Assembly (NCBI GenBank): GCA_009838525.1
Contig: VXRJ01000003.1
Coordinates: 1-64,000, forward strand
Length of the DNA stretch: 64,000 bases
DNA from: Acidobacteriota bacterium
GTDB taxonomy: Bacteria > Acidobacteriota > Vicinamibacteria > Vicinamibacterales > UBA8438
Direction: 5' to 3'
Made by a program: the position numbers and the translations under genes
Notes under the pieces: generated by a model
The model's database searches: none
What the model saw: the letters and a program-made list of their open reading frames with translations, nothing else
Told to the model about the DNA's origin: nothing
Shown: positions 1-64,000 of the stretch, one piece after another
Position numbering within the stretch: the first letter of the stretch is position 1
Layout: each line of letters starts with the position of its first letter

Positions 1-67
1 GCGGCGCCGTAGCCGCAGTAGCCCGGACCCCGGCGACACCCACCCGCCCCGGAGATCGGAGGAAAGC

Positions 68-922
68 ATGTCCACGAGGATCAGCACGCTGCTCGCTCAC
101 AATGGCAGCCTCGTCTTCCCCGGCGTCTACGACACGCTGTCGGCGAGGATGGCGGAGCGCGTCGGATTCGAGCTGGCGTTCGTCTCCGGCTACGCCGTTT
201 CCGCCACCGCCATCGGCGAACCGGACATCGGTCTGCTGACCGGTAGCGAGGTGATCGACGCGGCGCGCCGGATCTGCCGTAGCGTGTCCATCCCGATCAT
301 CGTCGACGCCGACACCGGCTACGGCAATGCGCTGAACGTCGCGCGGACGGTGCGCGAGCTGGTCGACGCAGGGGCGGCGGGCTGCTTCCTGGAGGATCAA
401 CAGTGGCCGAAGCGGTGCGGCCACATGCAGGGCAAGAAGGTGATCCCGCGCGACGAATACCTGGGCAAGGTCCGCGCCGCCGTCGACACGAAATCGGACA
501 CGGACTTCTTCCTCGTCGCCCGCACCGACGCGATCGCCGACGGGGGCCTTGACGAGGCGGTCGCCCGGGCGGAAGCGGCGCGGGCGGCGGGCGCCGATGC
601 GACATTCATCGAGGCGCCGCCCTCCCTAGAAGCCCTCGCCGAAGTGGGCCGCCGCGCGCCGAAGCCAACCGTCGCCAACATGATCGAACAGGGCCGGACG
701 CCGCTGTTGCCACAGGAGGAGTTGGCGGGGCTGGGATTCAACCTCATCCTCTACCCTCTGACCGGCCTCTACGCCGCCGCCCGCGCCCTCGAGACGGTCT
801 ACGGCCGGATGCATGCCGACGGCCACACGGCGGCCTGCGAGGATCGACTGATCACGTTCGAGGGCTTCAACGACCTGATCGGAGCGGGCGATCGACAGGC
901 GCTAGCCAAGCGCTACGAATGA
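68..922 (+). CDS. Isocitrate lyase/PEP mutase-family enzyme
   Basis: A 284-residue single-domain TIM-barrel enzyme of the isocitrate lyase/phosphoenolpyruvate mutase superfamily, which makes or breaks C-C or C-P bonds beside a 2-oxo acid. The Mg-binding stretch VDADTGYGN (residues 79-87) and the loop motif KRCGH (115-119), whose cysteine is the catalytic acid in true lyases, are both visible. Length fits 2-methylisocitrate lyase, oxaloacetate decarboxylase or carboxyphosphonoenolpyruvate mutase, and I cannot choose between them. The ATG at 68 has a clear Shine-Dalgarno, GGAGGAAA at 58-65. It lies 56 bases upstream of the molybdenum hydroxylase genes on the same strand, so it may feed or share their pathway, but a possible promoter lies between them. 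Confidence 0.88.
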   Translation: MSTRISTLLAHNGSLVFPGVYDTLSARMAERVGFELAFVSGYAVSATAIGEPDIGLLTGSEVIDAARRICRSVSIPIIVDADTGYGNALNVARTVRELVDAGAAGCFLEDQQWPKRCGHMQGKKVIPRDEYLGKVRAAVDTKSDTDFFLVARTDAIADGGLDEAVARAEAARAAGADATFIEAPPSLEALAEVGRRAPKPTVANMIEQGRTPLLPQEELAGLGFNLILYPLTGLYAAARALETVYGRMHADGHTAACEDRLITFEGFNDLIGAGDRQALAKRYE

Positions 923-947
923 ACGGTATGGTGCACCGGGCGGACGA

Positions 948-953
948 TATAAT
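948..953 (+). promoter_or_regulatory. Possible -10 element before coxS
   Basis: A perfect TATAAT hexamer stands out in GC-rich DNA 25 bases before the coxS start. No convincing -35 box is seen at 17 bases upstream. It may give the cox genes their own transcript. It is weak evidence without transcript data. Confidence 0.3.
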
Positions 954-978
954 GTCGGCCCTTGCCAGGAGGTGACGC

Positions 979-1452
979 GTGAGAGTTCCCGTCAGCATTA
1001 CCGTCAACGGCCGCCTCTACGAACAGGAAGTGGAGCCGCGGCTGTTGCTGGTCCATTTCATCCGAGGTCTCGGCGGCCTGACCGGCACGAAGGTAGGGTG
1101 CGACACCAGTCAGTGCGGTTCCTGCACGGTGTTGATTGACGGCGTTTCCGCCAAGTCGTGCACAACCCTCGCGGTGCAGGCGGACGGTGCGTCCGTGACA
1201 ACGATCGAGGGTCTTGCGGACGGCGAGCAGTTGCATCCCCTCCAGGAGAGCTTCTGGAACAAGCACGGCCTGCAATGCGGCTTCTGCACGCCCGGCATGA
1301 TCATGGCGTCCCACGAGCTGCTCCGGACGAACAGCTCCCCGAGCGACGCCGAGATCCGCCACGGCCTGGAAGGCAACATGTGCCGGTGCACCGGCTACCA
1401 GAACATTGTGCGCGCCGTGCGTGACGCGGCGGAAACGACGGCGAATCAGTAG
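979..1452 (+). CDS. coxS: Molybdenum hydroxylase small subunit, [2Fe-2S] protein (CoxS/XdhC-like)
   Basis: A 157-residue iron-sulfur subunit of the xanthine dehydrogenase/CO dehydrogenase family, passing electrons from the molybdenum centre to FAD. Both clusters are complete: the plant-type ferredoxin set C41, C46, C49 and C61 (CDTSQCGSC...C), and the helical-domain set C100, C103, C135 and C137 (CGFC...CRC). The GTG start at 979 follows an almost ideal ribosome site, AGGAGGTGA at 967-975. It is followed after 21 bases by the large subunit, and the gene order small-large-medium is typical of form II enzymes. Likely cytoplasmic, as no signal peptide is present. Confidence 0.95.
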
Positions 1453-1473
1453 CCGGTCACGCGGAGGACAACG

Positions 1474-3837
1474 ATGAGCACCAGAATCTTCGGCTCAGGT
1501 ATCCGCCGCCGGGAAGACCCGCGGCTAATCACCGGGAGCGCCACCTACACCGACGACATCACACTCCCCGGCATGGTCCACGCGGCGATGCTCCGCAGCG
1601 AGCATGCGCACGCGAAGATCACCCGGATCGACACCAGCAAGGCCGCCGGCGCGCCCGGAGTTGTCGCCGTCTACACCGGCGCCGACATCGAAGGCGCGCT
1701 CGCGCCGATGCCGTGCGCGTGGCTGCTTCCCGACTCGGATCTCAAGATCGCGGCGTATCCCTGCATCGCGAAGGACGTGGTCCGCTACACCGGCGATATC
1801 GTCGCGACGGTCGTGGCGGAGACCCCCTACCAGGCGCACGATGCGCTCGCGTTGATCGAGGTGGACTACGAACCGCTCGAGGTGGTGATCGATCCCGAGG
1901 CGGCGCACGACGACGGCGCTCCGCAGCTCCATGACGACATCGAGGGGAACCAGGCGTTCCACTGGACAGTCGCGGGAGGCGGCGACGTCGACGAGGCATT
2001 CGCGGAAGCGGAGGCGAACGGCGTTGTCCTGAAGGAGCGGATCCTCCAGCAGCGCCTCATCCCCAACGCCATGGAGACGCGGGGGGCCCTCGCGCAGTAC
2101 AACCAGGCGACGGGCGAACTGACGCTCTGGAACACCACGCAGAACCCGCACATCGTCCGGTTCCTCTGCTCCGTCGTGACCGGCGTGCCGGAGGACAAGC
2201 TCCGCGTCATCGCTCCGGAGGTGGGCGGCGGCTTCGGCTCGAAGATTGCCGCCTACCCGGCCGACTTCATCACCGTGTTCTGCTCGAAGACGCTGGGCCG
2301 GCCGGTGAAGTGGACCGAGACCCGGAGCGAGAACTACCAGGCGACGACGCACGGCCGCGACCACGTGCAGGACGTCGAGCTGGCGGCGACGAAGGACGGC
2401 AAGATCACCGGCCTACGCTGCACGGTGCATGCCGGCATGGGCGCGTACCTGTCGACGGCGGCGCCCGGCATTCCGACCATCCTTCACGGATTGATGCTGT
2501 CCGGCGTCTACGACATCCCGGCGATCAAGGAGGATGTTTACGGCGTCTACACGAACGGCGTGCCGGTGGAGGCGTACCGCGGCGCGGGGCGTCCCGAGGC
2601 GACGTTCATGCTGGAGAGGATGGTCGATATCCTCGCCGGCGAGCTCGGCATGGATCCGGCCGACGTCCGCCGGAAGAACTTCATTCCGAAGTTCGACGAC
2701 GGCCATACGGTCGTCACCACTCTCAACTACGACAGTGGAGACTACCCCGGCGCCCTCGAGAAGCTGCTCGACCACACCGGCTACGCCGACCTGCGGGCCA
2801 GGCAGCAGGCCGGGCCGTCGAACGGCAAGCACCTCGGTCTGGGCCTGTCGACGTACGTCGAGATCTGCGGCCTCGGACCGTCGCAGGTGGCCGGCGCGAT
2901 CGGCTTCCAGGGCGGCCTGTGGGAGAGCGCGATCGTCCGATTCCACCCCACCGGCAAGGTGCATGTCTTCATCGGCGCCTCTCCGCACGGTCAGGGGGAG
3001 GAAACGACCTTCGCCCAGATCGTTGCGAGCGAGATCGGCGTCGACGCGGGCGACGTGAAGGTCGTCCATGGCGACACCGACGCCACGCCGATGGGCTGGG
3101 GAACCTACGGCAGCCGGACCACGGCGGTCGGCGGCGCCGCGCTCGCCCTCGCGGTCCGCAAGATCCGCGAGAAGGCGAAGGTCCTCGCCGCGCATCTGCT
3201 CGAAGCCTCGGTCGACGACATGGAGTACGAGGACGGCAAGTTCTTCGTGAAGGGTTCCCCCGACAAGGCGAAGACGATTCAGGACATCGCGCTGATGGCG
3301 AACGTCGCGTGGAACCTACCGGAAGGCATGGAAGGCGGACTCGAAGCGACGACCTTCTACGATCCCCCCAACTTCGTCTTCCCGTACGGCGCGCATCTCG
3401 CGGTCGTGGAGGTGGACGCCAGCACGGGCCAGGTGGATCTGACCGGCTACACGGCGCTCGACGACTGCGGACCGCAGATCAACCCGACCATCGTCGAGGG
3501 CCAGGTGCATGGCGGCGTCGTCCAGGGCGTCGGCCAGGCCCTCTGGGAGGGTGCGTCCTACGACGAGAACGGGCAGTTAGCGACCGGCTCGATGCTCGAC
3601 TACGCATTGCCGCGCGCCGACCTCCTGCCCGACATCGACGTCATCTCGACCGTCACCCCGTCGCCGCACCATCCGCTCGGCGTGAAGGGGATTGGCGAGG
3701 CGGGCACCATCGCCTCGACCGCCGCCGTCTACAACGCGGTGATGGATGCACTCCGGCCGCTCGGCGTCAAGCGTATCGACATGCCGTTCACGCCGGAACG
3801 GGTCTGGCAGGCGATTCAGGACGCGAAAGGGAACTGA
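1474..3837 (+). CDS. coxL: Molybdenum hydroxylase large subunit (form II CoxL-like)
   Basis: A 787-residue molybdopterin-cytosine-dinucleotide-binding subunit, full length for the family. It begins with the typical GSGIRRREDPRLITG-like segment, has the substrate-side loop AYRGAGR at 367-373, and near the C-terminus GIGEAG with the catalytic glutamate at about 742. Genuine aerobic CO dehydrogenases (form I) carry AYRCSFR with a catalytic cysteine; here the cysteine is replaced by glycine, so the substrate is probably not CO but an unknown aldehyde, N-heterocycle or other hydroxylatable compound. It sits 21 bases after coxS and 2 bases before coxM, so it is almost certainly cotranscribed with both. 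Confidence 0.94.
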   Translation: MSTRIFGSGIRRREDPRLITGSATYTDDITLPGMVHAAMLRSEHAHAKITRIDTSKAAGAPGVVAVYTGADIEGALAPMPCAWLLPDSDLKIAAYPCIAKDVVRYTGDIVATVVAETPYQAHDALALIEVDYEPLEVVIDPEAAHDDGAPQLHDDIEGNQAFHWTVAGGGDVDEAFAEAEANGVVLKERILQQRLIPNAMETRGALAQYNQATGELTLWNTTQNPHIVRFLCSVVTGVPEDKLRVIAPEVGGGFGSKIAAYPADFITVFCSKTLGRPVKWTETRSENYQATTHGRDHVQDVELAATKDGKITGLRCTVHAGMGAYLSTAAPGIPTILHGLMLSGVYDIPAIKEDVYGVYTNGVPVEAYRGAGRPEATFMLERMVDILAGELGMDPADVRRKNFIPKFDDGHTVVTTLNYDSGDYPGALEKLLDHTGYADLRARQQAGPSNGKHLGLGLSTYVEICGLGPSQVAGAIGFQGGLWESAIVRFHPTGKVHVFIGASPHGQGEETTFAQIVASEIGVDAGDVKVVHGDTDATPMGWGTYGSRTTAVGGAALALAVRKIREKAKVLAAHLLEASVDDMEYEDGKFFVKGSPDKAKTIQDIALMANVAWNLPEGMEGGLEATTFYDPPNFVFPYGAHLAVVEVDASTGQVDLTGYTALDDCGPQINPTIVEGQVHGGVVQGVGQALWEGASYDENGQLATGSMLDYALPRADLLPDIDVISTVTPSPHHPLGVKGIGEAGTIASTAAVYNAVMDALRPLGVKRIDMPFTPERVWQAIQDAKGN

Positions 3838-3839
3838 CC

Positions 3840-4703
3840 ATGTTTGCTGCCAATTTCGACTACTACCGGGCCAGTTCGGTCGCCGATGCGGGCAGGCTGC
3901 TCGCCGAGCACCCGGGGGCGAAGCTGCTGGCGGGCGGCCACAGCCTGATCCCGCTGCTGAAGCTCCGACTGGCGGCCCCGTCCGCGGTCATCGACATCGG
4001 GCGCATCGCCGAATTGCGTGGCATCTCAGCCGGGGGCGACGGCCTGCGGATCGGGGCGCTGACGACCCACGCCGAGATCGCCGCGTCGTCCGACGTGCAG
4101 CAGCACGCCGCCGCCCTCGCCGAGGCGGCGAGTCAAATCGGCGACCCGGCAGTGCGTAACCGCGGCACCATCGGCGGCAACCTGGCCCACGCGGACCCCG
4201 CGTCCGACCTGCCGACGGTGTTGGCCGCGCTCGGCGCGACGCTATCCGTAGTCGGCCCGGGCGGCGAGCGGTCCATCGCAGCGGACGGGTTCTTCCAGGG
4301 GCTGATGATGACGGCGCTCGGTGAGAACGAGGTGCTCACGGCGATCACCGTTCCCGCAGCGGGCGGCGCCGGCAGCGCCTACGCGAAGTTCCCGCACCCG
4401 GCATCGCGCTACGCGGTGGTGGGGGCCGCGGCAAACGTCACGGCGAGCAACGGGACCTGCTCGGGCGCGTCGGTGGCGGTCGGCGGCCTGACGCCCGCGC
4501 CGGTGCGCTGTGCCGGCGTGGAAGGCGCGCTGTCCGGCCAGGCGTTGACGGCGGAGGCGATCGCGGCCGCCGCCGAGGCGGTGGCGGGTGACGTGGGCGA
4601 GGATCTGATCGGCGACGTGTTTGCCTCCGCCGAATACCGCAAGGCGGTCGCGTCCGTCTATGTTCGACGTGCGCTCACCGCCGCCGCGGAACGGGCCGGA
4701 TAG
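3840..4703 (+). CDS. coxM: Molybdenum hydroxylase FAD subunit (CoxM-like)
   Basis: A 287-residue FAD-binding medium subunit that takes electrons from the [2Fe-2S] subunit and hands them to the acceptor. The two flavin-binding signatures are visible: AGGHSLIPLLKLR near residue 35 and TIGGNLAHADPASDLP near 110. The ATG at 3840 is two bases after the coxL stop, so translation is probably coupled. The reading frame is open far upstream, but that part is an out-of-frame shadow of coxL. Together with coxS and coxL it makes a complete heterotrimer. Confidence 0.94.
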   Translation: MFAANFDYYRASSVADAGRLLAEHPGAKLLAGGHSLIPLLKLRLAAPSAVIDIGRIAELRGISAGGDGLRIGALTTHAEIAASSDVQQHAAALAEAASQIGDPAVRNRGTIGGNLAHADPASDLPTVLAALGATLSVVGPGGERSIAADGFFQGLMMTALGENEVLTAITVPAAGGAGSAYAKFPHPASRYAVVGAAANVTASNGTCSGASVAVGGLTPAPVRCAGVEGALSGQALTAEAIAAAAEAVAGDVGEDLIGDVFASAEYRKAVASVYVRRALTAAAERAG

Positions 4704-4711
4704 GGCCCACC

Positions 4712-5701
4712 GTGGCCGCCGCAGCGCTACCAGACTCCATCGACGAGCTGCAGTCGCTCCTCTCTGAACAGCTCTACGTGGCCGACGACGGACTGGCCAC
4801 GTCGATCTATCTGGCCCTGAAGTTGCAGCGTCCCCTGCTATTGGAGGGTGAAGCCGGTGTCGGGAAGACGGAGGTGGCGAAGGTGCTGGCCGGTGGGCTG
4901 GGCACCGACCTGATCCGCCTGCAGTGCTACGAGGGCCTCGATGTCACGCACGCGGTCTACGAGTGGAACTACGCGCGCCAGCTCATCGGGATCCGCCTGG
5001 CGGAAGCCTCGGACGGAGTGAAGGCCGGCACGAAGGGCGACGACAGGAAGAAGACGAGGCAGGGGCGGGAGGCACTGCGCGCACGCGATCTGTTCGGTCC
5101 CGACTTCCTGATTGAACGGCCGCTGCTACGGGCGTTGCGGGGCGGGCGGGAACGTCCGCCGGTGCTTCTGATCGACGAACTCGACCGGGCCGACGAGGAG
5201 TTCGAAGGCTACCTGCTGGAACTCTTGTCCGACTTCCAGATCACCATTCCCGAGTTGGGCGCCATCAAGGCGGAGGCTCCGCCGGTAGTCGTGATCACCT
5301 CCAACCGGACCCGCGAGTTGCATGACGCCCTGAAACGCCGCTGCGTCTACGCCTGGATCGATTACCCCAGCTTCGAGAAGGAGCTGCGGATCATCACCAC
5401 CAAGCTGCCGGACGCGCCGGCGACACTGGCCGAGCAGGCAACCCGATTCATCCAGGAACTGCGAGAAGCCGACCTCTACAAGGTGACCGGCGTCTCCGAG
5501 ACCCTCGACTGGGTCGCCGCCCTCGTCGCGCTTGACCGGCAGGAGCTCGACGCGGCCACCATAGAGCGCACGCTCGGCATGGTCCTCAAGACGCAGGAGG
5601 ACATGCAGTCCATCCGCGGCGAACGGATTCAGCAGATGCTCAACCGGGCGAAGGCGCCCGGCGCACGAGCCGCCACCCCGGACGCACCCGCGCGCGGGTG
5701 A
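4712..5701 (+). CDS. coxD: MoxR-family AAA+ ATPase (CoxD-like)
   Basis: A 329-residue MoxR/CoxD AAA+ ATPase. Walker A is GEAGVGKT at 46-53 and Walker B is VLLIDE at 151-156. In characterised cox clusters CoxD acts with the VWA protein CoxE to mature the molybdenum-copper centre after folding; in form II clusters a similar maturation role is assumed. The start is GTG at 4712, eight bases after the coxM stop, with only a weak ribosome site, suggesting coupling. The C-terminal tail is rich in Ala/Arg/Pro. Its expected partner (VWA protein) is 0.7 kb away because a mazEF module lies between them. Confidence 0.9.
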   Translation: MAAAALPDSIDELQSLLSEQLYVADDGLATSIYLALKLQRPLLLEGEAGVGKTEVAKVLAGGLGTDLIRLQCYEGLDVTHAVYEWNYARQLIGIRLAEASDGVKAGTKGDDRKKTRQGREALRARDLFGPDFLIERPLLRALRGGRERPPVLLIDELDRADEEFEGYLLELLSDFQITIPELGAIKAEAPPVVVITSNRTRELHDALKRRCVYAWIDYPSFEKELRIITTKLPDAPATLAEQATRFIQELREADLYKVTGVSETLDWVAALVALDRQELDAATIERTLGMVLKTQEDMQSIRGERIQQMLNRAKAPGARAATPDAPARG

Positions 5702-5703
5702 AG

Positions 5704-5725
5704 CCCCGCGCTTGTTTGCGTGGGG
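5704..5725. terminator. Hairpin between the coxD and mazF 3' ends
   Basis: Eight-base arms CCCCGCGC (5704-5711) and GCGTGGGG (5718-5725) with one G-T pair enclose the loop TTGTTT. It lies exactly between two convergent stop codons, so it could end transcripts in both directions. There is no T-tract, which keeps the call tentative. Confidence 0.4.
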
Positions 5726-5727
5726 TG

Positions 5728-6087
5728 TCAGACCGCTCGCGACGGCCCCAGCAGCAGATTGACCTTGTGCAGAACCGTGGATACGGTTTGCCGCGGCAGC
5801 GCCGTGATCACCGCCGCGTTCCGCTTGCGCCAGTCCAGGCTCTTCACCTGGTCTGCGAGGATGACACCGGCGACACCGAGCCCGTTCGGGATGGCCACCT
5901 CGAAGGGGTATCCCTTGACCTGACTCGTGACTGGGCACAGCAGGGCCAGACCGACCTTGCCGTTGTACGCGGCCGGCGACAGTACGATGGCGGGCCAGCG
6001 TCCCGCCTGCTCCCTACCGGTCTGCGGGTTGAAGTCAATCCAGACCGCATCTCCGCGGTCGGGAACCGGCCCCGGTGGTGTCACCAC
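5728..6087 (-). CDS. mazF: MazF/PemK-family endoribonuclease toxin
   Basis: A 119-residue toxin of the MazF family, a sequence-specific mRNA/tRNA endonuclease of type II toxin-antitoxin modules. The N-terminal strand RGDAVWIDFNP, the catalytic-arginine region GREQAGRWPAIVLS and the block CPVTSQVKGYPFEV are all typical. It starts at GTG 6087 or, in the same frame, at GTG 6084, the latter giving a GTGA overlap with the mazE stop and so tight coupling. It lies on the strand opposite to the cox genes, between coxD and coxE. The toxin looks intact. Confidence 0.92.
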   Translation of the reverse strand: MVTPPGPVPDRGDAVWIDFNPQTGREQAGRWPAIVLSPAAYNGKVGLALLCPVTSQVKGYPFEVAIPNGLGVAGVILADQVKSLDWRKRNAAVITALPRQTVSTVLHKVNLLLGPSRAV

Positions 6088-6323
6088 GCTTCACCGCCCA
6101 CGGGGGAGCCAGTCTCGACCTCACCGTGGAGATTGTCCTCGGTCACGCGGGCGAGGAGGTCATCCAGCGTCGCGGGGGATCGGTCCAGTACCGAGATGAC
6201 AAGCTGCTCACCCCGCGAGGTCAGCTCTACCGTAGCGTTCAGGGTGATGCCCATGCTGGCGGCGACGGACTGCGGAATCCTGAGCGCCAGACTGTTGCCC
6301 CATTTACCGATGCGTGTCTCCAT
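6081..6323 (-). CDS. mazE: MazE-family AbrB-fold antitoxin
   Basis: An 80-residue antitoxin with the SpoVT/AbrB-type DNA-binding N-terminus METRIGKWGNSLALRIPQ and a short acidic C-terminal tail expected to wrap the MazF toxin. An upstream in-frame start (6401) would add 26 residues but would run through the operator, so the ATG at 6323, from which the AbrB fold begins, is preferred. It precedes mazF with a 4 to 7-base overlap. It probably represses its own promoter through the palindrome at 6360-6378. Confidence 0.9.
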   Translation of the reverse strand: METRIGKWGNSLALRIPQSVAASMGITLNATVELTSRGEQLVISVLDRSPATLDDLLARVTEDNLHGEVETGSPVGGEAW

Positions 6324-6359
6324 GTCGGCTCCCGATCCCACCACACGAGGAAAAGCGAT

Positions 6360-6378
6360 GTAGATACAATGTATATAC
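6360..6378. promoter_or_regulatory. Palindromic operator/promoter of mazEF
   Basis: A 19-base AT-rich near-perfect palindrome centred on 6369 (arms GTAGATACA and TGTATATAC, one mismatched pair). It lies 37 bases before the mazE start on the minus strand and stands out from the GC-rich surroundings. This is the expected form and place of a MazE/MazEF autoregulatory operator. It also lies 59 bases upstream of the oppositely directed VWA gene, so it could affect both. Confidence 0.6.
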
Positions 6379-6436
6379 GCTTGCCCAGCGGCGGGCGTCA
6401 ACCCCGCGCCGACACGCCGCTGCGCCGTCTGGGAGA

Positions 6437-7663
6437 ATGTACCCGCAGATGTCTTTTCTGCTCCACAACCTGATCCACTTCACGCGGATGCTGCACAGGT
6501 TAGGGCTCGACGTGCAGGCCGGACGGACCCGGGACGTAGCGATGGCGCTCCGGTACGTCGACGTCGGACAGCGGTCGGAGTTCTACCACTGCCTCCGGTG
6601 CCTGCTGATTCATCGCGTCGACGACCTCCCGTTGTTCGATGAGGCGTTCCGCGTGTTCTGGCGGCGGCCGCATGGAGACTGGACCGAATCCGATCTCCGC
6701 GCGATGGGCGAGAAACGACGATCCGGTCAGCCCGAGTACGAGTCGGAACTGCCGCCGGACGCCTCACCCGGCGGCGACGGGGCCGCAGAGGCGCCGCCGC
6801 GCTACCAGGTGGAGCGGATGGCGGCGCTCAGTTACAGCGACCGCGACGGGCTGTGGGCGAAGGACTTCGAGCAGTTCACGGAAGCGGAGGTGGCCGAAGC
6901 CGAACGGATGATGGCCACCCTCGACTGGGAGCTGGGCGAGCGGCGCTCCCAGCGGTGGATGCCGGGGAAGGGTCCGGCCCTGGACCTGCGCCGCGCCGTC
7001 CGCAGGAACATGCGGCATGGCGGGGAGATCGTCCACCTGCCGTCGCGCCGGCGCAAGACGAAGCGGCGTCCGCTGATCCTGCTGTGCGACGTGAGCGGAT
7101 CGATGGAACGCTACAGCCGGATGCTGCTGCACTTCGTCCATACGCTGTCCGGCGGCGGGCGCCTTGGACGCGTGGAGTCGTTCGTCTTTGCCACCCGGCT
7201 GACGCGTATCACGCATCAGTTGACAGCGCGCCGACCCGCCACGGCCGTGGTGCCGTCGCTCCCCCGGACGATCGGCGACTTCGGCGGCGGCACCCGCATC
7301 GGTGATTCGCTGCACACGTTCAACACCGAGTGGGCGCGTCGGGTGCGGGGCCAGGGTCCGGTCGTGCTGTTGATCTCCGACGGCTGGGACCGTGGGGAGC
7401 CGGGCCGCCTCCGCACCGAGATGGCGCGGCTGCATCGGTCGTGCCACCGTCTGATCTGGCTCAATCCGCTTCTCGGATCGCCGGACTATCTGCCTCTCAC
7501 CCGTGGCATGCAGGCGGCGTTGCCGGAGATCGATGACTTCCTTCCGGTCCACAACCTCGCCAGCCTGGAGTCGCTGGCCCGGCACCTGAACAGCCTGCCG
7601 GCGCACCGGCCACCCCCGCGCCGCGCAGCCAGCCGGCCCGGCCAGCATCAGGTGAACGCGTAG
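6437..7663 (+). CDS. coxE: VWA-domain protein (CoxE-like)
   Basis: About 408 residues with a C-terminal von Willebrand factor A domain. The MIDAS metal site DVSGSM is at about residue 217, in LILLCDVSGSMERYSR. The N-terminal half is the helical region usual in CoxE-like proteins. Such proteins act with the MoxR ATPase (here 4712-5701) in enzyme maturation. Start codons at 6437 and 6449 are both possible; GGGAG at 6431-6435 is very close to the first and 13 bases from the second. The gene has been separated from coxD by the mazEF module and may depend on read-through or on its own promoter. The tail is Pro/Arg-rich. Confidence 0.88.
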   Translation: MYPQMSFLLHNLIHFTRMLHRLGLDVQAGRTRDVAMALRYVDVGQRSEFYHCLRCLLIHRVDDLPLFDEAFRVFWRRPHGDWTESDLRAMGEKRRSGQPEYESELPPDASPGGDGAAEAPPRYQVERMAALSYSDRDGLWAKDFEQFTEAEVAEAERMMATLDWELGERRSQRWMPGKGPALDLRRAVRRNMRHGGEIVHLPSRRRKTKRRPLILLCDVSGSMERYSRMLLHFVHTLSGGGRLGRVESFVFATRLTRITHQLTARRPATAVVPSLPRTIGDFGGGTRIGDSLHTFNTEWARRVRGQGPVVLLISDGWDRGEPGRLRTEMARLHRSCHRLIWLNPLLGSPDYLPLTRGMQAALPEIDDFLPVHNLASLESLARHLNSLPAHRPPPRRAASRPGQHQVNA

Positions 7664-7718
7664 CGTAGCCCGGGACCTCCGGCACCCGGGAGCCCTGGTC
7701 GCGCGGTATGCTCGTTAC

Positions 7719-9191
7719 ATGGGGAAGTTGCTGTTGCGCGTTCTGGCCGCCATCGTCGTGGTCGCGGCGTTCGCCGCGGGGGTCATGGTCCTGCTCGTGG
7801 TCGCGTTCGACATGCAGATCGAACTCGCCGGTAGCGGCATGCGACCGATCTTCTCGTTCGGCACGCCGGACGCGCACTACGCCGCTCTGGAGGCCGATCG
7901 CGACGAGCGCGTCGGGGCCGCCCAGCCCGCAAGCGCGTACGCGAGCGGCTCGGATGGCGCTTCGCCCGGACCCGGCGCCCCGGATCCGGCGCCCATCGCG
8001 GACGCCCAGGATCCCCCGGTCGCCGCGGCTGGCGACGCCTACTGGACCGACTTCCGCGGGCCGCACCGCGACGGCCTCTACACGGAGGCCGCGATCCGCA
8101 CCGACTGGCCCGCCGCGGGGCTGGAACCGCTTTGGAGTCAGCCGGTCGGGGGCGGCTACGCCTCCTTCGTCATCGCCGACAGGCGGGCGTTCACCATTGA
8201 ACAGCGCCGGGACGAGGAAGTGGTCGCGGCCTACGACATCGATACCGGCATCGAGATCTGGACCCACACCTGGCCCGCGCACTTTCAGGAGGCTATGGGC
8301 GGCCCGGGACCCCGCGCCACGCCGACGTGGCACGACGGCCAGATCTACGCGCTGGGCGCCACCGGCCAGTTCGTCAACCTGGACGGGGCCACCGGGGAGG
8401 TCCACTGGGAGCGGAACATCCTGACCGATGCGGGGGCCTCCAACCTTCCGTGGGCAATGTCCGGCGCGCCGCTCGTCGTCGACGACCTGGTCGTCGTGCA
8501 GCCGGGCGGCACTCGCGGCTGGTCGGTCGCCGCCTACGAGCGCCTGACCGGAGACGTCGCCTGGCACGTTCTGGACGATGTGCAGAGCTACACGTCGCCG
8601 ATGCTTGCGACACTGGGCGGGGCGCGGCAGATTATCGTGGTGACGGCCGAGCGTGCCGCCGGACTGCGGCCGCATGACGGAGGCCTGCTCTGGGAGTACC
8701 CCTGGACCGTTCCCGTCGTCCCGAACATCGCCCAGCCGCTCGTCGTCGGCGACAAGCGGCTCTTCCTGTCGGCCAGCTACGGGAAGGGCGCGGCGCTCGT
8801 CGAGCTGACCCGGGACGGCGACGGTCTCGCCGCGGCGACGGTCTGGGAAACGAACCGAATGAAGAACGCGTTCAGCAGCTCCGTGCTGATCGACGGCTAC
8901 ATCTACGGTCTCGACGAGTCGATCCTCGCCTGCATCGACGCCGCCACCGGCGAGCTGATGTGGAAGGCAGGGCGCTACGGCCACGGTCAGCTCCTGGCCG
9001 CCGGTGATCATCTGATAGTGCTGACCGAGCGTGGCGAGCTCGTGCTGGTGCGGGCCACCCCGGACCGTCACGAGGAAGTGGCCGGATTCGGCGCCATCGA
9101 GGGCAAGACCTGGAACGTCCCCGCCATGGCGGACGGACGCATCCTCGTCCGCAACGCCCGGCAGATGGCCGCGTTCGACCTGTCGCCGTAG
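7719..9191 (+). CDS. Membrane-anchored PQQ-like beta-propeller protein
   Basis: A 490-residue protein with one N-terminal transmembrane helix (residues about 7-30), a low-complexity Ala/Pro/Gly linker (about 65-105) and a C-terminal propeller built from PQQ-like repeats such as AYDIDTGIEIWTH, NLDGATGEVHWER and IDAATGELMWKAG. The linker is followed by YWTDFRGPHRDG, common at the start of outer-membrane or periplasmic PQQ-like propeller proteins in this kind of genome. No catalytic Asp/Glu set or haem motif was recognised, so a scaffolding or binding role is as likely as an enzyme. It follows the VWA gene by 55 bases and may belong to the same transcript. Confidence 0.8.
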   Translation: MGKLLLRVLAAIVVVAAFAAGVMVLLVVAFDMQIELAGSGMRPIFSFGTPDAHYAALEADRDERVGAAQPASAYASGSDGASPGPGAPDPAPIADAQDPPVAAAGDAYWTDFRGPHRDGLYTEAAIRTDWPAAGLEPLWSQPVGGGYASFVIADRRAFTIEQRRDEEVVAAYDIDTGIEIWTHTWPAHFQEAMGGPGPRATPTWHDGQIYALGATGQFVNLDGATGEVHWERNILTDAGASNLPWAMSGAPLVVDDLVVVQPGGTRGWSVAAYERLTGDVAWHVLDDVQSYTSPMLATLGGARQIIVVTAERAAGLRPHDGGLLWEYPWTVPVVPNIAQPLVVGDKRLFLSASYGKGAALVELTRDGDGLAAATVWETNRMKNAFSSSVLIDGYIYGLDESILACIDAATGELMWKAGRYGHGQLLAAGDHLIVLTERGELVLVRATPDRHEEVAGFGAIEGKTWNVPAMADGRILVRNARQMAAFDLSP

Positions 9192-9226
9192 CAGCTTCTC
9201 GTCCCGGACAGCCACGGCCCACTACA

Positions 9227-10162
9227 TCAACACGCTTCGTGCGCGGAAGGGCGCATCGCCGCCAGCGCGTCCTGGGGCGTCTTCAGCGGAATCGCGCGGG
9301 GGTAGCCGGACAGCAGCCGGGAGTTCCCCGCGGCGGCCTCGGCGCTCGCGAATTCCGGCGGATGCACGAGGCAGCCGACGGGTCGCCGTTGTCTCCGCGC
9401 GTGGTCGACGGTGATCATCGTCCCGTCGTCGCCTGGCGTTTCGACAACGACGACAAGTTCCGCCAGCGCGGACTGAATTCGATCCCGCTGACCGAACGCA
9501 CGGCGGCGCGGCGGCGTGCCGGGCGGGTACTCGGACACGAGGCACCCGCCAGCGCCGATCAGCCGGTCCGCGAGATCCGCGTTCTCGGGCGGGTAGATCG
9601 AATCCAGGCCGTGCGCCAGTGCCGCGACGGTGATCCCGGCCGCGTCGATACAGCCCCAATGGGCCTCGGTGTCGCATCCGCGCGCAAGCCCGCTGACGAC
9701 TACAAACCCCTCGGCGGCCAGATCGTGACCGAATGCTCGCGCCCGCCGGCGTCCGAACGCGGAGGGGGTACGCGTGCCGATCACGGCGACCGACCGGCAG
9801 TCGTTCAGCCCAGCAGCGGATCCCCGGCAGTACAGGAGTGGAACGTAGCCACCCAGCGCGGCGCCGCGGCGCTCGGGCCCCTGAAGCGCCGCCAGCCGCG
9901 TGGGATAGCGAGGGTCACCGTACGCAATGACCGTGATCGCCAGGTCGTCGCAGCGTTCCAGATTCCGTTCGGCGCGCTCCCAGGCACCGGCCGGATCCGT
10001 CCCGTCAAGACCGAGACGGTCCGCATGCCAATAGTCGGCGAACTCCCGACCGTCGTTTGGCAGACGTGCAGCGCCCAGCGCATCCACGACCCCGCGCGGC
10101 CGACACTTGAGCTCGCGCAAGGCCAGCGCAAGACAGGCACGACTCCGGTCCGCGTAGGTCAC
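9227..10162 (-). CDS. dprA: DprA/Smf DNA-processing protein
   Basis: About 311 residues with the Rossmann-like DprA fold that binds single-stranded DNA and loads RecA during natural transformation. Visible signatures are VAVIGTRTPSAFGRR, VVSGLARGCDTEAH, GLDSIYPPEN and LVSEYPPGTPP, in the usual order. The common C-terminal winged helix is missing and the protein ends soon after the Rossmann domain. The start is uncertain: GTG at 10162 is preferred, while TTG at 10186 or 10225 would overlap the divergent gene. With no other competence genes nearby, a transformation role is only inferred from the family. Confidence 0.85.
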   Translation of the reverse strand: MTYADRSRACLALALRELKCRPRGVVDALGAARLPNDGREFADYWHADRLGLDGTDPAGAWERAERNLERCDDLAITVIAYGDPRYPTRLAALQGPERRGAALGGYVPLLYCRGSAAGLNDCRSVAVIGTRTPSAFGRRRARAFGHDLAAEGFVVVSGLARGCDTEAHWGCIDAAGITVAALAHGLDSIYPPENADLADRLIGAGGCLVSEYPPGTPPRRRAFGQRDRIQSALAELVVVVETPGDDGTMITVDHARRQRRPVGCLVHPPEFASAEAAAGNSRLLSGYPRAIPLKTPQDALAAMRPSAHEAC

Positions 10163-10200
10163 GACAGCACTTCGGGTCAGCCCCAATGTATCCTGTTTTG

Positions 10201-11181
10201 ATGGTGAACGAGGTTTCTCTGGCAACCATCGCGCGGGCGCTGGATGCGATGCTCGACGGCGTTATGACGGCGCAGGCGCGCGTACTGTCGCACCTCGTGG
10301 CGGCGGGCGAGGCGGCCGGGAAGGATCCCGGGGACATCATCGCCATGCTCGATGGGGTGGCGGCGGAAACCGTGCTTGACGAATGCTGGGTCAGCAACGC
10401 GGACGGAGATGTCTACATTACGACCGTCCGCGACGAGGCGGGCGCGCCGCAGGCGTTCCGGTTCGATCCGGATCCGGCGGTCCAGCCACAGGCGTCGGCT
10501 TTCTACCCGCTGCTGTCGTCGAGCGTGGAGAGTGACGACGTCGTCGCGCAGGAAGCGCGCGTTCGCGAGATCGACAACGAGATCTTCAAGTACGTCGGCG
10601 TCTCCGGTGTAGACCAGCCCCGGATCGTGCAGGTAGGGAACGCACTCGCGTTCGAGGAGCAGGCGGCAGTCGGCGACACTTACGTGTCGCCCGTGATGAC
10701 GGCGGTGACGGCGGCGTTCGACGAGCCGGACCTGCTGGAGTTCCGGAACACGAGCGCGTACGAGGAAATCCGCAGCGTCTTCGATGGAATCCTCGGCCAG
10801 CACATGATCGTGCAGGCCGCCCTCGCGGATCGGTTCCTGGCGAGCGCCGAGGCGGCCGGTTGGTCGGTGGACACCATCAACGGCCGCTTGCAGCGGATTG
10901 TTCGCTCGACGCCGATGGCGGAGGTTCACGTGGCCTCGCGGAGCGGTGAGGCGGTCTACTCCAGCGATCCATCAGGAAGGCGCCTGCCCGAACCGCCCTT
11001 CGCCGCAGACCTCGAGCGGCTTGCCGGAGAGACGCGGTCGGTCGACCATCCGACCCCTACGGTGGCAGATGGGCCGCTTGTGAAGCATGTCACGGCTCTG
11101 GGAGCCGACGGATTGCGGGTGATATGGATCGGCTATCCGATCGACGATGCTTCACCGGTATCGCCGCGATTCGGATCGTAG
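10201..11181 (+). CDS. Protein with two copies of a Cache/PAS-like domain, function unknown
   Basis: A 326-residue protein that I do not recognise. It contains an internal duplication: residues about 10-75 (helix with MLDGVMTAQARVLSH, then a WVSNADGDVYIT strand pair) resemble residues about 190-260 (helix with FDGILGQHMIVQAAL, then VHVASRSGEAVYSS). The helix followed by hydrophobic strand-Asp/Ser-Gly-turn-strand pattern resembles sensory Cache or PAS-like folds, but there is no signal peptide or transmembrane helix, so it would sit in the cytoplasm. It is divergent from dprA with a very short gap. ATG 10201 is preferred to ATG 10186. Confidence 0.6.
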   Translation: MVNEVSLATIARALDAMLDGVMTAQARVLSHLVAAGEAAGKDPGDIIAMLDGVAAETVLDECWVSNADGDVYITTVRDEAGAPQAFRFDPDPAVQPQASAFYPLLSSSVESDDVVAQEARVREIDNEIFKYVGVSGVDQPRIVQVGNALAFEEQAAVGDTYVSPVMTAVTAAFDEPDLLEFRNTSAYEEIRSVFDGILGQHMIVQAALADRFLASAEAAGWSVDTINGRLQRIVRSTPMAEVHVASRSGEAVYSSDPSGRRLPEPPFAADLERLAGETRSVDHPTPTVADGPLVKHVTALGADGLRVIWIGYPIDDASPVSPRFGS

Positions 11182-11189
11182 CGCGGGCG

Positions 11190-11798
11190 ATGCAGCTCGA
11201 TCTTGGGCACTGCGGCGTCCGGTCATTTCGCGATGCCGATGCCGCGCCGATCGCCCGGCACGCCAACAACCGCAAGGTCTGGGTCCAACTGCGGGATCAG
11301 TTTCCGCATCCCTACACCACCGACAATGCCCACGGGTTCATCCGATTCACGCTCGCGCAGGACAGGGAGACGGCGTTCGCCATCACGGTGGACGACCTGC
11401 CGGTAGGCGCCATCGGGGTCGTGCTCCGTGACGACGTGGAGCGTTGCTCGGCGGAGATCGGGTACTGGCTCGGGGAGGAGTACTGGGGCCGCGGGATCGC
11501 CACGAGCGCACTGGCCGGGTTAACGCGCTTCGCGTTCACCGCCTATGACCTCGAACGCCTCTACGCCCTGCCCCTCGCCTCGAACGCCGCGTCCTGCCGT
11601 GTGCTGGAGAAGGCCGGGTACCGGCTCGAGGGCCGCCTCCGCCGGAGCGCGATCAAGGACGGCGTTGTGCAGGATCAGCTGCTCTACGCGATCCTGCGGG
11701 AGGAGGCTGGCGTTGGAACCGCCGGTCGGGAGACCGGCGCACCAACCCGCGCACCGGCCGGCCCGACAAGCGGCGGCGGGGACGCCGACGCACGCTGA
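11190..11798 (+). CDS. GNAT acetyltransferase, RimJ/RimL type
   Basis: A 202-residue N-acetyltransferase. It begins with LGHCGVRSFRDADAAPIARH, contains the acetyl-CoA binding stretch LGEEYWGRGIATSAL, and ends the fold with ASNAASCRVLEKAGYRLEGRLR, the usual RimJ/RimL C-terminus. The substrate (protein N-terminus, amine or antibiotic) cannot be predicted. A tail of about 30 residues rich in Gly, Ala, Thr and Pro follows the domain; its DNA contains a perfect 7-base hairpin (GCCGGTC 11721-11727 with GACCGGC 11732-11738), so the tail may have grown from a terminator-like sequence. It is convergent with the next gene. Confidence 0.88.
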   Translation: MQLDLGHCGVRSFRDADAAPIARHANNRKVWVQLRDQFPHPYTTDNAHGFIRFTLAQDRETAFAITVDDLPVGAIGVVLRDDVERCSAEIGYWLGEEYWGRGIATSALAGLTRFAFTAYDLERLYALPLASNAASCRVLEKAGYRLEGRLRRSAIKDGVVQDQLLYAILREEAGVGTAGRETGAPTRAPAGPTSGGGDADAR

Positions 11799-11824
11799 CC
11801 GGCGCACCGCGACCGCGTGAACCA

Positions 11825-13546
11825 CTACGGGTTCCGGGTCAGGTCGTAATACTCGAGGGCGGCGCCAAGAACCATCGCACCCCCACGGTCGTCGGCGCCG
11901 TTGACGGCGGGCCGATCCAGATAGTACCGCTCTGTCGGTCCCGCGCCGGTGCTGAAACAGACGTCGACCAGCGTGCCATCATCCGCGACATGCGCCAGCA
12001 GGGCGCGCCAGGCGCGATCGACGACCGGGAGATAGGAATCGTCGAGCCAGCCAAGCCGCATGCCGCGCGCCATGGCCGTCAGCGTCATCGCGGTGACGCT
12101 GGTCTCTCGGTAGCTCCCGGGCACGTCGACTATCTGTCGCCACATGCCGTCCGGGGCCTGCTGGGCACGCATCCCCTCCAGGTGCCGGCGGTGGACATCG
12201 AGGATGTCCGCGCGATCCGGATGGTCGTCCGGCAGAACCGTCAGGAGTTCCGAAAGGCCCAGCGCGCCGAAGCCGTTGCCGCGTCCCCAGGCGACCGGCG
12301 CGTCGGCGTCATGGTGGAACAGGCCGTTCGGCTGCTGCAGGCGGGCGGCGGTCGCCAGGACGAGGCGGACGGCGGCGGCCATCCCGTCCGGGTCGCCGGC
12401 GCGCACCGAGGCGATGGTGCCGAGGTAGAAGTCGTCGCTCCAGCCGGAAGCATGCTCCCCCACGCCCGGCGACGTTTCGGCCGCCGCGAGCGCCACGCCT
12501 TCCGCCGCAAGACGTTCGGCCGACTCTCGCAGGACATCGTCGTCCGACTGCCGGGCGATCTCCGAGAAGATCATCGTGCCGGCGATGGCGGCGTACGACA
12601 CACGGTCACCGAACAGGACCTGCTCGCCCGAGAGCCACGGCTGGATGTCCGTCATCACCTTCTCACGCAGCGATGCGTCATCGTCCATGTCCGCTACGCG
12701 CAGCGCGTGAATCCAGGCGAGGGCCGGAATGTAGCCGATGCTGGCCGTGCCGGGATATCGCCGCGCCATCAGGCGCGCAACCTCAAGCGGGTCGCGCGCC
12801 ATCCGGTCGAGGATGTTGGTCCGCAGTGTCGAGCGGCTGGCTGCGGCGCGGGCGAGCACCGCCCGCATGACTTCCGGTCCGTCCGGAGCGCGAGCGGTGA
12901 CGAGCAACGTGTCGACCGGGCCGAGGCCTGGCTGGCTTGCGGGATCGGCCAGCGCCGCGGCAAGCGATCCCGGCGGGAGGTCATCGCCGTCGGCGCTCGA
13001 ATAGACCTGCAGATCATCGCCGACCCGCACCTCCACCACCAGGTCCGGAGCCTGATAGCTGACCCAGCGCCAGACATAGCGGGTGCCGGGTCGGTCGGCG
13101 TGATCGAAGTAGCCATCGACCGGCGGGAACGCGTCGGGCGAGCGCAGCGAACCGTCGTTCGAGGGCGCCGCCAGGGGAAGCCCGCTCACCAGCCATGCGG
13201 AGCGGGCAACGTCGGACGCCTCGCGCTTGAACCAGTAGATAGCATTGCTCACGATGCGGGCGCTGTCAGCGTTGCCGTCGAGTCCGCCCACCAGCACGAT
13301 GCGCGGTTCGGAGCGTGCCGGATCGAACGGCGCGCCATGCTCGAGCGTCCGGATCGGCTGGCCGTCGCGTGAGGTGCCGGCAGCGCTGACGATTCCGGGT
13401 TCGCCGGCTTCGGCGGCAATCTCGCCGAGCGTGGCCAGAGGCCTCTCTGGCGCGCATGCAGCCAGACCGAGACTCAGCGCCGCGACGGCAATAGCCGACG
13501 TGAGGCGACGGAGACGGCCGGCCCGGCGGCCGGCGCACCAGTTCAT
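11825..13546 (-). CDS. GH88/GH105-like glycoside hydrolase lipoprotein
   Basis: A 573-residue secreted lipoprotein with signal ending SLGLAAC. The C-terminal half (about 270-570) looks like an unsaturated-uronyl hydrolase of the GH88/GH105 alpha/alpha-barrel families: WGRGNGFGALGLSELL, GMWRQIVDVPGSYRETS and VTAMTLTAMARGM are typical blocks. The N-terminal half (about 60-230) starts with RIVLVGGLDGNADSARIV, reminiscent of an M14-like or hydrolase Rossmann segment, but I cannot assign it. The protein would act at the cell envelope on unsaturated uronyl oligosaccharides left by polysaccharide lyases. No lyase is encoded nearby. Confidence 0.78.
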   Translation of the reverse strand: MNWCAGRRAGRLRRLTSAIAVAALSLGLAACAPERPLATLGEIAAEAGEPGIVSAAGTSRDGQPIRTLEHGAPFDPARSEPRIVLVGGLDGNADSARIVSNAIYWFKREASDVARSAWLVSGLPLAAPSNDGSLRSPDAFPPVDGYFDHADRPGTRYVWRWVSYQAPDLVVEVRVGDDLQVYSSADGDDLPPGSLAAALADPASQPGLGPVDTLLVTARAPDGPEVMRAVLARAAASRSTLRTNILDRMARDPLEVARLMARRYPGTASIGYIPALAWIHALRVADMDDDASLREKVMTDIQPWLSGEQVLFGDRVSYAAIAGTMIFSEIARQSDDDVLRESAERLAAEGVALAAAETSPGVGEHASGWSDDFYLGTIASVRAGDPDGMAAAVRLVLATAARLQQPNGLFHHDADAPVAWGRGNGFGALGLSELLTVLPDDHPDRADILDVHRRHLEGMRAQQAPDGMWRQIVDVPGSYRETSVTAMTLTAMARGMRLGWLDDSYLPVVDRAWRALLAHVADDGTLVDVCFSTGAGPTERYYLDRPAVNGADDRGGAMVLGAALEYYDLTRNP

Positions 13547-13556
13547 GGACGAGCGG

Positions 13557-14576
13557 CTACGGCTGATCGGTCGCCTGGTCCCTCGCGCGCTCGCCCGCCA
13601 GGATGTTCGTCATGCTGTAGTTCCCCTCGTGGCAGGCGTACTCGAACAGGTACGGCAGCTCGTCGGAAGGGAACGTGACGAACGGGAACTCGCCAGAGAA
13701 GGACTCGGTCCAGTGCGTCGGGTCCTCGACGCTGAACTCGTAGTTCACGGTGTCGGCATCGACGCGGGTGAACCGTTCCGTCACCGCAATCGTGTCATCC
13801 GCCCGGCCGTTCGCCATCCGGAGGAGCACCGGGTCGCCCCCAACCGCGCCGGCATTCGCCGTGGTCCGGCGGATGTTCGTGGTCTCGACCACCAGCGTGT
13901 CACCCTCCCACCGGCCGCGCGCGTCGCCGTGCCACTGGCGCACGCTCTCCGGCAGATGGTCGCGCCCGTCGAGCGGAATGATCCGCGTGTCATGGATCAT
14001 CTCCGCGTAGATGACGACGTGGGTCGGCGTCTGCAGGATGATGAAGTTGTTGTTGTAGGCGCTCGGGAACATCGGCGGACCCGCCGACCAGACCAGGCAG
14101 CGGTCGTTCAGCTCGAGGTCCTCCCAACTGTCGAACGGCCCCTCGACCGGGTAGGCGGCATCGTGCGCCACCTTGCGATCCGCTGCGTCCGCCGTGCGCG
14201 CCGGCAGCCTGCCGTTGGGCGGATCGGTGATTAGCGACGTCCGGTTCGTCGGCCGTGTCCCTCCGTCCAGCCAGAAGTTGTTGTAGCCGCCAACGTTTCC
14301 ACCGGCGACGGTCCGCCGCGGCGGCGCCACCAGCAGGTCCTGGTTGCGCTGCACGCGCGCCGCTTCCTGTTCCGCGACTTCCTCGTCGGTCAGGAACACC
14401 TTGTCACCGACTGAATCGGGGCGCTCGAGCGGCGTGATCGTCTTGTTCGTGTATGTCCCCTGCAGATCGGGATCACCCCAGGGGGTCCGGGGACCGTCCT
14501 GCGCCGCCGCAGCCGCCGGCAGCAGCAGCACGCAGGCGAACACACCCGCCAGCGCGGCAAAAGTTGGCCGAGTCAT
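13557..14576 (-). CDS. Secreted protein of the PDLQG-type family, copy 1
   Basis: A 339-residue exported protein with signal peptide ending AAAAAQ. It shares with the two genes at 22975 and 24011 the order of blocks PDLQGxY/W, FLTDEEVAEQEA, GGYNNFW, RTSLITDPPNGRLP, WEGDTLVVETTN, ERFTRVDADTVNYEF and EYACHEGNYSM. I associate such proteins with Acidobacteriota and marine bacteria but know no function; a secreted binding or hydrolytic role is possible. The ATG at 14576 has GGGAGG six bases before it on the minus strand. It is more divergent than the other two copies. Confidence 0.8.
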   Translation of the reverse strand: MTRPTFAALAGVFACVLLLPAAAAAQDGPRTPWGDPDLQGTYTNKTITPLERPDSVGDKVFLTDEEVAEQEAARVQRNQDLLVAPPRRTVAGGNVGGYNNFWLDGGTRPTNRTSLITDPPNGRLPARTADAADRKVAHDAAYPVEGPFDSWEDLELNDRCLVWSAGPPMFPSAYNNNFIILQTPTHVVIYAEMIHDTRIIPLDGRDHLPESVRQWHGDARGRWEGDTLVVETTNIRRTTANAGAVGGDPVLLRMANGRADDTIAVTERFTRVDADTVNYEFSVEDPTHWTESFSGEFPFVTFPSDELPYLFEYACHEGNYSMTNILAGERARDQATDQP

Positions 14577-14738
14577 CTCACACCTCCCGTATCGCTTTGG
14601 GTACCGTCGCACGCGTTGTTCACAAGGACAATCAGTGCCCCAGTATACGCCCGTCACCGGACCGCTGGTAGTTGCAATCGCCGCGCAGGACGGCGTCGGA
14701 GTCGCAGACTGGCGCGCGGCATGCTATAAGCGTGTGCG

Positions 14739-17252
14739 GTGTTCGACGCCGCCAGTCTGCAAGTCGCCATGGATGCCCGCGCCTACGCCCGGCCCTCACG
14801 GGAAAGCGCCGCCGATCTGGCGCGGACGACCGATCTTCGCGCCTTGATGCAGCGGGCCGCGTCGCTGCGTGACGCCGGCTTCGGGCGCCCCGTCAGCTAT
14901 TCGCGCAAGGTCTTCATCCCGCTTACGAAGCTCTGCCGCGACGTCTGCCACTACTGCACGTTCGCACAACCGCCGCGCCCGGGCGAGCGTGCCTATCTGA
15001 CGCTTGACGAAGCGGTCGACATCGCCCGCAGCGGCGCCGCGGCCGGTTGCCGGGAAGCCCTCTTCACGCTGGGCGACAAGCCGGAGCTGCGCTACCCGCA
15101 GGCGCGCGCGGAACTTGCGGCGCTCGGCTACCCCACGACGGTGGCGTACCTCGTGGCGGCCGCACGTGCCGTCTTCGAGGCGACCGGCCTGCTGCCGCAC
15201 GCCAATCCCGGCGTGATGACGCGGTCGGAGTTGCTCGCGCTGCGCGAGGTCTGTCCGTCCCAGGGGCTGATGCTCGAAAGCGTCTCCCGGCGGTTGCTCG
15301 AGCCCGGCGCGGCGCACCACGGATCGCCGGACAAGGACCCCGGCGCCCGGCTGGAGACGATCCGCCTCGCCGGCGAACTGGCCATCCCGTTCACGTCCGG
15401 CATCCTGATCGGCATCGGCGAAACCCGCCAGGAACGCGTGGACTCGCTCCTGGCGCTGCGCGATCTGCACGACGCCCACGGACACCTGCAGGAGATCATC
15501 GTCCAGAACTTCCGCGCGAAGCCGGGGACGCGGATGGTTGATGCGTCCGAGCCAACCCTTGAGGACCTGCAGTGGACGATTGCCTGCGCACGGATCCTCT
15601 TCGGTCCCGAGATGGCGATTCAGGCGCCGCCCAACCTGACTCCGGAGACCTTCCGCGAGCTGATCCGGGCCGGCATCAACGACTGGGGCGGCGTCTCTCC
15701 CGTGACGCCGGACCACGTCAATCCCGAGGCCCCCTGGCCGCATCTCGATCGCCTGGCGTGCGAGACCGCGCGCGAGGGAAAGGTGCTCACCGAGCGGCTG
15801 ACGGTCTATCCGGCCTACGTGCGCAGGCTGGACACCTGGGTGGCGGAACCGCTGAGAACGGCCGTGCTGCAGGCATCCGACGCGGAGGGATTCGCCCGCG
15901 ACAGCCGATGGGCGCCCGGCGACCCGGAGGCCGTGCTACCCACGGGGCTGCTCGATGAACTGAGTGAGCGGCCGGCCACGGCGACGCCGATCACGGAGTC
16001 GGCCACCGCGTCAATCTGCGCGAAGGCGGCGCGCGGCGACCGGCTGGACGAGACGGAGATCACGCACCTCTTCACGGCCCGCGGCGACGATCTGACGACC
16101 GTCGTGCGGGCCGCCGACACCCTCCGGCGGGAAGTGAACGGCGAGACGGTCACCTACGTCGTCAACCGCAACATCAACTACACGAACGTCTGCTACTTCC
16201 GCTGCCGGTTCTGCGCCTTCTCGAAGGGCAAACTGAGCGAGAACCTGCGCGGCGCGCCGTACGACCTGGACCTGGACGAGATTGCCCGCCGCACGCGCGA
16301 GGCGTGGGAGCGCGGCGCCACTGAAGTATGCATGCAGGGAGGCATACATCCCGACTACACCGGCGCGACGTACCTGGCGATCTGCCGAACGGTGAAGGAA
16401 GCCGTCCCCGCAATCCACGTCCATGCCTTCTCGCCCCTTGAGGTGTGGCAGGGAGCGGCGACCCTCGGCCTGCCGCTCAAGGCGTTCCTCCAGCAGTTGC
16501 GCGACGCCGGGCTCGGCACGCTACCGGGCACCGCCGCCGAAGTGCTCCACGACGAAGTCCGGCAGGAACTCTGTCCCGACAAGCTCAATTCCGAGCAGTG
16601 GCTCGAAGTCATGGAGACGGCGCACCGGGTCGGCTTCCGGACCACCGCGACGATCATGTACGGGCACATCGACCACCCGCATCACTGGGCAAGGCATCTG
16701 GCCGCGGTCCGGGACCTCCAGACGCGGACCGGCGGTTTCACGGAGTTCGTGCCCCTCCCCTTCGTCCACATGGAGGCCCCGATCTACCTCCAGGGACGCG
16801 CCCGGCGCGGGCCAACGTTCCGGGAGTCGCTGCTGATGCACGCGGTCGCGCGGCTGGCCCTCCATCCGGTCATAACCAACATTCAGGCATCCTGGGTCAA
16901 GATGGGACCGCGCGGCGTTCATGCCCTGCTGAACGCCGGCGTCAATGACCTGGGAGGCACCCTGATGAACGAGAGCATCACGCGCGCCGCCGGCGCCGGT
17001 TTCGGTCAGGAACTGCCGCCGGAACGGATGGAGGCGCTGATCATTGAGGCGGACCGGACCCCGCGTCAGCGGACAACGACGTACGGCGTACCGCCAGCGG
17101 AACAGACGGACCGTTCGTACCACGCGGAAGGCCTGTCGCCCGTGATTCAGACGCCGGCGCCGGCGTGGGCCCACCGCGGTCCGCGCGAGGCCCTCGTACG
17201 GCCGGGCCTGGGAACGGACATGGGCGAGACCGTGGTGGACCACGCGGGATAG
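14739..17252 (+). CDS. fbiC: FO synthase, fused CofG-CofH (FbiC)
   Basis: An 837-residue bifunctional radical-SAM enzyme that makes 7,8-didemethyl-8-hydroxy-5-deazariboflavin (FO), the chromophore of coenzyme F420, from tyrosine and the pyrimidine precursor 5-amino-6-ribitylamino-uracil. The CofG half has CRDVCHYC with cluster cysteines 66, 70 and 73; the CofH half has CYFRCRFC at 485-492. Length matches actinobacterial FbiC; many other lineages keep the two halves as separate genes. The GTG start lies only about ten bases after a TATAAG box (14724-14729) and has no ribosome site, so the mRNA could be leaderless, or translation may begin at ATG 14769. Confidence 0.93.
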   Translation: MFDAASLQVAMDARAYARPSRESAADLARTTDLRALMQRAASLRDAGFGRPVSYSRKVFIPLTKLCRDVCHYCTFAQPPRPGERAYLTLDEAVDIARSGAAAGCREALFTLGDKPELRYPQARAELAALGYPTTVAYLVAAARAVFEATGLLPHANPGVMTRSELLALREVCPSQGLMLESVSRRLLEPGAAHHGSPDKDPGARLETIRLAGELAIPFTSGILIGIGETRQERVDSLLALRDLHDAHGHLQEIIVQNFRAKPGTRMVDASEPTLEDLQWTIACARILFGPEMAIQAPPNLTPETFRELIRAGINDWGGVSPVTPDHVNPEAPWPHLDRLACETAREGKVLTERLTVYPAYVRRLDTWVAEPLRTAVLQASDAEGFARDSRWAPGDPEAVLPTGLLDELSERPATATPITESATASICAKAARGDRLDETEITHLFTARGDDLTTVVRAADTLRREVNGETVTYVVNRNINYTNVCYFRCRFCAFSKGKLSENLRGAPYDLDLDEIARRTREAWERGATEVCMQGGIHPDYTGATYLAICRTVKEAVPAIHVHAFSPLEVWQGAATLGLPLKAFLQQLRDAGLGTLPGTAAEVLHDEVRQELCPDKLNSEQWLEVMETAHRVGFRTTATIMYGHIDHPHHWARHLAAVRDLQTRTGGFTEFVPLPFVHMEAPIYLQGRARRGPTFRESLLMHAVARLALHPVITNIQASWVKMGPRGVHALLNAGVNDLGGTLMNESITRAAGAGFGQELPPERMEALIIEADRTPRQRTTTYGVPPAEQTDRSYHAEGLSPVIQTPAPAWAHRGPREALVRPGLGTDMGETVVDHAG

Positions 17253-17276
17253 CCCGGTGAGACAGGAGGGAAGTCG

Positions 17277-17795
17277 ATGTCGAAGTTGACGCAGCGTACG
17301 GCGCTCACCGCGGTCGCCGTCGTCGTGATCGTGCTCGCCGCCGGGTTCGTGGGCTGGTCGGCCACCTGTCCGTGCGAACGGACGCCTGGCGGCTGGCTGT
17401 TCGGCACGGCGCATGACGACGCGGTGGACGACTGGACTTTCGCCAACCAGGTGACGCTCTGCCAGATTCAGATTCGTACCGGGCTTCTACCGCACGCGAT
17501 CAATCTGAACTGCTTCGCCAACCGCGACGGCCACCTCTATCTGAGCTGCTCGAACTGCGACGGCAAGCGCTGGTCCGGCTACGCGGTGGACGACGGGTGG
17601 GCGCGGCTGCGGCTCGACGGCACCGTCTACCCGGTGACCCTGACCCGCGTGCTCGACGCGGCAGAGCTCGATCAGGCATGGGAAGCGCGGCTCGACAAGC
17701 TGCACAGCCTGGAGGAGCCGGCCAACCCGCCGGCGCCGCTCGGCTCGCCGCGCCCCGACGGCTGGTGGACATTCCGCGTCGTCTCGCGCGGCTAG
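17277..17795 (+). CDS. Membrane-anchored small protein, possible F420-type split-barrel
   Basis: A 172-residue protein with one N-terminal transmembrane helix (about 8-28) and a Cys-rich ectodomain (CPC near 31-33, CSNC near 91-94). The central part, FANRDGHLYLSCSNCDGKRW followed by DDGWARLRLDGTVYPVTLTRV and a C-terminal helix, resembles in layout the split beta-barrel of deazaflavin-dependent reductases. I base this on pattern only. The idea is helped by its position 24 bases after fbiC in the same direction, probably one transcript. Other options are a different flavin or haem-binding barrel. Confidence 0.55.
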   Translation: MSKLTQRTALTAVAVVVIVLAAGFVGWSATCPCERTPGGWLFGTAHDDAVDDWTFANQVTLCQIQIRTGLLPHAINLNCFANRDGHLYLSCSNCDGKRWSGYAVDDGWARLRLDGTVYPVTLTRVLDAAELDQAWEARLDKLHSLEEPANPPAPLGSPRPDGWWTFRVVSRG

Positions 17796-17837
17796 CGCGC
17801 CTGCGGGCGCAGGCGGCGCAGGTCCCAGGAGGACGGC

Positions 17838-19028
17838 ATGGTGATCACTCGACGACAGTTCGTCCGCACCGCCGCCGCCGCGGCGGCGGCGGTGGGAGCG
17901 CGACCCGCGGACGTGGCCGCCCAGAGCCCGGATCTCGTCGTCAGGGGCGGACGCGTGCTCGATCCGTCACAGCACCTCGACGCGATCCGTGACGTGGCGA
18001 TTTCCGCCGGCCGCATCACCGCGGTTGAACCGAGCCTCGGGACCAACGGCGCCCAGGTAATCGACGCCCGGGGACGGTTCGTCGTACCGGGCCTGCTCGA
18101 CGTCCACACGCACTACGCGAGGGACGCCGAGGGTCAGCGAATCTGTCTCGAAGATGGGGTCACCGCGTGGGTGGACGCCGGTTCGGCGGGCGCCGACTCG
18201 CTCGACGACCTGGCCGCCCTCGCGCGCTCGTCGCCGCAGCAGGGCCGCATCCTGATCAACATCGGCCGGGCCGGGATTCTGCGCGACGGCGACACCATGG
18301 ACCTCGCGCTGGCCGATGTCGAGGTCGCGAAGGAGGCAGTGGGCCGCAACCGCGATGTCGTCGTGGGGGTCAAGGCACGGCTGACCGAAGGTGTCGCGGC
18401 CGACGACGTGGAGGTGCTGCGCCGGACGCAGGAGGTCGCGTCATTCTTCGATCTGCCCGTGATGATCCACATGGGGCAGACCGCCTCGCCAATGTCGACG
18501 ATCCTGGACCAGCTCAAGCCGGGCGACATCGTCACGCACATGCTGGCCCCGCCCCCGAACGCCATCGTCAACGACGACGGCCGGATCGACCCGAGCGTGC
18601 TCGCAGCGCGACGCCGCGGCATCTGGTTCGATGTCGCCAACGGCCGGACCGGCCACGTGCGATGGGACACCGTCGACCAGATCATGGCGGCCGGCTTCTG
18701 GCCCGACACCATCTCGACCGACGGCAACACCACGAGCCGCAGCGTGCCGGGCGTGGTCGACCTGCCGAATGTCATGTCCAAGTTCCTGAACTTCGGAATG
18801 ACCCTCGAACAGGTAGTCGCCTGCGCCACCGTCAACGCGTCGCGCGTCTTCCCCCACCTGAACGACCTGGGCACCCTGCATGTCGGCGCCCGCGCCGACG
18901 TGACGCTGCTCGAGCTCCGCGTCGGCACATTCGAATTCGTCGACAATTACGAGAACATCCGCACCGGACCGCAACGGCTCTTCCCGGCCGGCACCATCCA
19001 TGGCGGCGAGTGGATCCCGCGCGCCTGA
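17838..19028 (+). CDS. Tat-exported amidohydrolase/dihydroorotase-like hydrolase
   Basis: A 396-residue metal-dependent amidohydrolase with a twin-arginine signal (RRQFVRTAAAAAAAVG, residues 5-20). The metal-site HxH motif is in LDVHTHYARD; the composite-domain signatures VVRGGRVLDPSQHLDAIRD and VIDARGRFVVPGLLDVHTH are typical. Further family motifs include VIMIHMGQ-like LPVMIHMGQT and DGNTTSRS toward the C-terminus. The closest group is the deacetylase/dihydroorotase-like branch that hydrolyses cyclic amides or N-acyl groups; substrate unknown. ATG 17838 follows AGGAGG. The next gene starts eight bases after its stop, suggesting an operon. Confidence 0.88.
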   Translation: MVITRRQFVRTAAAAAAAVGARPADVAAQSPDLVVRGGRVLDPSQHLDAIRDVAISAGRITAVEPSLGTNGAQVIDARGRFVVPGLLDVHTHYARDAEGQRICLEDGVTAWVDAGSAGADSLDDLAALARSSPQQGRILINIGRAGILRDGDTMDLALADVEVAKEAVGRNRDVVVGVKARLTEGVAADDVEVLRRTQEVASFFDLPVMIHMGQTASPMSTILDQLKPGDIVTHMLAPPPNAIVNDDGRIDPSVLAARRRGIWFDVANGRTGHVRWDTVDQIMAAGFWPDTISTDGNTTSRSVPGVVDLPNVMSKFLNFGMTLEQVVACATVNASRVFPHLNDLGTLHVGARADVTLLELRVGTFEFVDNYENIRTGPQRLFPAGTIHGGEWIPRA

Positions 19029-19036
19029 CGGCTAAC

Positions 19037-20242
19037 ATGACTGCACTGGCTCGAGTCGCAACGCCAGCCGGCGCGCTGCTCGCGCTGTCGATTGCCGTGG
19101 CCGCGCCGTTCGTGGCGCCGGCAACCGCGCCGTTCGCGGCGCAGGACGCGCAGGTGGATGTCCATCGGTTCGTCACGCACACCATCGCCGCCGAAATGAC
19201 GAACGGCTATCAGCCGATCGTGGTGGACCTGAACGCCGACGGCCGGCTGGACGTGATTGGCCTCTCGACCCGGCTCCCGGATCTGGTCTGGTTCGAAAAC
19301 CCCGACTGGCAGCGGCATGTCATCACCACCGGCCTGAACCGATCCATCAACCTGGCCGCCCGCGATCTGGACGGCGACGGCATACCGGAACTGGCAATCG
19401 CCCACGCCTTCGGCACCACGCACCCCAACAGCCTCGGGATCCTGTCGCTGCTGACCCATCAAGGAGACCCGACGCGCCCCTGGCGCGTCCGCGAACTGGA
19501 CCGCACGCCAACCGTCCATCGACTGCGCTGGGCGGACATCGACGGTAGCGGCCGGCCGGTCCTGATCAGCGCTCCGCTCTCAGGTCCCGCCGCGACCGCA
19601 CCCGACTACCGCGACGACGTGCCGCTCTACTGGTACCGCCCGGACGACTGGACGCGCCGCACCCTGGCCGAGACGGGCCAGGGCGTCGTCCACGGCCTGC
19701 AGGTGAAACCGTGGGACGACCCGGAACGGGACGCCGTCTTCAGCGCGAGCTTTGGTGGCGTGCAGGTGCACCGCTACATCGACGGCGAATGGATTCCTGA
19801 ACTGCTCGTTTCTGGCGATCCCGCGCCGTGGCCGGAGAGCGGCGCCAGCGACGTCGATACCGGCCGCCTTGGCGAGCGCGCGTTTGTCACCACCATCGAA
19901 CCGTGGCACGGCCCCCAGGTCGTCGTCTATCGCGAGGACAACGGCGGCTGGACACGCCAGGTAATCGACACGATCGGAAGCGGCCACACCATCGTGACCG
20001 CCGACTTCGACAACGACGGTCGGGACGAAATCGTGACCGGTGACCGTGGCGACAGCGAGATGCTGTACCTCTACGCATCAACGGACCCGAGCGGCGCCAA
20101 CTGGTCCCGTCAGACGCTCGACGACGACATGTCCCCCTCCGCCTGCGTGGTGGCCGATCTCGATGCCGACGCCGACACGGACCTCGTCTGCATCGGCGGC
20201 CGTACTGCCAATCTCAAGTGGTACGAGAACGTCTCACCCTGA
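19037..20242 (+). CDS. Exported FG-GAP/VCBS repeat protein
   Basis: A 401-residue secreted protein (signal peptide about 1-35). It carries repeats of the FG-GAP/VCBS type with calcium-loop sequences VVDLNADGRLDVIG, ARDLDGDGIPELAIA, TADFDNDGRDEIVTG and VADLDADADTDLVCIG. This predicts a beta-propeller that binds Ca2+ and partner molecules outside the cytoplasm. It begins eight bases after the amidohydrolase stop and is likely cotranscribed with it. No enzyme motif is visible. Confidence 0.82.
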   Translation: MTALARVATPAGALLALSIAVAAPFVAPATAPFAAQDAQVDVHRFVTHTIAAEMTNGYQPIVVDLNADGRLDVIGLSTRLPDLVWFENPDWQRHVITTGLNRSINLAARDLDGDGIPELAIAHAFGTTHPNSLGILSLLTHQGDPTRPWRVRELDRTPTVHRLRWADIDGSGRPVLISAPLSGPAATAPDYRDDVPLYWYRPDDWTRRTLAETGQGVVHGLQVKPWDDPERDAVFSASFGGVQVHRYIDGEWIPELLVSGDPAPWPESGASDVDTGRLGERAFVTTIEPWHGPQVVVYREDNGGWTRQVIDTIGSGHTIVTADFDNDGRDEIVTGDRGDSEMLYLYASTDPSGANWSRQTLDDDMSPSACVVADLDADADTDLVCIGGRTANLKWYENVSP

Positions 20243-20243
20243 C

Positions 20244-20261
20244 CGCCTGCCCTGGCGGGCG
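20244..20261. terminator. GC hairpin between convergent genes
   Basis: CGCCTG and CGGGCG arms (one G-T pair) with loop CCCTGG lie two bases after the FG-GAP stop and just before the stop of the convergent phosphatidyltransferase. It is followed by a weak T-rich stretch on the plus strand. It could serve as a two-way terminator. Confidence 0.35.
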
Positions 20262-20269
20262 CGTTGCTT

Positions 20270-20806
20270 CTACTGGCTCCGGCGAACGGCGGTGGCGCGA
20301 TCGGCGATGGAGACCAGTGTTGACACAACCAGTAGCCACGCCACGGCGCTGGCGAGGAACAGCAGTGGTGACGTCAGGACGGGTACGAGATCCAGGCGCG
20401 CCGTGGCGATGATGACCAGCGGGGCGAAGTAGGCGATACCGTTCCACCGGCCAATCCGGCTCATGCGGAGGCGCGCCTGACGCTGAATCCAGTACGAGTC
20501 GACGACGTACTGCGCGAACGCGATCGCAATCAGGACCGGTAACAGCCATGGGACGTGGCCGGCGACCGCCGCCCCGCCCAGACAGGTCGTGACGAAGAAG
20601 CAGTCGACGGCATGGTCGAAGAGCTGTCCGCGAGGTGAAGCGGTGCCCTGCCGGCGGGCGACCATGCCGTCAAAGTAATCGCTCGCAAGCGCTACCGCGA
20701 GCAGGAGTCCGGCCAGGCCGGCGTGGAAAAAAGTCGGACGCGCGAAGGCGACGGCTAACGGAAGCGTCAGGCCGAAGCGGAGCGCGGTCAGGAGATGGGC
20801 GATCAC
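20270..20806 (-). CDS. CDP-alcohol phosphatidyltransferase, small type
   Basis: A 178-residue polytopic membrane protein with the complete family signature DX2DGX2ARX8GX3DX3D: DYFDGMVARR at about residues 43-52 followed by G60, D64 and D68. It transfers a phosphatidyl group from a CDP-linked lipid to an alcohol; the acceptor (glycerol phosphate, inositol, serine or another) cannot be read from sequence. The start is GTG at 20806, one base from the end of an inverted-repeat element, so its upstream region is wholly repeat DNA. It is probably in the same transcription unit as the two upstream minus-strand membrane genes. Confidence 0.9.
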   Translation of the reverse strand: MIAHLLTALRFGLTLPLAVAFARPTFFHAGLAGLLLAVALASDYFDGMVARRQGTASPRGQLFDHAVDCFFVTTCLGGAAVAGHVPWLLPVLIAIAFAQYVVDSYWIQRQARLRMSRIGRWNGIAYFAPLVIIATARLDLVPVLTSPLLFLASAVAWLLVVSTLVSIADRATAVRRSQ

Positions 20807-20990
20807 CTAGCAGTCCGTGGTGAAACCCCGCGTAGCACCGAGAGCGGCGAGGCACCCGGCTGACAAGGCGCGACGAGGGAGCATATTGGCCATATGGCGA
20901 CCGCGGGCTGACGCAGTCCGTGGAGCAACGCCGTTCAGCCGGGATGCATCGCCGCTCGAATGTAGCGGGGGTTTCACCACGGGCTGCTAG
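20807..20990. mobile_element. MITE-like element with 23-bp terminal inverted repeats
   Basis: The ends 20807-20829 and 20968-20990 are inverted copies of each other over 23 bases with one mismatch; each begins CTAGCAG and continues CCGTGGTGAAACCCC. The 184-base body codes for nothing I recognise and holds a further partial copy of the end (GCAGTCCGTGG at 20913-20923). The left end abuts the GTG start of the phosphatidyltransferase and the right end supplies the TAG stop of the following membrane gene. No target-site duplication was identified. It may be two facing copies of the stop-associated repeat described separately. Confidence 0.5.
20954..20982 (-). repeat. Stop-associated 29-bp repeat, copy 1
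   Basis: Read on the minus strand it is CCGTGGTGAA, then A, CCCCC and GCTACATTCGAGC. It begins four bases after the TAG stop of the membrane protein gene ending at 20987. The same sequence with the same spacing occurs after ligD and after the CobN-family gene. Confidence 0.7.
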
Positions 20991-21973
20991 CCGAACAGTT
21001 CCCGCTGGGCGCGGGGCCAGAACGCAGCGCCGATGAGGGCGTTGAAAAGGATGAAGAAGTTGTGCTGCACGAAGCCGAATGCGGCCATCTGGCCCTCGTT
21101 CTCGGGGAACAGAATGACCCAGAAAGTGATCGCGGCGGCCCGCATCGGCGTAGGTACGGCGGCGGCAAAGAAGACGACCGGGAGGTAGCCGAGCAGCGAC
21201 AGAAACGACGCATCCACGCCGAACAGCCGAAGCGCGGTCGTGTAGACGAGTACGGCGGCCAGCAGCGCCGGTGACCGGAGCGCGAGGAACAGGAGATAGT
21301 GCCGCAGCGTCGCGACCCGAAACGCATGGAGGATCCGCTTGCTCCGCAACGGGTTGCCGGCCAGGATGGCGCCGCGGAAGTAAAGAAGCCAGACCGCGAG
21401 GACCGGCACCGCGGCGCCGGCCAGCCACGGCATCAGGCCGAATGCCGCGGGCAAGTCGCCGCCGCTCGCGCCGTACCCCACCGTTGCCCAGAACAGCAGG
21501 TAGAAGACCTCGCAGAACATGATGAACAGCATCACCGATCCCACTTCCCAACCCGGCACCTGATGCCGCCGGTGGAGGTAGTAGGCCATCGCGCCCTTGC
21601 CGATCTGCTCGTTGAAGATGGAGATGATGTAGGCGCTCGCCCGTACCGGCAGGAGATCGCGGTACCGGATGGACGTTACGAACCAGTTGAGGGCGCGGGT
21701 CACGACGAGCGTGTCGATAAGGAAGTAGAAGCCCGAGTAGGCCATCATCAACACGATCCATGAGATCCAGTCGACACCGCTGAAGACGCGCGTCATGTAG
21801 TCGACGAGGGAAAGCCCCTCGCGTGCCGCGGCGCCGTTCAGCCGCACGTAGAGGTACGCGAAGCAGGCGATGCTCAGCGCCAGGAACGCGGCGCGGCCGG
21901 CGCGGCTCGCACCGGGCCGCCCGGGGGGCGGCGGGGCGGCGGAGTCAGCCGGTTCGACAGCCGGCGTGCTCAT
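20987..21973 (-). CDS. Polytopic membrane protein, lysylphosphatidylglycerol synthase TM-like
   Basis: A 328-residue protein with a Pro/Ala-rich N-terminus and about eight hydrophobic helices (for example FLALSIACFAYLYV and LLFLALRSPALLAAVLVYT). The layout, with charged NEQIGKGAMAYYL after the first helices, resembles the flippase-like transmembrane region of lysylphosphatidylglycerol synthases and related UPF0104 proteins, but no aminoacyl-transferase domain follows. A role in moving or modifying lipids would fit its neighbours. The ATG at 21973 overlaps the stop of the upstream gene by four bases, so they are translationally coupled. Its stop codon lies within repeat DNA. Confidence 0.7.
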   Translation of the reverse strand: MSTPAVEPADSAAPPPPGRPGASRAGRAAFLALSIACFAYLYVRLNGAAAREGLSLVDYMTRVFSGVDWISWIVLMMAYSGFYFLIDTLVVTRALNWFVTSIRYRDLLPVRASAYIISIFNEQIGKGAMAYYLHRRHQVPGWEVGSVMLFIMFCEVFYLLFWATVGYGASGGDLPAAFGLMPWLAGAAVPVLAVWLLYFRGAILAGNPLRSKRILHAFRVATLRHYLLFLALRSPALLAAVLVYTTALRLFGVDASFLSLLGYLPVVFFAAAVPTPMRAAAITFWVILFPENEGQMAAFGFVQHNFFILFNALIGAAFWPRAQRELFG

Positions 21974-22920
21974 GCGGAACCCTCCCGTGACGCGGCAGCC
22001 TTGCACAGGCGGTCGATCGATCCCGCGAGCGGCGTCAGCGTCACGCCCAGCTCCCCGTCGGCATTCCGGTCGACCGCCTCATCGGAGGTGATCACGTCGA
22101 TCACGTCCGGCGTGAGACCACCGCTGCGAACCAGACCGGCGAGGCGCGAGACAAGCCTGGCCAGCCAGACCGGCGTCGATCCAATCGCAACCTCGCGTCC
22201 CAGTCGCCGCGCCGTCTGCTCCACCAGATCACGGTAAGTGACGGTGGTCGGTCCGACCAGCTCGCAGGTCCGTGCGCCGTCCTCGGGCCGCCGGCAGCAG
22301 TTCAGGATCGCGCGGCAGAGGTCATCAACGTCCAGCGGACGCAAGTGATGCGTCCCGCCGCCCAGCAGCCGGGTCGACGCGCCCGAGGCGTCGCGGAGTA
22401 GCGCCCGGCCGCCCGCCGTGCCGGGACCGAGCAGCAGCGGCGTCCGCACGTTGGTGGCGCCGATGCCCGCCTCGGCCACCAGGCGTTCCGCCTCTCCCTT
22501 GGACCGGAAGTACCCGTTGGGGGATGCAGGATCAGCGCCTACCGAGCTGATGAAGACAACGTGCCGAACGCCTGTCGCCCGGGCCGCCGCGACGACCGCG
22601 CGCGTCGACTCGACATTTCCCCGGCGGTAGTCCGACGTCGGGGTTTCGAACAGGATGCCGGCGAGATGCACCACGCAGTCGGCGCCGTCGAACGCGGTCT
22701 GCAGGCTGGCCGGATCACCGTAGTGAATGACGTGCGGCGTGATGCGGGGCGACCGCGGCAGAACGTCGACCGCCTCCGGGCGCCGCACCGCCGCGGCGGC
22801 CCCGAGGGTGTCGTCCAGGGCGACCTGCGCCAGCAGCTCGCAACCAACGGCGCTGTTGGCGCCGGTAACGGCGAGTTTCCTGCCAACACGCGCGTCGACT
22901 GCCTGCGGGTCCGAGGCCAT
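21970..22920 (-). CDS. NAD(P)-binding SDR/NmrA-type epimerase-like protein
   Basis: A 316-residue atypical short-chain dehydrogenase. The Rossmann motif is VTGANSAVGCELL (residues about 18-30, TGxxGxxG-like), followed by CVVHLAGI and HVVFISSVGADP and a YFRSKGEAERLV segment in which the Tyr-Lys pair is altered (YxxSK spacing). This pattern matches the NDUFA9/NmrA-like branch that often binds NAD(P) and acts on quinone or lipid substrates. It heads a minus-strand operon with the flippase-like gene. It is divergent from the secreted-family gene at 22975. Confidence 0.82.
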   Translation of the reverse strand: MASDPQAVDARVGRKLAVTGANSAVGCELLAQVALDDTLGAAAAVRRPEAVDVLPRSPRITPHVIHYGDPASLQTAFDGADCVVHLAGILFETPTSDYRRGNVESTRAVVAAARATGVRHVVFISSVGADPASPNGYFRSKGEAERLVAEAGIGATNVRTPLLLGPGTAGGRALLRDASGASTRLLGGGTHHLRPLDVDDLCRAILNCCRRPEDGARTCELVGPTTVTYRDLVEQTARRLGREVAIGSTPVWLARLVSRLAGLVRSGGLTPDVIDVITSDEAVDRNADGELGVTLTPLAGSIDRLCKAAASREGSA

Positions 22921-22974
22921 GCCGTGGTATGCTACGGGAATCCTTCCGTACTGTGTGTCACTGGAGGTCATGAG

Positions 22975-23943
22975 ATGACAGGTGAACGCTCGGCAACAAA
23001 GCTCTTTACCATCGCGCTGGCTGGCCTGCTGGCGCTGCCCGTCCTCGCGATCGCGCAGGAAGCTCCCGAGACCGCATGGGGCGCGCCTGACCTGCAGGGG
23101 GTCTGGGACTTCCGGACCATTACGCCGCTCCAGCGTCCGTCGGACCTGGGCGACAAGGCGTTCCTGACCGAGGAAGAGGCGGCGGAACGCGAGGCGCGGG
23201 CGGTTCAGCGCGACCTCGATCTGTTGGAACGGGACGCCCAGCGGACCGAAGCGGGCGGGAGCATCGGAGCCTACAACAACTTCTGGATGGACCGCGGCAC
23301 ACGTGACGTCGGAACGCGGCGGACCTCGCTCATCGTCGACCCGCCGAACGGCCGCCTGCCAATCGCGACCGAGCGCGGACAGGCGCGCAACGCCATGGGC
23401 CGCGGTTCCTTCGGCGCCTACATCCCGGCGTCCTACACCGCGCTGAGCAACGCGGACCGCTGCATGATGGGCTTCAACGCCGGTCCGCCGATCACGCCGG
23501 GCGGCTACAACCAGAACGTGCAGATCTTCCAGACTCCCAACGAGGTCGTGCTCCTGACCGAAATGGTCCACACCGTCCGCGTCATCCCGATCGAAGACGG
23601 ACGCCCGGCCATTCATGACGAGCGGCTCGCCCAGTGGTCCGGCGTATCGCGCGGTTACTGGGACGGCGACACCCTGGTGGTCGAGACGACCAACTTCGAC
23701 GAGAAACGCAACTGGCGCGGCACCAGCTCGACCATGCGGCTGGTGGAGCGATTCACCCGCATCGACGAGGGGACCCTGGAGTACGAGTTCACGGTGAACG
23801 ACCCGATGACCTGGGTCCGCCCCTGGACGGTGAACCTCCCGATGGTCAAGAACGACCTGCCGCTCTTCGAGTATGCCTGCCACGAGGGGAACTACTCGAT
23901 GGAGACGATGCTCACCGGCGCGCGCGCCGATGAAGCCCGGTAG
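22975..23943 (+). CDS. Secreted protein of the PDLQG-type family, copy 2
   Basis: A 322-residue exported protein with signal peptide ending AIAQ, then WGAPDLQGVWDFRTITPL and the same block order as the copies at 13557 and 24011. It is nearly identical to the next gene: the last roughly 440 bases (about 23485-23925) match 24515-24955 without a difference that I could find, at a constant offset of 1030, while the N-terminal thirds differ. This means a recent tandem duplication or later gene conversion. The ATG at 22975 has GGAGG about seven bases before it. Function unknown. Confidence 0.82.
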   Translation: MTGERSATKLFTIALAGLLALPVLAIAQEAPETAWGAPDLQGVWDFRTITPLQRPSDLGDKAFLTEEEAAEREARAVQRDLDLLERDAQRTEAGGSIGAYNNFWMDRGTRDVGTRRTSLIVDPPNGRLPIATERGQARNAMGRGSFGAYIPASYTALSNADRCMMGFNAGPPITPGGYNQNVQIFQTPNEVVLLTEMVHTVRVIPIEDGRPAIHDERLAQWSGVSRGYWDGDTLVVETTNFDEKRNWRGTSSTMRLVERFTRIDEGTLEYEFTVNDPMTWVRPWTVNLPMVKNDLPLFEYACHEGNYSMETMLTGARADEAR

Positions 23944-24010
23944 GCGCCGACCGCGAGTTCGGTTTTGGTTTCGTCAGTCCGTGCAGTCAGGCAGTTGAGG
24001 GAGAAGTGCA

Positions 24011-24976
24011 ATGGCGCGTAGGTATTCGGCACTGTTGATCATCACGTTGGCTGGCCTGCTGGCGCTGCCGGCGGCGTCTCTGGCGCAGGAAGCGCCCGAG
24101 ACCGCATGGGGCGCGCCCGACCTGCAGGGGGTCTGGGATTTCCGCACCATTACGCCGCTCCAGCGTCCGTCGGACCTGGGCGACAAGGCGTTCCTGACCG
24201 AGGAAGAGGCGGCCGAACGCGAGGCGCGGGCATTGGAGCGCGAAGTCGAGCTGTGGGAAGCGGATGCCCGGCGCACCGAAGCCGGTGGGAGCGTCGGCGG
24301 CTACAACAACTTCTGGATGGATCGCGGCACCCGCGACGTCGGCACGCGGCGGACCTCGCTCATCGTCGACCCGCCGAACGGCCGCCTGCCCATCGCCACC
24401 GAGCGGGGACAGGCGCGCAACGCCATGGGCCGCGGCTCCTTCGGCGCCTACATCCCGGCGTCGTACACCGCGCTGAGCAACGCGGACCGCTGCATGATGG
24501 GCTTCAACGCCGGCCCGCCGATCACGCCGGGCGGCTACAACCAGAACGTGCAGATCTTCCAGACTCCCAACGAGGTCGTGCTCCTGACCGAAATGGTCCA
24601 CACCGTCCGCGTCATCCCGATCGAAGACGGACGCCCGGCCATTCATGACGAGCGGCTCGCCCAGTGGTCCGGCGTATCGCGCGGTTACTGGGACGGCGAC
24701 ACCCTGGTGGTCGAGACGACCAACTTCGACGAGAAACGCAACTGGCGCGGCACCAGCTCGACCATGCGGCTGGTGGAGCGATTCACCCGCATCGACGAGG
24801 GGACCCTGGAGTACGAGTTCACGGTGAACGACCCGATGACCTGGGTCCGCCCCTGGACGGTGAACCTCCCGATGGTCAAGAACGACCTGCCGCTCTTCGA
24901 GTATGCCTGCCACGAGGGGAACTACTCGATGGAGACGATGCTCACCGGCGCACGCACCGATGAGGGAGGCCGGTAG
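24011..24976 (+). CDS. Secreted protein of the PDLQG-type family, copy 3
   Basis: A 321-residue exported protein with signal peptide ending SLAQ. It forms a tandem pair with the gene 67 bases upstream, sharing an apparently identical 3' part. Differences cluster in the signal peptide and around residues 68-100. The last codons GAGGGAGGCCGG contain the ribosome site for the following coxG reading frame, which continues in the same frame after the TAG at 24974-24976. Function unknown. Confidence 0.82.
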   Translation: MARRYSALLIITLAGLLALPAASLAQEAPETAWGAPDLQGVWDFRTITPLQRPSDLGDKAFLTEEEAAEREARALEREVELWEADARRTEAGGSVGGYNNFWMDRGTRDVGTRRTSLIVDPPNGRLPIATERGQARNAMGRGSFGAYIPASYTALSNADRCMMGFNAGPPITPGGYNQNVQIFQTPNEVVLLTEMVHTVRVIPIEDGRPAIHDERLAQWSGVSRGYWDGDTLVVETTNFDEKRNWRGTSSTMRLVERFTRIDEGTLEYEFTVNDPMTWVRPWTVNLPMVKNDLPLFEYACHEGNYSMETMLTGARTDEGGR

Positions 24977-25420
24977 CTGGAAGTTTCCGCCAGCTACACG
25001 TTCGACGCCCCGCGGCAGCGGGTTTGGAACCTTCTCGTTGACCCTTCGGTAATCGCCTCGTGCCTACCCGGGTGCGAGGCGATGGAGCAGACCGCGGAAG
25101 ATACCTACCGCGCGAAGCTCACCATGGGAATCGCCTCGGTCACCGGTCAGTACGAGGGGACCGTCCGGATGAGCGAAAAGAACGCCCCGGCCGGCTACAC
25201 CTTGCTGGTTCAGGGAAGAGGCTCGCCCGGCTTCGTAAACGGGTCAGCCACCGTCACCCTCGCGGAATCTGACGGCGGGGCCTCAACGCGGGTCGACGTC
25301 ATCGGAAAGGCGCAGGTCGGGGGAACTATCGCGCGCGTCGGCCAGCGCCTTCTGGGCGGCGTTTCGAAGATGATGATGGACCGCTTCTTCGCCTGCCTGC
25401 AGGAAAAGGCGGCACAGTAG
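24977..25420 (+). CDS. coxG: CoxG-like SRPBCC protein with apparent CTG start
   Basis: About 147 residues of the SRPBCC/CoxG family, helix-grip proteins that in CO dehydrogenase clusters help attach or mature the enzyme. The full fold is present from LEVSASYTFDAPRQRVWNLL through PGCEAMEQ to the C-terminal helix GGVSKMMMDRFFACLQEK. The first in-frame ATG (25082) would delete the first strand and helix. The only start that keeps the fold is CTG at 24977, directly after the TAG of the upstream gene, with GAGGGAGG at 24962-24969 seven bases before it. It is 17 kb from the coxSLM genes, an odd place for coxG. Confidence 0.8.
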   Translation: MEVSASYTFDAPRQRVWNLLVDPSVIASCLPGCEAMEQTAEDTYRAKLTMGIASVTGQYEGTVRMSEKNAPAGYTLLVQGRGSPGFVNGSATVTLAESDGGASTRVDVIGKAQVGGTIARVGQRLLGGVSKMMMDRFFACLQEKAAQ

Positions 25421-25434
25421 AGCCGCCGGCGTGA

Positions 25435-26337
25435 CTACGCGCGCTTCCGCCTGCGGGCTGGAGCGGCGCGCCCACTCCCCGACGACGCGCGGGCGCCCCG
25501 CCGGGCTGACGTCTTCGCCGCGGAGGACTTCGCCGCCGCCTTGGCCGGCTTCTTCTTGCCGGCGCTCACCTGCTCGAGGCTCTTGCGTAGAGCGTCCATC
25601 AGGTTGACCACCTTGGCGGGCGTCTCCAGCTCCTGGACCACCACCTCTTCGCCAGCGATCTTCGCATCGATGATCCGGCGCAGTTCCGCCTGGTAGTCGT
25701 CGGTGAACTCCGACAGGTCGAGCTCGCCGGCAAAGGTGCCGATCACCTGCCGGGCCAGCTTCACCTCGTCCTCGTTCACGGTCTCCGGCAGATCGTCCAG
25801 CTCCTCGATCGCCGACATCCGTCGAAGCTCCCGGGCCTGACGGAGCGTGAACATCACCAGTCCGTTGTCCCGCGGCTGCACCGCCACGACGTACTCCCGT
25901 CCCAGGAGGGCCAACTTGCCGATTCCGGCCTTCCCAACCAGCGCCTCGCGCAGCACGGCGAAGGCGCTCGCCGCCACCTTGCCGTCGGGGGCCAGATAGA
26001 AGGGCCGCTCGACGTACATCGGATCGATGGTCTCGATGTCGGCGAACCGAAGCAGGTTGATGATACGGGTCGATTCCGGCCGCGCCTTTGCTATGTCCTC
26101 GTCGTCCATCACGACGTAGCGGCTTTTCTCGAACTCGAAACCCTTGACTATCTCGGTCTTGTCCACCTCGCGGTCGCACGACGAGCACCACTTCTTCTGC
26201 TGAATGCGAGTCTGGCACTCGCCGCACAACTGGTTGAAGCGGACCTGCCCGGTCGTATTGGTCGCCGGAAAGACTCGGACCGGAACGGTCACCAGGCTTA
26301 CCTTCAGATAGCCCTTCCACGTCGGACGTGCAGCCAT
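25435..26337 (-). CDS. ku: Bacterial Ku protein
   Basis: A 300-residue Ku homodimer subunit, which threads onto DNA double-strand ends and recruits LigD for non-homologous end joining. The start MAARPTWKGYLKVSLVTVPV and the block EIVKGFEFEKSRYVVMDDEDI are typical. Two CxxC pairs (CGEC and CSSC, about residues 38-54) could bind zinc in the loop region. The C-terminus is a Lys/Ala/Arg-rich tail of about 40 residues, as in Ku proteins with extended DNA contacts. It is divergent from ligD, with the two coding regions about 75 bases apart, so they may share a control region. Confidence 0.94.
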   Translation of the reverse strand: MAARPTWKGYLKVSLVTVPVRVFPATNTTGQVRFNQLCGECQTRIQQKKWCSSCDREVDKTEIVKGFEFEKSRYVVMDDEDIAKARPESTRIINLLRFADIETIDPMYVERPFYLAPDGKVAASAFAVLREALVGKAGIGKLALLGREYVVAVQPRDNGLVMFTLRQARELRRMSAIEELDDLPETVNEDEVKLARQVIGTFAGELDLSEFTDDYQAELRRIIDAKIAGEEVVVQELETPAKVVNLMDALRKSLEQVSAGKKKPAKAAAKSSAAKTSARRGARASSGSGRAAPARRRKRA

Positions 26338-26411
26338 TCTCTCCCTCTTGCCTCGTGAATTCGCTCCCAGTCTATCGGCACGACACGCCGACTGCCATAT
26401 GCTGGTTGGCC

Positions 26412-28577
26412 GTGGCGAAACGGACGGCGGGAACGGGCGCGCGGCCGGCACGAACGCCAAACGCGGCGATCTGGCGCGAAGACCCGCGGGACGTCCGCCC
26501 CATGCTGGCGGAACTGGCGCCGCCCGAAGCCCACTTCCGCCTCCTGCGGAACGAGCGGCTGATCTTCGAACCGAAGTACGACGGCATCCGTGCCCTCGTC
26601 GCGCTCGACGGCCCCGCCCCACCCGCGATCTATACCCGGCTGGGACGCAACAAGACTCCCGAATTCCCCGATCTCTTCGATCCGCTCCGGCGCCTCGCGC
26701 GCCGACTGCGCCGCCCCGTGCTGCTGGACGGCGAAGTCGTGGCAACCGGGGACGACGGCGCTCCCCTGGCGTTCCAGTACCTGCAGGATCGACTGCAAAG
26801 GACGGGCGCGGCGGCGGAAGCGGCGGCGCTCAAGGTGCCGGTCGCACTCATCCTCTTCGACCTGCTGCGCGAGGGCGACGAGGACCTGCGGCCCCTCCCC
26901 TGCCATGAGCGGCGGAAGCGGCTCGAACGCCTGTTGCGGGGACGGCGGCGCGACCTTCAACTGATCCGTCTGGCCGACAGCCAGGTCGGCGACGGTGAGG
27001 CGCTGGCCGCCGACGGCGAGGAGCGCGGTTGGGAAGGCGTGATCGCCAAGCAACCGGCGAGTCGCTACTCCTCCGGCCGCCGGAGCGCGCAATGGCAGAA
27101 GCTGAAGTTCACCAGCTCGGAGGATTTCGTGGTCGGCGGCTGGACCGCGCCGCGCGGATCGCGCCGGCACATCGGCGCCTTGCTCCTCGGCTACTACCCC
27201 GCCGACCGGCGTTGGACCCGGGCGACGCCGCTCATCTTCGCCGGTCAGGTCGGATCCGGCTTTACCGATGCCGAGCTCGACCGGCTGGCCAGTCGGCTCA
27301 CGCCGCTCGTCACGGAGTCGTCGCCGTTCGCGGAAGTGCCGGCGCCGCACCGCCCCGAGAAGCGTGGCTGGGTCAAGCCGGAGCTGGTGGCGCGCGTTGC
27401 GTTCACGCAGTGGACGCGGGACGGCATCCTCCGCAACCCCGTCTACCACGGTCTGCGCGACGATGTCCGTCCCGCCGCGGTCCGCCATGACGACCAGCGG
27501 CCGGACACCGGCCCGCCACCGTCCGCCCCGCGCCGGCGCGTCGCACCCGAAGCGGGGCCGGAACCGGCTGCCGCGGATCTGTTGGCGGAGCTGAACGCGC
27601 TTGAAGCGAGCCGCCGGAAGGGCACGCTCGTCCTGGCCGGCGGCGCGCGCGTGCCGGTCGGCAATCTCCACAAGGTGTTCTGGCCCGAACCGGAACTCAC
27701 GAAGGGCGACCTGCTCCGCTACTACCTGCGCGTTGCGCCCTATCTGCTTCCGGTGGTGGCGGGCCGGCCGCTCGTCATGAAGCGCTTTCCGAACGGCGTG
27801 GACGGGAAATCGTTCTATCAACACCGTGCGCCGGATCCGATCCCGGACGGCGCCCGGGTCGCGATCGTGGCGGAAAAGCTGGGCGCCGGGGCGGATCGAT
27901 CGGCCGACTCCGAGGTGCCCTACCTGATCGGCGGTCAACTTCAGACACTGATCTACATGGCGCAGCTCGCCGTCATCTCGCAGGATCCGTGGTTCTCGAC
28001 GCTCGACCGGATCACGGAGGCCGACATGACGGCGCTCGACCTCGACCCGATGCCGGACGCGCCGTTCACGCGCGTGCTCGACGTAGCCCGCTGGCTGCAC
28101 GACGAACTGGAGCGGCTCGGTGTCCCGTCGTTCGCCAAGACGTCCGGTTCCGAGGGTCTCCACATCTTCATCCCCCTGCCGGCCGGGACGCCGTACGAGG
28201 CGGGAATGATCTTCTGCCAGATTGTGGCGACTGTCGTCGCCGCGCGCCATCCGGAAGCGGCAACCGTCGAGCGGACCGTCCGCCGACGCCCGGCCGATGC
28301 GGTTTATATCGATACCCTGCAGAACATCTACGGCAAGACCCTGGCCTGCGCCTACAGCGCGCGGGCCAGTCCGTTCGCCGGCGTCTCCGCGCCGCTCACC
28401 TGGGCCGAGGTGCATGACGGTCCGAAGTCCGGCCTCCAGCCGCGCGACTTCACGATGCGGTCCATCCACGCGCGTCTCGACGAGGTGGGCGACCTCTGGG
28501 CCGGCACGCGGTCGGCGGCGCCGGCGAACCTCGAGGACGCCCTGGCCAAGCTGGAGGCGGCAGTCAGCGGGGGGTAG
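26412..28577 (+). CDS. ligD: Multifunctional DNA ligase D (ligase-polymerase)
   Basis: About 721 residues. The ATP-dependent ligase domain comes first (adenylated Lys at about residue 55 in EPKYDGIRAL, then a GWEGVIAKQPASRY motif and the OB fold around residues 230-330), followed by the primase-polymerase domain (LTKGDLLRYYLRVAPYLLP to the C-terminus, with DLDPMPDAPF carrying catalytic aspartates and FAKTSGSEGLHIFIPL). The 3'-phosphoesterase domain found in many LigD proteins is absent. The start is uncertain: GTG 26412 is preferred, an upstream start at 26328 would overlap ku, and ATG 26502 is the first Met near the domain. Confidence 0.92.
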   Translation: MAKRTAGTGARPARTPNAAIWREDPRDVRPMLAELAPPEAHFRLLRNERLIFEPKYDGIRALVALDGPAPPAIYTRLGRNKTPEFPDLFDPLRRLARRLRRPVLLDGEVVATGDDGAPLAFQYLQDRLQRTGAAAEAAALKVPVALILFDLLREGDEDLRPLPCHERRKRLERLLRGRRRDLQLIRLADSQVGDGEALAADGEERGWEGVIAKQPASRYSSGRRSAQWQKLKFTSSEDFVVGGWTAPRGSRRHIGALLLGYYPADRRWTRATPLIFAGQVGSGFTDAELDRLASRLTPLVTESSPFAEVPAPHRPEKRGWVKPELVARVAFTQWTRDGILRNPVYHGLRDDVRPAAVRHDDQRPDTGPPPSAPRRRVAPEAGPEPAAADLLAELNALEASRRKGTLVLAGGARVPVGNLHKVFWPEPELTKGDLLRYYLRVAPYLLPVVAGRPLVMKRFPNGVDGKSFYQHRAPDPIPDGARVAIVAEKLGAGADRSADSEVPYLIGGQLQTLIYMAQLAVISQDPWFSTLDRITEADMTALDLDPMPDAPFTRVLDVARWLHDELERLGVPSFAKTSGSEGLHIFIPLPAGTPYEAGMIFCQIVATVVAARHPEAATVERTVRRRPADAVYIDTLQNIYGKTLACAYSARASPFAGVSAPLTWAEVHDGPKSGLQPRDFTMRSIHARLDEVGDLWAGTRSAAPANLEDALAKLEAAVSGG

Positions 28578-28581
28578 GACG

Positions 28582-28610
28582 CCGTGGTGAATCCCCCGCT
28601 ACATTCGAGC
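28582..28610 (+). repeat. Stop-associated 29-bp repeat, copy 2
   Basis: CCGTGGTGAA, T, CCCCC, GCTACATTCGAGC, beginning four bases after the ligD TAG (28575-28577). It fills most of the gap between ligD and the convergent cupin gene. Confidence 0.7.
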
Positions 28611-28637
28611 GGCCGCGCCACCCGGGTGGTTTGAACT

Positions 28638-29096
28638 CTACGGCTCGACGAAGTGGAAGTCCGCCGGCCCGTCCCGGCGCGCGAGGAGCACCACGTCCGC
28701 GTCCGCGTGCGTGTACCAGGCGTGGTGCGCACCGCCCGGGATAATCACGTAGCTGCCCGTCGTCGCCGTGTAGCGCGTGCCGTCCATGACGATGTCGACG
28801 GCGCCTTCCAGCACGACCACGGTTTCGGTGTGGGTGTGCCAGTGCATGGCGAATTCCGATCCGGCCGGAAACCTTGCGAAGTAGGTCGGACCGCCGGTGG
28901 CCGGGTCCGTTGCGACCGCCGCGTTGCGCAGACCGGCGGGAAAGCCCGGCCGGTCGGATGGCGGTCCCCAGTCGGCCTCTTTCCACGGCAGCACGAGCGG
29001 TGATTCGCCGTGCCGCACCGCTTCCTGCGCCAGGGTTATCGAGGGAACTACCGCCAGGAACATCGCCGCCAGCAGACACAGACGCATCCAGTTCAT
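28638..29096 (-). CDS. Exported cupin-domain protein
   Basis: A 152-residue secreted protein with signal peptide ending TLAQ and one cupin barrel. The metal-binding motif is visible as HWHTHTETVVVLEG (His-x-His-x3-Glu type) and the second part as PGGAHHAWYTH. It could be a small oxygenase, isomerase or sensor of the periplasm. It is convergent with ligD and stands alone on its strand. Confidence 0.85.
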   Translation of the reverse strand: MNWMRLCLLAAMFLAVVPSITLAQEAVRHGESPLVLPWKEADWGPPSDRPGFPAGLRNAAVATDPATGGPTYFARFPAGSEFAMHWHTHTETVVVLEGAVDIVMDGTRYTATTGSYVIIPGGAHHAWYTHADADVVLLARRDGPADFHFVEP

Positions 29097-29134
29097 TGTC
29101 CTCACCTCACGAAACCACACTCATACGCGACCCA

Positions 29135-29578
29135 TCAGTCGTCGAACGGACTCCATGTCCGCTCGAATCCAAAGTCCTGAAAGTCCCTCACGTTAGCGGT
29201 TGCAAACTCGGTAACGCCCTGCCGCCGCAGCGTGAAGGCCAGACGGGCATCGTAGACACGGCGACGCCCGAAGACGGACTCGGCCGCTCGGGACCACAAC
29301 TCTTCGTGCACCGCCACGCTGTCCGTGTCGAAGCCGAGCAGCATCCAACGCGGGTGCCGCCGGTAGGCCTGAACGACCTCGACCGCCTCGCGCGCCGACA
29401 GAGGTCGGGCGAGCACGGCGGGGTTCCGGAGAAGCGTATAGAACTCCACCAGTACGAGTTCCGAGACTGCGACGTCCTCACGCGGAGTCCAGTCCTCCAG
29501 CAGGCTGCGGGCGCGATTGTGAAAGGGACTGTCCCGACTGAAGCCGTAGAGCAGGATGTTGGAGTCGAACGACGTCAC
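29135..29578 (-). CDS. PIN-domain ribonuclease toxin (VapC-like)
   Basis: A 147-residue PIN domain, with the acidic active-site residues in SFDSNILLYGF (Asp near 5), LVLVEFYTLL (Glu near 45), RVYDARLAFTL and FATANVRDFQDFGF. These toxins cut tRNA or rRNA. It overlaps the upstream RHH gene by four bases, the usual antitoxin-toxin arrangement. The ATG at 29578 lies in that overlap. It appears intact. Confidence 0.88.
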   Translation of the reverse strand: MTSFDSNILLYGFSRDSPFHNRARSLLEDWTPREDVAVSELVLVEFYTLLRNPAVLARPLSAREAVEVVQAYRRHPRWMLLGFDTDSVAVHEELWSRAAESVFGRRRVYDARLAFTLRRQGVTEFATANVRDFQDFGFERTWSPFDD

Positions 29579-29874
29579 GGGCGCCGCACTCCTGACAGCC
29601 CCTGCCCTTCATCGGAACGACTGACGCCAGTCGGCTCGACGTCATCGTGAGCAGCGTCGCGAACTGCTTCGTGGCTCAGTCCGCGCCAACCCACGGCGTC
29701 CGACACTGGTGGACGCCAGGGCGGATACGCCGGCCCCGCGGCCAAGGGATACCGGGCAAGGAACTGCTCCGACGCGCGCCGGATGGTCTCCGCGAGCGAC
29801 CATTCTCGAGTCGCCGCCAACCGCTTGAGATCGCGATATAGAGCGTCAGGAAGCTGCACCTGCGTCTTTATCAT
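29575..29874 (-). CDS. Ribbon-helix-helix antitoxin for the PIN toxin
   Basis: A 99-residue protein with an N-terminal ribbon-helix-helix domain (KTQVQLPDALYRDLKRLAA then EWSLAETIRRASEQFLAR) and a disordered Pro/Gly/Asp-rich C-terminal tail expected to block the toxin. It overlaps the toxin gene by four bases. Palindromic DNA at 29893-29907 just upstream is the likely operator. Confidence 0.85.
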   Translation of the reverse strand: MIKTQVQLPDALYRDLKRLAATREWSLAETIRRASEQFLARYPLAAGPAYPPWRPPVSDAVGWRGLSHEAVRDAAHDDVEPTGVSRSDEGQGLSGVRRP

Positions 29875-29892
29875 GCCATCATATTTACATCT

Positions 29893-29907
29893 ACATCATA
29901 ATGATGT
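29893..29907. promoter_or_regulatory. Palindromic operator of the RHH/PIN module
   Basis: A perfect 15-base palindrome (ACATCAT, A, ATGATGT) sits 19 bases before the antitoxin start, in a short AT-rich stretch. An extra half-like site ACATC occurs at 29887-29891. This suits binding by ribbon-helix-helix dimers in steps. Confidence 0.55.
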
Positions 29908-29989
29908 CAATCAGCAAAAAAGCCAAGCCAACTCCCATTCCCTGAACCCGCGACGGCCATCGATGCGAGTAACGGCTGCAAGGATCGGG

Positions 29990-32026
29990 CTACTCCACGA
30001 TGATCTGCCCGATCGTCCATGGATGCTCGGTGCAGATGTACTCGTGCTCGCCGGCCGCATCGAGGACCACGGAACCGGAAGCCCCCGGGCCGATAGGACC
30101 GGTGGTCCACGAGCCGTCGCGCGCCGAGAGGGTGTGGCTCAGCCCGGTCGGATTCGTCCAGGTCACCTCGGTTCCCGCGGCGACGGACGCCCGCGTCGGA
30201 GTCAATCCGTAGTCGTCGTGCCACTCGTCGTTGCGCCCGGTGTTCTGGTTGCTCTGGGTGATCACGCGCTTGAGCTCGATAGTGTCGGTTTCGGCGACCG
30301 GCCCCTCGAACGGCAGCACCGTCGGCGGCGGCTCCGGCGCCGGCCGCGGCGGAACCGTCCCGCCGAGCTTGAAGCCCCAGACGAGGCGTCCCATGGTCAA
30401 CGCCACGTACTGCTCGCCGTCGATCGCGTAGGTCACCACTGGCCCGCCCCCGAAGCCGTTCGAGCCAAAAAGGCCGATCTGGCCGGTCTGGAACTGCCAC
30501 AGCACCTCGCCCGTCCGCTGATCGAAGGCGCCGAGGTTGCCGTCCGCTTCGGTGTGGAACATCAGGCCGCTCGCCGTAGTCAGGGCGCCGCTGCTGTTGC
30601 AGTCCGACCAGGGCACCTCGTGCTGCCAGACAATCTTGTTGGTCCGGCTGTCGAGCGCCACGTGGAGGCCGTGCTGCTTCAGGCCGGGCGCCCGGACGGT
30701 GGTGCCGGTGAAGAACCAACCGTTCTCGGGGCGCTTGATCCAGCGAGGATAGACGCATGCCATGCCGTAGAAGTACCCGGTGACCGGGCTGTAGGACATC
30801 GGTGCGAACCGCATCGTCATGTAGGGAATGAACTTGTTCGGCAGATCGGGACCGATCGGGTCGTAGTAGCAGCCGGCCTCGAACCCCGGCGGAATCATGT
30901 CCGGGTCGACGCAGTCGGAGCCGACCTTGTCGGCGCCGACCGGGAAGGGTTGCGTCGGCGAGGTCCGCAGGAACTCGTTCTGCGGCACGGGCCGTTCTTC
31001 GATCTCGAACACCGGTTCGCCGGTCTCGGCATCGAACGCGAAGAGATACCCGTCGGTACGCATCGCGGCCAGCGCCTTCCGGGTCTCCCCGTCCACCTCG
31101 GTGTCGTAGACGATGAGCGGCGTCGCCAGGTCGTGCTCCCAGAGTTCGTGGTGCACGAGCTGCTGGTGCCAGCGGTATTCACCCGTATGGAGGTCGAGCG
31201 CCACCACCGACGAGGTGAACAGGTTGTTGCCCGGCCGCAGCTCGCCGCCCCACATCGGGACCGCATTGCCGGTGCCGACGAAGAACAGGCCGAGGTCGAC
31301 GTCGACGGTCGGCGTCATCCAGACGCCGCCGCCGCCGAATCGCCATACGTCGCTGTCTACCGGCCACGTTTCCGAGCCGAGGGCGCCCGGCTCGGGAATC
31401 ACGTCGAAGAGCCACCGCCGCTCCCCGGTGCGGGCGTCCACCGCCACGATCCGCCCGCGCAGATAGCTGTCGCCGTTCGCCATGCCGGTTATCACCAGCC
31501 CCTCGGCGTAGGTTGACGGGGAGGAAATCCACTGGCCGAACTGGCCCTCCACGCCCACCAGGTGCTCCCAGACCTGCTCGCCGGTCCGCTGATCGAGCGC
31601 GATTAGGCGCGAGTCGCTGAGCCCCGCGAAGACCAGCCCGGATCCCAGGGCCACGCCCTTGTTCATCCGGCCAACCGGTGCGAGCACTCGCCACTGTTCC
31701 TCGCCGGTGGCGGCGTCGAGGGCTCGGATGCTGCTTCCGGTGTTCAGGAACAACAGCCCGTTGCGCACCACGACGGTGGAGCGGGACACTTCGCCTCCGC
31801 CCAGCTCGGTGACCCAGGCCCCGCCGAGCTGCTCGACGTTGTCAGGGGTGATCTGCGTCAGCGACGAATGCCGAGTCTGGCCGAAGTGGCCGCCCGCGAG
31901 CGGCCATTCGTCGCCCGGGTAGCCGCCCCAGTCTTCGTTCTGGGCGTCCGCGGCGCCCGTCAGGAGGAACGGCAGCAGACAAAGGGAAACGGCCGGAACG
32001 CGGATGCGACGAAGGAAGTCAGCCAT
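29990..32026 (-). CDS. Quinoprotein (PQQ-dependent dehydrogenase-like) with C-terminal cupredoxin
   Basis: A 678-residue exported protein (signal ending TGAADAQ). Residues about 30-560 form an eight-bladed propeller with tryptophan-docking repeats (RALDAATGEEQWRV, IALDQRTGEQVWEH, GAFDQRTGEVLWQF), as in type I/II quinoprotein dehydrogenases. No cytochrome c CxxCH is seen. The last 90 residues form a cupredoxin-like domain: VTWTNPTGLSHTLS gives a histidine and EYICTEHPWT a cysteine and histidine, but the usual axial methionine just after is missing. The copper domain may pass electrons in place of a haem domain. It sits beside a toxin module and a DUF3604 gene on the same strand. Confidence 0.85.
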   Translation of the reverse strand: MADFLRRIRVPAVSLCLLPFLLTGAADAQNEDWGGYPGDEWPLAGGHFGQTRHSSLTQITPDNVEQLGGAWVTELGGGEVSRSTVVVRNGLLFLNTGSSIRALDAATGEEQWRVLAPVGRMNKGVALGSGLVFAGLSDSRLIALDQRTGEQVWEHLVGVEGQFGQWISSPSTYAEGLVITGMANGDSYLRGRIVAVDARTGERRWLFDVIPEPGALGSETWPVDSDVWRFGGGGVWMTPTVDVDLGLFFVGTGNAVPMWGGELRPGNNLFTSSVVALDLHTGEYRWHQQLVHHELWEHDLATPLIVYDTEVDGETRKALAAMRTDGYLFAFDAETGEPVFEIEERPVPQNEFLRTSPTQPFPVGADKVGSDCVDPDMIPPGFEAGCYYDPIGPDLPNKFIPYMTMRFAPMSYSPVTGYFYGMACVYPRWIKRPENGWFFTGTTVRAPGLKQHGLHVALDSRTNKIVWQHEVPWSDCNSSGALTTASGLMFHTEADGNLGAFDQRTGEVLWQFQTGQIGLFGSNGFGGGPVVTYAIDGEQYVALTMGRLVWGFKLGGTVPPRPAPEPPPTVLPFEGPVAETDTIELKRVITQSNQNTGRNDEWHDDYGLTPTRASVAAGTEVTWTNPTGLSHTLSARDGSWTTGPIGPGASGSVVLDAAGEHEYICTEHPWTIGQIIVE

Positions 32027-32060
32027 GCCGCGAGCTTAGCAAACCCGGGAACCCGTAGCG

Positions 32061-34070
32061 TCACTGATCGTCGGCCCGGTACCAGATGGGCGAGGTCCAG
32101 GCGCGCTCCTGGATCCTCCACGGCAGGTCGGGATTGGAACACGCCGCCGGACGCTCCTCGGCGGGCAGCGCGGCGCACTGATAGCCGTTCCAGCGGCAGC
32201 TTGGATTCTCCACCACCCGGGCGTAGTAGACGGCGGAACGGGACGGATCGAAATCGGGATCCGTCCAGACCGTGCACAACGACGCCGCGCCCTCCCCACT
32301 CAGCGCGCAGGTTTCCCGAGAGACGCCGGCGCCGTTGTCCGGATCGCCGGCTACGTCGTAGATCGCTTCGTGAAACCGTCCGTCATCCCCCACCCAGCCC
32401 TTGATGATCTGGATACGCTGAAGCGGGGTCCCCGGACGTTCCGGCGTGCCCGGATCGGCGAGGGCGGTCACGAACAGGCGGGGCGCGCCGGAGCCTTCGC
32501 GGGCCGGCAGCACGCTTCCCATCGGCACGCCGGTCTCGTACGCCTCGGCGATCATGTCGTTGCTGGAACAGAGATCCGGCAGGTCCCAGCCGCCGAAGAG
32601 CCGCGCCTGGATCCGGACGCCGCTCGTGCCGAACGTCTCCTTCCGCTGCATCGCGTCGAACAGCGAGTCGCGCGAGTTTTCCTCGGCCCAGACGCCGATC
32701 AGCCCACCGGGATTCCGGAGCGGGTGCGGGGCGTAGGCCTGGGTCGTGAGCCGCTTCTCCAGGTCCGAGTCGACGTTCGAGTTGTGACCCTGGTAGTCGT
32801 ACTCGTCCGTGTCGCCCGGCAGGCCGTTGTGTCCGTCGGTGCTGGCAATCAGACCAAGCTGGATCGGGTTGATCCCGAGGCGTTCTTCCTGGGCGATGCC
32901 TTCGATGAGCGCATAGCGCACGAAGTCGAGGCGCGACTGGCACCCCTCGCCGCGGAGGCCGCCCTCACCCGTGCCGTCCTCGCAGTCGGGGGGGCGCTGG
33001 CCGTCGATGTAGCGGACCTTCTCGAAGTCGCACAGCTCGTCCTCGCCGCCGACCACGTCCCACATGCCCCGCCGGCACTCGGACTCGCCCTTGGCCTGCA
33101 TCATCTCCACCAGCGGCTCCATCTCGCTGCGCAGCGCGGCGCGCTCCCGCTGTTCGTCGATGGGCAACCCGCCCCAGTCCAGGGTGAACATCTGGCCGTT
33201 GGAGATGTTGGGATTGTGGGGAATGGTGAGCGCCTCGCAGCCGGTGCCGGTGTCGTTGCAGCGCGCCTTCAACCGGGTCCACAGGTCGCGGGGCTGGTCC
33301 GCGTCAATCCAGGAGATCGGCAGTTCCGGTCCGATCTCGTTGCGGAGAATGACGTTGCGGTGCACCTTGGAACGGCCCGGCGCGCGAGTGTACTCCCAGG
33401 CGTGGAACGTCGTGAACGAGCAGTCGCTGGAGCGGTCGTAGTAGCGCTCGGCCGCCTCGCGGGTCGCCTCCCACGCGGTGAGGAGGCCGTCGCGGCAGTC
33501 CCGGCCGTCGTCGCCGCAGACCACCGGGCCCCGTCCGGCAAGCCGGTCCGCCTGCCAGGCTGCGCGTTCCTCCGGTGTGCCGCCCGGTCGCAGGCCGCGG
33601 CAGGCGGCCGAGTCGTAGACGGGGGAAGACGGGTTGGTGCAGACCGCGACCTCGCCCAGCCATTCGGAATGATCCGTGACCGCGGCGAAATCGAGGGGGC
33701 GGACAAGCCGCGCGGCCCGCGCCGGCCGGCCGTCGGCGTCAAGCGGACTGAGGCCGATCTCCTCCCCGCGGGCGAACCGGTAGGCGTCGTCGGGCGTCTG
33801 GAATCCACCGCGTCCGAGGGCGTCGAGGGAAAAGGCGGTGTGGGTGTGCAGGTCGCCGAAGAACGCCTGCCGGAGCGGATCGTGATGGGTGCACGGCTCC
33901 CGCGTGACCAGGTCGGCCGGCTGCGCGGGGGCGCTCGGCGGGTTCCACTCCTGCACGACGCGGCCTGGCGCGGGCGCCGCAGGCGACGGCGTCTCCCCCG
34001 CGGGCTCCTCCGCCGCTCCGCAGGCGAGCATCGTCGGGATCAACAAACACGCCGTCAGCCGTGCTGTCAT
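32061..34070 (-). CDS. DUF3604 lipoprotein
   Basis: A 669-residue lipoprotein (signal ending TMLACG) of the DUF3604 family, secreted PHP-like proteins with the metal-site-like motif FFGDLHTHTAFSLDA (about residues 69-83) and FAAVTDHSEWLGE. The HxH and DH pairs suggest a metal-dependent hydrolase of the amidohydrolase/PHP type; no substrate is known. Its start is 67 bases upstream of the terminus of the minus-strand parvulin gene, and it shares direction with the quinoprotein. Confidence 0.85.
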   Translation of the reverse strand: MTARLTACLLIPTMLACGAAEEPAGETPSPAAPAPGRVVQEWNPPSAPAQPADLVTREPCTHHDPLRQAFFGDLHTHTAFSLDALGRGGFQTPDDAYRFARGEEIGLSPLDADGRPARAARLVRPLDFAAVTDHSEWLGEVAVCTNPSSPVYDSAACRGLRPGGTPEERAAWQADRLAGRGPVVCGDDGRDCRDGLLTAWEATREAAERYYDRSSDCSFTTFHAWEYTRAPGRSKVHRNVILRNEIGPELPISWIDADQPRDLWTRLKARCNDTGTGCEALTIPHNPNISNGQMFTLDWGGLPIDEQRERAALRSEMEPLVEMMQAKGESECRRGMWDVVGGEDELCDFEKVRYIDGQRPPDCEDGTGEGGLRGEGCQSRLDFVRYALIEGIAQEERLGINPIQLGLIASTDGHNGLPGDTDEYDYQGHNSNVDSDLEKRLTTQAYAPHPLRNPGGLIGVWAEENSRDSLFDAMQRKETFGTSGVRIQARLFGGWDLPDLCSSNDMIAEAYETGVPMGSVLPAREGSGAPRLFVTALADPGTPERPGTPLQRIQIIKGWVGDDGRFHEAIYDVAGDPDNGAGVSRETCALSGEGAASLCTVWTDPDFDPSRSAVYYARVVENPSCRWNGYQCAALPAEERPAACSNPDLPWRIQERAWTSPIWYRADDQ

Positions 34071-34104
34071 GCGAGACTCCCCACGCGTCCGGGACGCGTC
34101 TGTT

Positions 34105-34938
34105 TCACTTCAGTCGCTCGCTGCTTCCCGCAGGTAGCCGCACCTCGTAGCTCTCGCGCAGTTCCTCGTAGCCCGCCAGGCTTCGCTCGCGGCGGCGCTC
34201 CTGTCGCAGATCCGCGACGACGCGGTCGCGCAGCTCGGCAAGCGCCGGCGCGCGGGCAGCGGTTCGGCCGTTCACGCGCACCAGATGCACGCCGTAGGTC
34301 GATACCACCGGACCCTTCCAGTCGCCGGTGGGCAGGTCGGCTACGGCTTGCGCGAAGTCCGTTCCGAAAAGCCCGGCGATCTCCTGATCCGAGCGCTCGA
34401 CGTACGACCGGGCCAGCATGAAGGGATCGCCCAACCGTTCCCAGCCATCATTCCCGTCGGCGCGCACCGGGTCGAGCAGGGCCCGGGCGTCGCGCGCCGC
34501 GTCGGTCCGGCGATCGCCCGAGAGGAAGACGTGATCGAAGCTCGTCCGCGCCGGCCTCCGGTAGCGTTCGGACTCTCGCGCGAAGTACTCCGCGATCTCC
34601 TCCTCGGTCGGCGCCACCGCGTCGCCGGCGTCCTCCAGCAGGAACGTGAGCTTCTGGGCGAGGCGGCGGCGCACGATGGCGTCGTCCCGGCCGAGCCCCA
34701 GCCGTTGCGCCTCGCGGTAGAGGATCTCCTCGTCGACCGCTTCGTCCACCAGCCCCTGCAACTCCTCCGGGTTCGGCGCCCTGCCCCACTGCGCCATCCA
34801 GCGCACGCGAAGCTGCTCCACCTGATCCGCGGTCACCTCGACGACCGGGCGCTCGTCCGCGCGGTCGCCCAACCAGTAATCGACGGCGAACACTGCCGCC
34901 CCCAGCAGCAGGAAGGTCAGCAGCAGGGGATCACGCAC
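34105..34938 (-). CDS. PpiC-type peptidyl-prolyl isomerase, membrane-anchored
   Basis: A 277-residue protein with one N-terminal hydrophobic segment (LLLTFLLLGAAVFAVDYWL) and a periplasmic parvulin-like domain. The domain is recognised by the helical TFLLEDAGDAVAPTEEEIAEYF linker and the C-terminal STYGVHLVRVNGRTAARAPAL, typical of SurA/PpiC proteins. It may help fold outer-membrane or secreted proteins. GTG 34938 overlaps the FAD oxidoreductase stop by eight bases, so it is probably coupled to it. Confidence 0.82.
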   Translation of the reverse strand: MRDPLLLTFLLLGAAVFAVDYWLGDRADERPVVEVTADQVEQLRVRWMAQWGRAPNPEELQGLVDEAVDEEILYREAQRLGLGRDDAIVRRRLAQKLTFLLEDAGDAVAPTEEEIAEYFARESERYRRPARTSFDHVFLSGDRRTDAARDARALLDPVRADGNDGWERLGDPFMLARSYVERSDQEIAGLFGTDFAQAVADLPTGDWKGPVVSTYGVHLVRVNGRTAARAPALAELRDRVVADLRQERRRERSLAGYEELRESYEVRLPAGSSERLK

Positions 34939-36235
34939 CGGATTCGAACTCCTCGTCCTTCAGGCGGAAGCCGTCCGCCAGCTCGGGTTCGCGATCGTCA
35001 TCGAGCACACGGTGCGCGATGTAGTCCCCGAGCACCGGCCCGAACTTGAAGGCCTCGGCCGATCCGCCGCCGGCCAGCCAGACGTTGTCCAGATCCGGGT
35101 GGACATCGATGATGAAGTTCCGATCGACGCTGCTCTCGTAGTGGCAGGCCCGGGTCTCGTTGATGGGCGCACCCACCAGATCCGGAAAGTGCCGCGTCAG
35201 GATCTCCCGCGGGCGGTCGTGATACTCGGGGGCGATCCAGCGATCCGAGAAGTCCGGATCCTCCGGCGGGCGGCCGCCGGTGCGCACGCGGAATCCCCGG
35301 TGGTCGGGCGGCAGGGCCGGCCAGCCGGTGCACCCCGGCACGCCGTAGCTCGGCATGTAGGGATACGAGAAACGGGTATCGGCCGATGGGACCGCGAAGT
35401 AGAAGACGTGACCCATGGCGATGCGGACCCGCTGCCCCATCAGCCCCGGCAGGACCTTGGGGAACCAGGGGCCGCAGGCGAGGACGACTGTCCCCGCCGA
35501 CAGGCGCTCGCCCGAGGCGAGTTGCAGCGAGCCGAGCGACCGCCCGTTCCGCGCGCCGAACTCGGCACGGTCTATCCTGATCGTCCCGCCTTCGTCCTCG
35601 AACACGCGGGCCACCGACTCTATCGCGCGTCGCGCCCGAACCACGCCGGCGCCCGGTTCGTAGAGGGCGACACCGAGATTCTCGAACCGGATCCACGGCC
35701 AGCGGTAGGCGACCTCGTCCGGCGCAAGCACTTCGTAAGGGGTGCCGAGCGCGTCCCAATGTTCGCGGGTCTCCGTGAAGTACTGGTTGGTCTCCTCACG
35801 CAGAATCAGGTCCCCGGTCCTGAAGAAGAGGCGCGGCAGCAGCCGCGCGCGGTGGTCCTCGTCCCAGGCGAGCCAGCCCTCGATGGCCCTCTGCGCCCAA
35901 CCCGTCCACTGCCGCCCGTGGGGCCGGTCGCCGTACGACGTACGGACCCCGCGGGTCTCGCCACCCGAGGTCTGCCGGGAATTCCCCGCGCCGTAGGCGT
36001 CGACCACCGTGACGCGGGCGCCGAGACGCTGCAGGTAGAGCGCCGTCCACATGCCGAACGTTCCCGCGCCGACCACCACCACGTCGGGCGACGCCTGCCC
36101 ATGAACCGCGTGGGCCCGCCCGGAGGCGCCTGCGGCCAACGTGGCGCCAGCGCCCAGGAGCTGCAGGAAACGGCGCCGACCGACGCGTGCGACGGATTCC
36201 GGCTGGCGAACCGGAGTGCGGGTTGGGTTGCTCAA
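34931..36235 (-). CDS. Tat-exported FAD-dependent oxidoreductase (DAO/sarcosine oxidase-like)
   Basis: About 434 residues with a twin-arginine signal (GRRRFLQLLGAGATLAAG) and the FAD dinucleotide fold DVVVVGAGTFGMWTALYLQ. Motifs such as GETRGVRTSYGD and the C-terminal VWLAGGGSAEAFKFGP are those of the D-amino acid/sarcosine oxidase family, which oxidises amines and secondary amines. The start is probably TTG at 36235, behind AAGGAAG; another TTG at 36259 is possible and would overlap the start of the divergent permease region. Acting in the periplasm it could use various amines. Confidence 0.86.
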   Translation of the reverse strand: MSNPTRTPVRQPESVARVGRRRFLQLLGAGATLAAGASGRAHAVHGQASPDVVVVGAGTFGMWTALYLQRLGARVTVVDAYGAGNSRQTSGGETRGVRTSYGDRPHGRQWTGWAQRAIEGWLAWDEDHRARLLPRLFFRTGDLILREETNQYFTETREHWDALGTPYEVLAPDEVAYRWPWIRFENLGVALYEPGAGVVRARRAIESVARVFEDEGGTIRIDRAEFGARNGRSLGSLQLASGERLSAGTVVLACGPWFPKVLPGLMGQRVRIAMGHVFYFAVPSADTRFSYPYMPSYGVPGCTGWPALPPDHRGFRVRTGGRPPEDPDFSDRWIAPEYHDRPREILTRHFPDLVGAPINETRACHYESSVDRNFIIDVHPDLDNVWLAGGGSAEAFKFGPVLGDYIAHRVLDDDREPELADGFRLKDEEFESGA

Positions 36236-36315
36236 CGCGTCTTCCTTTCGGCTGAACAATGAAGAACCGCCACGCGCTCTGGCCGGCCATCATAGCGCAC
36301 CGGGTCTGTCGTGCC

Positions 36316-38895
36316 ATGATGGAGAGAATGCTCCGAGACCTCCGCCAGGCGGTGCGCGCGCTCCTCGGCCAACGCGGCTTTACCCTGACCGCGTTGGCAA
36401 CCCTTGCCCTGGGCATTGGCGCGAACGTGGCGATGTTCGGCATCGTCTACGCCATGCTGCTCCGGCCGCTGCCCTATCCGGATTCCGACGCGATCGTGCG
36501 TATCGGCGAAATGGTCGGCCCGGCGGCCCGAGCGTCGCTGTTTCTGAGCAATGCGACGATGCCGCGGATCCAGGAGGAAGCCGATTCGTTCGAACAGGTC
36601 GCCGGCTATCGAGCGACGGAGATGCAGTTGGCAGGTTCGGACGGCGCGACTGCGACGCGCCTCCGCGGCGCGGAGGTCTCGCCGTCGATGTTCCCGCTGT
36701 TGCGAACGCGGCCCCACCTCGGCCGGTTCTTCATCGCGGATGAAGCTTGGGAGGGCGAGGATCAGGTCGTCGTGCTGAGCTACGGCGCCTGGGCCCGACG
36801 ATTCGGGTCGGATCCGGGCATCGTAGGGGCCGTCCTCGACCTCAACGGCAACCCGCACACAGTCGTCGGAGTCACCGCGGAGGACTTCTATTTTCCCACC
36901 CCGGAGACCGAGGCCTGGACACCATTCGTGATAACGCCCTTTACGTCGCCGGCGCCGCCGGAGCCGGGCGAAGAGGCGCAGGGTGCCGTAGTCGTTTTCT
37001 TCAACGCACTGGGGCGTCTCCGCGCCGGCGTCTCGCCGCAGCAGGCCGCCACCGAGGTTCGCACGATTCTGCAACAGGGGAGCACTCCGTTCTTGCGAGC
37101 CCTTGCCAGGACCGGCACCAGCCAGGGAGGTTCAGGCGCGGGAGACACGCCGGAGATCGACGCGGTGGTGATTCCGTTGCGGGAGGACCTGGTGGCCGAG
37201 TACCGGCCGGCGCTCCTGGCGCTTACGGCGGCGACCGCGCTCGTCTTGCTCATCGCCTGCATCAACGTCGCGGGGCTGCTGCTTGCGCGAGGAGTGACAC
37301 GGCAGCGGGCGCTGGCGGTCTGCGCGGCGCTCGGGGCGGGTCGCGGCCGCATGGTTCGGCAGGTCCTGACCGAGAGTATCGTGCTCAGCCTCAGCGGCGG
37401 GGCGATCGGACTGGCCGTGGCAACCGCCGTGTTGCGGGCTGTGCCGGCGCTGGTGCCAGGCGACATCGCGCGCCTCGACGAGGCGGGCGTGGACGACGTG
37501 GTGCTGGCGTTCACGCTCGGGTTGTCGGTGCTGGTGGGCTTGGTGTTCGGCGCCGTGCCGGCCTTCCAGTGGTCGCGCGTGCCACTGTTGCGGACACTGA
37601 ACGAAGGAAGCCTGCAGTCGACCGGCGGTTTCCGGCTGCTGCGAGCCGGCCGGACCCGCGCCGCGCTGGCAACCGCGCAGGTGGCCTTGGCCCTGGTCTT
37701 GCTGGTCGGGGCCGGACTGCTGCTGCGCAGCTTCGTGGAGCTGGTGACGGTCGACCGGGGCTACGACCCCGCCAACGTCGTCACCGCCCTGACCTGGAAC
37801 CCGGACCTGCGTCTTGAGTCCGGCGCGGTCGATGCGGAACGGATGGAGCTGATCAGGTCCGGAGGCCAGAGCTTCGCCGAGCCGCTGCTCGACGCGGCGG
37901 ACCGGTTAACGGCTCTGCCGGGGGTGGAGGCAGTCGGCCTCTCGACCGGACTGCCGCTGGTCAACAATGCCTCCGGGTTTGCGAGCGTGCATGTCGAAGG
38001 CCGCCCGCCGGCGAGCGATCCGGCGGAAATGCCCTTTGCGTCAGTCCGGGTGGCGAGCCCCGGTTATTTCGACGCGTTGCGGCTACGCCTGCGTAGCGGA
38101 CGCTTCTATACCCGTCGCGACAGGGCGGGCAGCCCGCAGGTCTGCGTGGTCAACGAGACGTTCGCTCGTGAGGTCTTTCGCGGTGAGCCCGCGGTTGGGC
38201 AACGGATCCGGTTCGGTCACGCCGAGGCGGGGGGCGAGCCGTGGGAAGTGGTCGGGGTGGTGGCGGACATGCGGTACGAGGGTATCGCGGTCACCCCGTC
38301 GCCGGCCGAGGTGTTCGTCCCCACCTACCAGATGGCGGGTGTGCCTACTGTCTTCCTCCACCAGTTCGTTGCCGTGCGGACGACCGGTGACCCGCTGCCC
38401 GCGGTCCCGTTCCTTCGCGAAGCGGTGGCCGAGGCACACCCGAGCGCGACCATCGACAACGTCTCGACCCTGGCCGCGCGGCTGTCCGCCGCAGTCGCTC
38501 AGCCCCGCTTCTATGCCAGCATCGTCGGCTTCTTCGCGGCGCTCGCGCTTTTCCTCGCTGCATTCGGCTTGTACGGCCTGCTCAGCTATGTCGTAGCCCA
38601 GCGGCGGCGGGAGATCGGTGTCCGGATGGCGCTCGGGGCGCAGCGCGGCAGCATCGTGGCGCTGGTGGTCCGTCAGGGGGCGATGCTCATTGCGGCCGGG
38701 GCCGTCGCCGGCCTGCTCGCGGCGGCCGCTTCGAGCCGCGTGCTGGAGGGCTTCCTGTACGGGGTCAGCACGGGCGACCGCCTGACATTCGCCGTAGCGC
38801 CGCTCGTGCTGGTGGCCGTCGCGCTCGTCGCCTGCTGGCTTCCGGCCCGGCGGGCGACGCGCATCGAGCCCATGAACGTCCTCCGCGTGGAGTAG
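36316..38895 (+). CDS. MacB/FtsX-type permease of the acidobacterial duplicated orphan permease family
   Basis: About 859 residues. It begins with a permease prefix LRDLRQAVRALLGQRGFTLT, a first helix ALATLALGIGANVAMFG, a large MacB periplasmic region, a bundle of three helices (LLALTAATALVLLIACINVAGLLL and following), a second periplasmic region and three C-terminal helices (SYVVAQRRREIGVRMALGAQRG). The two halves are duplicated, and no ATPase gene is adjacent, as expected for this orphan family that I associate with Acidobacteriota. Start among ATG 36316, 36319 and 36328 is uncertain. Likely role: export or lipoprotein/antibiotic handling. Confidence 0.85.
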   Translation: MMERMLRDLRQAVRALLGQRGFTLTALATLALGIGANVAMFGIVYAMLLRPLPYPDSDAIVRIGEMVGPAARASLFLSNATMPRIQEEADSFEQVAGYRATEMQLAGSDGATATRLRGAEVSPSMFPLLRTRPHLGRFFIADEAWEGEDQVVVLSYGAWARRFGSDPGIVGAVLDLNGNPHTVVGVTAEDFYFPTPETEAWTPFVITPFTSPAPPEPGEEAQGAVVVFFNALGRLRAGVSPQQAATEVRTILQQGSTPFLRALARTGTSQGGSGAGDTPEIDAVVIPLREDLVAEYRPALLALTAATALVLLIACINVAGLLLARGVTRQRALAVCAALGAGRGRMVRQVLTESIVLSLSGGAIGLAVATAVLRAVPALVPGDIARLDEAGVDDVVLAFTLGLSVLVGLVFGAVPAFQWSRVPLLRTLNEGSLQSTGGFRLLRAGRTRAALATAQVALALVLLVGAGLLLRSFVELVTVDRGYDPANVVTALTWNPDLRLESGAVDAERMELIRSGGQSFAEPLLDAADRLTALPGVEAVGLSTGLPLVNNASGFASVHVEGRPPASDPAEMPFASVRVASPGYFDALRLRLRSGRFYTRRDRAGSPQVCVVNETFAREVFRGEPAVGQRIRFGHAEAGGEPWEVVGVVADMRYEGIAVTPSPAEVFVPTYQMAGVPTVFLHQFVAVRTTGDPLPAVPFLREAVAEAHPSATIDNVSTLAARLSAAVAQPRFYASIVGFFAALALFLAAFGLYGLLSYVVAQRRREIGVRMALGAQRGSIVALVVRQGAMLIAAGAVAGLLAAAASSRVLEGFLYGVSTGDRLTFAVAPLVLVAVALVACWLPARRATRIEPMNVLRVE

Positions 38896-38923
38896 GAGCC
38901 CGTAGCAGACCGAAACAATCCCC

Positions 38924-38957
38924 CTTGACGTATCGTCTGAACTCTTGACGTAATCGT
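38924..38957. promoter_or_regulatory. Direct repeats before the tricorn gene
   Basis: CTTGACGTATCGT (38924-38936) and CTTGACGTAATCGT (38944-38957) recur with a 20-base spacing, about two helical turns, in the 112-base gap between the permease and the protease. This suggests binding of one regulator at both sites. The TTGACG in each looks like a -35 box, but no good -10 was seen downstream. Confidence 0.4.
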
Positions 38958-39007
38958 TCAAGGCACGGGATCCGCATGGTCGAGTCCCTCGTGACCCAGG
39001 AGGCAAG

Positions 39008-42000
39008 ATGTTCCGACGATTCCAATTCCTGATGGCGCCCTGCGTCGTCGGCATGTTGGCGGCCACGGTGGTTCCGGCCGCCGCCCAGACGAAGCTGCTC
39101 CGTTTCCCCGACATCCATGGCGACCGCGTGGTCTTCACATACGCCGGCGATCTCTGGCTGGCGCCGACCGCGGGCGGCCAGGCGACCCGGCTGACCGCCC
39201 ATCCGGGGCTGGAACTCTTCGCGCGGTTCTCACCGGACGGATCCCGCATCGCGTTCACCGGGCAGTACGACGGTGACGAACAGGTCTACGTCATTCCGGC
39301 CACCGGCGGCGTGCCGCAGCAGATCACCTACTACCCCGCCCGCGGTCCGCTGGCGCCACGCTGGGGCTACGACAACCAGGTCTACGACTGGTCGCCGGAT
39401 GGGCAGGCGGTGCTGTTCCGGTCGCTGCGCTACAGCACCGACCTTTCCGACAGCCGGCTGTTCCTGGCGTCCGTCGACGGCGGATTGCCGATCCCGCTGG
39501 AAATGCCCGAGTCGGGCGCCGGCGATCTCTCCCCGGATGGAAGCCGCGTGGTCTACTCTCCTCTCTTCCGGGACTTCCGCACGTGGAAGCGCTACGAGGG
39601 AGGATGGGCGCAGGAACTCTACATCTTCGACCGCGAGACCCACGTGGTCGAGCGGGTGACGACCCACCGGCGGGCCGATCGCGACCCCATGTGGATCGGC
39701 AACGCGATCTACTTCACGTCGGACCGGGACGGCACCCTCAACCTCTACCGTTACGACGTCGGCTCGCGCGAGACAACGCAGTTGACGGAGAGTGACACCT
39801 GGGACGTCCGCTGGCCGGGGGATGACGGCGCCAACCGCATCGTCTACGAGCTGAACGGCGAACTGGAGATCTACTCCATCGACGCGGGGACATCGCAGCC
39901 CATCGCGATCACCGTGCCCGACGACGGCCTCGCCATGCGGCCTTCCCGCGTGGCCGCGGCGGCCCTGATCGAGGACGCGGAGCTCAGCCCCGGGGGCGAG
40001 CGCGCGCTCTTCGTGGCCCGTGGCGACGTCTTCACGGCGCCGATCGAGAACGGCCCGACCCGCAATCTGACGCGCAGCTCGTCGGCGCACGACAAGTGGG
40101 CGCGCTGGTCCCCGGACGGACGGCGCATCGCCTACGTCTCCGACGCGAGCGGCGAGGACGAGATCTACCTCGTCGCCCAGGACGGCTCCGGCGAGCCCGA
40201 GCAGCTTACGACCGGCGGGCAGGCGATGCGCTATGCGCCGGAATGGTCGCCGACCGGCGACCACCTCGCCTTCAGCGACAAGGACGGCAGGCTCTACGTC
40301 ATCGACGTCGAGACCCAGGAGGTAATCGATGTCGCCGATGAGGAACGCGGGCTGCTGCGCGACTACGTCTGGTCGCCCCGCGGCGGTTACCTGGCGTTCT
40401 CGATGACCGACGCGACGGGCTTCAGCTCCATCTACGTCTGGAGCCTGGCCGAGGGCGAGCTGCATCGCGTCACCGGCGAGTACTTCCACGAGTGGAACCC
40501 GGCATGGGACCCGGACGGCGACTTCCTGTACTACCTGTCCGACCGGCAGTTCACGCCGCAGCTCGGCTCGTTCGAGTGGAACTACCTGGTCGATCGGGAG
40601 ACCGGGATCTACGCCGCGGCGCTGCGTCGCGACGTGGAGCACCCGCTGCCGCCGGAAAGCGACGAGGTCGAGCTGAGCGGCGACGATCCCGACGCGGACG
40701 AGGATGACGGCGAGGGTGACGATCCCGACGCGGATGACGAGCACGAGACGGCGGATCCCGACGATGACGCGGAAGGCGCGGGCGAGGGCGGGCACGAGAA
40801 CGGAGACGAGGACGAGGAGGGGCCCATCGCGATCGACTTCGACGGGCTCGCCCAGCGCGTCGTGCGGCTGCCGGTCCCGTTCGACAACTACGTCGGGCTG
40901 AGCGGCGCTGATGACGGCGTCTTCTTCATCCGTGGCGGCCCGCAGTACTACGGGCGCGGCAGCAGCGTTCAGCCGGCGCTCCGGCGCTTCACGTTCGCCG
41001 ACCGGGAAGCCGAGACGATCGCCGACGGCATCGGCGGCTACGCGGTGTCGCGCGACGGCGAGAGGGTGCTGGTGCGCGAAGGGAACGCCTGGAACGTCTA
41101 TCCGGCGGGCGGCGGCGACGCCACGCGAGTCTCGACGAACGGCCTGATGGTGGATCGCGTGCCGGCCGAGGAGTGGGCGCAGATCTTCGACGAGGTCTGG
41201 CGGCGATTCCGCGATTTCTTCTACGTCGATAACATGCACGGCTACGACTGGGACGCGCTGCGCGACCGGTACCGCCCGATGCTGGAGCACGTCGGGCACC
41301 GGTCGGACCTGAACTACGTCATCGGAGAGATGGTGGCGGAGCTCAACGTCAGCCACGCCTACATCGCGGGCGGCGACTGGGAAACGCCCGACCGACCAGA
41401 GGTCGCCCTGCCCGGCGCGGTCTTCGAGCTCGACGCCCAGGCCGACCGCTATCGCATCGTCGAGATCTTTGCCGGCCACAACGAGGAGCCTCGCTACCGG
41501 TCGCCGCTCACGGAGATCGGCGTCGATGCGCGGGTCGGCGACTACGTGCTCGCGATTGACGGCGAGGATCTGCTGGGATCGGACAACCCCTATCGCGTGT
41601 TGCGCCATCGCGCGGATCGGCCGGTCCGGCTGACGCTGCACGCCGAGCCGACGTTCGAGGGGGCGCGGGAGGTCTCGTACACCCCGGTTACCCAGGAGCG
41701 GAGCCTGCGCTATCTGACCGAGGTGGAAGCCAACCGGCAGAAGGTGGCGGAGATGACCGATGGCCGCGTCGGTTACCTGCACGTTCCGGACATGGGCGCC
41801 GAGGGGATCCAGGAGTTCATCAAGTGGTTCTACGGGCAGATCCGCAAGGAAGGCCTGGTGATCGACGTCCGGGGGAACGGCGGCGGTAACGTCTCGCAGA
41901 TGCTCATCGAACGCCTCCGCCGGGACGTTCTCGGCACCAGCTTCTCGCGAACCTACGACACTCCGGAGACCTACCCCCAGTGGGCGTTCCACGGGCACCT

Positions 42001-42370
42001 CGTCTGCATCCTCGACGAGGACTCCGCCTCCGACGGCGACATCTTCCCCTACCGCTTCCGCGAGGCCGGGCTGGGGCCGCTCATCGGCAAGCGCTCCTGG
42101 GGCGGCGTCATCGGCATTACCAGCCACGGGCCGCTCATCGACGGCGGCTCGGTCAACGTGCCGCAGTTCGGCACGAACGGCGCCGACGGCAGTTGGGTGG
42201 TGGAGAACGTCGGCGTGGAGCCGGACATCGAGGTCGAGAACGACCCGCGATCGGTCATCGCAGGGCAGGACCCGCAGCTCGAGCGGGCGGTCGAGGAAGT
42301 GCTGCGCATGATGCGGGAGGATCCGAAGGCGCTGCCCCAGCGGCCGGCCCCGCCGGTCAAGACGCCGTAG
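39008..42370 (+). CDS. Tricorn-type S41-family protease
   Basis: A 1120-residue exported protease (signal ending AAAQ). An N-terminal seven-bladed propeller of TolB-like repeats (FSPDGSRIAFTGQYDG, WSPDGQAVLFRS, WSPDGRRIAYVSDASG) is followed by a second propeller region, a PDZ-like domain and the S41 core. The protease motifs are LVIDVRGNGGGNVSQM and CILDEDSASDGDIFPYRFR, with the presumed nucleophile in SASDGD at 1006-1011. Between the propellers lies an acidic insert (residues about 551-607, almost all D, E and G). Tricorn proteases trim peptides from protein breakdown; this one would do so in the periplasm. Confidence 0.92.
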   Translation: MFRRFQFLMAPCVVGMLAATVVPAAAQTKLLRFPDIHGDRVVFTYAGDLWLAPTAGGQATRLTAHPGLELFARFSPDGSRIAFTGQYDGDEQVYVIPATGGVPQQITYYPARGPLAPRWGYDNQVYDWSPDGQAVLFRSLRYSTDLSDSRLFLASVDGGLPIPLEMPESGAGDLSPDGSRVVYSPLFRDFRTWKRYEGGWAQELYIFDRETHVVERVTTHRRADRDPMWIGNAIYFTSDRDGTLNLYRYDVGSRETTQLTESDTWDVRWPGDDGANRIVYELNGELEIYSIDAGTSQPIAITVPDDGLAMRPSRVAAAALIEDAELSPGGERALFVARGDVFTAPIENGPTRNLTRSSSAHDKWARWSPDGRRIAYVSDASGEDEIYLVAQDGSGEPEQLTTGGQAMRYAPEWSPTGDHLAFSDKDGRLYVIDVETQEVIDVADEERGLLRDYVWSPRGGYLAFSMTDATGFSSIYVWSLAEGELHRVTGEYFHEWNPAWDPDGDFLYYLSDRQFTPQLGSFEWNYLVDRETGIYAAALRRDVEHPLPPESDEVELSGDDPDADEDDGEGDDPDADDEHETADPDDDAEGAGEGGHENGDEDEEGPIAIDFDGLAQRVVRLPVPFDNYVGLSGADDGVFFIRGGPQYYGRGSSVQPALRRFTFADREAETIADGIGGYAVSRDGERVLVREGNAWNVYPAGGGDATRVSTNGLMVDRVPAEEWAQIFDEVWRRFRDFFYVDNMHGYDWDALRDRYRPMLEHVGHRSDLNYVIGEMVAELNVSHAYIAGGDWETPDRPEVALPGAVFELDAQADRYRIVEIFAGHNEEPRYRSPLTEIGVDARVGDYVLAIDGEDLLGSDNPYRVLRHRADRPVRLTLHAEPTFEGAREVSYTPVTQERSLRYLTEVEANRQKVAEMTDGRVGYLHVPDMGAEGIQEFIKWFYGQIRKEGLVIDVRGNGGGNVSQMLIERLRRDVLGTSFSRTYDTPETYPQWAFHGHLVCILDEDSASDGDIFPYRFREAGLGPLIGKRSWGGVIGITSHGPLIDGGSVNVPQFGTNGADGSWVVENVGVEPDIEVENDPRSVIAGQDPQLERAVEEVLRMMREDPKALPQRPAPPVKTP

Positions 42371-42392
42371 CGGGCGCGGGAGGCAACAAAAC

Positions 42393-42731
42393 ATGTTCGA
42401 CACCGGCACGCTCGACAGGGCGGTCCGGGAGCGGCGACGAAGGCTGGCGGCGGAGCAGGCCGAACTGTTGCGGCGTGTCCGTGGCGCCCTGGCGGAGCTG
42501 CGGGAACCGCTCGGCGTGAAGGCTGCCTACGTCGTGGGATCCTTGCGATCACCGGAGCTCTGGCGGGAGTCATCCGACATCGACGTGGCCGTGGCGGGTT
42601 GCTCGAGCGTGGTCCTGGAGGTGATGAAGGCGCTGGAGGATGCGACCGGCAGGGAGGTCGACGTCATCGACCTCGATCTCCACCCCGACCCGCAGGCCTT
42701 CATCCGATCGGGAGTCAGGGTGTATGGATGA
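42393..42731 (+). CDS. MNT-type nucleotidyltransferase antitoxin
   Basis: A 112-residue minimal nucleotidyltransferase. The catalytic motif is GSx11DxD (G49-S50 with D62 and D64), close to the GSx10DxD of type VII antitoxins, which add AMP to a tyrosine of the HEPN toxin. The start at 42393 is 22 bases after the protease. It overlaps the HEPN gene by eight bases, the usual order. Nothing is missing from the active site. Confidence 0.86.
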   Translation: MFDTGTLDRAVRERRRRLAAEQAELLRRVRGALAELREPLGVKAAYVVGSLRSPELWRESSDIDVAVAGCSSVVLEVMKALEDATGREVDVIDLDLHPDPQAFIRSGVRVYG

Positions 42732-43188
42732 AGCAGCCTTCGCCGTTCTCGATGCGGAGTTGCGCGCGCGCCATCGGGACATCCAACGCATCGGCGACCG
42801 CATCGAGGAGCGACGGGGGTCGTTCGTCAGCGGAGCCGAAGCTGTCGACAGCCTGGGCTACCAGCTTCACAATCTCTACGGCGCCGTCGAACAGCTCTTC
42901 GAAGAAGTCGCACGCTCGTTCGAGAACCGCATCGAGGCAGCCGGCTATCACGTGAACCTGATCCGGCGGATGCAGCTCGACATCCCGGGTATCCGCCCGG
43001 CGCTCCTGTCCGAACGAACTGCATCGGATCTGGACGAATTGCGACGATTTCGCCATCGCTTCCGCCACGCCTACGCCGCGGAGCTGGATTCGGAGAAGAT
43101 CGCGGCGTTGGCAGGCAAGACCCGGCAGATCCGGGAAGACTTCGCCCGGGACCTCGAACGCTTTCTGGCGCGGCTGCGGCCGCAATAG
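42724..43188 (+). CDS. HEPN-domain ribonuclease toxin
   Basis: A 154-residue HEPN protein with the full toxin motif RX4HXY (R110, H115, Y117). In type VII modules the tyrosine is modified by the partner MNT protein, which silences the RNase. The ATG at 42724 lies inside the MNT stop region, so the two are coupled. The last 45 bases face the convergent GtrA gene with a gap of ten bases. Confidence 0.86.
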   Translation: MDEAAFAVLDAELRARHRDIQRIGDRIEERRGSFVSGAEAVDSLGYQLHNLYGAVEQLFEEVARSFENRIEAAGYHVNLIRRMQLDIPGIRPALLSERTASDLDELRRFRHRFRHAYAAELDSEKIAALAGKTRQIREDFARDLERFLARLRPQ

Positions 43189-43198
43189 CTGACTTTCT

Positions 43199-43657
43199 TC
43201 ATCGGCACGCGGAACGCCGCGCGCCTTGCCAGCACTCCGCGCAGGCGTCCGGCGCCTGCACGCGACGGAACACGAAGCGGTCGTTGGCAATGAAGTTCAG
43301 CACCGAACAGGACGCAATCGCCATCAGGTTGGCGAATGCGTAGTGGATGCCGAACGCCTCGGCGTAGAGCCCGGTGAACACGACGTTGGCAGAGATGGAC
43401 AGCGTGCCCGTCACCAGGTTGAACCGGAGCAGCCGGCCCGCCCAACCAGGCATCCCGATGCCCCGGTCGCGCCACGTCCAGCGCTCGTGCCAGACAAAGT
43501 TGTGCAGGATGGCGCACTCCACCGCCAGCCCCGTGGCGACCAGGTAGTCGAGGGTCGCCACCTCGGTCAGGGTCACCAGCACGAGCAGTTGAACCGCCAC
43601 GCCCATCGAGCCGACGACGTTGAAGACGAGCCATCGCCGCAGCCCCTTGATGGTCAT
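43199..43657 (-). CDS. GtrA-family membrane protein
   Basis: A 152-residue GtrA-like protein with four transmembrane helices (first WLVFNVVGSMGVAVQLLVLV; later CAILHNFVWHERWTW and CSVLNFIANDRFVF). Such proteins help move lipid-linked sugars across the inner membrane. Its start overlaps the stop of the phosphatidyltransferase by four bases, so they form one unit. Confidence 0.85.
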   Translation of the reverse strand: MTIKGLRRWLVFNVVGSMGVAVQLLVLVTLTEVATLDYLVATGLAVECAILHNFVWHERWTWRDRGIGMPGWAGRLLRFNLVTGTLSISANVVFTGLYAEAFGIHYAFANLMAIASCSVLNFIANDRFVFRRVQAPDACAECWQGARRSACR

Positions 43658-44388
43658 CGCGGGAGTGGTTCCGCCCGGTAGAGAGCAAGCCCGTTGCGTA
43701 GGGCCGAGAACGCCAGCGCCCCGAACAGCCCGGCCGCGCCGATGGCCCCGCCCATGTCGAATAGCCGCCAGCTCGCGCCCAGCAGTTCGACATCTGGCCC
43801 ACCCACGAGCAGGCGGACGGCGCCGGCTGCGAGCAGGATGCGGAGCTCGGTAGGACCGATCTTCATCAGCGATAGCCGGAAGACGCCGCACGCGTGCGTC
43901 GCGAGATAGGCCTCGGCGGAGACCATCAGGTAGGCGGCCAGCAACACCAGCGCCACGACCGGACTCATGTGCGGCGACAGCGCCATGCCCGCGCAGAGCA
44001 GCAGCATGCTGGCGATGTCGACCACGTGGTCCACGTAGAAGCCGTAGCGCGGCCGCTCGTGCTTCCGGATGCGGGCGACCGTTCCGTCAAGGCTGTCGCC
44101 GAACCAGCTGAGGGCGAGGCCGACGACAACGCCGATCAGGGCCAGATCGCTCCAGCGCGACGCCCAGAACGCCGCGCCCACACCGGCCATGGCCACCAGC
44201 CCCAGCACCGTCAGATGGTCTGCGGTGATCCAGCGTGGAAGGCGAGCCGCCATCCACAGCAGCGCGCGCTTCTCCACGCCTGCCAGCAGGCTGTCGTTCT
44301 CCCGCGCGTGGCGCGCGCGCGCCATGGCCGGTGACGCCGACGCCATACCTCCCGTTACCGTTTGCGTTGCCGTCATGGTTTCCTCCAT
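43654..44388 (-). CDS. CDP-alcohol phosphatidyltransferase, long type
   Basis: A 244-residue membrane enzyme with the complete motif: DSLDGTVARIRKHERPRYG followed by D and D in FYVDHVVD (about residues 98-124), spaced as DX2DGX2ARX8GX3DX3D. It is larger than the copy at 20270 because of an N-terminal extension and more helices. Acceptor alcohol unknown. It overlaps the GtrA gene, suggesting a joint role in membrane glycolipid assembly. Confidence 0.9.
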   Translation of the reverse strand: MEETMTATQTVTGGMASASPAMARARHARENDSLLAGVEKRALLWMAARLPRWITADHLTVLGLVAMAGVGAAFWASRWSDLALIGVVVGLALSWFGDSLDGTVARIRKHERPRYGFYVDHVVDIASMLLLCAGMALSPHMSPVVALVLLAAYLMVSAEAYLATHACGVFRLSLMKIGPTELRILLAAGAVRLLVGGPDVELLGASWRLFDMGGAIGAAGLFGALAFSALRNGLALYRAEPLPR

Positions 44389-44594
44389 CGCCCTGCCACG
44401 GGCTACCCCGGAGTGTGCAGACGGCGGAGAAACTGGCTCACGGCACCCATGCCGGAAACGAGCCCCGATGGAGGCGGTCGGACGCGCAGTTCACAACGTC
44501 CGGCTGATTAGGGGTTGCCGCACGTGCCGGCAGGTTGCACAATGGCGCAAGCGCGCCAGTGCGGGCGCGCAGGCTCCGGGCAGGGGGAGACGAC

Positions 44595-46790
44595 ATGACC
44601 ACGAAGCGGCACATGATCGGCGGCTGCGCGGCGGCGGCGTTCCTGGCGGCGGGCCTCGCCCTACTCGGCCCACCCGTTGCGGCCCAGGACGAGGACATCA
44701 GCGGTGTCGTGACCAGCGCGGCCGGCCCCGAAGCCGGCGTCTGGGTCATCGCCGAGACGGACGACTTCGAGACCGGCTTCCGGAAGATCGTCGTGACCGA
44801 CGACGACGGGCGGTTCCTCGTGCCGGATCTCCCCGACGCCAACTACGAGGTATGGGTCCGCGGCTACGGCCTGTCCGATTCGGACAGGACGCCCGCGCGG
44901 CCCGGCGACGACCTGGCGCTGACCGCGACCGAAGCGGCCTCGCCGGCCGAGGCGGCGGAGATCTATCCCGCCAACTACTGGTATTCGCTCCTCGAGGTGC
45001 CGCCGGCCAGTGATTTTCCGGGCACCGGGCCGCGCGGAAACGGCATCGGCGCCACCATGCATACCCAGGCCGACTGGATCGACCGGTTGAAGGACGGCTG
45101 CCAGCTCTGCCACCAGCTCGGCAATGAGGCGACCCGCGAGATGCCGATGCTCGATCTCGACGAGTTCGACTCGTCGGCCGACGCGTGGGAGTACCGCCTC
45201 CTGGCGGGCGGGGCCGGGCCGGCGATGTCCGTCGAACTCAACCGCATGGGCCGGCCGCGCGCGCTCGAGCTGTACGCCGAGTGGAGCGACCGGATCGCCG
45301 CCGGAGAGCTGCCCCCCGTCCCGCCGCGGCCGCAGGGGCGTGAACGCAACATCGTCCTCAGCATGTGGGAGTGGGGACACCCGCGCGGCATGGTGCATGA
45401 CGAGATCACGACCGACAAGCGCAATCCGACGCTCAACGCGAACGGCCCCATATACGGAGTCGGCGGGGCCGGGTTGGTGATCACGGACCCCCGCACCCAC
45501 GAGTCGGTCCGGATGGACCTGCCGACGCGTATCGAGCGCCCGCGGCGGCCCGTCTCGTATCAGGGGTCGTCGACCAGAATTCCGTCGCTCTACTGGGGCG
45601 ATGAACCGGTCAACATCCAGAGCCGGAGCGCCCACAACCCGATGCTGGACGACAAGAACCGCCTCTGGATCACGCAGGCGGTGCGGCCGAACGACGTGCC
45701 GGACTGGTGCCTGGAGGGTTCGGACAACCGGTTCGCGCAGTACTACCCGATTCAACATCAGGACGAGACGCGCCAGGTGTCCTACTACGACCCCGAGACC
45801 GGCGAGTTCGAGCTGATCGACACGTGCTACTTCACGCACCACCTGCAGTTCGCGGACGACGCGGACGACACGCTGTGGCTGAGCGGATCGACCGAGGCGA
45901 TCGGTTGGCTGAACACGCGGCTGTACGACGAGACCGGCGACGAGCAGGTGTCGCAGGGCTGGTGTCCGACCGTCATCGACACCAACGGTGACGGCGTCAT
46001 CACCAGGCCGTGGAACGAGCCGGACTGGAACGGCGACGTCGAGATCGATCCGGCGCGCGACACGCGGGTCGGCAGCCTCGACAAGTTCAAGCGCGCCTAC
46101 GGCGTCATCCCGCATCCGGACGGATCGGTATGGATCACGCGGCGCTTCCCGGTGCCGGGGAAGCTGATCCGCCTGGAGCTCGGGGACAATCCGCCGGAGA
46201 CCTGCATCTCCGAGGTCTACGAGCCGCCGTACGATCCGGGTGGCGACCCGAACGAGTGGGGATACGGCCCCCGCGGCATCGATGTCGACCGCAACGGCGT
46301 GATCTGGACCGCGCTCGGCGGCAGCGGGCACATGGCCAGCTTCGACCGCAGCAAGTGCGCGGTGCTGAACGGACCGACCGCCACCGGCCAGCACTGCCGC
46401 GAGGGGTGGACGCTGTATCCGACCCCCGGCCCGAAGCTGAAGGGCGTCGAGGGCTCAGCCAACGCCGACTACCACTACTACAACTGGGTCGACCAGTTCG
46501 ACACCCTCGGCCTCGGCGCCAACACGCCGATTGCCACCGGCACGACGTCGGACGCGTTGCTCGCCCTCGATCCGGACAGCGGCGACTGGGTGATCATGCG
46601 CGTCCCGTATCCGCTCGGCTTCTACAGCCGCGGTCTGGACGGCCGGATCGACGATCCGGACGCCGGCTGGAAGGGGCGCGGGGTCTGGTCCAGCTTCAAT
46701 ACGGGGTCGCCGCACCATCTCGAGGGCGGCAAGGGAACGACGAGCGAGATCGTGCGGTTCCAGATACGGCCGCACCCGCTGGCGAACTAG
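44595..46790 (+). CDS. Exported c-type haem protein with carboxypeptidase-regulatory and propeller domains
   Basis: A 731-residue secreted protein (signal ending PPVAAQ). Residues about 33-100 are a carboxypeptidase-regulatory-like beta sandwich (TSAAGPEAGVWVIAETDD, TDDDGRFLVPDLPDANYEV). One c-type haem site CQLCH is at 169-173. The long rest (about 220-730) has repeated strands and glycines suggesting a six- or seven-bladed propeller (GVGGAGLVITDPRTHESV; PHPDGSVWITRRFPVPGKL). It may be a periplasmic electron-transfer or lyase-like protein of a type common in such genomes. Its start is 206 bases after the divergent gene, the longest gap nearby. Confidence 0.8.
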   Translation: MTTKRHMIGGCAAAAFLAAGLALLGPPVAAQDEDISGVVTSAAGPEAGVWVIAETDDFETGFRKIVVTDDDGRFLVPDLPDANYEVWVRGYGLSDSDRTPARPGDDLALTATEAASPAEAAEIYPANYWYSLLEVPPASDFPGTGPRGNGIGATMHTQADWIDRLKDGCQLCHQLGNEATREMPMLDLDEFDSSADAWEYRLLAGGAGPAMSVELNRMGRPRALELYAEWSDRIAAGELPPVPPRPQGRERNIVLSMWEWGHPRGMVHDEITTDKRNPTLNANGPIYGVGGAGLVITDPRTHESVRMDLPTRIERPRRPVSYQGSSTRIPSLYWGDEPVNIQSRSAHNPMLDDKNRLWITQAVRPNDVPDWCLEGSDNRFAQYYPIQHQDETRQVSYYDPETGEFELIDTCYFTHHLQFADDADDTLWLSGSTEAIGWLNTRLYDETGDEQVSQGWCPTVIDTNGDGVITRPWNEPDWNGDVEIDPARDTRVGSLDKFKRAYGVIPHPDGSVWITRRFPVPGKLIRLELGDNPPETCISEVYEPPYDPGGDPNEWGYGPRGIDVDRNGVIWTALGGSGHMASFDRSKCAVLNGPTATGQHCREGWTLYPTPGPKLKGVEGSANADYHYYNWVDQFDTLGLGANTPIATGTTSDALLALDPDSGDWVIMRVPYPLGFYSRGLDGRIDDPDAGWKGRGVWSSFNTGSPHHLEGGKGTTSEIVRFQIRPHPLAN

Positions 46791-46797
46791 CCCGTAG

Positions 46798-47427
46798 ATG
46801 CGCAAGGCGGCGATTACGCTCGCGGCGCTGGCCGTGCTCGGCGGGCTGTTCTGGTGGACGGTGCAGAGCAGCCTGGCCGAGCCCTACGTCGTCGACTCGG
46901 ACCTGGTTTCCGATTGGGAGGTCGCGCTACGAGGCGGGCCGGCGCGGGGCGCCGGCCTGCTCGTACTGGAAACCGCGGATCAGCTTCGCGCCGAGCTTTT
47001 CCAGCAGATTTTCACCCGCACGATGGAGTCCATGGTGTCGCCGCCGTGGGCTTCGGTGCCGCTGGTGCTCAACGCCGAGTACGCCGACTCGCTGCGGAGC
47101 GCGCTCTCGCCGGAGGATCTGCTCCGCGCGGCGGAAGAATCCGGATTGTCGGACGCCGTCCCCGCGCCGATCTGCATCGGCGTGATCCGGGGTGAAGGCG
47201 CCCAGAGCACGCGCCAGCTCTACTACGCGATCTTCGAGGCCCCCGAGGTCGGCCGCTTCCGCGAGACGCTGGCGCGGCGTTACGCGGAGGCCGGCGGGAC
47301 GGCAGCCTTCGAGCCGGGCGGGTTCCCGCTGGTCATGCCGCTCGCGGCATCCGACGGGAACTTCGCGAGCTGGTGGCCGCTTGACGTCAGCGCCGCCGAC
47401 TGCCTGGCGCCGCTCGTGGCGCAGTAG
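46798..47427 (+). CDS. Membrane-anchored protein of unknown function
   Basis: A 209-residue protein with one N-terminal helix (AAITLAALAVLGGLFWWTV) and a periplasmic domain that I do not recognise. It contains the segments YVVDSDLVSDWEVALRGG and PICIGVIRGEGAQSTRQLYY; the final domain has the cysteine of SAADCLAPL. It is seven bases after the haem-propeller gene and so probably works with it. Confidence 0.7.
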   Translation: MRKAAITLAALAVLGGLFWWTVQSSLAEPYVVDSDLVSDWEVALRGGPARGAGLLVLETADQLRAELFQQIFTRTMESMVSPPWASVPLVLNAEYADSLRSALSPEDLLRAAEESGLSDAVPAPICIGVIRGEGAQSTRQLYYAIFEAPEVGRFRETLARRYAEAGGTAAFEPGGFPLVMPLAASDGNFASWWPLDVSAADCLAPLVAQ

Positions 47428-47458
47428 GCCCGAAGCGGTCACAGCCGGCCAAGGGCTG

Positions 47459-48748
47459 TCAGTCGACGATGGCCTGCATCACGGCGTTCTGGAAGTCGAC
47501 CCGGAGCGGACCGCCCGGCGTCTGCACCATCAGAATGGCCGTCAAGTCCTCCTTGGGATCGACCCAATAGGTCGTGCCGAAGGCGCCGCTCCAGCCGAAG
47601 CTGCCGGTCGATCGGTGGTCGTTGCGGGCCTTGACGGCGTCGAGCACGACGTCGACGGTCAGCCCGAAGCCTTTCCCGGGGCTACCGCCGGTGCGTCCGG
47701 CCTTCGCGTAGAGGTCGCCGACGTGATTCGAACCCATCAGATCGACGGTCCGTGAACCGAGCAGCCGCGTGCCATTCAGCTCGCCCCGGTTCACGAGCAT
47801 CTGGGCGAACTGCAGGTAGTCCTCGGCCGTCGACCAGAGACCGCCGCCGCCCCCATGCAACGTCTTCGTGGCCACCCATTCCGGCACGGGGCGGCGCTCC
47901 AGTCCGTCGTCCGTGCGACCGTAGAGCGTGACGACACGCGGCATGTTCTCATCCGCCACGTTGAACGCCGTGTCCTTCATCCCGAGCGGCTCGAAGATCC
48001 GCTGCCGCAGGAACTCGTCGAAGGTCAGCCCCGAGGCGACCTCGACGATCCGGCCCAGGGTGTCGATCCCCGCCAGCCCGCTGTAGGCCCAGCGGGTGCC
48101 CGGCTGGAAGTCGAGGGGGGCCGCTCCGAGCGCGGCCGTCCAGTCCGCGACGGTGCCGGTCAGGTTGCGAGGCGCGATGCGTGACGTCGCCTCGCTTGCC
48201 ACGCCGCCGCTCCCGAGACCCGATGTGTGGGTGATCAGATCCTGCACCGTGACCTCGCGGTTGGCGGGCACGGTATAGACGTCGTCTTCCTCGCCCGCGG
48301 CATTCGTTCGCGGCATCGCCACCTTCGTACCGTGGAACTCCGGGATGAAGCGGGACACCGGATCCGACAGGCGGACCTTCCCCTCTTCGACCAGCATCAG
48401 GATGGCGACACCGGTCACCGGCTTGGTCATCGAGGCGATCGGGAAGATCGTGTCCTTGCGCATCGGCGCATTAGCTTCGATGTCCATCAGGCCATGCGCC
48501 TCGAAGTGGGCGACCTGCCCGCGCCGGGCGACGACGGTGACGGCGCCCGAGATCTGGTCCGCGTCGATGGCGCGCTGGACCATCTCGCCGATGCGCTGGA
48601 GACGCTTCGCGGACAGCCCCACGTCTTCGGGCGTCCCGACGGGCACCTGGGCGCCGGCCGGGGCAACCGTGAGCAGGACAGCGAGGATGAGTATCAACGA
48701 CACGCGGGGAACGAGGCGGACCCGGTCACGGGCAGTGTTGGCGCGCAT
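47459..48748 (-). CDS. Serine hydrolase of the beta-lactamase/EstB family
   Basis: A 429-residue exported serine hydrolase (signal about 1-33). It has the class C/EstB SxxK motif in FPIASMTKPVTG and the Tyr-containing motif in WAYSGLAGIDT; late motifs include GWSGAFGTTYWVDP. Substrates in this family include esters and peptides as well as beta-lactams; the function cannot be fixed here. It is transcribed away from a region of repeated sequence (48840-48930). Confidence 0.88.
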   Translation of the reverse strand: MRANTARDRVRLVPRVSLILILAVLLTVAPAGAQVPVGTPEDVGLSAKRLQRIGEMVQRAIDADQISGAVTVVARRGQVAHFEAHGLMDIEANAPMRKDTIFPIASMTKPVTGVAILMLVEEGKVRLSDPVSRFIPEFHGTKVAMPRTNAAGEEDDVYTVPANREVTVQDLITHTSGLGSGGVASEATSRIAPRNLTGTVADWTAALGAAPLDFQPGTRWAYSGLAGIDTLGRIVEVASGLTFDEFLRQRIFEPLGMKDTAFNVADENMPRVVTLYGRTDDGLERRPVPEWVATKTLHGGGGGLWSTAEDYLQFAQMLVNRGELNGTRLLGSRTVDLMGSNHVGDLYAKAGRTGGSPGKGFGLTVDVVLDAVKARNDHRSTGSFGWSGAFGTTYWVDPKEDLTAILMVQTPGGPLRVDFQNAVMQAIVD

Positions 48749-48841
48749 GAGTAACTCCTTTGATCGCGAATCGACTGCGGTTGCCCCGCAGCATACCGCA
48801 GCACCGCGGTCCCTGCTCCAATCGGACGCACCGGCATCGGC

Positions 48842-48880
48842 GCGACGCTACGCGGCCAGAAGCGACGCTACGCGGCCAGA
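48842..48880 (+). repeat. Tandem 19-base direct repeat
   Basis: GCGACGCTACGCGGCCAGA occurs at 48842-48860 and again at 48862-48880 with no mismatch. Only two units exist. The second unit is the beginning of the dispersed repeat copy A. Confidence 0.75.
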
Positions 48881-48926
48881 TCGCTGTTTCGCACAACAAT
48901 CGCCATATAAGCCTTGAAATACTCCC
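48868..48926 (+). repeat. Dispersed repeat family, copy A
   Basis: CGCTACGCGGCCA followed by TCGCTGTTTCGCACAAC and a CCATAT-containing tail. The first 43 bases match the reverse complement of copy C (52441-52526) with only a few differences. Copy B (51538-51586) matches the later half. All three lie within 4 kb around the sensor-kinase gene. Confidence 0.65.
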
Positions 48927-49081
48927 TTCAGTAGGGTCAGTCCATGATGTCGAGTGGGTTGAAAGCGAATGAGACTTCGCATCGCAGGGACTCGAAGACA
49001 TGTTGCGGAACGGATCGAGCATCACAACGGGTCGGCCAGTGCGGGGTGTGGATGGGCCAATCGCCTCGGTGTGGAACGGGC

Positions 49082-51445
49082 TCACCGCTTCTCGGGTCTG
49101 GGCATGCGGTAGCCAACGCCGCGCTCATTGCAGACGTAGGCTGGGTTGGCCGCGTCGTCGCCCAGCTTGCGGCGTAGAGTCTTCACGATCGCACGTACCA
49201 GCTTCGGATCGCCGGAGCCACGGTCCCGCCTGCTCCACGCCCGGTGCAGCAGCGAGTCGTATGTCACGGTCCGGCCAGCGTCGGTCGAGAGCACGCGGAG
49301 CACCTCGTACTCCGTAACCGTCAACGTGACTGGACGGCCGGCCACGGTAACGCGGCGTTCGTCGTAGTGGATCGCCAGCTCCCCCAGCAGGAAGGCTTCC
49401 GGCTCGGCCCGTCGGCGTAGCGCCGCGCGTACTCGCGCCGTCAGCTCCGACGGTGAGAAGGGCTTGACGATGTAGTCGGCAGCTCCTGCATTCAGCGCCC
49501 TGACGATGGTCTCGTCCCGGCCGTAGGCCGAAATGAAGATGACCGGCAGATCCTCGAGCTCGCGCATCTCTTCCATCAACTCGATGCCGTCGGTGCCCGG
49601 CAGCATTAGGTCCAGCAGGACGAGCCGAGGCTTGTGCTTCCTGATGAGACCGGGCACGGCACTCGGGTCGCCGGTCACAACCGGGGCGTAGTCTGCCTCG
49701 GTGAGAGCGTCCCGAACGTACCTAAGCGTCTGCGGGTCGTCGTCTACGGCGAGGATGCACGTCTGCTCCTCCCCCTTCCGAAGTCCGCGAGGACGGCTCC
49801 GAGCGGAGCCGGTAGCCCCAGCGATGTCCTCTGCCACCGGCAGGGTGAATGTGAACCGGGTGCCCCGCCCCGCCCCGTCGCTCTCGGCCCAGATGCGGCC
49901 TCCGTGCGCCTCCACCAGTCCCTTGCATATCGACAGCCCCAGGCCGTAGCCCGCAAACCGGTGTTCCCCCTCTCCAGCGGCCGCGCCAGCATACTTCCGG
50001 AACAAATGCGGCAGACGGTCCGGCGGCACGCCCCGGCCCTGGTCGGACACCGAGATCGCCACATGCAGCCCGTCCCGCGCGGCGCCAACCCGGATCGGAG
50101 ACGACTCTGGAGACTGTCGCGACGCGTTCGAGAGCAGATTGTTGAGGACCTGAACGATGCGGCCCGGGTCGGCCATCACCCGCGGCAAGTCCTCCGCAAG
50201 GTCGATTTTCAGGTCGTGCCCGCCGCCGCTGCTGAGGAGGGTGTTCCTGGCCCGCTCCACCAGGCTTGCCACCCTCGCCGGCTCGACCGAAACCGACAGC
50301 GTGCCCGTCTCGATGCGTCCCTGGTCCAGCAGGTCGGCGATCAGGCCAAGCATTTGGTCGGCCTGTTCGTCGATGACCCGGAGAAACTGTAGCGTCTCAG
50401 CCGGGTCCGGCGCCCGCGAGGAACCCAGCAAGGCGACTGTCGAACCCTTGATCGAGCTCAGCGGCGTTCGCAGTTCGTGGCTCACCATACCCAGGAACCC
50501 GACTCGCAGGCGCTCCAGCTCCTCCAGCGGCGCCAGATCCTGCATGGTGACCACCATCGACTCGACCGTGCCGTCCGCCGACCGGATCGGCGTGGCATTG
50601 ACCAGCGTTGTGACGCTCGGGCCGTGAGGGACCGAGAGCGTAATCTCCTCGGCGCGCACCGTTTCGGCGCTTGTCAACTGCTCCGCATTCGGAAACTCCG
50701 CCAAGGCGACTTCGCGCCCGTCGCCGAAACGGCAGGTAGTCACGTCCAGCAGATCCTCCAGCGCCCGCCCCGGCACGCGCAGGCGCTCGACGATCCGTCG
50801 CGCCTCTCGGTTCAACGACACGGGGCTGCGGCTCTTACCGTCGAAGACGACAACGCCTACCGGCGAGGTCTCGACGAGAGCCTCCAGGTCGGCCCTGGCC
50901 CGCCGTTCGTCCCGGTGCGTGCGGGCGTTGGCGATCGCCGTCGCCGCCTGCGACGCGAACAGGACCAGAACCTCCTCGTCGGCACTCGTGAACTGCTGTC
51001 CGCCCTCCTTCCCGCCCAGAAAGAAGTTGCCGACGTACACATCGCGGTGGCGCATCGGCGTGCACTGCATCGCCCCTGACACCATCAGCTCCCAAGAGAA
51101 TCCGAGCTCCCTGACATAGGCTGGCAGATCGGCCACCCGCAACGACTTCCGTAGATTCCGGAAGTGCTCGAACAGCCGCGGTCCGTCGGGCCACGCAGCC
51201 ATTTTCTCGTGCTGTCCTGGCGCGAGGCCGACGGTCACGAAGTCCTGCGGCTGCCCGGCTTCATCAACCGTCGCGATCACGCCGTACCGGGCGCCGGTCA
51301 GCGCGCGGGCGTTGTCGACGATCTCCCGCAGGACGGTTTCGAGGTCGAGGCTGGCGCTGACGCGCAGGACCGCGGCGCATAGGTTCGAGATGCGGTCCTC
51401 GAGCGTCTTGATCCGTCGGCGCAACTGGTCGGGACTCTCCTGCAC
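49082..51445 (-). CDS. Hybrid sensor kinase/response regulator with DNA-binding domain
   Basis: A 787-residue one-polypeptide two-component system. Order: N-terminal coiled helix, GAF domain (about 30-170), PAS-like region (about 175-300), HisKA with VSHELRTPL (phospho-His near 323), HATPase_c (GIGL-type motifs in GYGLGLSICKGLVEAHGG), receiver domain with the phospho-Asp in RLVLLDLMLPG (near 612), and an OmpR-like winged helix ending GVGYRMPRPEKR. Such kinases usually stop at the receiver; the DNA-binding domain makes it a direct transcription regulator. No transmembrane helix is visible, so it would sense a cytoplasmic signal. GTG 51445 has GGAGG just before it. Confidence 0.85.
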   Translation of the reverse strand: MQESPDQLRRRIKTLEDRISNLCAAVLRVSASLDLETVLREIVDNARALTGARYGVIATVDEAGQPQDFVTVGLAPGQHEKMAAWPDGPRLFEHFRNLRKSLRVADLPAYVRELGFSWELMVSGAMQCTPMRHRDVYVGNFFLGGKEGGQQFTSADEEVLVLFASQAATAIANARTHRDERRARADLEALVETSPVGVVVFDGKSRSPVSLNREARRIVERLRVPGRALEDLLDVTTCRFGDGREVALAEFPNAEQLTSAETVRAEEITLSVPHGPSVTTLVNATPIRSADGTVESMVVTMQDLAPLEELERLRVGFLGMVSHELRTPLSSIKGSTVALLGSSRAPDPAETLQFLRVIDEQADQMLGLIADLLDQGRIETGTLSVSVEPARVASLVERARNTLLSSGGGHDLKIDLAEDLPRVMADPGRIVQVLNNLLSNASRQSPESSPIRVGAARDGLHVAISVSDQGRGVPPDRLPHLFRKYAGAAAGEGEHRFAGYGLGLSICKGLVEAHGGRIWAESDGAGRGTRFTFTLPVAEDIAGATGSARSRPRGLRKGEEQTCILAVDDDPQTLRYVRDALTEADYAPVVTGDPSAVPGLIRKHKPRLVLLDLMLPGTDGIELMEEMRELEDLPVIFISAYGRDETIVRALNAGAADYIVKPFSPSELTARVRAALRRRAEPEAFLLGELAIHYDERRVTVAGRPVTLTVTEYEVLRVLSTDAGRTVTYDSLLHRAWSRRDRGSGDPKLVRAIVKTLRRKLGDDAANPAYVCNERGVGYRMPRPEKR

Positions 51446-51845
51446 GTTACCCCCTCCTTGCCGGACGTGGCGCGCGAGGCATCCCGAGACGCGAGGCGGC
51501 TCCTCACGCGTTTCGTCGCCGCAGATTATTGCATACTCGCACAATAATCGTCATACGGCCTTTCACCATCTCCCAAACCTCACACACGATCTGCGATCCT
51601 TTTGGAAGTATGTCCTACAGCGTCGAGAATTGGGCCACGTTCCGGTGATTTCGCGGGCCTGTTCGGCGGGCATAGTCCTCCTCGGGGAACCTCCCGTCAA
51701 ATGGGGGTTCTCCCCCTGACCCACCCGTCGGGCAGGCCCGCACTTCGGGACATCGGGGAGAAAAGCGTGGCGCGCCCGCTCATGCCCGAGGGCTCGGCAG
51801 TCTAACGCCGCCTGTTTCTAACCTGGCAGAGGAGAGAAGCTCCAG
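51446..51845. other. 400-base gap upstream of the kinase gene
   Basis: No protein gene is supported here. Copy B of the dispersed repeat (51538-51586) lies about 95 bases before the kinase start, so it may contain the control site of that gene. The remainder has no recognised RNA gene or terminator, and the small open frames have no domain. Confidence 0.5.
51538..51586 (+). repeat. Dispersed repeat family, copy B
   Basis: CGCACAATAATCGTCATA followed by a stretch ending CATCTCCCAAA and TCACAC. It shares with copy C the pattern CGCACAA, ATC, CATA, CATCTCCCAAA and TCACAC in order, with about ten mismatches in about 45 bases. It lacks the CGCTACGCGGCCA front part. Confidence 0.5.
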
Positions 51846-52070
51846 ATGAGTAGTGAAGACGATCGCTCACCTGTTGCGCCCCACGTTCTACGTGCTGAAG
51901 TTCTTGATGGGAAGGTGTGGATCGAGGTTCTGACCCCTGTTTATCAGGTTGGTCAGCCGGGGATGACTCGTGTGCTTCATGTGCCGATGGAGGTTCAATC
52001 TGCATTGGAGGCGGCATACGAACTTCTGCAGGCAGCGGGAAAGGCGGCGGAACAGCGCCCCCGCAGTTGA
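51846..52070 (+). CDS. Small hypothetical protein
   Basis: A 74-residue protein that I do not recognise. Charged N-terminus (MSSEDDRSPVAPHVLRAEV), then beta-rich KVWIEVLTPVYQVG and an Ala-rich helix EVQSALEAAYELLQAAGKAAE. A ribosome site GAGGAGAG lies about ten bases before the ATG. It lies just before the tRNA-Arg gene. Compact size, clear start and helix suggest a real small protein, but no homologue is known to me. Confidence 0.5.
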   Translation: MSSEDDRSPVAPHVLRAEVLDGKVWIEVLTPVYQVGQPGMTRVLHVPMEVQSALEAAYELLQAAGKAAEQRPRS

Positions 52071-52135
52071 CGCCCCGGTCCGAAACCGTAGTACGCTTGT
52101 TGGGTAGTTCCGTAAGTCGTTCATTCCAAGAGTAC

Positions 52136-52212
<77 letters not shown>

Positions 52213-52256
52213 ACCCCCATTCCCCGGCAGCAACACAAACAACTTGCCTGTTTCGT

Positions 52257-52403
52257 TCACAATCGGTGCTTCCCCATCAGGATGCGACGGATACGCTCCT
52301 CCCGCTCCTTTCTGCTTCGGTGCGCCTCGCGGAATGACCGGACCAACACCACGACGAGCCAAACGACCACGCCGGCAGCAACGATGAACGGGACGTACTC
52401 CAT
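52257..52403 (-). CDS. Small single-helix membrane protein (48 aa)
   Basis: An ATG at 52403 on the minus strand opens a 48-residue frame: [20 protein letters not shown] as one transmembrane helix, followed by a very basic tail ([20 protein letters not shown], then ILMGKHRL). The pattern of helix plus charged tail is typical of real small membrane proteins and unlike chance frames in GC-rich DNA. There is no strong ribosome site and no named family. It lies between the tRNA and the dispersed repeat copy C. Confidence 0.45.
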
Positions 52404-52440
52404 ACCGTCGAAATGTGCTTCAGTGGCTGTACCTAAGGGA

Positions 52441-52526
52441 GTATCTCAAACAACGTGTGATCTTTGGGAGATGAAGAAACGCCATATGGTGATAGTTGTG
52501 CGAAACAGCGACTTGGCCGCGTAGCG
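52441..52526 (-). repeat. Dispersed repeat family, copy C
   Basis: On the minus strand it reads CGCTACGCGGCCA, TCGCTGTTTCGCACAAC, CCATATGG, CATCTCCCAAA, GATCACACG and ends near GAGATAC. It has the front part shared with copy A and the back part shared with copy B, so it may be closest to the full element. Its front is fused to the cytochrome-peroxidase remnant. Confidence 0.65.
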
Positions 52527-52606
52527 CCGCGTCGAGCGCGGCGATACTGCCGTCGTGCATGTAGGACGCCGTCACCGAGACGTTGCGGAGCGTCCGAATT
52601 CGACGC
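52520..52606 (-). pseudogene. Remnant of a di-haem cytochrome c peroxidase/MauG C-terminus
   Basis: On the minus strand this stretch encodes RTLRNVSVTASYMHDGS and continues IAALDAALRG. This is the C-terminal signature of di-haem cytochrome c peroxidases (TLRNVALTAPYMHDGS). Nothing else of the gene is left: no haem CxxCH sites are within reach. The next gene upstream is a different protein in another frame. A lost or truncated enzyme is the simplest reading. Confidence 0.6.
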
Positions 52607-52655
52607 CGGCCGGATGCTCGTCGACCGGGGCCGCGGACGGAAACGCCGCGCCTTG

Positions 52656-53903
52656 TCAGGGAACGAGCGCGAACAGGACTTCCGAGCGCCCCCCGCTGCG
52701 ATGATCGCCGCGCGCGTTCACGTTGTCTTCGTTCCACGCCAGCGCGAAGCGCGAGCCGGCGGCCCGGATGGCGGGAATGAGCGACGCCGTAGGGTTGTCG
52801 GTGAGCCGGCGCGGCGCCCGGACGGGGATGCCCGCCGCCGTGAACTGCTGGAAGTACACCTCGTGGGGCCGGCCCGGCTCGGACTCGTCCGACCATGCCA
52901 ATCCGAACCGCGCGCCGTTCCAGGCGATGTAGGCGCCCAGCGATTCCCCCGCGGTGTCGGATACACGCGCCGCCACCGGCTCGATGCCGTGAGGCAGTTC
53001 CTCCTCGTCGACGACCGCGAGATAGACTTCCGCGTTCCCGTCGCGCGTGTCCCACCAGGTGACGGCGGCTCGCCCGGCGCCGAAAGCGAGGTCGGGATAA
53101 ACGGAGGATGCGCCGTCGTCGGCGCTCAGCCGATGGAGTGCCACCCGGTCACGGCCGAGGCGCGCGACGAAGAGCTCGGAAGCGCGCGTCCCCAGTTGCG
53201 CATCGAAGGCAACCCACGGAACGCCCTCGGCGTCCACGCGCAGATTCAGGTTCCACGTCGTGCGGCTCGCATCGGCGATGCGGCGCGCCGCTCCGACGGG
53301 CTCGCCGTCCAGATCGAGCTGCTGTGCCCAGATGGCGGCCGAAGGCTCTCCCTCCGCAGGCGTCCGCGGGTCGTCGGCTGCAGGCCTCCGCGAACCGTCG
53401 CTTTCCGACTCCCGCGCCTCCTCGATCCAGACGCACTGAATCCGGTCGTCGGCCGCCGCGACCACCGTCGCCCGCCCGTGGCGGCGGGGATCGGACAGCG
53501 TTCTCTCCCAGAGGGGCGCGCCGTCGGCCGTCCACGCGCCGACCTTGGCGAACGACGTGGAATCGTCTGCGGCAACTTCGTACCAGCCGACGACCAGGTC
53601 GTCCGAGACGCTCGGGCGGGAAACCGCGAGGCTCGGCTCGTACGAGCGCCCCGCGCCCGTCGTTAGTCGGTACTCCTGGGAGACCGGCCTGCCGCTTCCG
53701 TCGACGAGCCGCGCATGGATCTCCGGCAGCCCATGGCGCGTGTCATGCCACGCGATCGCGAAACCGCGGGGATGCGGCGCGAGGCTTGCTTCGTAGGCCC
53801 CACGCCCACTCCGGCTGACCTGTACGGCGTCCGACTGGGCGCCAGCGGGCGACGCGGCGGAAAAAAGAGCGGACGCCAGCAGTATGGCAACCGACGGCCT
53901 CAT
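52656..53903 (-). CDS. Exported beta-propeller protein
   Basis: A 415-residue secreted protein (signal ending ASPAGAQ). It has WD40/BNR-like strands with repeated GWYEVAADDSTSF, RIQCVWIEEARES, TWWDTRDGNAEVYLAV and FGLAWSDESE segments, predicting a propeller. No catalytic motif was recognised. It is the last gene of the minus-strand set with the CobN-like cluster, 75 bases after the CobN-family stop, so it may belong to that transcript. The 29-bp repeat lies between them. Confidence 0.7.
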   Translation of the reverse strand: MRPSVAILLASALFSAASPAGAQSDAVQVSRSGRGAYEASLAPHPRGFAIAWHDTRHGLPEIHARLVDGSGRPVSQEYRLTTGAGRSYEPSLAVSRPSVSDDLVVGWYEVAADDSTSFAKVGAWTADGAPLWERTLSDPRRHGRATVVAAADDRIQCVWIEEARESESDGSRRPAADDPRTPAEGEPSAAIWAQQLDLDGEPVGAARRIADASRTTWNLNLRVDAEGVPWVAFDAQLGTRASELFVARLGRDRVALHRLSADDGASSVYPDLAFGAGRAAVTWWDTRDGNAEVYLAVVDEEELPHGIEPVAARVSDTAGESLGAYIAWNGARFGLAWSDESEPGRPHEVYFQQFTAAGIPVRAPRRLTDNPTASLIPAIRAAGSRFALAWNEDNVNARGDHRSGGRSEVLFALVP

Positions 53904-53945
53904 TGAAGCATGTCCCCGATGCGGCGCGCGATCCGCCCTAACGCT

Positions 53946-53974
53946 GCTCGAATGCAGCGGGGGCTTCACCACGG
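53946..53974 (-). repeat. Stop-associated 29-bp repeat, copy 3
   Basis: On the minus strand CCGTGGTGAA, G, CCCCC, GCTGCATTCGAGC. It begins four bases after the TAG stop of the CobN-family gene (53979-53981). The same spacing is seen at the ligD and membrane-protein copies. Confidence 0.7.
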
Positions 53975-53978
53975 CCTC

Positions 53979-56900
53979 CTAGCCGCGCCGGCGCCAGCGC
54001 CACAGGGCGAGCAGGCCCAAAACCGGGACGCCGACCCAGAGCGGGGTCCACACGCGGTCATCCGACCCCGTGGCCGGTGGCGCGGGCAGCAGTTCGGCGG
54101 CATCCGCCGATTCCTCCATCCGGTAGCCCTCGATGTTCATCGTCGTCAGACTCGGCCGCGATTCGTTCCAGCGGACGAACTCCTCGGCCTCCGCCGCCGC
54201 GGACTCGATGTCGGCGCCGATCGCCTCCTCCATTGCCGTGCGGTAGGCCTCGAGCGCCGGACCCGGAATGTTCATCACGGCCCCCTGCTCCAGAACGTAG
54301 CGCAGCAGCCGGGGATTGCCGCAGGTGTGTGTGGAGCAGCCGACCCCGTGCGCGGCGACGCTGTCGACGTGCTCGCGGAGCAGGCGATCGAGCGTCGCAT
54401 CGTCCGCCGACCAGTACCCCTTGCGAATCGTCTCGACCATCCGGCCGGTGATGTCCTGGTAGGCGTGAGGCGAGTGCTCGTCGAAGAACGCCTTCAGGTC
54501 GAGGTCGTGCTTGTCCTCGACGTACACGGCGAACGACTCGTTCCACATCGCGTCGTCGACAGTCTCCGGCACCGTGGCGTCCCAGCCCCACAGGTACTCG
54601 ACAAACGCGCGCATCTCGCCGGCGCCGGCGTAGCCCTCGCGCTGCATCCCCTCGATCCAGACGGGGTTGACGTAGCGCGTCCGGAACTCCGCGCCGAGGA
54701 ACTTGTCGATGCCCGTCATCTCGGGCCGGCCCGGGTCGCGCGTGTTGGTGACGACCATCTGCGGGCTCTCGCCGTCGATGTTCCGGACGGCCGCCGCGAG
54801 GCCGCCCGCGTACATGAAGAAGTCGTCGTTGTCGAGGGCGCCGTAGAGCATGGTGGAGCTGCTGTGCACCACCTTCTCGGTACCGGAGAGGGCAAGACGG
54901 AACACGTCCTCCATCGGCTCGCCCCAAAATCCGTTGCCGTAGCCGTGGCCCATCTTCGACAGGTACTCGTCGGTCATCGGCCGGTCGCTGTCCCAGGTGC
55001 CGCTCGCGGCGGCGATTCGCGACGTGTTCAGGTTGAACGTCCCCGGTGGCTCGTCGAAGATGCGCACCCCGGCGCGCCTGTCGGCTTCCTCCTCCGCGTA
55101 TCCGCGGTCGATGAGCGCCGCACGCGTCGCCAGGTAGTGACGACGGACGAAGTTCTCGGCTTCTTCGAGCACCTTCACCCGCTGCACCGCTTCGTCCATC
55201 AGCCGCGTGACGTTGTTGAACATCCCCTCGGCGGCCGAGGCAATCACGATGTCCACGCGCGGCCGGCCGAGTTCGCGCGCCGGAACCACCTCGACGTCGA
55301 CTACGTTGCCGCGAGCATCCCAGACCGGGCGCGTACCGAGAAGGTGGAAGATCTGGGACTCCAGCACGCCCTCGTGCCGCATCGTCTCGGTGCCCCAGAT
55401 CACGAACGACACCTTCTCCGGGTACCGCCCGTGCTCGGCGACGTGGTCCTCCAGCATCTGGTCGGCGAGAGAGACGCCGAGTGTCCACGCGGCCGGCTTC
55501 GGCACCTTGTCGGGGTCGATGCCGTAGAAGTTCTTGCCCGTGGGGTAGGCGTCCGGATTGCGGATGGGCTCGCCCCCGTTCCCCACGGGGACGTAGCCGC
55601 CGTCGAGCGCGTGCAACAGGTGGCCGAGCTCGCGCGGCCCGGACTCCACGATGCGCCGCTCCATGTCCGCCGCCATCACCGTCGTGTCGTCCGGCAGCAG
55701 GTCGCGGTCGACCGACACGATGGCGTCCACCGTGCTCGCGCGCATCTCCGCCCCCGGCGTACGGCCGAAAGCATGCAGCCCATAAGGGATGTTCTGCCCC
55801 CGCAACTCGATCAGGTAATCCTCGATGGCGTGCAGCGTGTCGTGCTCGATCTCCGCCCCGGTCCCCAGGTCCAGGCCGAGGTCCTTGACCATCCCCAGGT
55901 CCTGCGCCTGCCGCCGGATCTCGTCCGCGTACGCCCCGGCGAGCTGCACGTTCTTGTGGACGTTGTTGTGATAGTCGTCGACGCTCTCGCTGAGCACGGC
56001 CAGCTCGGGCAGCAGCCCGCTCCTGACGAACGGCGGCACCATGTGGTCCACCAGCGTCGCCATGCCGCGGCGGCGCGCCACCAGTCCCTCCCCCACCACG
56101 TCGACGTTGTAGACGTACAGGTTGGGCAGGTCGGCGATCAGCGCATCCGGCGCGTCGGCCGCCGACAGTCCCAGGTCCTTGCCGTCGAGCCATTCGAGGG
56201 TGCCGTGCGTCCCCAGGTGAATGACCGCATCGGCGTCGAACCCGACCGGTTCGGGCGCCCGCAACCAGGAATAGGTCGCGACATACTGGTGATGCGGCGC
56301 CAGATCCTTGGCGTGATACAGCTTCTCGCCGTCCGCGCCCCACCCGCGCGCCGGCTGCGGCAGCACGGCGACGTTGCCAAAGCGCAAGGCCGGGATGATG
56401 AAGCTGCCGTCCCTCGCCATGAGGTTCACGTCCTCCGGCCTGCCCCAATCGGCGACCACCTTCTCGCGCAGCTCCGGCGCATAGCCCTCGAGCCAGCGGA
56501 GATAGTCACCCATCCAGGCGCGCGCGGCGCCGCGCCGGGTCAGCATCGCGTCGAGCTCGCCGGGGGCGTACCCGCCGACGTTCCGCGCCCGGGCGATCAT
56601 CTGATCGAGAAGCCCTTCCGACGACAGGTCGATATCGTCTCCGCCGAGGTCGTACCCGGCCGCCTGCATCCGCTGAAGGACGTTCGCCAGCGACTCGGCG
56701 ACGTTCAGGTAGCTGGCCCCTATGCCGGCCTTTCCCGGCGGGTAGTTGTAGAAGAGGATCGCCACCCGCTTCTCGGCGTTGTTGGTGGCGCCCAGCACCG
56801 CGTAACCCAACGCCCGCCGGACGGCCAGCGTGATGCGCGAGGAGATCGGCTGACTGGAGATGATGGTCAATCCCGTGTCCGGATCCGTGCGGCGTTCCTT

Positions 56901-58010
56901 GCTCCCGACGACCGTCGGCGCGACCAGCCCGGCCAGCTCCGGCGCGGCGATCTGGAACGTCCCCTCGAACATCGACAGCCCCTGCGCGGAGGCGCGCCAC
57001 TCGGCCTCGCTCCGGCCGTAGAGGCTGATCAGGCTCAGAACCGGGATGTCGAGCTTTCGCAGCGACTCGCCGGCGTCGGGGCCGGCGAAGCGGAACAGGA
57101 ACGTCAGCGCCACGTCGGCGCGCGCTGCCCCGTCCGGATCGCGGAGCAGCGTCTCGAAAGCAACGCCGGCCGGATAGCCGAAGATCGGAATCGCTTCGGC
57201 GCCCTGTCGCTCGATCTCGGCGATGATCGCATCGACGAGCGCGGTGTCTCCGTCGTCGTAGCTCGATCCGTAGAAGCCCACCGCCACTCGCAACCCACCC
57301 GGCCGGTGCTTGCCGGCGGCCCGGCGCCAGGTATCGAACGCCTCCCAGTCGGCAAACGCCCTGCCACCCGGCTCGGCGGCGTCTCCGCCCGTGCCTGGCA
57401 GGTCCGGGTAGTAGTAGCCGGCCTCCAGGCTCGGCTGCGGCTCCGGCACGTCGAGACCCGGCACGCCGGCCGCCGACAGCACGTACTTCAGCAGCCCCAC
57501 CTGGTTCGCGAATCCCGAGTACTCCCAGAACGCCCGTGCGCGGAGATCCCAGGCTACCCCGCGTTCGACGTAGTGCTCCCGTGGCAGCAGACCCTCGCCG
57601 ACGCCGAGCACGAGCCCCTGACCGGTGATCTGTTCGACAAGGTCGACGTCGTAAGTGGCGTCGAAGCGGTCGAGCGTGTGCGCGTCGTGGACGTGGAGAA
57701 CAAGCACGTCGCTACGCAGCACCTCTTCAAGATCGACAGAGTCGAGCAGCGATTCGGTAACAAGAGTGACCGAGACGCGCTCGCGCAGTCCGGGACGCTC
57801 GTCGAGCACCGCCTTCCAGGCGCTCAGGATACCGGGCAACGTGGTGTCGCCGGTGAGATACGCGAGCCGGATCTCCTGCGCCGCGGCCGAACCGGCCGTG
57901 GCGACGGTCAGCAAGGCGACGCCGGCCGCGATCCGCGCGATCCGCTTGAGCCGGCCGCTACGTCCGCAGCCGGCCGCACGCCATCGGGCATCCACAACCG
58001 CGTATTCCAT
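53979..58010 (-). CDS. Secreted, membrane-anchored CobN-family chelatase (HmuS-like)
   Basis: A 1343-residue CobN/BchH-type large chelatase subunit. Motifs: HLGTHGTLEWLDGKDLG (about 598-614), RRRGMATLVDHMVPP, WTLGVSLADQMLEDHV, ASAAEGMFNNVTRLMD and FDEPPGTFNLN. Unlike cytoplasmic cobaltochelatase it has an N-terminal signal (LKRIARIAAGVALLTVATAG, ending SAAAQ) and a C-terminal helix with an Arg tail (LWVGVPVLGLLALWRWRRRG), so it should face the periplasm. There are no CobS/CobT partners. In Bacteroidota such proteins (HmuS) sit with TonB-receptor, ExbB-like and DUF2149 genes and are reported to remove iron from haem. The same partners occur here, so haem dechelation fits better than B12 synthesis. 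ATG 58010. Confidence 0.9.
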   Translation of the reverse strand: MEYAVVDARWRAAGCGRSGRLKRIARIAAGVALLTVATAGSAAAQEIRLAYLTGDTTLPGILSAWKAVLDERPGLRERVSVTLVTESLLDSVDLEEVLRSDVLVLHVHDAHTLDRFDATYDVDLVEQITGQGLVLGVGEGLLPREHYVERGVAWDLRARAFWEYSGFANQVGLLKYVLSAAGVPGLDVPEPQPSLEAGYYYPDLPGTGGDAAEPGGRAFADWEAFDTWRRAAGKHRPGGLRVAVGFYGSSYDDGDTALVDAIIAEIERQGAEAIPIFGYPAGVAFETLLRDPDGAARADVALTFLFRFAGPDAGESLRKLDIPVLSLISLYGRSEAEWRASAQGLSMFEGTFQIAAPELAGLVAPTVVGSKERRTDPDTGLTIISSQPISSRITLAVRRALGYAVLGATNNAEKRVAILFYNYPPGKAGIGASYLNVAESLANVLQRMQAAGYDLGGDDIDLSSEGLLDQMIARARNVGGYAPGELDAMLTRRGAARAWMGDYLRWLEGYAPELREKVVADWGRPEDVNLMARDGSFIIPALRFGNVAVLPQPARGWGADGEKLYHAKDLAPHHQYVATYSWLRAPEPVGFDADAVIHLGTHGTLEWLDGKDLGLSAADAPDALIADLPNLYVYNVDVVGEGLVARRRGMATLVDHMVPPFVRSGLLPELAVLSESVDDYHNNVHKNVQLAGAYADEIRRQAQDLGMVKDLGLDLGTGAEIEHDTLHAIEDYLIELRGQNIPYGLHAFGRTPGAEMRASTVDAIVSVDRDLLPDDTTVMAADMERRIVESGPRELGHLLHALDGGYVPVGNGGEPIRNPDAYPTGKNFYGIDPDKVPKPAAWTLGVSLADQMLEDHVAEHGRYPEKVSFVIWGTETMRHEGVLESQIFHLLGTRPVWDARGNVVDVEVVPARELGRPRVDIVIASAAEGMFNNVTRLMDEAVQRVKVLEEAENFVRRHYLATRAALIDRGYAEEEADRRAGVRIFDEPPGTFNLNTSRIAAASGTWDSDRPMTDEYLSKMGHGYGNGFWGEPMEDVFRLALSGTEKVVHSSSTMLYGALDNDDFFMYAGGLAAAVRNIDGESPQMVVTNTRDPGRPEMTGIDKFLGAEFRTRYVNPVWIEGMQREGYAGAGEMRAFVEYLWGWDATVPETVDDAMWNESFAVYVEDKHDLDLKAFFDEHSPHAYQDITGRMVETIRKGYWSADDATLDRLLREHVDSVAAHGVGCSTHTCGNPRLLRYVLEQGAVMNIPGPALEAYRTAMEEAIGADIESAAAEAEEFVRWNESRPSLTTMNIEGYRMEESADAAELLPAPPATGSDDRVWTPLWVGVPVLGLLALWRWRRRG

Positions 58011-58020
58011 ACCGCACCTT

Positions 58021-58353
58021 TCAGTCGGGCACGTAGACGACCTGTCCATCGGCCAGGCGATAGGCGGTGCCGAGGCGCTCACCCTGTCCCCCGAGCGTCT
58101 CGCCGGTCAGCTCGTAGGCTGTGATCTCGGTGCCCCGCTTGACGATGATCTCGCTCAGGCCATCGGCGTTGGTCTTGACCAGCGTCACCTCGCTCTCCGG
58201 ATTGACCAGATCGCCGATGCGATAGACGGAAAAGAGCGTGATCATCAGGCCGACGATGAACACCACCGACACGTCGAAGATGTTCGCCACGCCGGAGAGC
58301 GGATCCTCGTCTTCCGCGTCAGCGGGCGACGGCAGATGCAGAAAGCGTCCCAT
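58021..58353 (-). CDS. DUF2149 membrane protein (HmuV-like)
   Basis: A 110-residue protein with the family blocks DPLSGVANIFDVSVVFIVGL (one transmembrane helix, about 24-48) and the C-terminal GTAYRLADGQVVYVPD. DUF2149 proteins appear with CobN-like and ExbB-like genes and probably act like ExbD in an energising complex. It overlaps the ExbB-like gene by 35 bases, and the CobN-like gene follows 10 bases after its stop, so all belong to one operon. The start ATG at 58353 is clear. Confidence 0.9.
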   Translation of the reverse strand: MGRFLHLPSPADAEDEDPLSGVANIFDVSVVFIVGLMITLFSVYRIGDLVNPESEVTLVKTNADGLSEIIVKRGTEITAYELTGETLGGQGERLGTAYRLADGQVVYVPD

Positions 58354-59005
58354 GGTGTCGTTCCTCCGGCGCGATTCCGCTCAGCGCGTCCCGCGCGAGC
58401 TCTCCGGCAAGGCGCTCGGCCAGGAACCGCTGCTCGCGCACAAACTCGTTGACCCAGCCGTGGCGCACGATCTGTATGACGTAGGCAATCGTCCCGGCCG
58501 CGAGGCCGACGATGGTCGTCGTGAAGGCGACGACCATCTGACCCGCCATCGCTTCGAGGTTGCCGGCCGTCAGCGAGGCCAACGCCGTCCCCATGGGAAT
58601 CAGCGTCCCGAGCAGGCCCAGGCTGGGCCCCACCTTGACCAGCAGCCGCGACCCGTTCAACGTGCGCCGGACCCGCTCCTCGCGCTCCAGAACGAGGTGC
58701 TCGAGACCACCGTCGGAGAACGACGGCTTGTGGCGTTCGGCCTCGACGTCACGGAGCAGGCGGCGGAGCGGCGCCGGCAACGCCGCACGACGCCCGGCGT
58801 CGGCGCCCAGCACCGAACCGGCATCCAGCCACGCGTTGAGGTCGAAGCCGCTGCGCTCCCGCCGCCGGGCGAGCCATTCCATCACGCATCCGCCAGCCAT
58901 GAAGACCGCCGCCGCCACCGCGACCCAGAGCATCGCGATCACCGGGAAGCGCAACACCTGCGCCAGAGCGAACAGGCCGTTCTCGAGGGTTCCGAGCAGG
59001 CTCAC
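58319..59005 (-). CDS. MotA/TolQ/ExbB-family proton channel (HmuU-like)
   Basis: A 228-residue membrane protein: N-terminal helix FPVIAMLWVAVAAAVFMAGG, a cytoplasmic part, then two helices GPSLGLLGTLIPMGTAL and MVVAFTTTIVGLAAGTIAYV. The glycine-rich GPSLGLLGTLIPMG is typical of TolQ/ExbB/MotA, which use the proton gradient to drive a partner. GTG 59005 makes a GTGA overlap with the upstream stop, so translation is coupled. It is expected to power the TonB-receptor pathway or the chelatase complex. Confidence 0.9.
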   Translation of the reverse strand: MSLLGTLENGLFALAQVLRFPVIAMLWVAVAAAVFMAGGCVMEWLARRRERSGFDLNAWLDAGSVLGADAGRRAALPAPLRRLLRDVEAERHKPSFSDGGLEHLVLEREERVRRTLNGSRLLVKVGPSLGLLGTLIPMGTALASLTAGNLEAMAGQMVVAFTTTIVGLAAGTIAYVIQIVRHGWVNEFVREQRFLAERLAGELARDALSGIAPEERHHGTLSASAVAR

Positions 59006-59574
59006 CCGCGCCTCCGGAGCGTGTGCAGACCGCCGAATGCAACGACTGCGGCGAACCCCAGGACTACGCCTGGATGCACGGAGGGCCTGACCATGTCTCC
59101 TGCAGCGAGGTTCATCCCCTGGGCCGCGCGCCATCCTCCGGCTACCCCCGGAGCGGCGGCGACGGCCAGTCCCAGCACGCCGAGTGCGGCCAGCGCGTCC
59201 TCACGGACCGAGCGCGCCGCAAACCCTGCATCGCGTGCCGCGGAAACGGCTGCAAGGGTGACGACACCCGCCGCCAGCAGGCACGCGAGCCACAGCGGCA
59301 GGCCGTAGCCGTCCAGCACCCTGCTCCATAACCCGCCTGCCGTTCCGGCGACCAGCGGAGCCACCAGCGATGCCGGAACTCCTCGCGGACGAACGAGCGA
59401 CAGGCCGGCAGCGGCCGCGACGAGCACGCCGGTCCATCCCGGATCCGGGCGGAGCCAGGCGCTGCCGATCAGGAATCCGGCCGCCAGCGCCAGGGCGCCG
59501 TAGCGGTCCCGCGCCTCGGTCGCTAAGACCGAAGCAGCGAGCGCGCACAACAGACCGACGGCATGTAGCGGCAA
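59002..59574 (-). CDS. Small polytopic membrane protein (HmuT position)
   Basis: A 190-residue membrane protein with about six hydrophobic helices (HAVGLLCALAASVLATEA, WTGVLVAAAAGLSLV, LWLACLLAAGVVTLAAVSA and others). No domain is recognised. It is the first gene of the operon and takes the place of HmuT, a membrane protein of unknown role. Start is probably TTG at 59574, since no ATG or GTG precedes the first helix in frame. It overlaps the ExbB-like gene by four bases. Confidence 0.65.
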   Translation of the reverse strand: MPLHAVGLLCALAASVLATEARDRYGALALAAGFLIGSAWLRPDPGWTGVLVAAAAGLSLVRPRGVPASLVAPLVAGTAGGLWSRVLDGYGLPLWLACLLAAGVVTLAAVSAARDAGFAARSVREDALAALGVLGLAVAAAPGVAGGWRAAQGMNLAAGDMVRPSVHPGVVLGFAAVVAFGGLHTLRRRG

Positions 59575-59653
59575 AATGAAGAAGCCCCGGGAAATCGGCG
59601 TGTTCGGACAGTCGCCTCACTCTATACGAGCGCCCCGAACGACGCCGTCGACT

Positions 59654-59694
59654 TTCAGGAATTCTTCAGGAACTCTTCAGGAACTCTTCAGAAC
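59654..59694. promoter_or_regulatory. 11-bp tandem direct repeats upstream of the TonB receptor
   Basis: TTCAGGAATTC (59654-59664), TTCAGGAACTC (59665-59675 and 59676-59686) and the partial TTCAGAAC (59687-59694) are joined head to tail. An 11-base period places each unit on the same face of the helix, as in direct-repeat boxes of OmpR/PhoB-type regulators. The array lies 120-160 bases before the receptor start and 80 bases before the divergent hmuT-like gene, so it could control both. Confidence 0.6.
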
Positions 59695-59812
59695 GGCGCT
59701 ACGAGCACTCGCTACACTCCGTTTTCGCGTCGAGTCTTCTACGTCAGCAGCTTGGCATCGCCTGGGTTTCCACACGTCGGCGCCCCCGTCGTCGACCCAG
59801 AGGAAGGACATC

Positions 59813-62176
59813 ATGACGACCCGGTATTCCGCCCTACTCGGCATTCTGCTGTGTTCGCTTGCCGTCGCTCCCCTCGGCGCCCAGGAGTCGACGATCGTGG
59901 CCGGCACGGTCACCGACTCGTCCGGCGGGGTCCTGCCAGGCGCCACCATCGAGGCGCTCCGCGGGCTGCGGGTGATTTCGACCGCGACCGCCGGGGCTGA
60001 CGGACGGTTCCAACTGGATCTGCCCTCGGGCGAACGCTATCGCGTGACGGCGCGACTCGACGGATTCGCGGCCGGCGAGATCGATCTCATTGCGGCCGAC
60101 GACGCGACCGCCGACTTCCGGCTCGGCATCGCCCCGCTGACCGACACGGTCGTCGTCACCGCGTCACGGACCGCGGAGGGGAGCGCGTCGGTCATGGATT
60201 CCCACTCGGTCTTCACCGAGGACGACATCGAGACGCTCGGAAGCCACTCTGTCGCGGACGTCCTGCGCTACGTGCCCGGCCTGAACATCGAGTCGACCGG
60301 GCGCGAAGGCCAGCTTGCATCGGTCTTCGCGCGCGGCGGCGAATCGGACTACAACCACGTGATGATCGACGGCGTCCGCGTGAACGCCAACGGCGGCTAC
60401 TACGACTTCAGCCGCGTCTCGGCCAACGAGATCGAGCGGGTCGAGGTGGTGCGGGGCGCCCAGTCGGCGCTCTACGGCTCGGACGCGATCGGCTCCGTCA
60501 TCCAGATCTTCACGAAGCGGGGAGCGCCGGACAGCGGCCCGGGGCTGGCCGGCTCCATCGAGGGAGGCTCGTTCGGGACCGCCCGCGGCGACCTGCGGGT
60601 GCTGGGCGGCGCCCAGCAGCGCGTCGACTACCAGCTCGGCGTCGCCTACCGCGGAACCGACGGCGCGTTTGGGGACCGCCTGACGGAGCGCGACCGCTTC
60701 GATCAGCATTCGATCGACGGCAACGTCGGCGCGATCATCGGTGACAGCACCAGGCTGCGGACCGGGTTCCGCTACAGCAACGCCCGCGCCAACTCCGTCG
60801 GCCCGATCACCTACGCGCCGGGCGACACCGGCACCGGCTACGACACGGACGACCTGACCTGGCACCTCGACTTCGACCAGACCCTCTCCTCGCGCATCGA
60901 CCATTCCGCAACCGTGAGCTACTTCCGATCCGGGCGCGAGTCCGTGGACGCCATCGGCGATCCGCAATACCGCGTCTTCGCGATCCTGGAAGGAACGCCG
61001 GGCGCGCTCTATCCGGCCGGGCCGCGGCTGGTACGGTTGCTGGACCAGGCGGCATTCGACACATTGGCTGCCGATCCTTCCAGTCTCGGCGCCGGCCAGT
61101 TCCTCGCACAGACCGGCCCGTTCAGCGGCTTCGACTGGCCCTTCGAATTCGAGGCGCAACTGCGGCGGCCCGCCGCCCGCTACCAGCTCAACGCGATCTG
61201 GATGGGTAACCAGGTCCTGAGCGCCGGGTATGACTACTACAGCGAGACCAATGCACTCGACGAGTTGCAGACGGTGGCGAACCACTCCTACTTCGTACAG
61301 CAGCAGTTCAACGTCGCCGACGCCTGGTTCGTCACCGCCGGGACGCGTATCGACGACAACGCCCACTACGGCGCGTCGGTCAATCCGAAGCTGTCGGCAG
61401 GAGGGTACCCGCTGCCCTTCCAAGAGGGCCCGCTCTCGTCGCTGAAGGTGTCGGCCAACATCGGCCGCGGCATCAAGAACCCGAGCTTCTCGCAGCTGTA
61501 CAGCTCGCAGTGGGTCGACGGAAACCTGTTGCTGCTGCCGGAGGAGGCAGTTACGGTCGACGCGGGCGCCGAGCTCACATTCGACGACCAGCGCTGGCTC
61601 GCGAGCTTCACCTGGTTCAACAACAACTACGAGAACCAAATCGCCTATTCACCCTCACCCGGCTTCGGGGGCGACGGCCTGCCCGACTACGTCAACATCG
61701 ACGGGTCGCGCGCCGGCGGCATCGAGTTCGAGTTCGGCCTGCAGCGGCCGATCGGCGGGCTCACCGCGAACGCCTCCTACGCCCTCGTCGACACCGAGGT
61801 GGTCACCAACGTCAGCACCAGCCAGCAGTTCCAGCCCGGCCAGCCGCTGCTGCGCCGGCCGCTGCATTCCGGCAACCTGCGCGTCGGCTACACGCGGGGG
61901 CGCGGCAGCCTGAACCTGAACCTGCGGGTGGTGGGGAACCGGCACGACAGTGCGTTCCTCGGCCTCGTGCGCGCCTCGGATGGGCGCAGCGTCGACATCA
62001 CCGTCAATCCGGGCTACACGCTGCTCACTCTCGGCGGACAGTTCCGCGTGCACCAAGACCTGACGCTCTTCCTGCGGATCGACAACGTGACGGACGAGAT
62101 GTACGACAGCGCGCTCGGCTACCCGGCCCTGCCGCGTGCGGTGGTCGCCGGCGGACGCTTCAACGTCGGCGGCTGA
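59813..62176 (+). CDS. TonB-dependent outer-membrane receptor (HmuR/BtuB-like)
   Basis: A 787-residue receptor. Signal (ending PLGAQ), a carboxypeptidase-regulatory-like segment (VAGTVTDSSGGVLPGATIEA, about 30-110), a plug domain (SVFTEDDIETLGSHSVADVL; VEVVRGAQSALYGSDAIGSV) and a 22-strand barrel ending VDITVNPGYTLLTLGGQF and RIDNVTDEMYDS. The ligand cannot be read; haem or a related tetrapyrrole is inferred from its divergent position next to the CobN/ExbB/DUF2149 genes, B12 being the alternative. ATG 59813 has AGGAAGGA before it; upstream in-frame starts would run through the repeat array. Confidence 0.9.
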   Translation: MTTRYSALLGILLCSLAVAPLGAQESTIVAGTVTDSSGGVLPGATIEALRGLRVISTATAGADGRFQLDLPSGERYRVTARLDGFAAGEIDLIAADDATADFRLGIAPLTDTVVVTASRTAEGSASVMDSHSVFTEDDIETLGSHSVADVLRYVPGLNIESTGREGQLASVFARGGESDYNHVMIDGVRVNANGGYYDFSRVSANEIERVEVVRGAQSALYGSDAIGSVIQIFTKRGAPDSGPGLAGSIEGGSFGTARGDLRVLGGAQQRVDYQLGVAYRGTDGAFGDRLTERDRFDQHSIDGNVGAIIGDSTRLRTGFRYSNARANSVGPITYAPGDTGTGYDTDDLTWHLDFDQTLSSRIDHSATVSYFRSGRESVDAIGDPQYRVFAILEGTPGALYPAGPRLVRLLDQAAFDTLAADPSSLGAGQFLAQTGPFSGFDWPFEFEAQLRRPAARYQLNAIWMGNQVLSAGYDYYSETNALDELQTVANHSYFVQQQFNVADAWFVTAGTRIDDNAHYGASVNPKLSAGGYPLPFQEGPLSSLKVSANIGRGIKNPSFSQLYSSQWVDGNLLLLPEEAVTVDAGAELTFDDQRWLASFTWFNNNYENQIAYSPSPGFGGDGLPDYVNIDGSRAGGIEFEFGLQRPIGGLTANASYALVDTEVVTNVSTSQQFQPGQPLLRRPLHSGNLRVGYTRGRGSLNLNLRVVGNRHDSAFLGLVRASDGRSVDITVNPGYTLLTLGGQFRVHQDLTLFLRIDNVTDEMYDSALGYPALPRAVVAGGRFNVGG

Positions 62177-62217
62177 TCGCGCGTCTCAGGGCTCCGAGGC
62201 ACACGGAGATCATCAAC

Positions 62218-63414
62218 TTGAGCCCGCTCGACCGTTCGGGCCCGTTGCGGCGCGTGCTGTTCCAGGTGCACCTCTGGATCGGCGTGGCGGCTGCGCTCTA
62301 TGTCCTCGTCGTCTCGGTGACGGGAGCCGCTCTGGTCTTCCGCATCCACCTGCAGCGCGCCGTGCACCCGGAACTGCTCACGGCGCAAACCGACGGCCCG
62401 CAGGCGGACATGGCGACCGTCCTGGAACGGGTGCGGGACGCCTACCCGCAGGGGCGGCTGGTCGGCGCCGATTCGCCGACCACCGTCCGGCCGACCCATC
62501 TCGCGTACGTCACCGAGGACAGCGGGTTCCATACCGTGCTCATCGACCCGGTCACCGCCGACGTGCTGGGCGAGCTGCCCGAGCACTCGGTGATACGTAC
62601 CCTCCAGGATCTGCACTTCGACCTGCTCGCCGGCCGCACCGGTCGGGTGGTCAACGGGGTCGGGGCGCTCTGCCTGCTCCTGCTCTGCGCCACCGGCCCG
62701 TTCATCTGGTGGCCCGGCCGGGCGGGATGGCGGCGCGGCTTCACTGTCGACTGGCGCCGGCCCTGGAAACGGGTGACCTGGGAGCTGCACGGCGCGGTGG
62801 GCATCTGGACGCTCGTTCTTACCGCCGGCTGGGCCGTCACCGGGGCCTACTTCGTATTCCCCGACGAGTTCCGCGCGGCGGTCAACCGGATCTCGCCACT
62901 GAGCACGGTCACTGCGCCGCAATCGAGTACCGACGGCGCCGCCTACGAACCGCGCCCGAGTTGGCGCGAGATGATCGAACTCGCCCGACCGGCGGAACCC
63001 GACGCCTTCGTCGCGAGGGTCGTCCTGCCTGCGACCGACGAGGCGGCTTTCCAGGTGCTGTTCACTGACCGGCAACCCACACGGCTGGGCATACGCCATC
63101 TGCGGACGGTCTACCTCGACCAGTACACCGGCGAGCGGCTCGCCACGCCAGCGGCGCCCGCTCCCACGCTCGGCGACAACGTGATGGCCTGGATCGGCCC
63201 GCTGCACTTCGGAAACTTCGGAGGACCAGGCATCCGCGCGGTGTGGCTCGTCGCCGGCCTGGCGCCGGGCCTGCTGGCGGCAACCGGCCTCATCTTGTGG
63301 TGGACCCGCGTAGTCGCGCCCCGGTGGCGAGGCCGGCGAGTACCGGAGGCCGAGATGCAACCGCTGCACGCGAGTCGCGCCGGTGACGGAGGACGTAAGC
63401 AGGCGAGCGCATGA
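62218..63414 (+). CDS. PepSY-associated transmembrane protein (reductase-like)
   Basis: A 398-residue inner-membrane protein with four helices (VLFQVHLWIGVAAALYVLVV at the start; ALCLLLLCATGPFIWWPG; WELHGAVGIWTLVLTAGWAV; GLLAATGLILWWT at the end) and PepSY-like loops. Conserved His residues in FQVHLW, DLHFDLLAG, ELHGAVG and GPLHFGNFGG suit haem b binding, as in the PiuB/FoxB group that reduces ferric siderophores. It follows the receptor by 41 bases. TTG 62218 is the probable start, with CGGAG upstream. It may reduce iron or haem brought in by the receptor. Confidence 0.85.
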   Translation: MSPLDRSGPLRRVLFQVHLWIGVAAALYVLVVSVTGAALVFRIHLQRAVHPELLTAQTDGPQADMATVLERVRDAYPQGRLVGADSPTTVRPTHLAYVTEDSGFHTVLIDPVTADVLGELPEHSVIRTLQDLHFDLLAGRTGRVVNGVGALCLLLLCATGPFIWWPGRAGWRRGFTVDWRRPWKRVTWELHGAVGIWTLVLTAGWAVTGAYFVFPDEFRAAVNRISPLSTVTAPQSSTDGAAYEPRPSWREMIELARPAEPDAFVARVVLPATDEAAFQVLFTDRQPTRLGIRHLRTVYLDQYTGERLATPAAPAPTLGDNVMAWIGPLHFGNFGGPGIRAVWLVAGLAPGLLAATGLILWWTRVVAPRWRGRRVPEAEMQPLHASRAGDGGRKQASA

Positions 63415-64000
63415 GAGGAACCGTGAATCGGATGCAGGGACCCGTGGCGGGCAACGCGCTGTCGACCACGGAACGGCGACACCTGTTGCGCCGTCTCGCC
63501 TTCACGGCGACTCCGGACCTGGATCGGGCCATCCAGGGGATGTCGGCGGACGAGGCCCTGTCGGTGCTCGTGCGCGCGGCTCGAGACGCGCCGTACCCGC
63601 AGGCCCCGGAGGCTGCCAGCGGGATCTGGAGGAACCCGGCTCTGCGATTCGACGGCCTGTCCGACGAGGACTTCGAGGCGATCGCCGACCGGCAGGCGGA
63701 ACGCGCGCGGGCCGCGACCGGGGAAGTGCGCCGGTGGTGGCTGGCGGAGCTGCTTACCTCCCCGGCCCCGCTGCGCGAGAACCTCGTCCTGTTCCTGCAT
63801 GGCGTGTTCGGCAGCAACACGGGCTCGGTCGACGCCCCGCACGCGCTTCACGGACGCAACGCCCTGCTCCGCCGACAGTGTCTGGGCACGGTCCCGGATC
63901 TGCTCGCGAGCCTCGTCGTCGACCCGGCCATGATGATCCAGGTCGGGATGGACGGGCACCGGCGGCTGCGTGTATCCGATCGTCCCGCCAAGCTCATTCT
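63411..64000 (+). CDS. DUF1800-family protein, 5' part
   Basis: The window ends inside this gene; about 196 residues are present and the frame stays open to the edge. It starts at ATG 63411 (alternatives 63423 GTG, 63432 ATG), overlapping the PepSY stop by four bases. Blocks such as LLRRLAFTATPDLDRAIQ, RRWWLAELLTSPAPLRENLV and FLHGVFGSNTGSVDAPHA are those of DUF1800 proteins, usually encoded next to a DUF1501 gene. DUF1800 function is unknown. It was missing from length-limited gene lists because it runs off the end. Confidence 0.8.
   Translation, partial: MRGTVNRMQGPVAGNALSTTERRHLLRRLAFTATPDLDRAIQGMSADEALSVLVRAARDAPYPQAPEAASGIWRNPALRFDGLSDEDFEAIADRQAERARAATGEVRRWWLAELLTSPAPLRENLVLFLHGVFGSNTGSVDAPHALHGRNALLRRQCLGTVPDLLASLVVDPAMMIQVGMDGHRRLRVSDRPAKLI

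Follow-up and report, generated by a model that had tools for sequence, protein, structure and literature searches.

The 64,000-nucleotide stretch of DNA analysed here (the window) encodes a variant of the BtuS type, a second kind of CobN-containing system for which there are published hints in B. fragilis and T. lovleyi. On balance, the system is best read as the Hmu architecture used for corrinoids instead of haem. A link to corrinoids is likely and is supported by the gene set, the separate clade of the chelatase, a corrin-type residue in its sequence, and the association of relatives with cobalamin riboswitches and B12 genes. Two look-alike systems that annotation merges as "CobN" or "Hmu" are thereby told apart, and haem and corrinoid copies can be distinguished by three sequence tests: the His/Asp site, the receptor type, and the riboswitch. 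This result conflicts with a published proposal (PMC10100974) in which HmuV (DUF2149) serves as a diagnostic marker for haem transport. The question of what an exported CobN does without CobS/CobT (PMC3403914) also becomes testable.

Gene layout and conserved neighbours

The genes for a small membrane protein, ExbB, DUF2149, and a CobN-family chelatase form one operon, divergent from a TonB-dependent receptor and a PepSY gene (Table 1). The first-pass annotation had described this anatomy, and the Pfam families matched it, with E-values of 2e-299 (CobN-Mg_chel), 2e-28 (DUF2149), 3e-12 (MotA_ExbB), and 6e-59 (PepSY_TM), and with both plug and barrel for the receptor. It had also called the operon overlapping; the single operon holds, but the ORF overlaps shrink to near-contact because of refined start sites (likely ATG for cobN, GTG for exbB, and ATG for the receptor). 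A fifth operon gene, encoding a W-D repeat protein, and a DUF1800 gene were absent from its list. The chelatase appears secreted, as proposed, since it carries an export signal (...KRIARIAAGVALLTVATAGSAAAQ). It also appears C-terminally anchored, through the segment WVGVPVLGLLALWRWRRR, which was read by eye; a Kyte-Doolittle scan at a threshold of 1.6 gave no segment for this protein. ExbB and DUF2149 both lie near cobN in 29 of the 39 loci compared, a co-occurrence far beyond chance.

Table 1. Features of the window and the hmu-like locus of the host genome
Feature	Coordinates	Strand	Basis or remark
Secreted W-D repeat protein, 3' of cobN	52656..53972	-	Conserved position in 9 loci
cobN-family chelatase (BtuS-type, class I subunit, periplasmic)	53979..58010	-	ORF opens 58082; Pfam CobN-Mg_chel, motifs, clade
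DUF2149 (HmuV-like), one TM helix with invariant Asp	58021..58353	-	Pfam PF09919; alignment
ExbB/MotA/TolQ proton channel	58319..59005	-	ORF opens 59134; Pfam PF01618; start sites
Small multi-pass membrane protein, HmuT/DUF2162 position	59002..59574	-	Hydropathy; family alignment; hhalign
Direct repeats, 4 x 11 bp, (C)TTCAGGAACT, divergent promoter	59653..59692	+	OmpR-type operator candidate
TonB-dependent receptor, BtuB-like	59813..62176	+	ORF opens 59576; Pfam; TIGR01779 best NCBIfam; tree
PepSY_TM membrane protein, possible haem-b reductase	62173..63414	+	Pfam PF03929
DUF1800 protein, overlaps PepSY stop, cut by window end	63411..64000	+	Pfam PF08811
hmu-like locus, host contig 31 (L004 = G000 contig 31, 80000-99000)	L004:6701-18180		

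The same families make up HmuRSTUV of Bacteroidota (HmuS 9d26; PMC12583661), which likewise combines an exported and anchored CobN-family protein with a TonB receptor, a small membrane protein, ExbB, and DUF2149, and in which the haem de-chelation chemistry of HmuS is established (PMC12583661). The Hmu-like family set and the periplasmic placement recognised earlier are supported. The window differs in that no HmuY is seen, the His254-Gly-Arg site is missing, Asp replaces His1209, the chelatase belongs to a separate clade, and the receptor is BtuB-like. The small membrane protein has four hydrophobic segments and is kept beside cobN in relatives; it has no Pfam match and no similarity to DUF2162 in hhalign.

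The W-D repeat gene starts 7 bp downstream of cobN and encodes a secreted protein whose conserved W-D motif recurs at intervals of about 55 residues. It directly follows cobN in Acidobacteriota and Gammaproteobacteria, often with a lipobox, and has no Pfam family. Its fold might, as a guess, be a beta-propeller. BtuG, a seven-bladed B12-binding propeller (PMC6143338), serves as an analogy only; there was no sequence match to it, and the sole hit was a weak one to CylK (E 0.003). The DUF1800 gene is also found near cobN in two related loci (L007 and L042).

The divergent promoter contains a double TTCAG repeat that is unique in the genome, which speaks against a wider regulon. Similar 11-bp TTCAG repeats occur at receptors in L007, L008, L054, and L091. 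Elsewhere in the window (49082-51544, - strand) lies a gene whose product, read from the sequence, joins a sensor kinase to a receiver and a DNA-binding domain of the OmpR type, with relatives in L043 and, weakly, in L008. This protein is a candidate binder of the repeats.

Affinities of the chelatase and receptor

The window chelatase has 1367 residues, compared with 1469 in B. theta HmuS, and by sequence score it is equidistant from HmuS (9d26, 445 bits), CobN (7c6o, 443), and ChlH (387). Three groups of HmuS features were compared: Met79 and His254-Gly-Arg of the haem site between head and neck, His1209 in LSLDHxxEFMGG, and His538 in HFG(T/A)HG. The His538 motif is retained in the window (HLGTHGTLEW, following the HxGTHG pattern of HmuS) and is common to nearly the whole superfamily. 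His254-Gly corresponds to a gap or Phe in the window chelatase and its relatives, whereas the alignment around Met79 in the head domain is uncertain. At the His1209 site, the window reads LDNDDFFMYAGG; all 24 members of its family have Asp there. Asp is also found in 11 of 12 CobN sequences, and His in all four HmuS and all three BchH sequences. Among the sequences sampled, His thus appears to mark porphyrin enzymes and Asp corrin enzymes. In the BtuS of L008 (L008:10070-14110), the motif reads HLGTPG, with Pro at the equivalent of the catalytic His538, which is either an error or a sign of an inactive copy.

In a tree of 43 sequences, BchH, CobN, HmuS, and the window family fall into separate groups. 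HmuS forms its own clade with 100% support, and the window family falls outside it. In the CobN group, two label changes arise from a single long branch, that of Marinobacter. The window chelatase and the riboswitch-linked members form one clade, with a support of 93 when the long Pseudoalteromonas branch is included and 99 when it is not. The earlier expectation that the protein would stand apart from CobN was borne out, but it does not group with HmuS either. An AlphaFold model of the chelatase (pLDDT 77, pTM 0.63) aligned better with CobN 7c6o (Z 44.7) than with HmuS 9d26 (Z 37.2), a closer match that is supporting but not decisive. The CobNST cobaltochelatase (7c6o, 9fpc) shares the fold and the corrin-side Asp motif, but it is cytoplasmic and driven by the AAA+ CobST, whereas the window chelatase is exported.

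The receptor had been proposed to import haem, which its affinities do not favour. Its best NCBIfam model is TIGR01779 (BtuB) at 221 bits, a score below that model's cut-off of 599.7, and the haem model reaches 129. In the receptor tree, it belongs to a clade with 100% support that contains the riboswitch-linked receptors of L008, L046, and L057 together with that of L054, where a riboswitch precedes a btuD-btuC-btuF-receptor run. A PepSY protein 66% identical to that of the window is encoded beside this operon, and the pairing of receptor and PepSY gene noted in the first pass is real. Riboswitch-btuD-btuC-btuF-receptor runs, with receptors akin to the window's, occur in two acidobacterial loci, L054 and L087.

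Cobalamin linkage in relatives and in the host genome

A cobalamin riboswitch (RF00174) lies at most 5 kb from cobN in 11 of the 28 genomes that contain the family, against 0.21 expected, although these genomes are not independent; at least four lineages are represented by our count. The riboswitch directly precedes the adjacent receptor in Acidobacteriota (L008, whose CobN is 80% identical to the window chelatase), Gammaproteobacteria (L015, L018, and L042), and anammox planctomycetes. In the first two groups, it controls the divergent receptor, not cobN. In the anammox loci, tandem riboswitches are followed by a receptor-cobN operon, which in L023 and L033 comes after CbiMNQO, a CobD/CobC-like gene, and CobQ, and encodes the receptor, a DUF4430 protein, CobN, ExbB, and DUF2149. 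DUF4430 resembles the C-terminal domain of transcobalamin. In the window, no cobalamin riboswitch was found at the gathering score or up to an E-value of 1, and none was found in its nearest relative, L007. The window copy is therefore not shown to belong to a B12 regulon. A receptor grouping with BtuB and linked to a B12 riboswitch or pathway, which the first pass had named as refuting its haem reading, is largely what the analysis shows, though through relatives.

Two published loci resemble that of the window. The Trichlorobacter lovleyi plasmid pSZ77 (PMC3403914) shares the receptor, ExbB, DUF2149, and a CobN-like protein of the window clade (support 99), the role of which was called unknown (PMC3403914). 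T. lovleyi is a B12 producer, its whole operon (receptor-DUF2162-ExbB-DUF2149-CobN) stands behind two riboswitches, and DUF2162 replaces the small membrane protein. Neighbouring plasmid genes encode cobyric acid synthase, CobT, BzaF, CbiM, and CbiN. In B. fragilis, where the CobN-like type was named BtuS (PMC6460266), a Hmu-like operon with a cobalamin riboswitch was noted (PMC10100974). By description, the BtuS1 operon shares the Hmu-like operon type and a predicted exported CobN-like protein (PMC6460266, PMC10100974), but it is tied to the riboswitch. The window copy lacks this element, its receptor gene is divergent, and a PepSY gene is present.

The host genome encodes exactly two CobN-family proteins. 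The second (contig 31, L004:9316-14118) scores 1259 bits to HmuS 9d26, compared with 445 for the window protein, and carries LSLDHxxEFMGG. Its locus contains a receptor whose best score is haem-type, HmuS, a PQQ/Kelch-repeat protein, a HmuT-like membrane protein, ExbB, and DUF2149, and these sequence features identify it as the hmu-like locus of the genome. Both chelatase types occur together in several relatives (e.g., G001 and G027). Near the hmu-like locus, L004:3691-4638 (- strand) encodes a CbiX-domain protein, a member of the class II chelatases, that appears to carry a signal peptide.

A genome-wide search of the host found neither CobT_C nor CbiC, so the reported absence of CobS/CobT and B12 biosynthesis genes extends to the whole genome for those tested. 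CbiC is also absent from all acidobacterial and gammaproteobacterial relatives tested. Elsewhere in the host, one riboswitch precedes a periplasmic binding protein (BtuF) and an ABC ATPase (L044, where a PepSY gene is close by), and another precedes a BtuB-type receptor and a PduO-type adenosyltransferase (L045). Given the missing CbiC and CobT and these uptake genes, the host looks B12-auxotrophic, and destruction of corrinoids for cobalt is therefore unlikely there.

Possible function and energy coupling

We infer that the BtuB-like receptor would bring a corrinoid into the periplasm, where the chelatase, anchored in the inner membrane, would bind it in a cleft equivalent to the corrin site of CobN. 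The PepSY protein might first reduce the central metal, which the chelatase would then remove or exchange. Whether the chelatase acts on the central metal in this way is an even call. The main alternative, rather unlikely in our estimate, is a relay without chemistry, in which the CobN fold takes the corrinoid off the receptor and hands it to BtuFCD or the small membrane protein, and ExbB-DUF2149 powers release. Such a relay would suit B12 producers and auxotrophs alike, the hosts have BtuF/ABC genes, and in the chelatase model the head/neck is similar to periplasmic binding proteins. However, the equivalents of His538, Glu577, and Asp1209 are retained across almost the whole window family, and a pure binder would not need them.

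HmuS-like recovery of iron from haem, the function first proposed, is improbable. The family set matches that of hmuRSTUV, and PepSY proteins are often haem-b reductases. In addition, growth on haem iron is impaired in B. fragilis double mutants of btuS1 and btuS2 (PMC6460266). Against haem as the substrate stand the missing His254-Gly-Arg site and His1209, the separate clade, the BtuB-type receptor with riboswitches in relatives, and the separate hmu-like locus with its haem-type receptor in the same genome. That the system scavenges cobalt for B12 synthesis de novo, stripping it from corrinoids for uptake through CbiMNQO, has very little probability. CbiMNQO is encoded beside cobN in anammox bacteria, and the T. 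lovleyi plasmid carries genes for CbiM and CbiN, but CbiC is missing from the host and the relatives tested, so the idea could hold for producers only. A literature search on cobalt removal from corrinoids found no paper. Annotation pipelines call such proteins CobN, and the Pfam match is strong, but the conventional role in the cytoplasm, as the cobaltochelatase of aerobic B12 synthesis, is hardly credible for an exported, anchored protein that scores under every CobN equivalog cut-off and lies outside the CobN clade, in a genome without CobT and CbiC.

The corrinoid use of the Hmu architecture is the best reading overall, somewhat more likely than not. Counting against it are the lack of a riboswitch in the window and L007, the riboswitch-linked BtuB and BtuF/ABC genes that the host already has, the non-significant homology of DUF2149 to ExbD, the Pro at His538 in L008, and the haem-iron defect of the B. 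fragilis mutants (PMC6460266).

In the corrinoid reading, the chelatase would be powered by protons through a motor of ExbB and DUF2149, in place of the ATP-driven CobST/ChlID, which cannot work outside the cytoplasm. That the motor works on the chelatase is a tentative proposal, falling somewhat short of even. It is favoured over a motor acting on the receptor because several loci, including that of the T. lovleyi plasmid, contain separate ExbB-ExbD-TonB sets alongside ExbB-DUF2149, and because DUF2149 is also found in Methanosarcina, an organism that lacks an outer membrane. The broader idea, that HmuS and BtuS systems alike contain a periplasmic class I chelatase driven by the proton-motive force, with ExbB-DUF2149 replacing the AAA+ CobST/ChlID and powering the removal or exchange of the metal of corrinoids, is speculative and doubtful. 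Should ExbB-DUF2149 indeed power the chelatase, this would add a new form of energy coupling to tetrapyrrole metal chemistry. As an ExbD homologue, DUF2149 gave a non-significant hhalign P of 0.058, with the TM Asp alone aligned. The AlphaFold model of DUF2149, with a pLDDT of 63, is too weak for a structure search, and the family is rare in the phylum, with 5 of 297 genomes above the cut-off.
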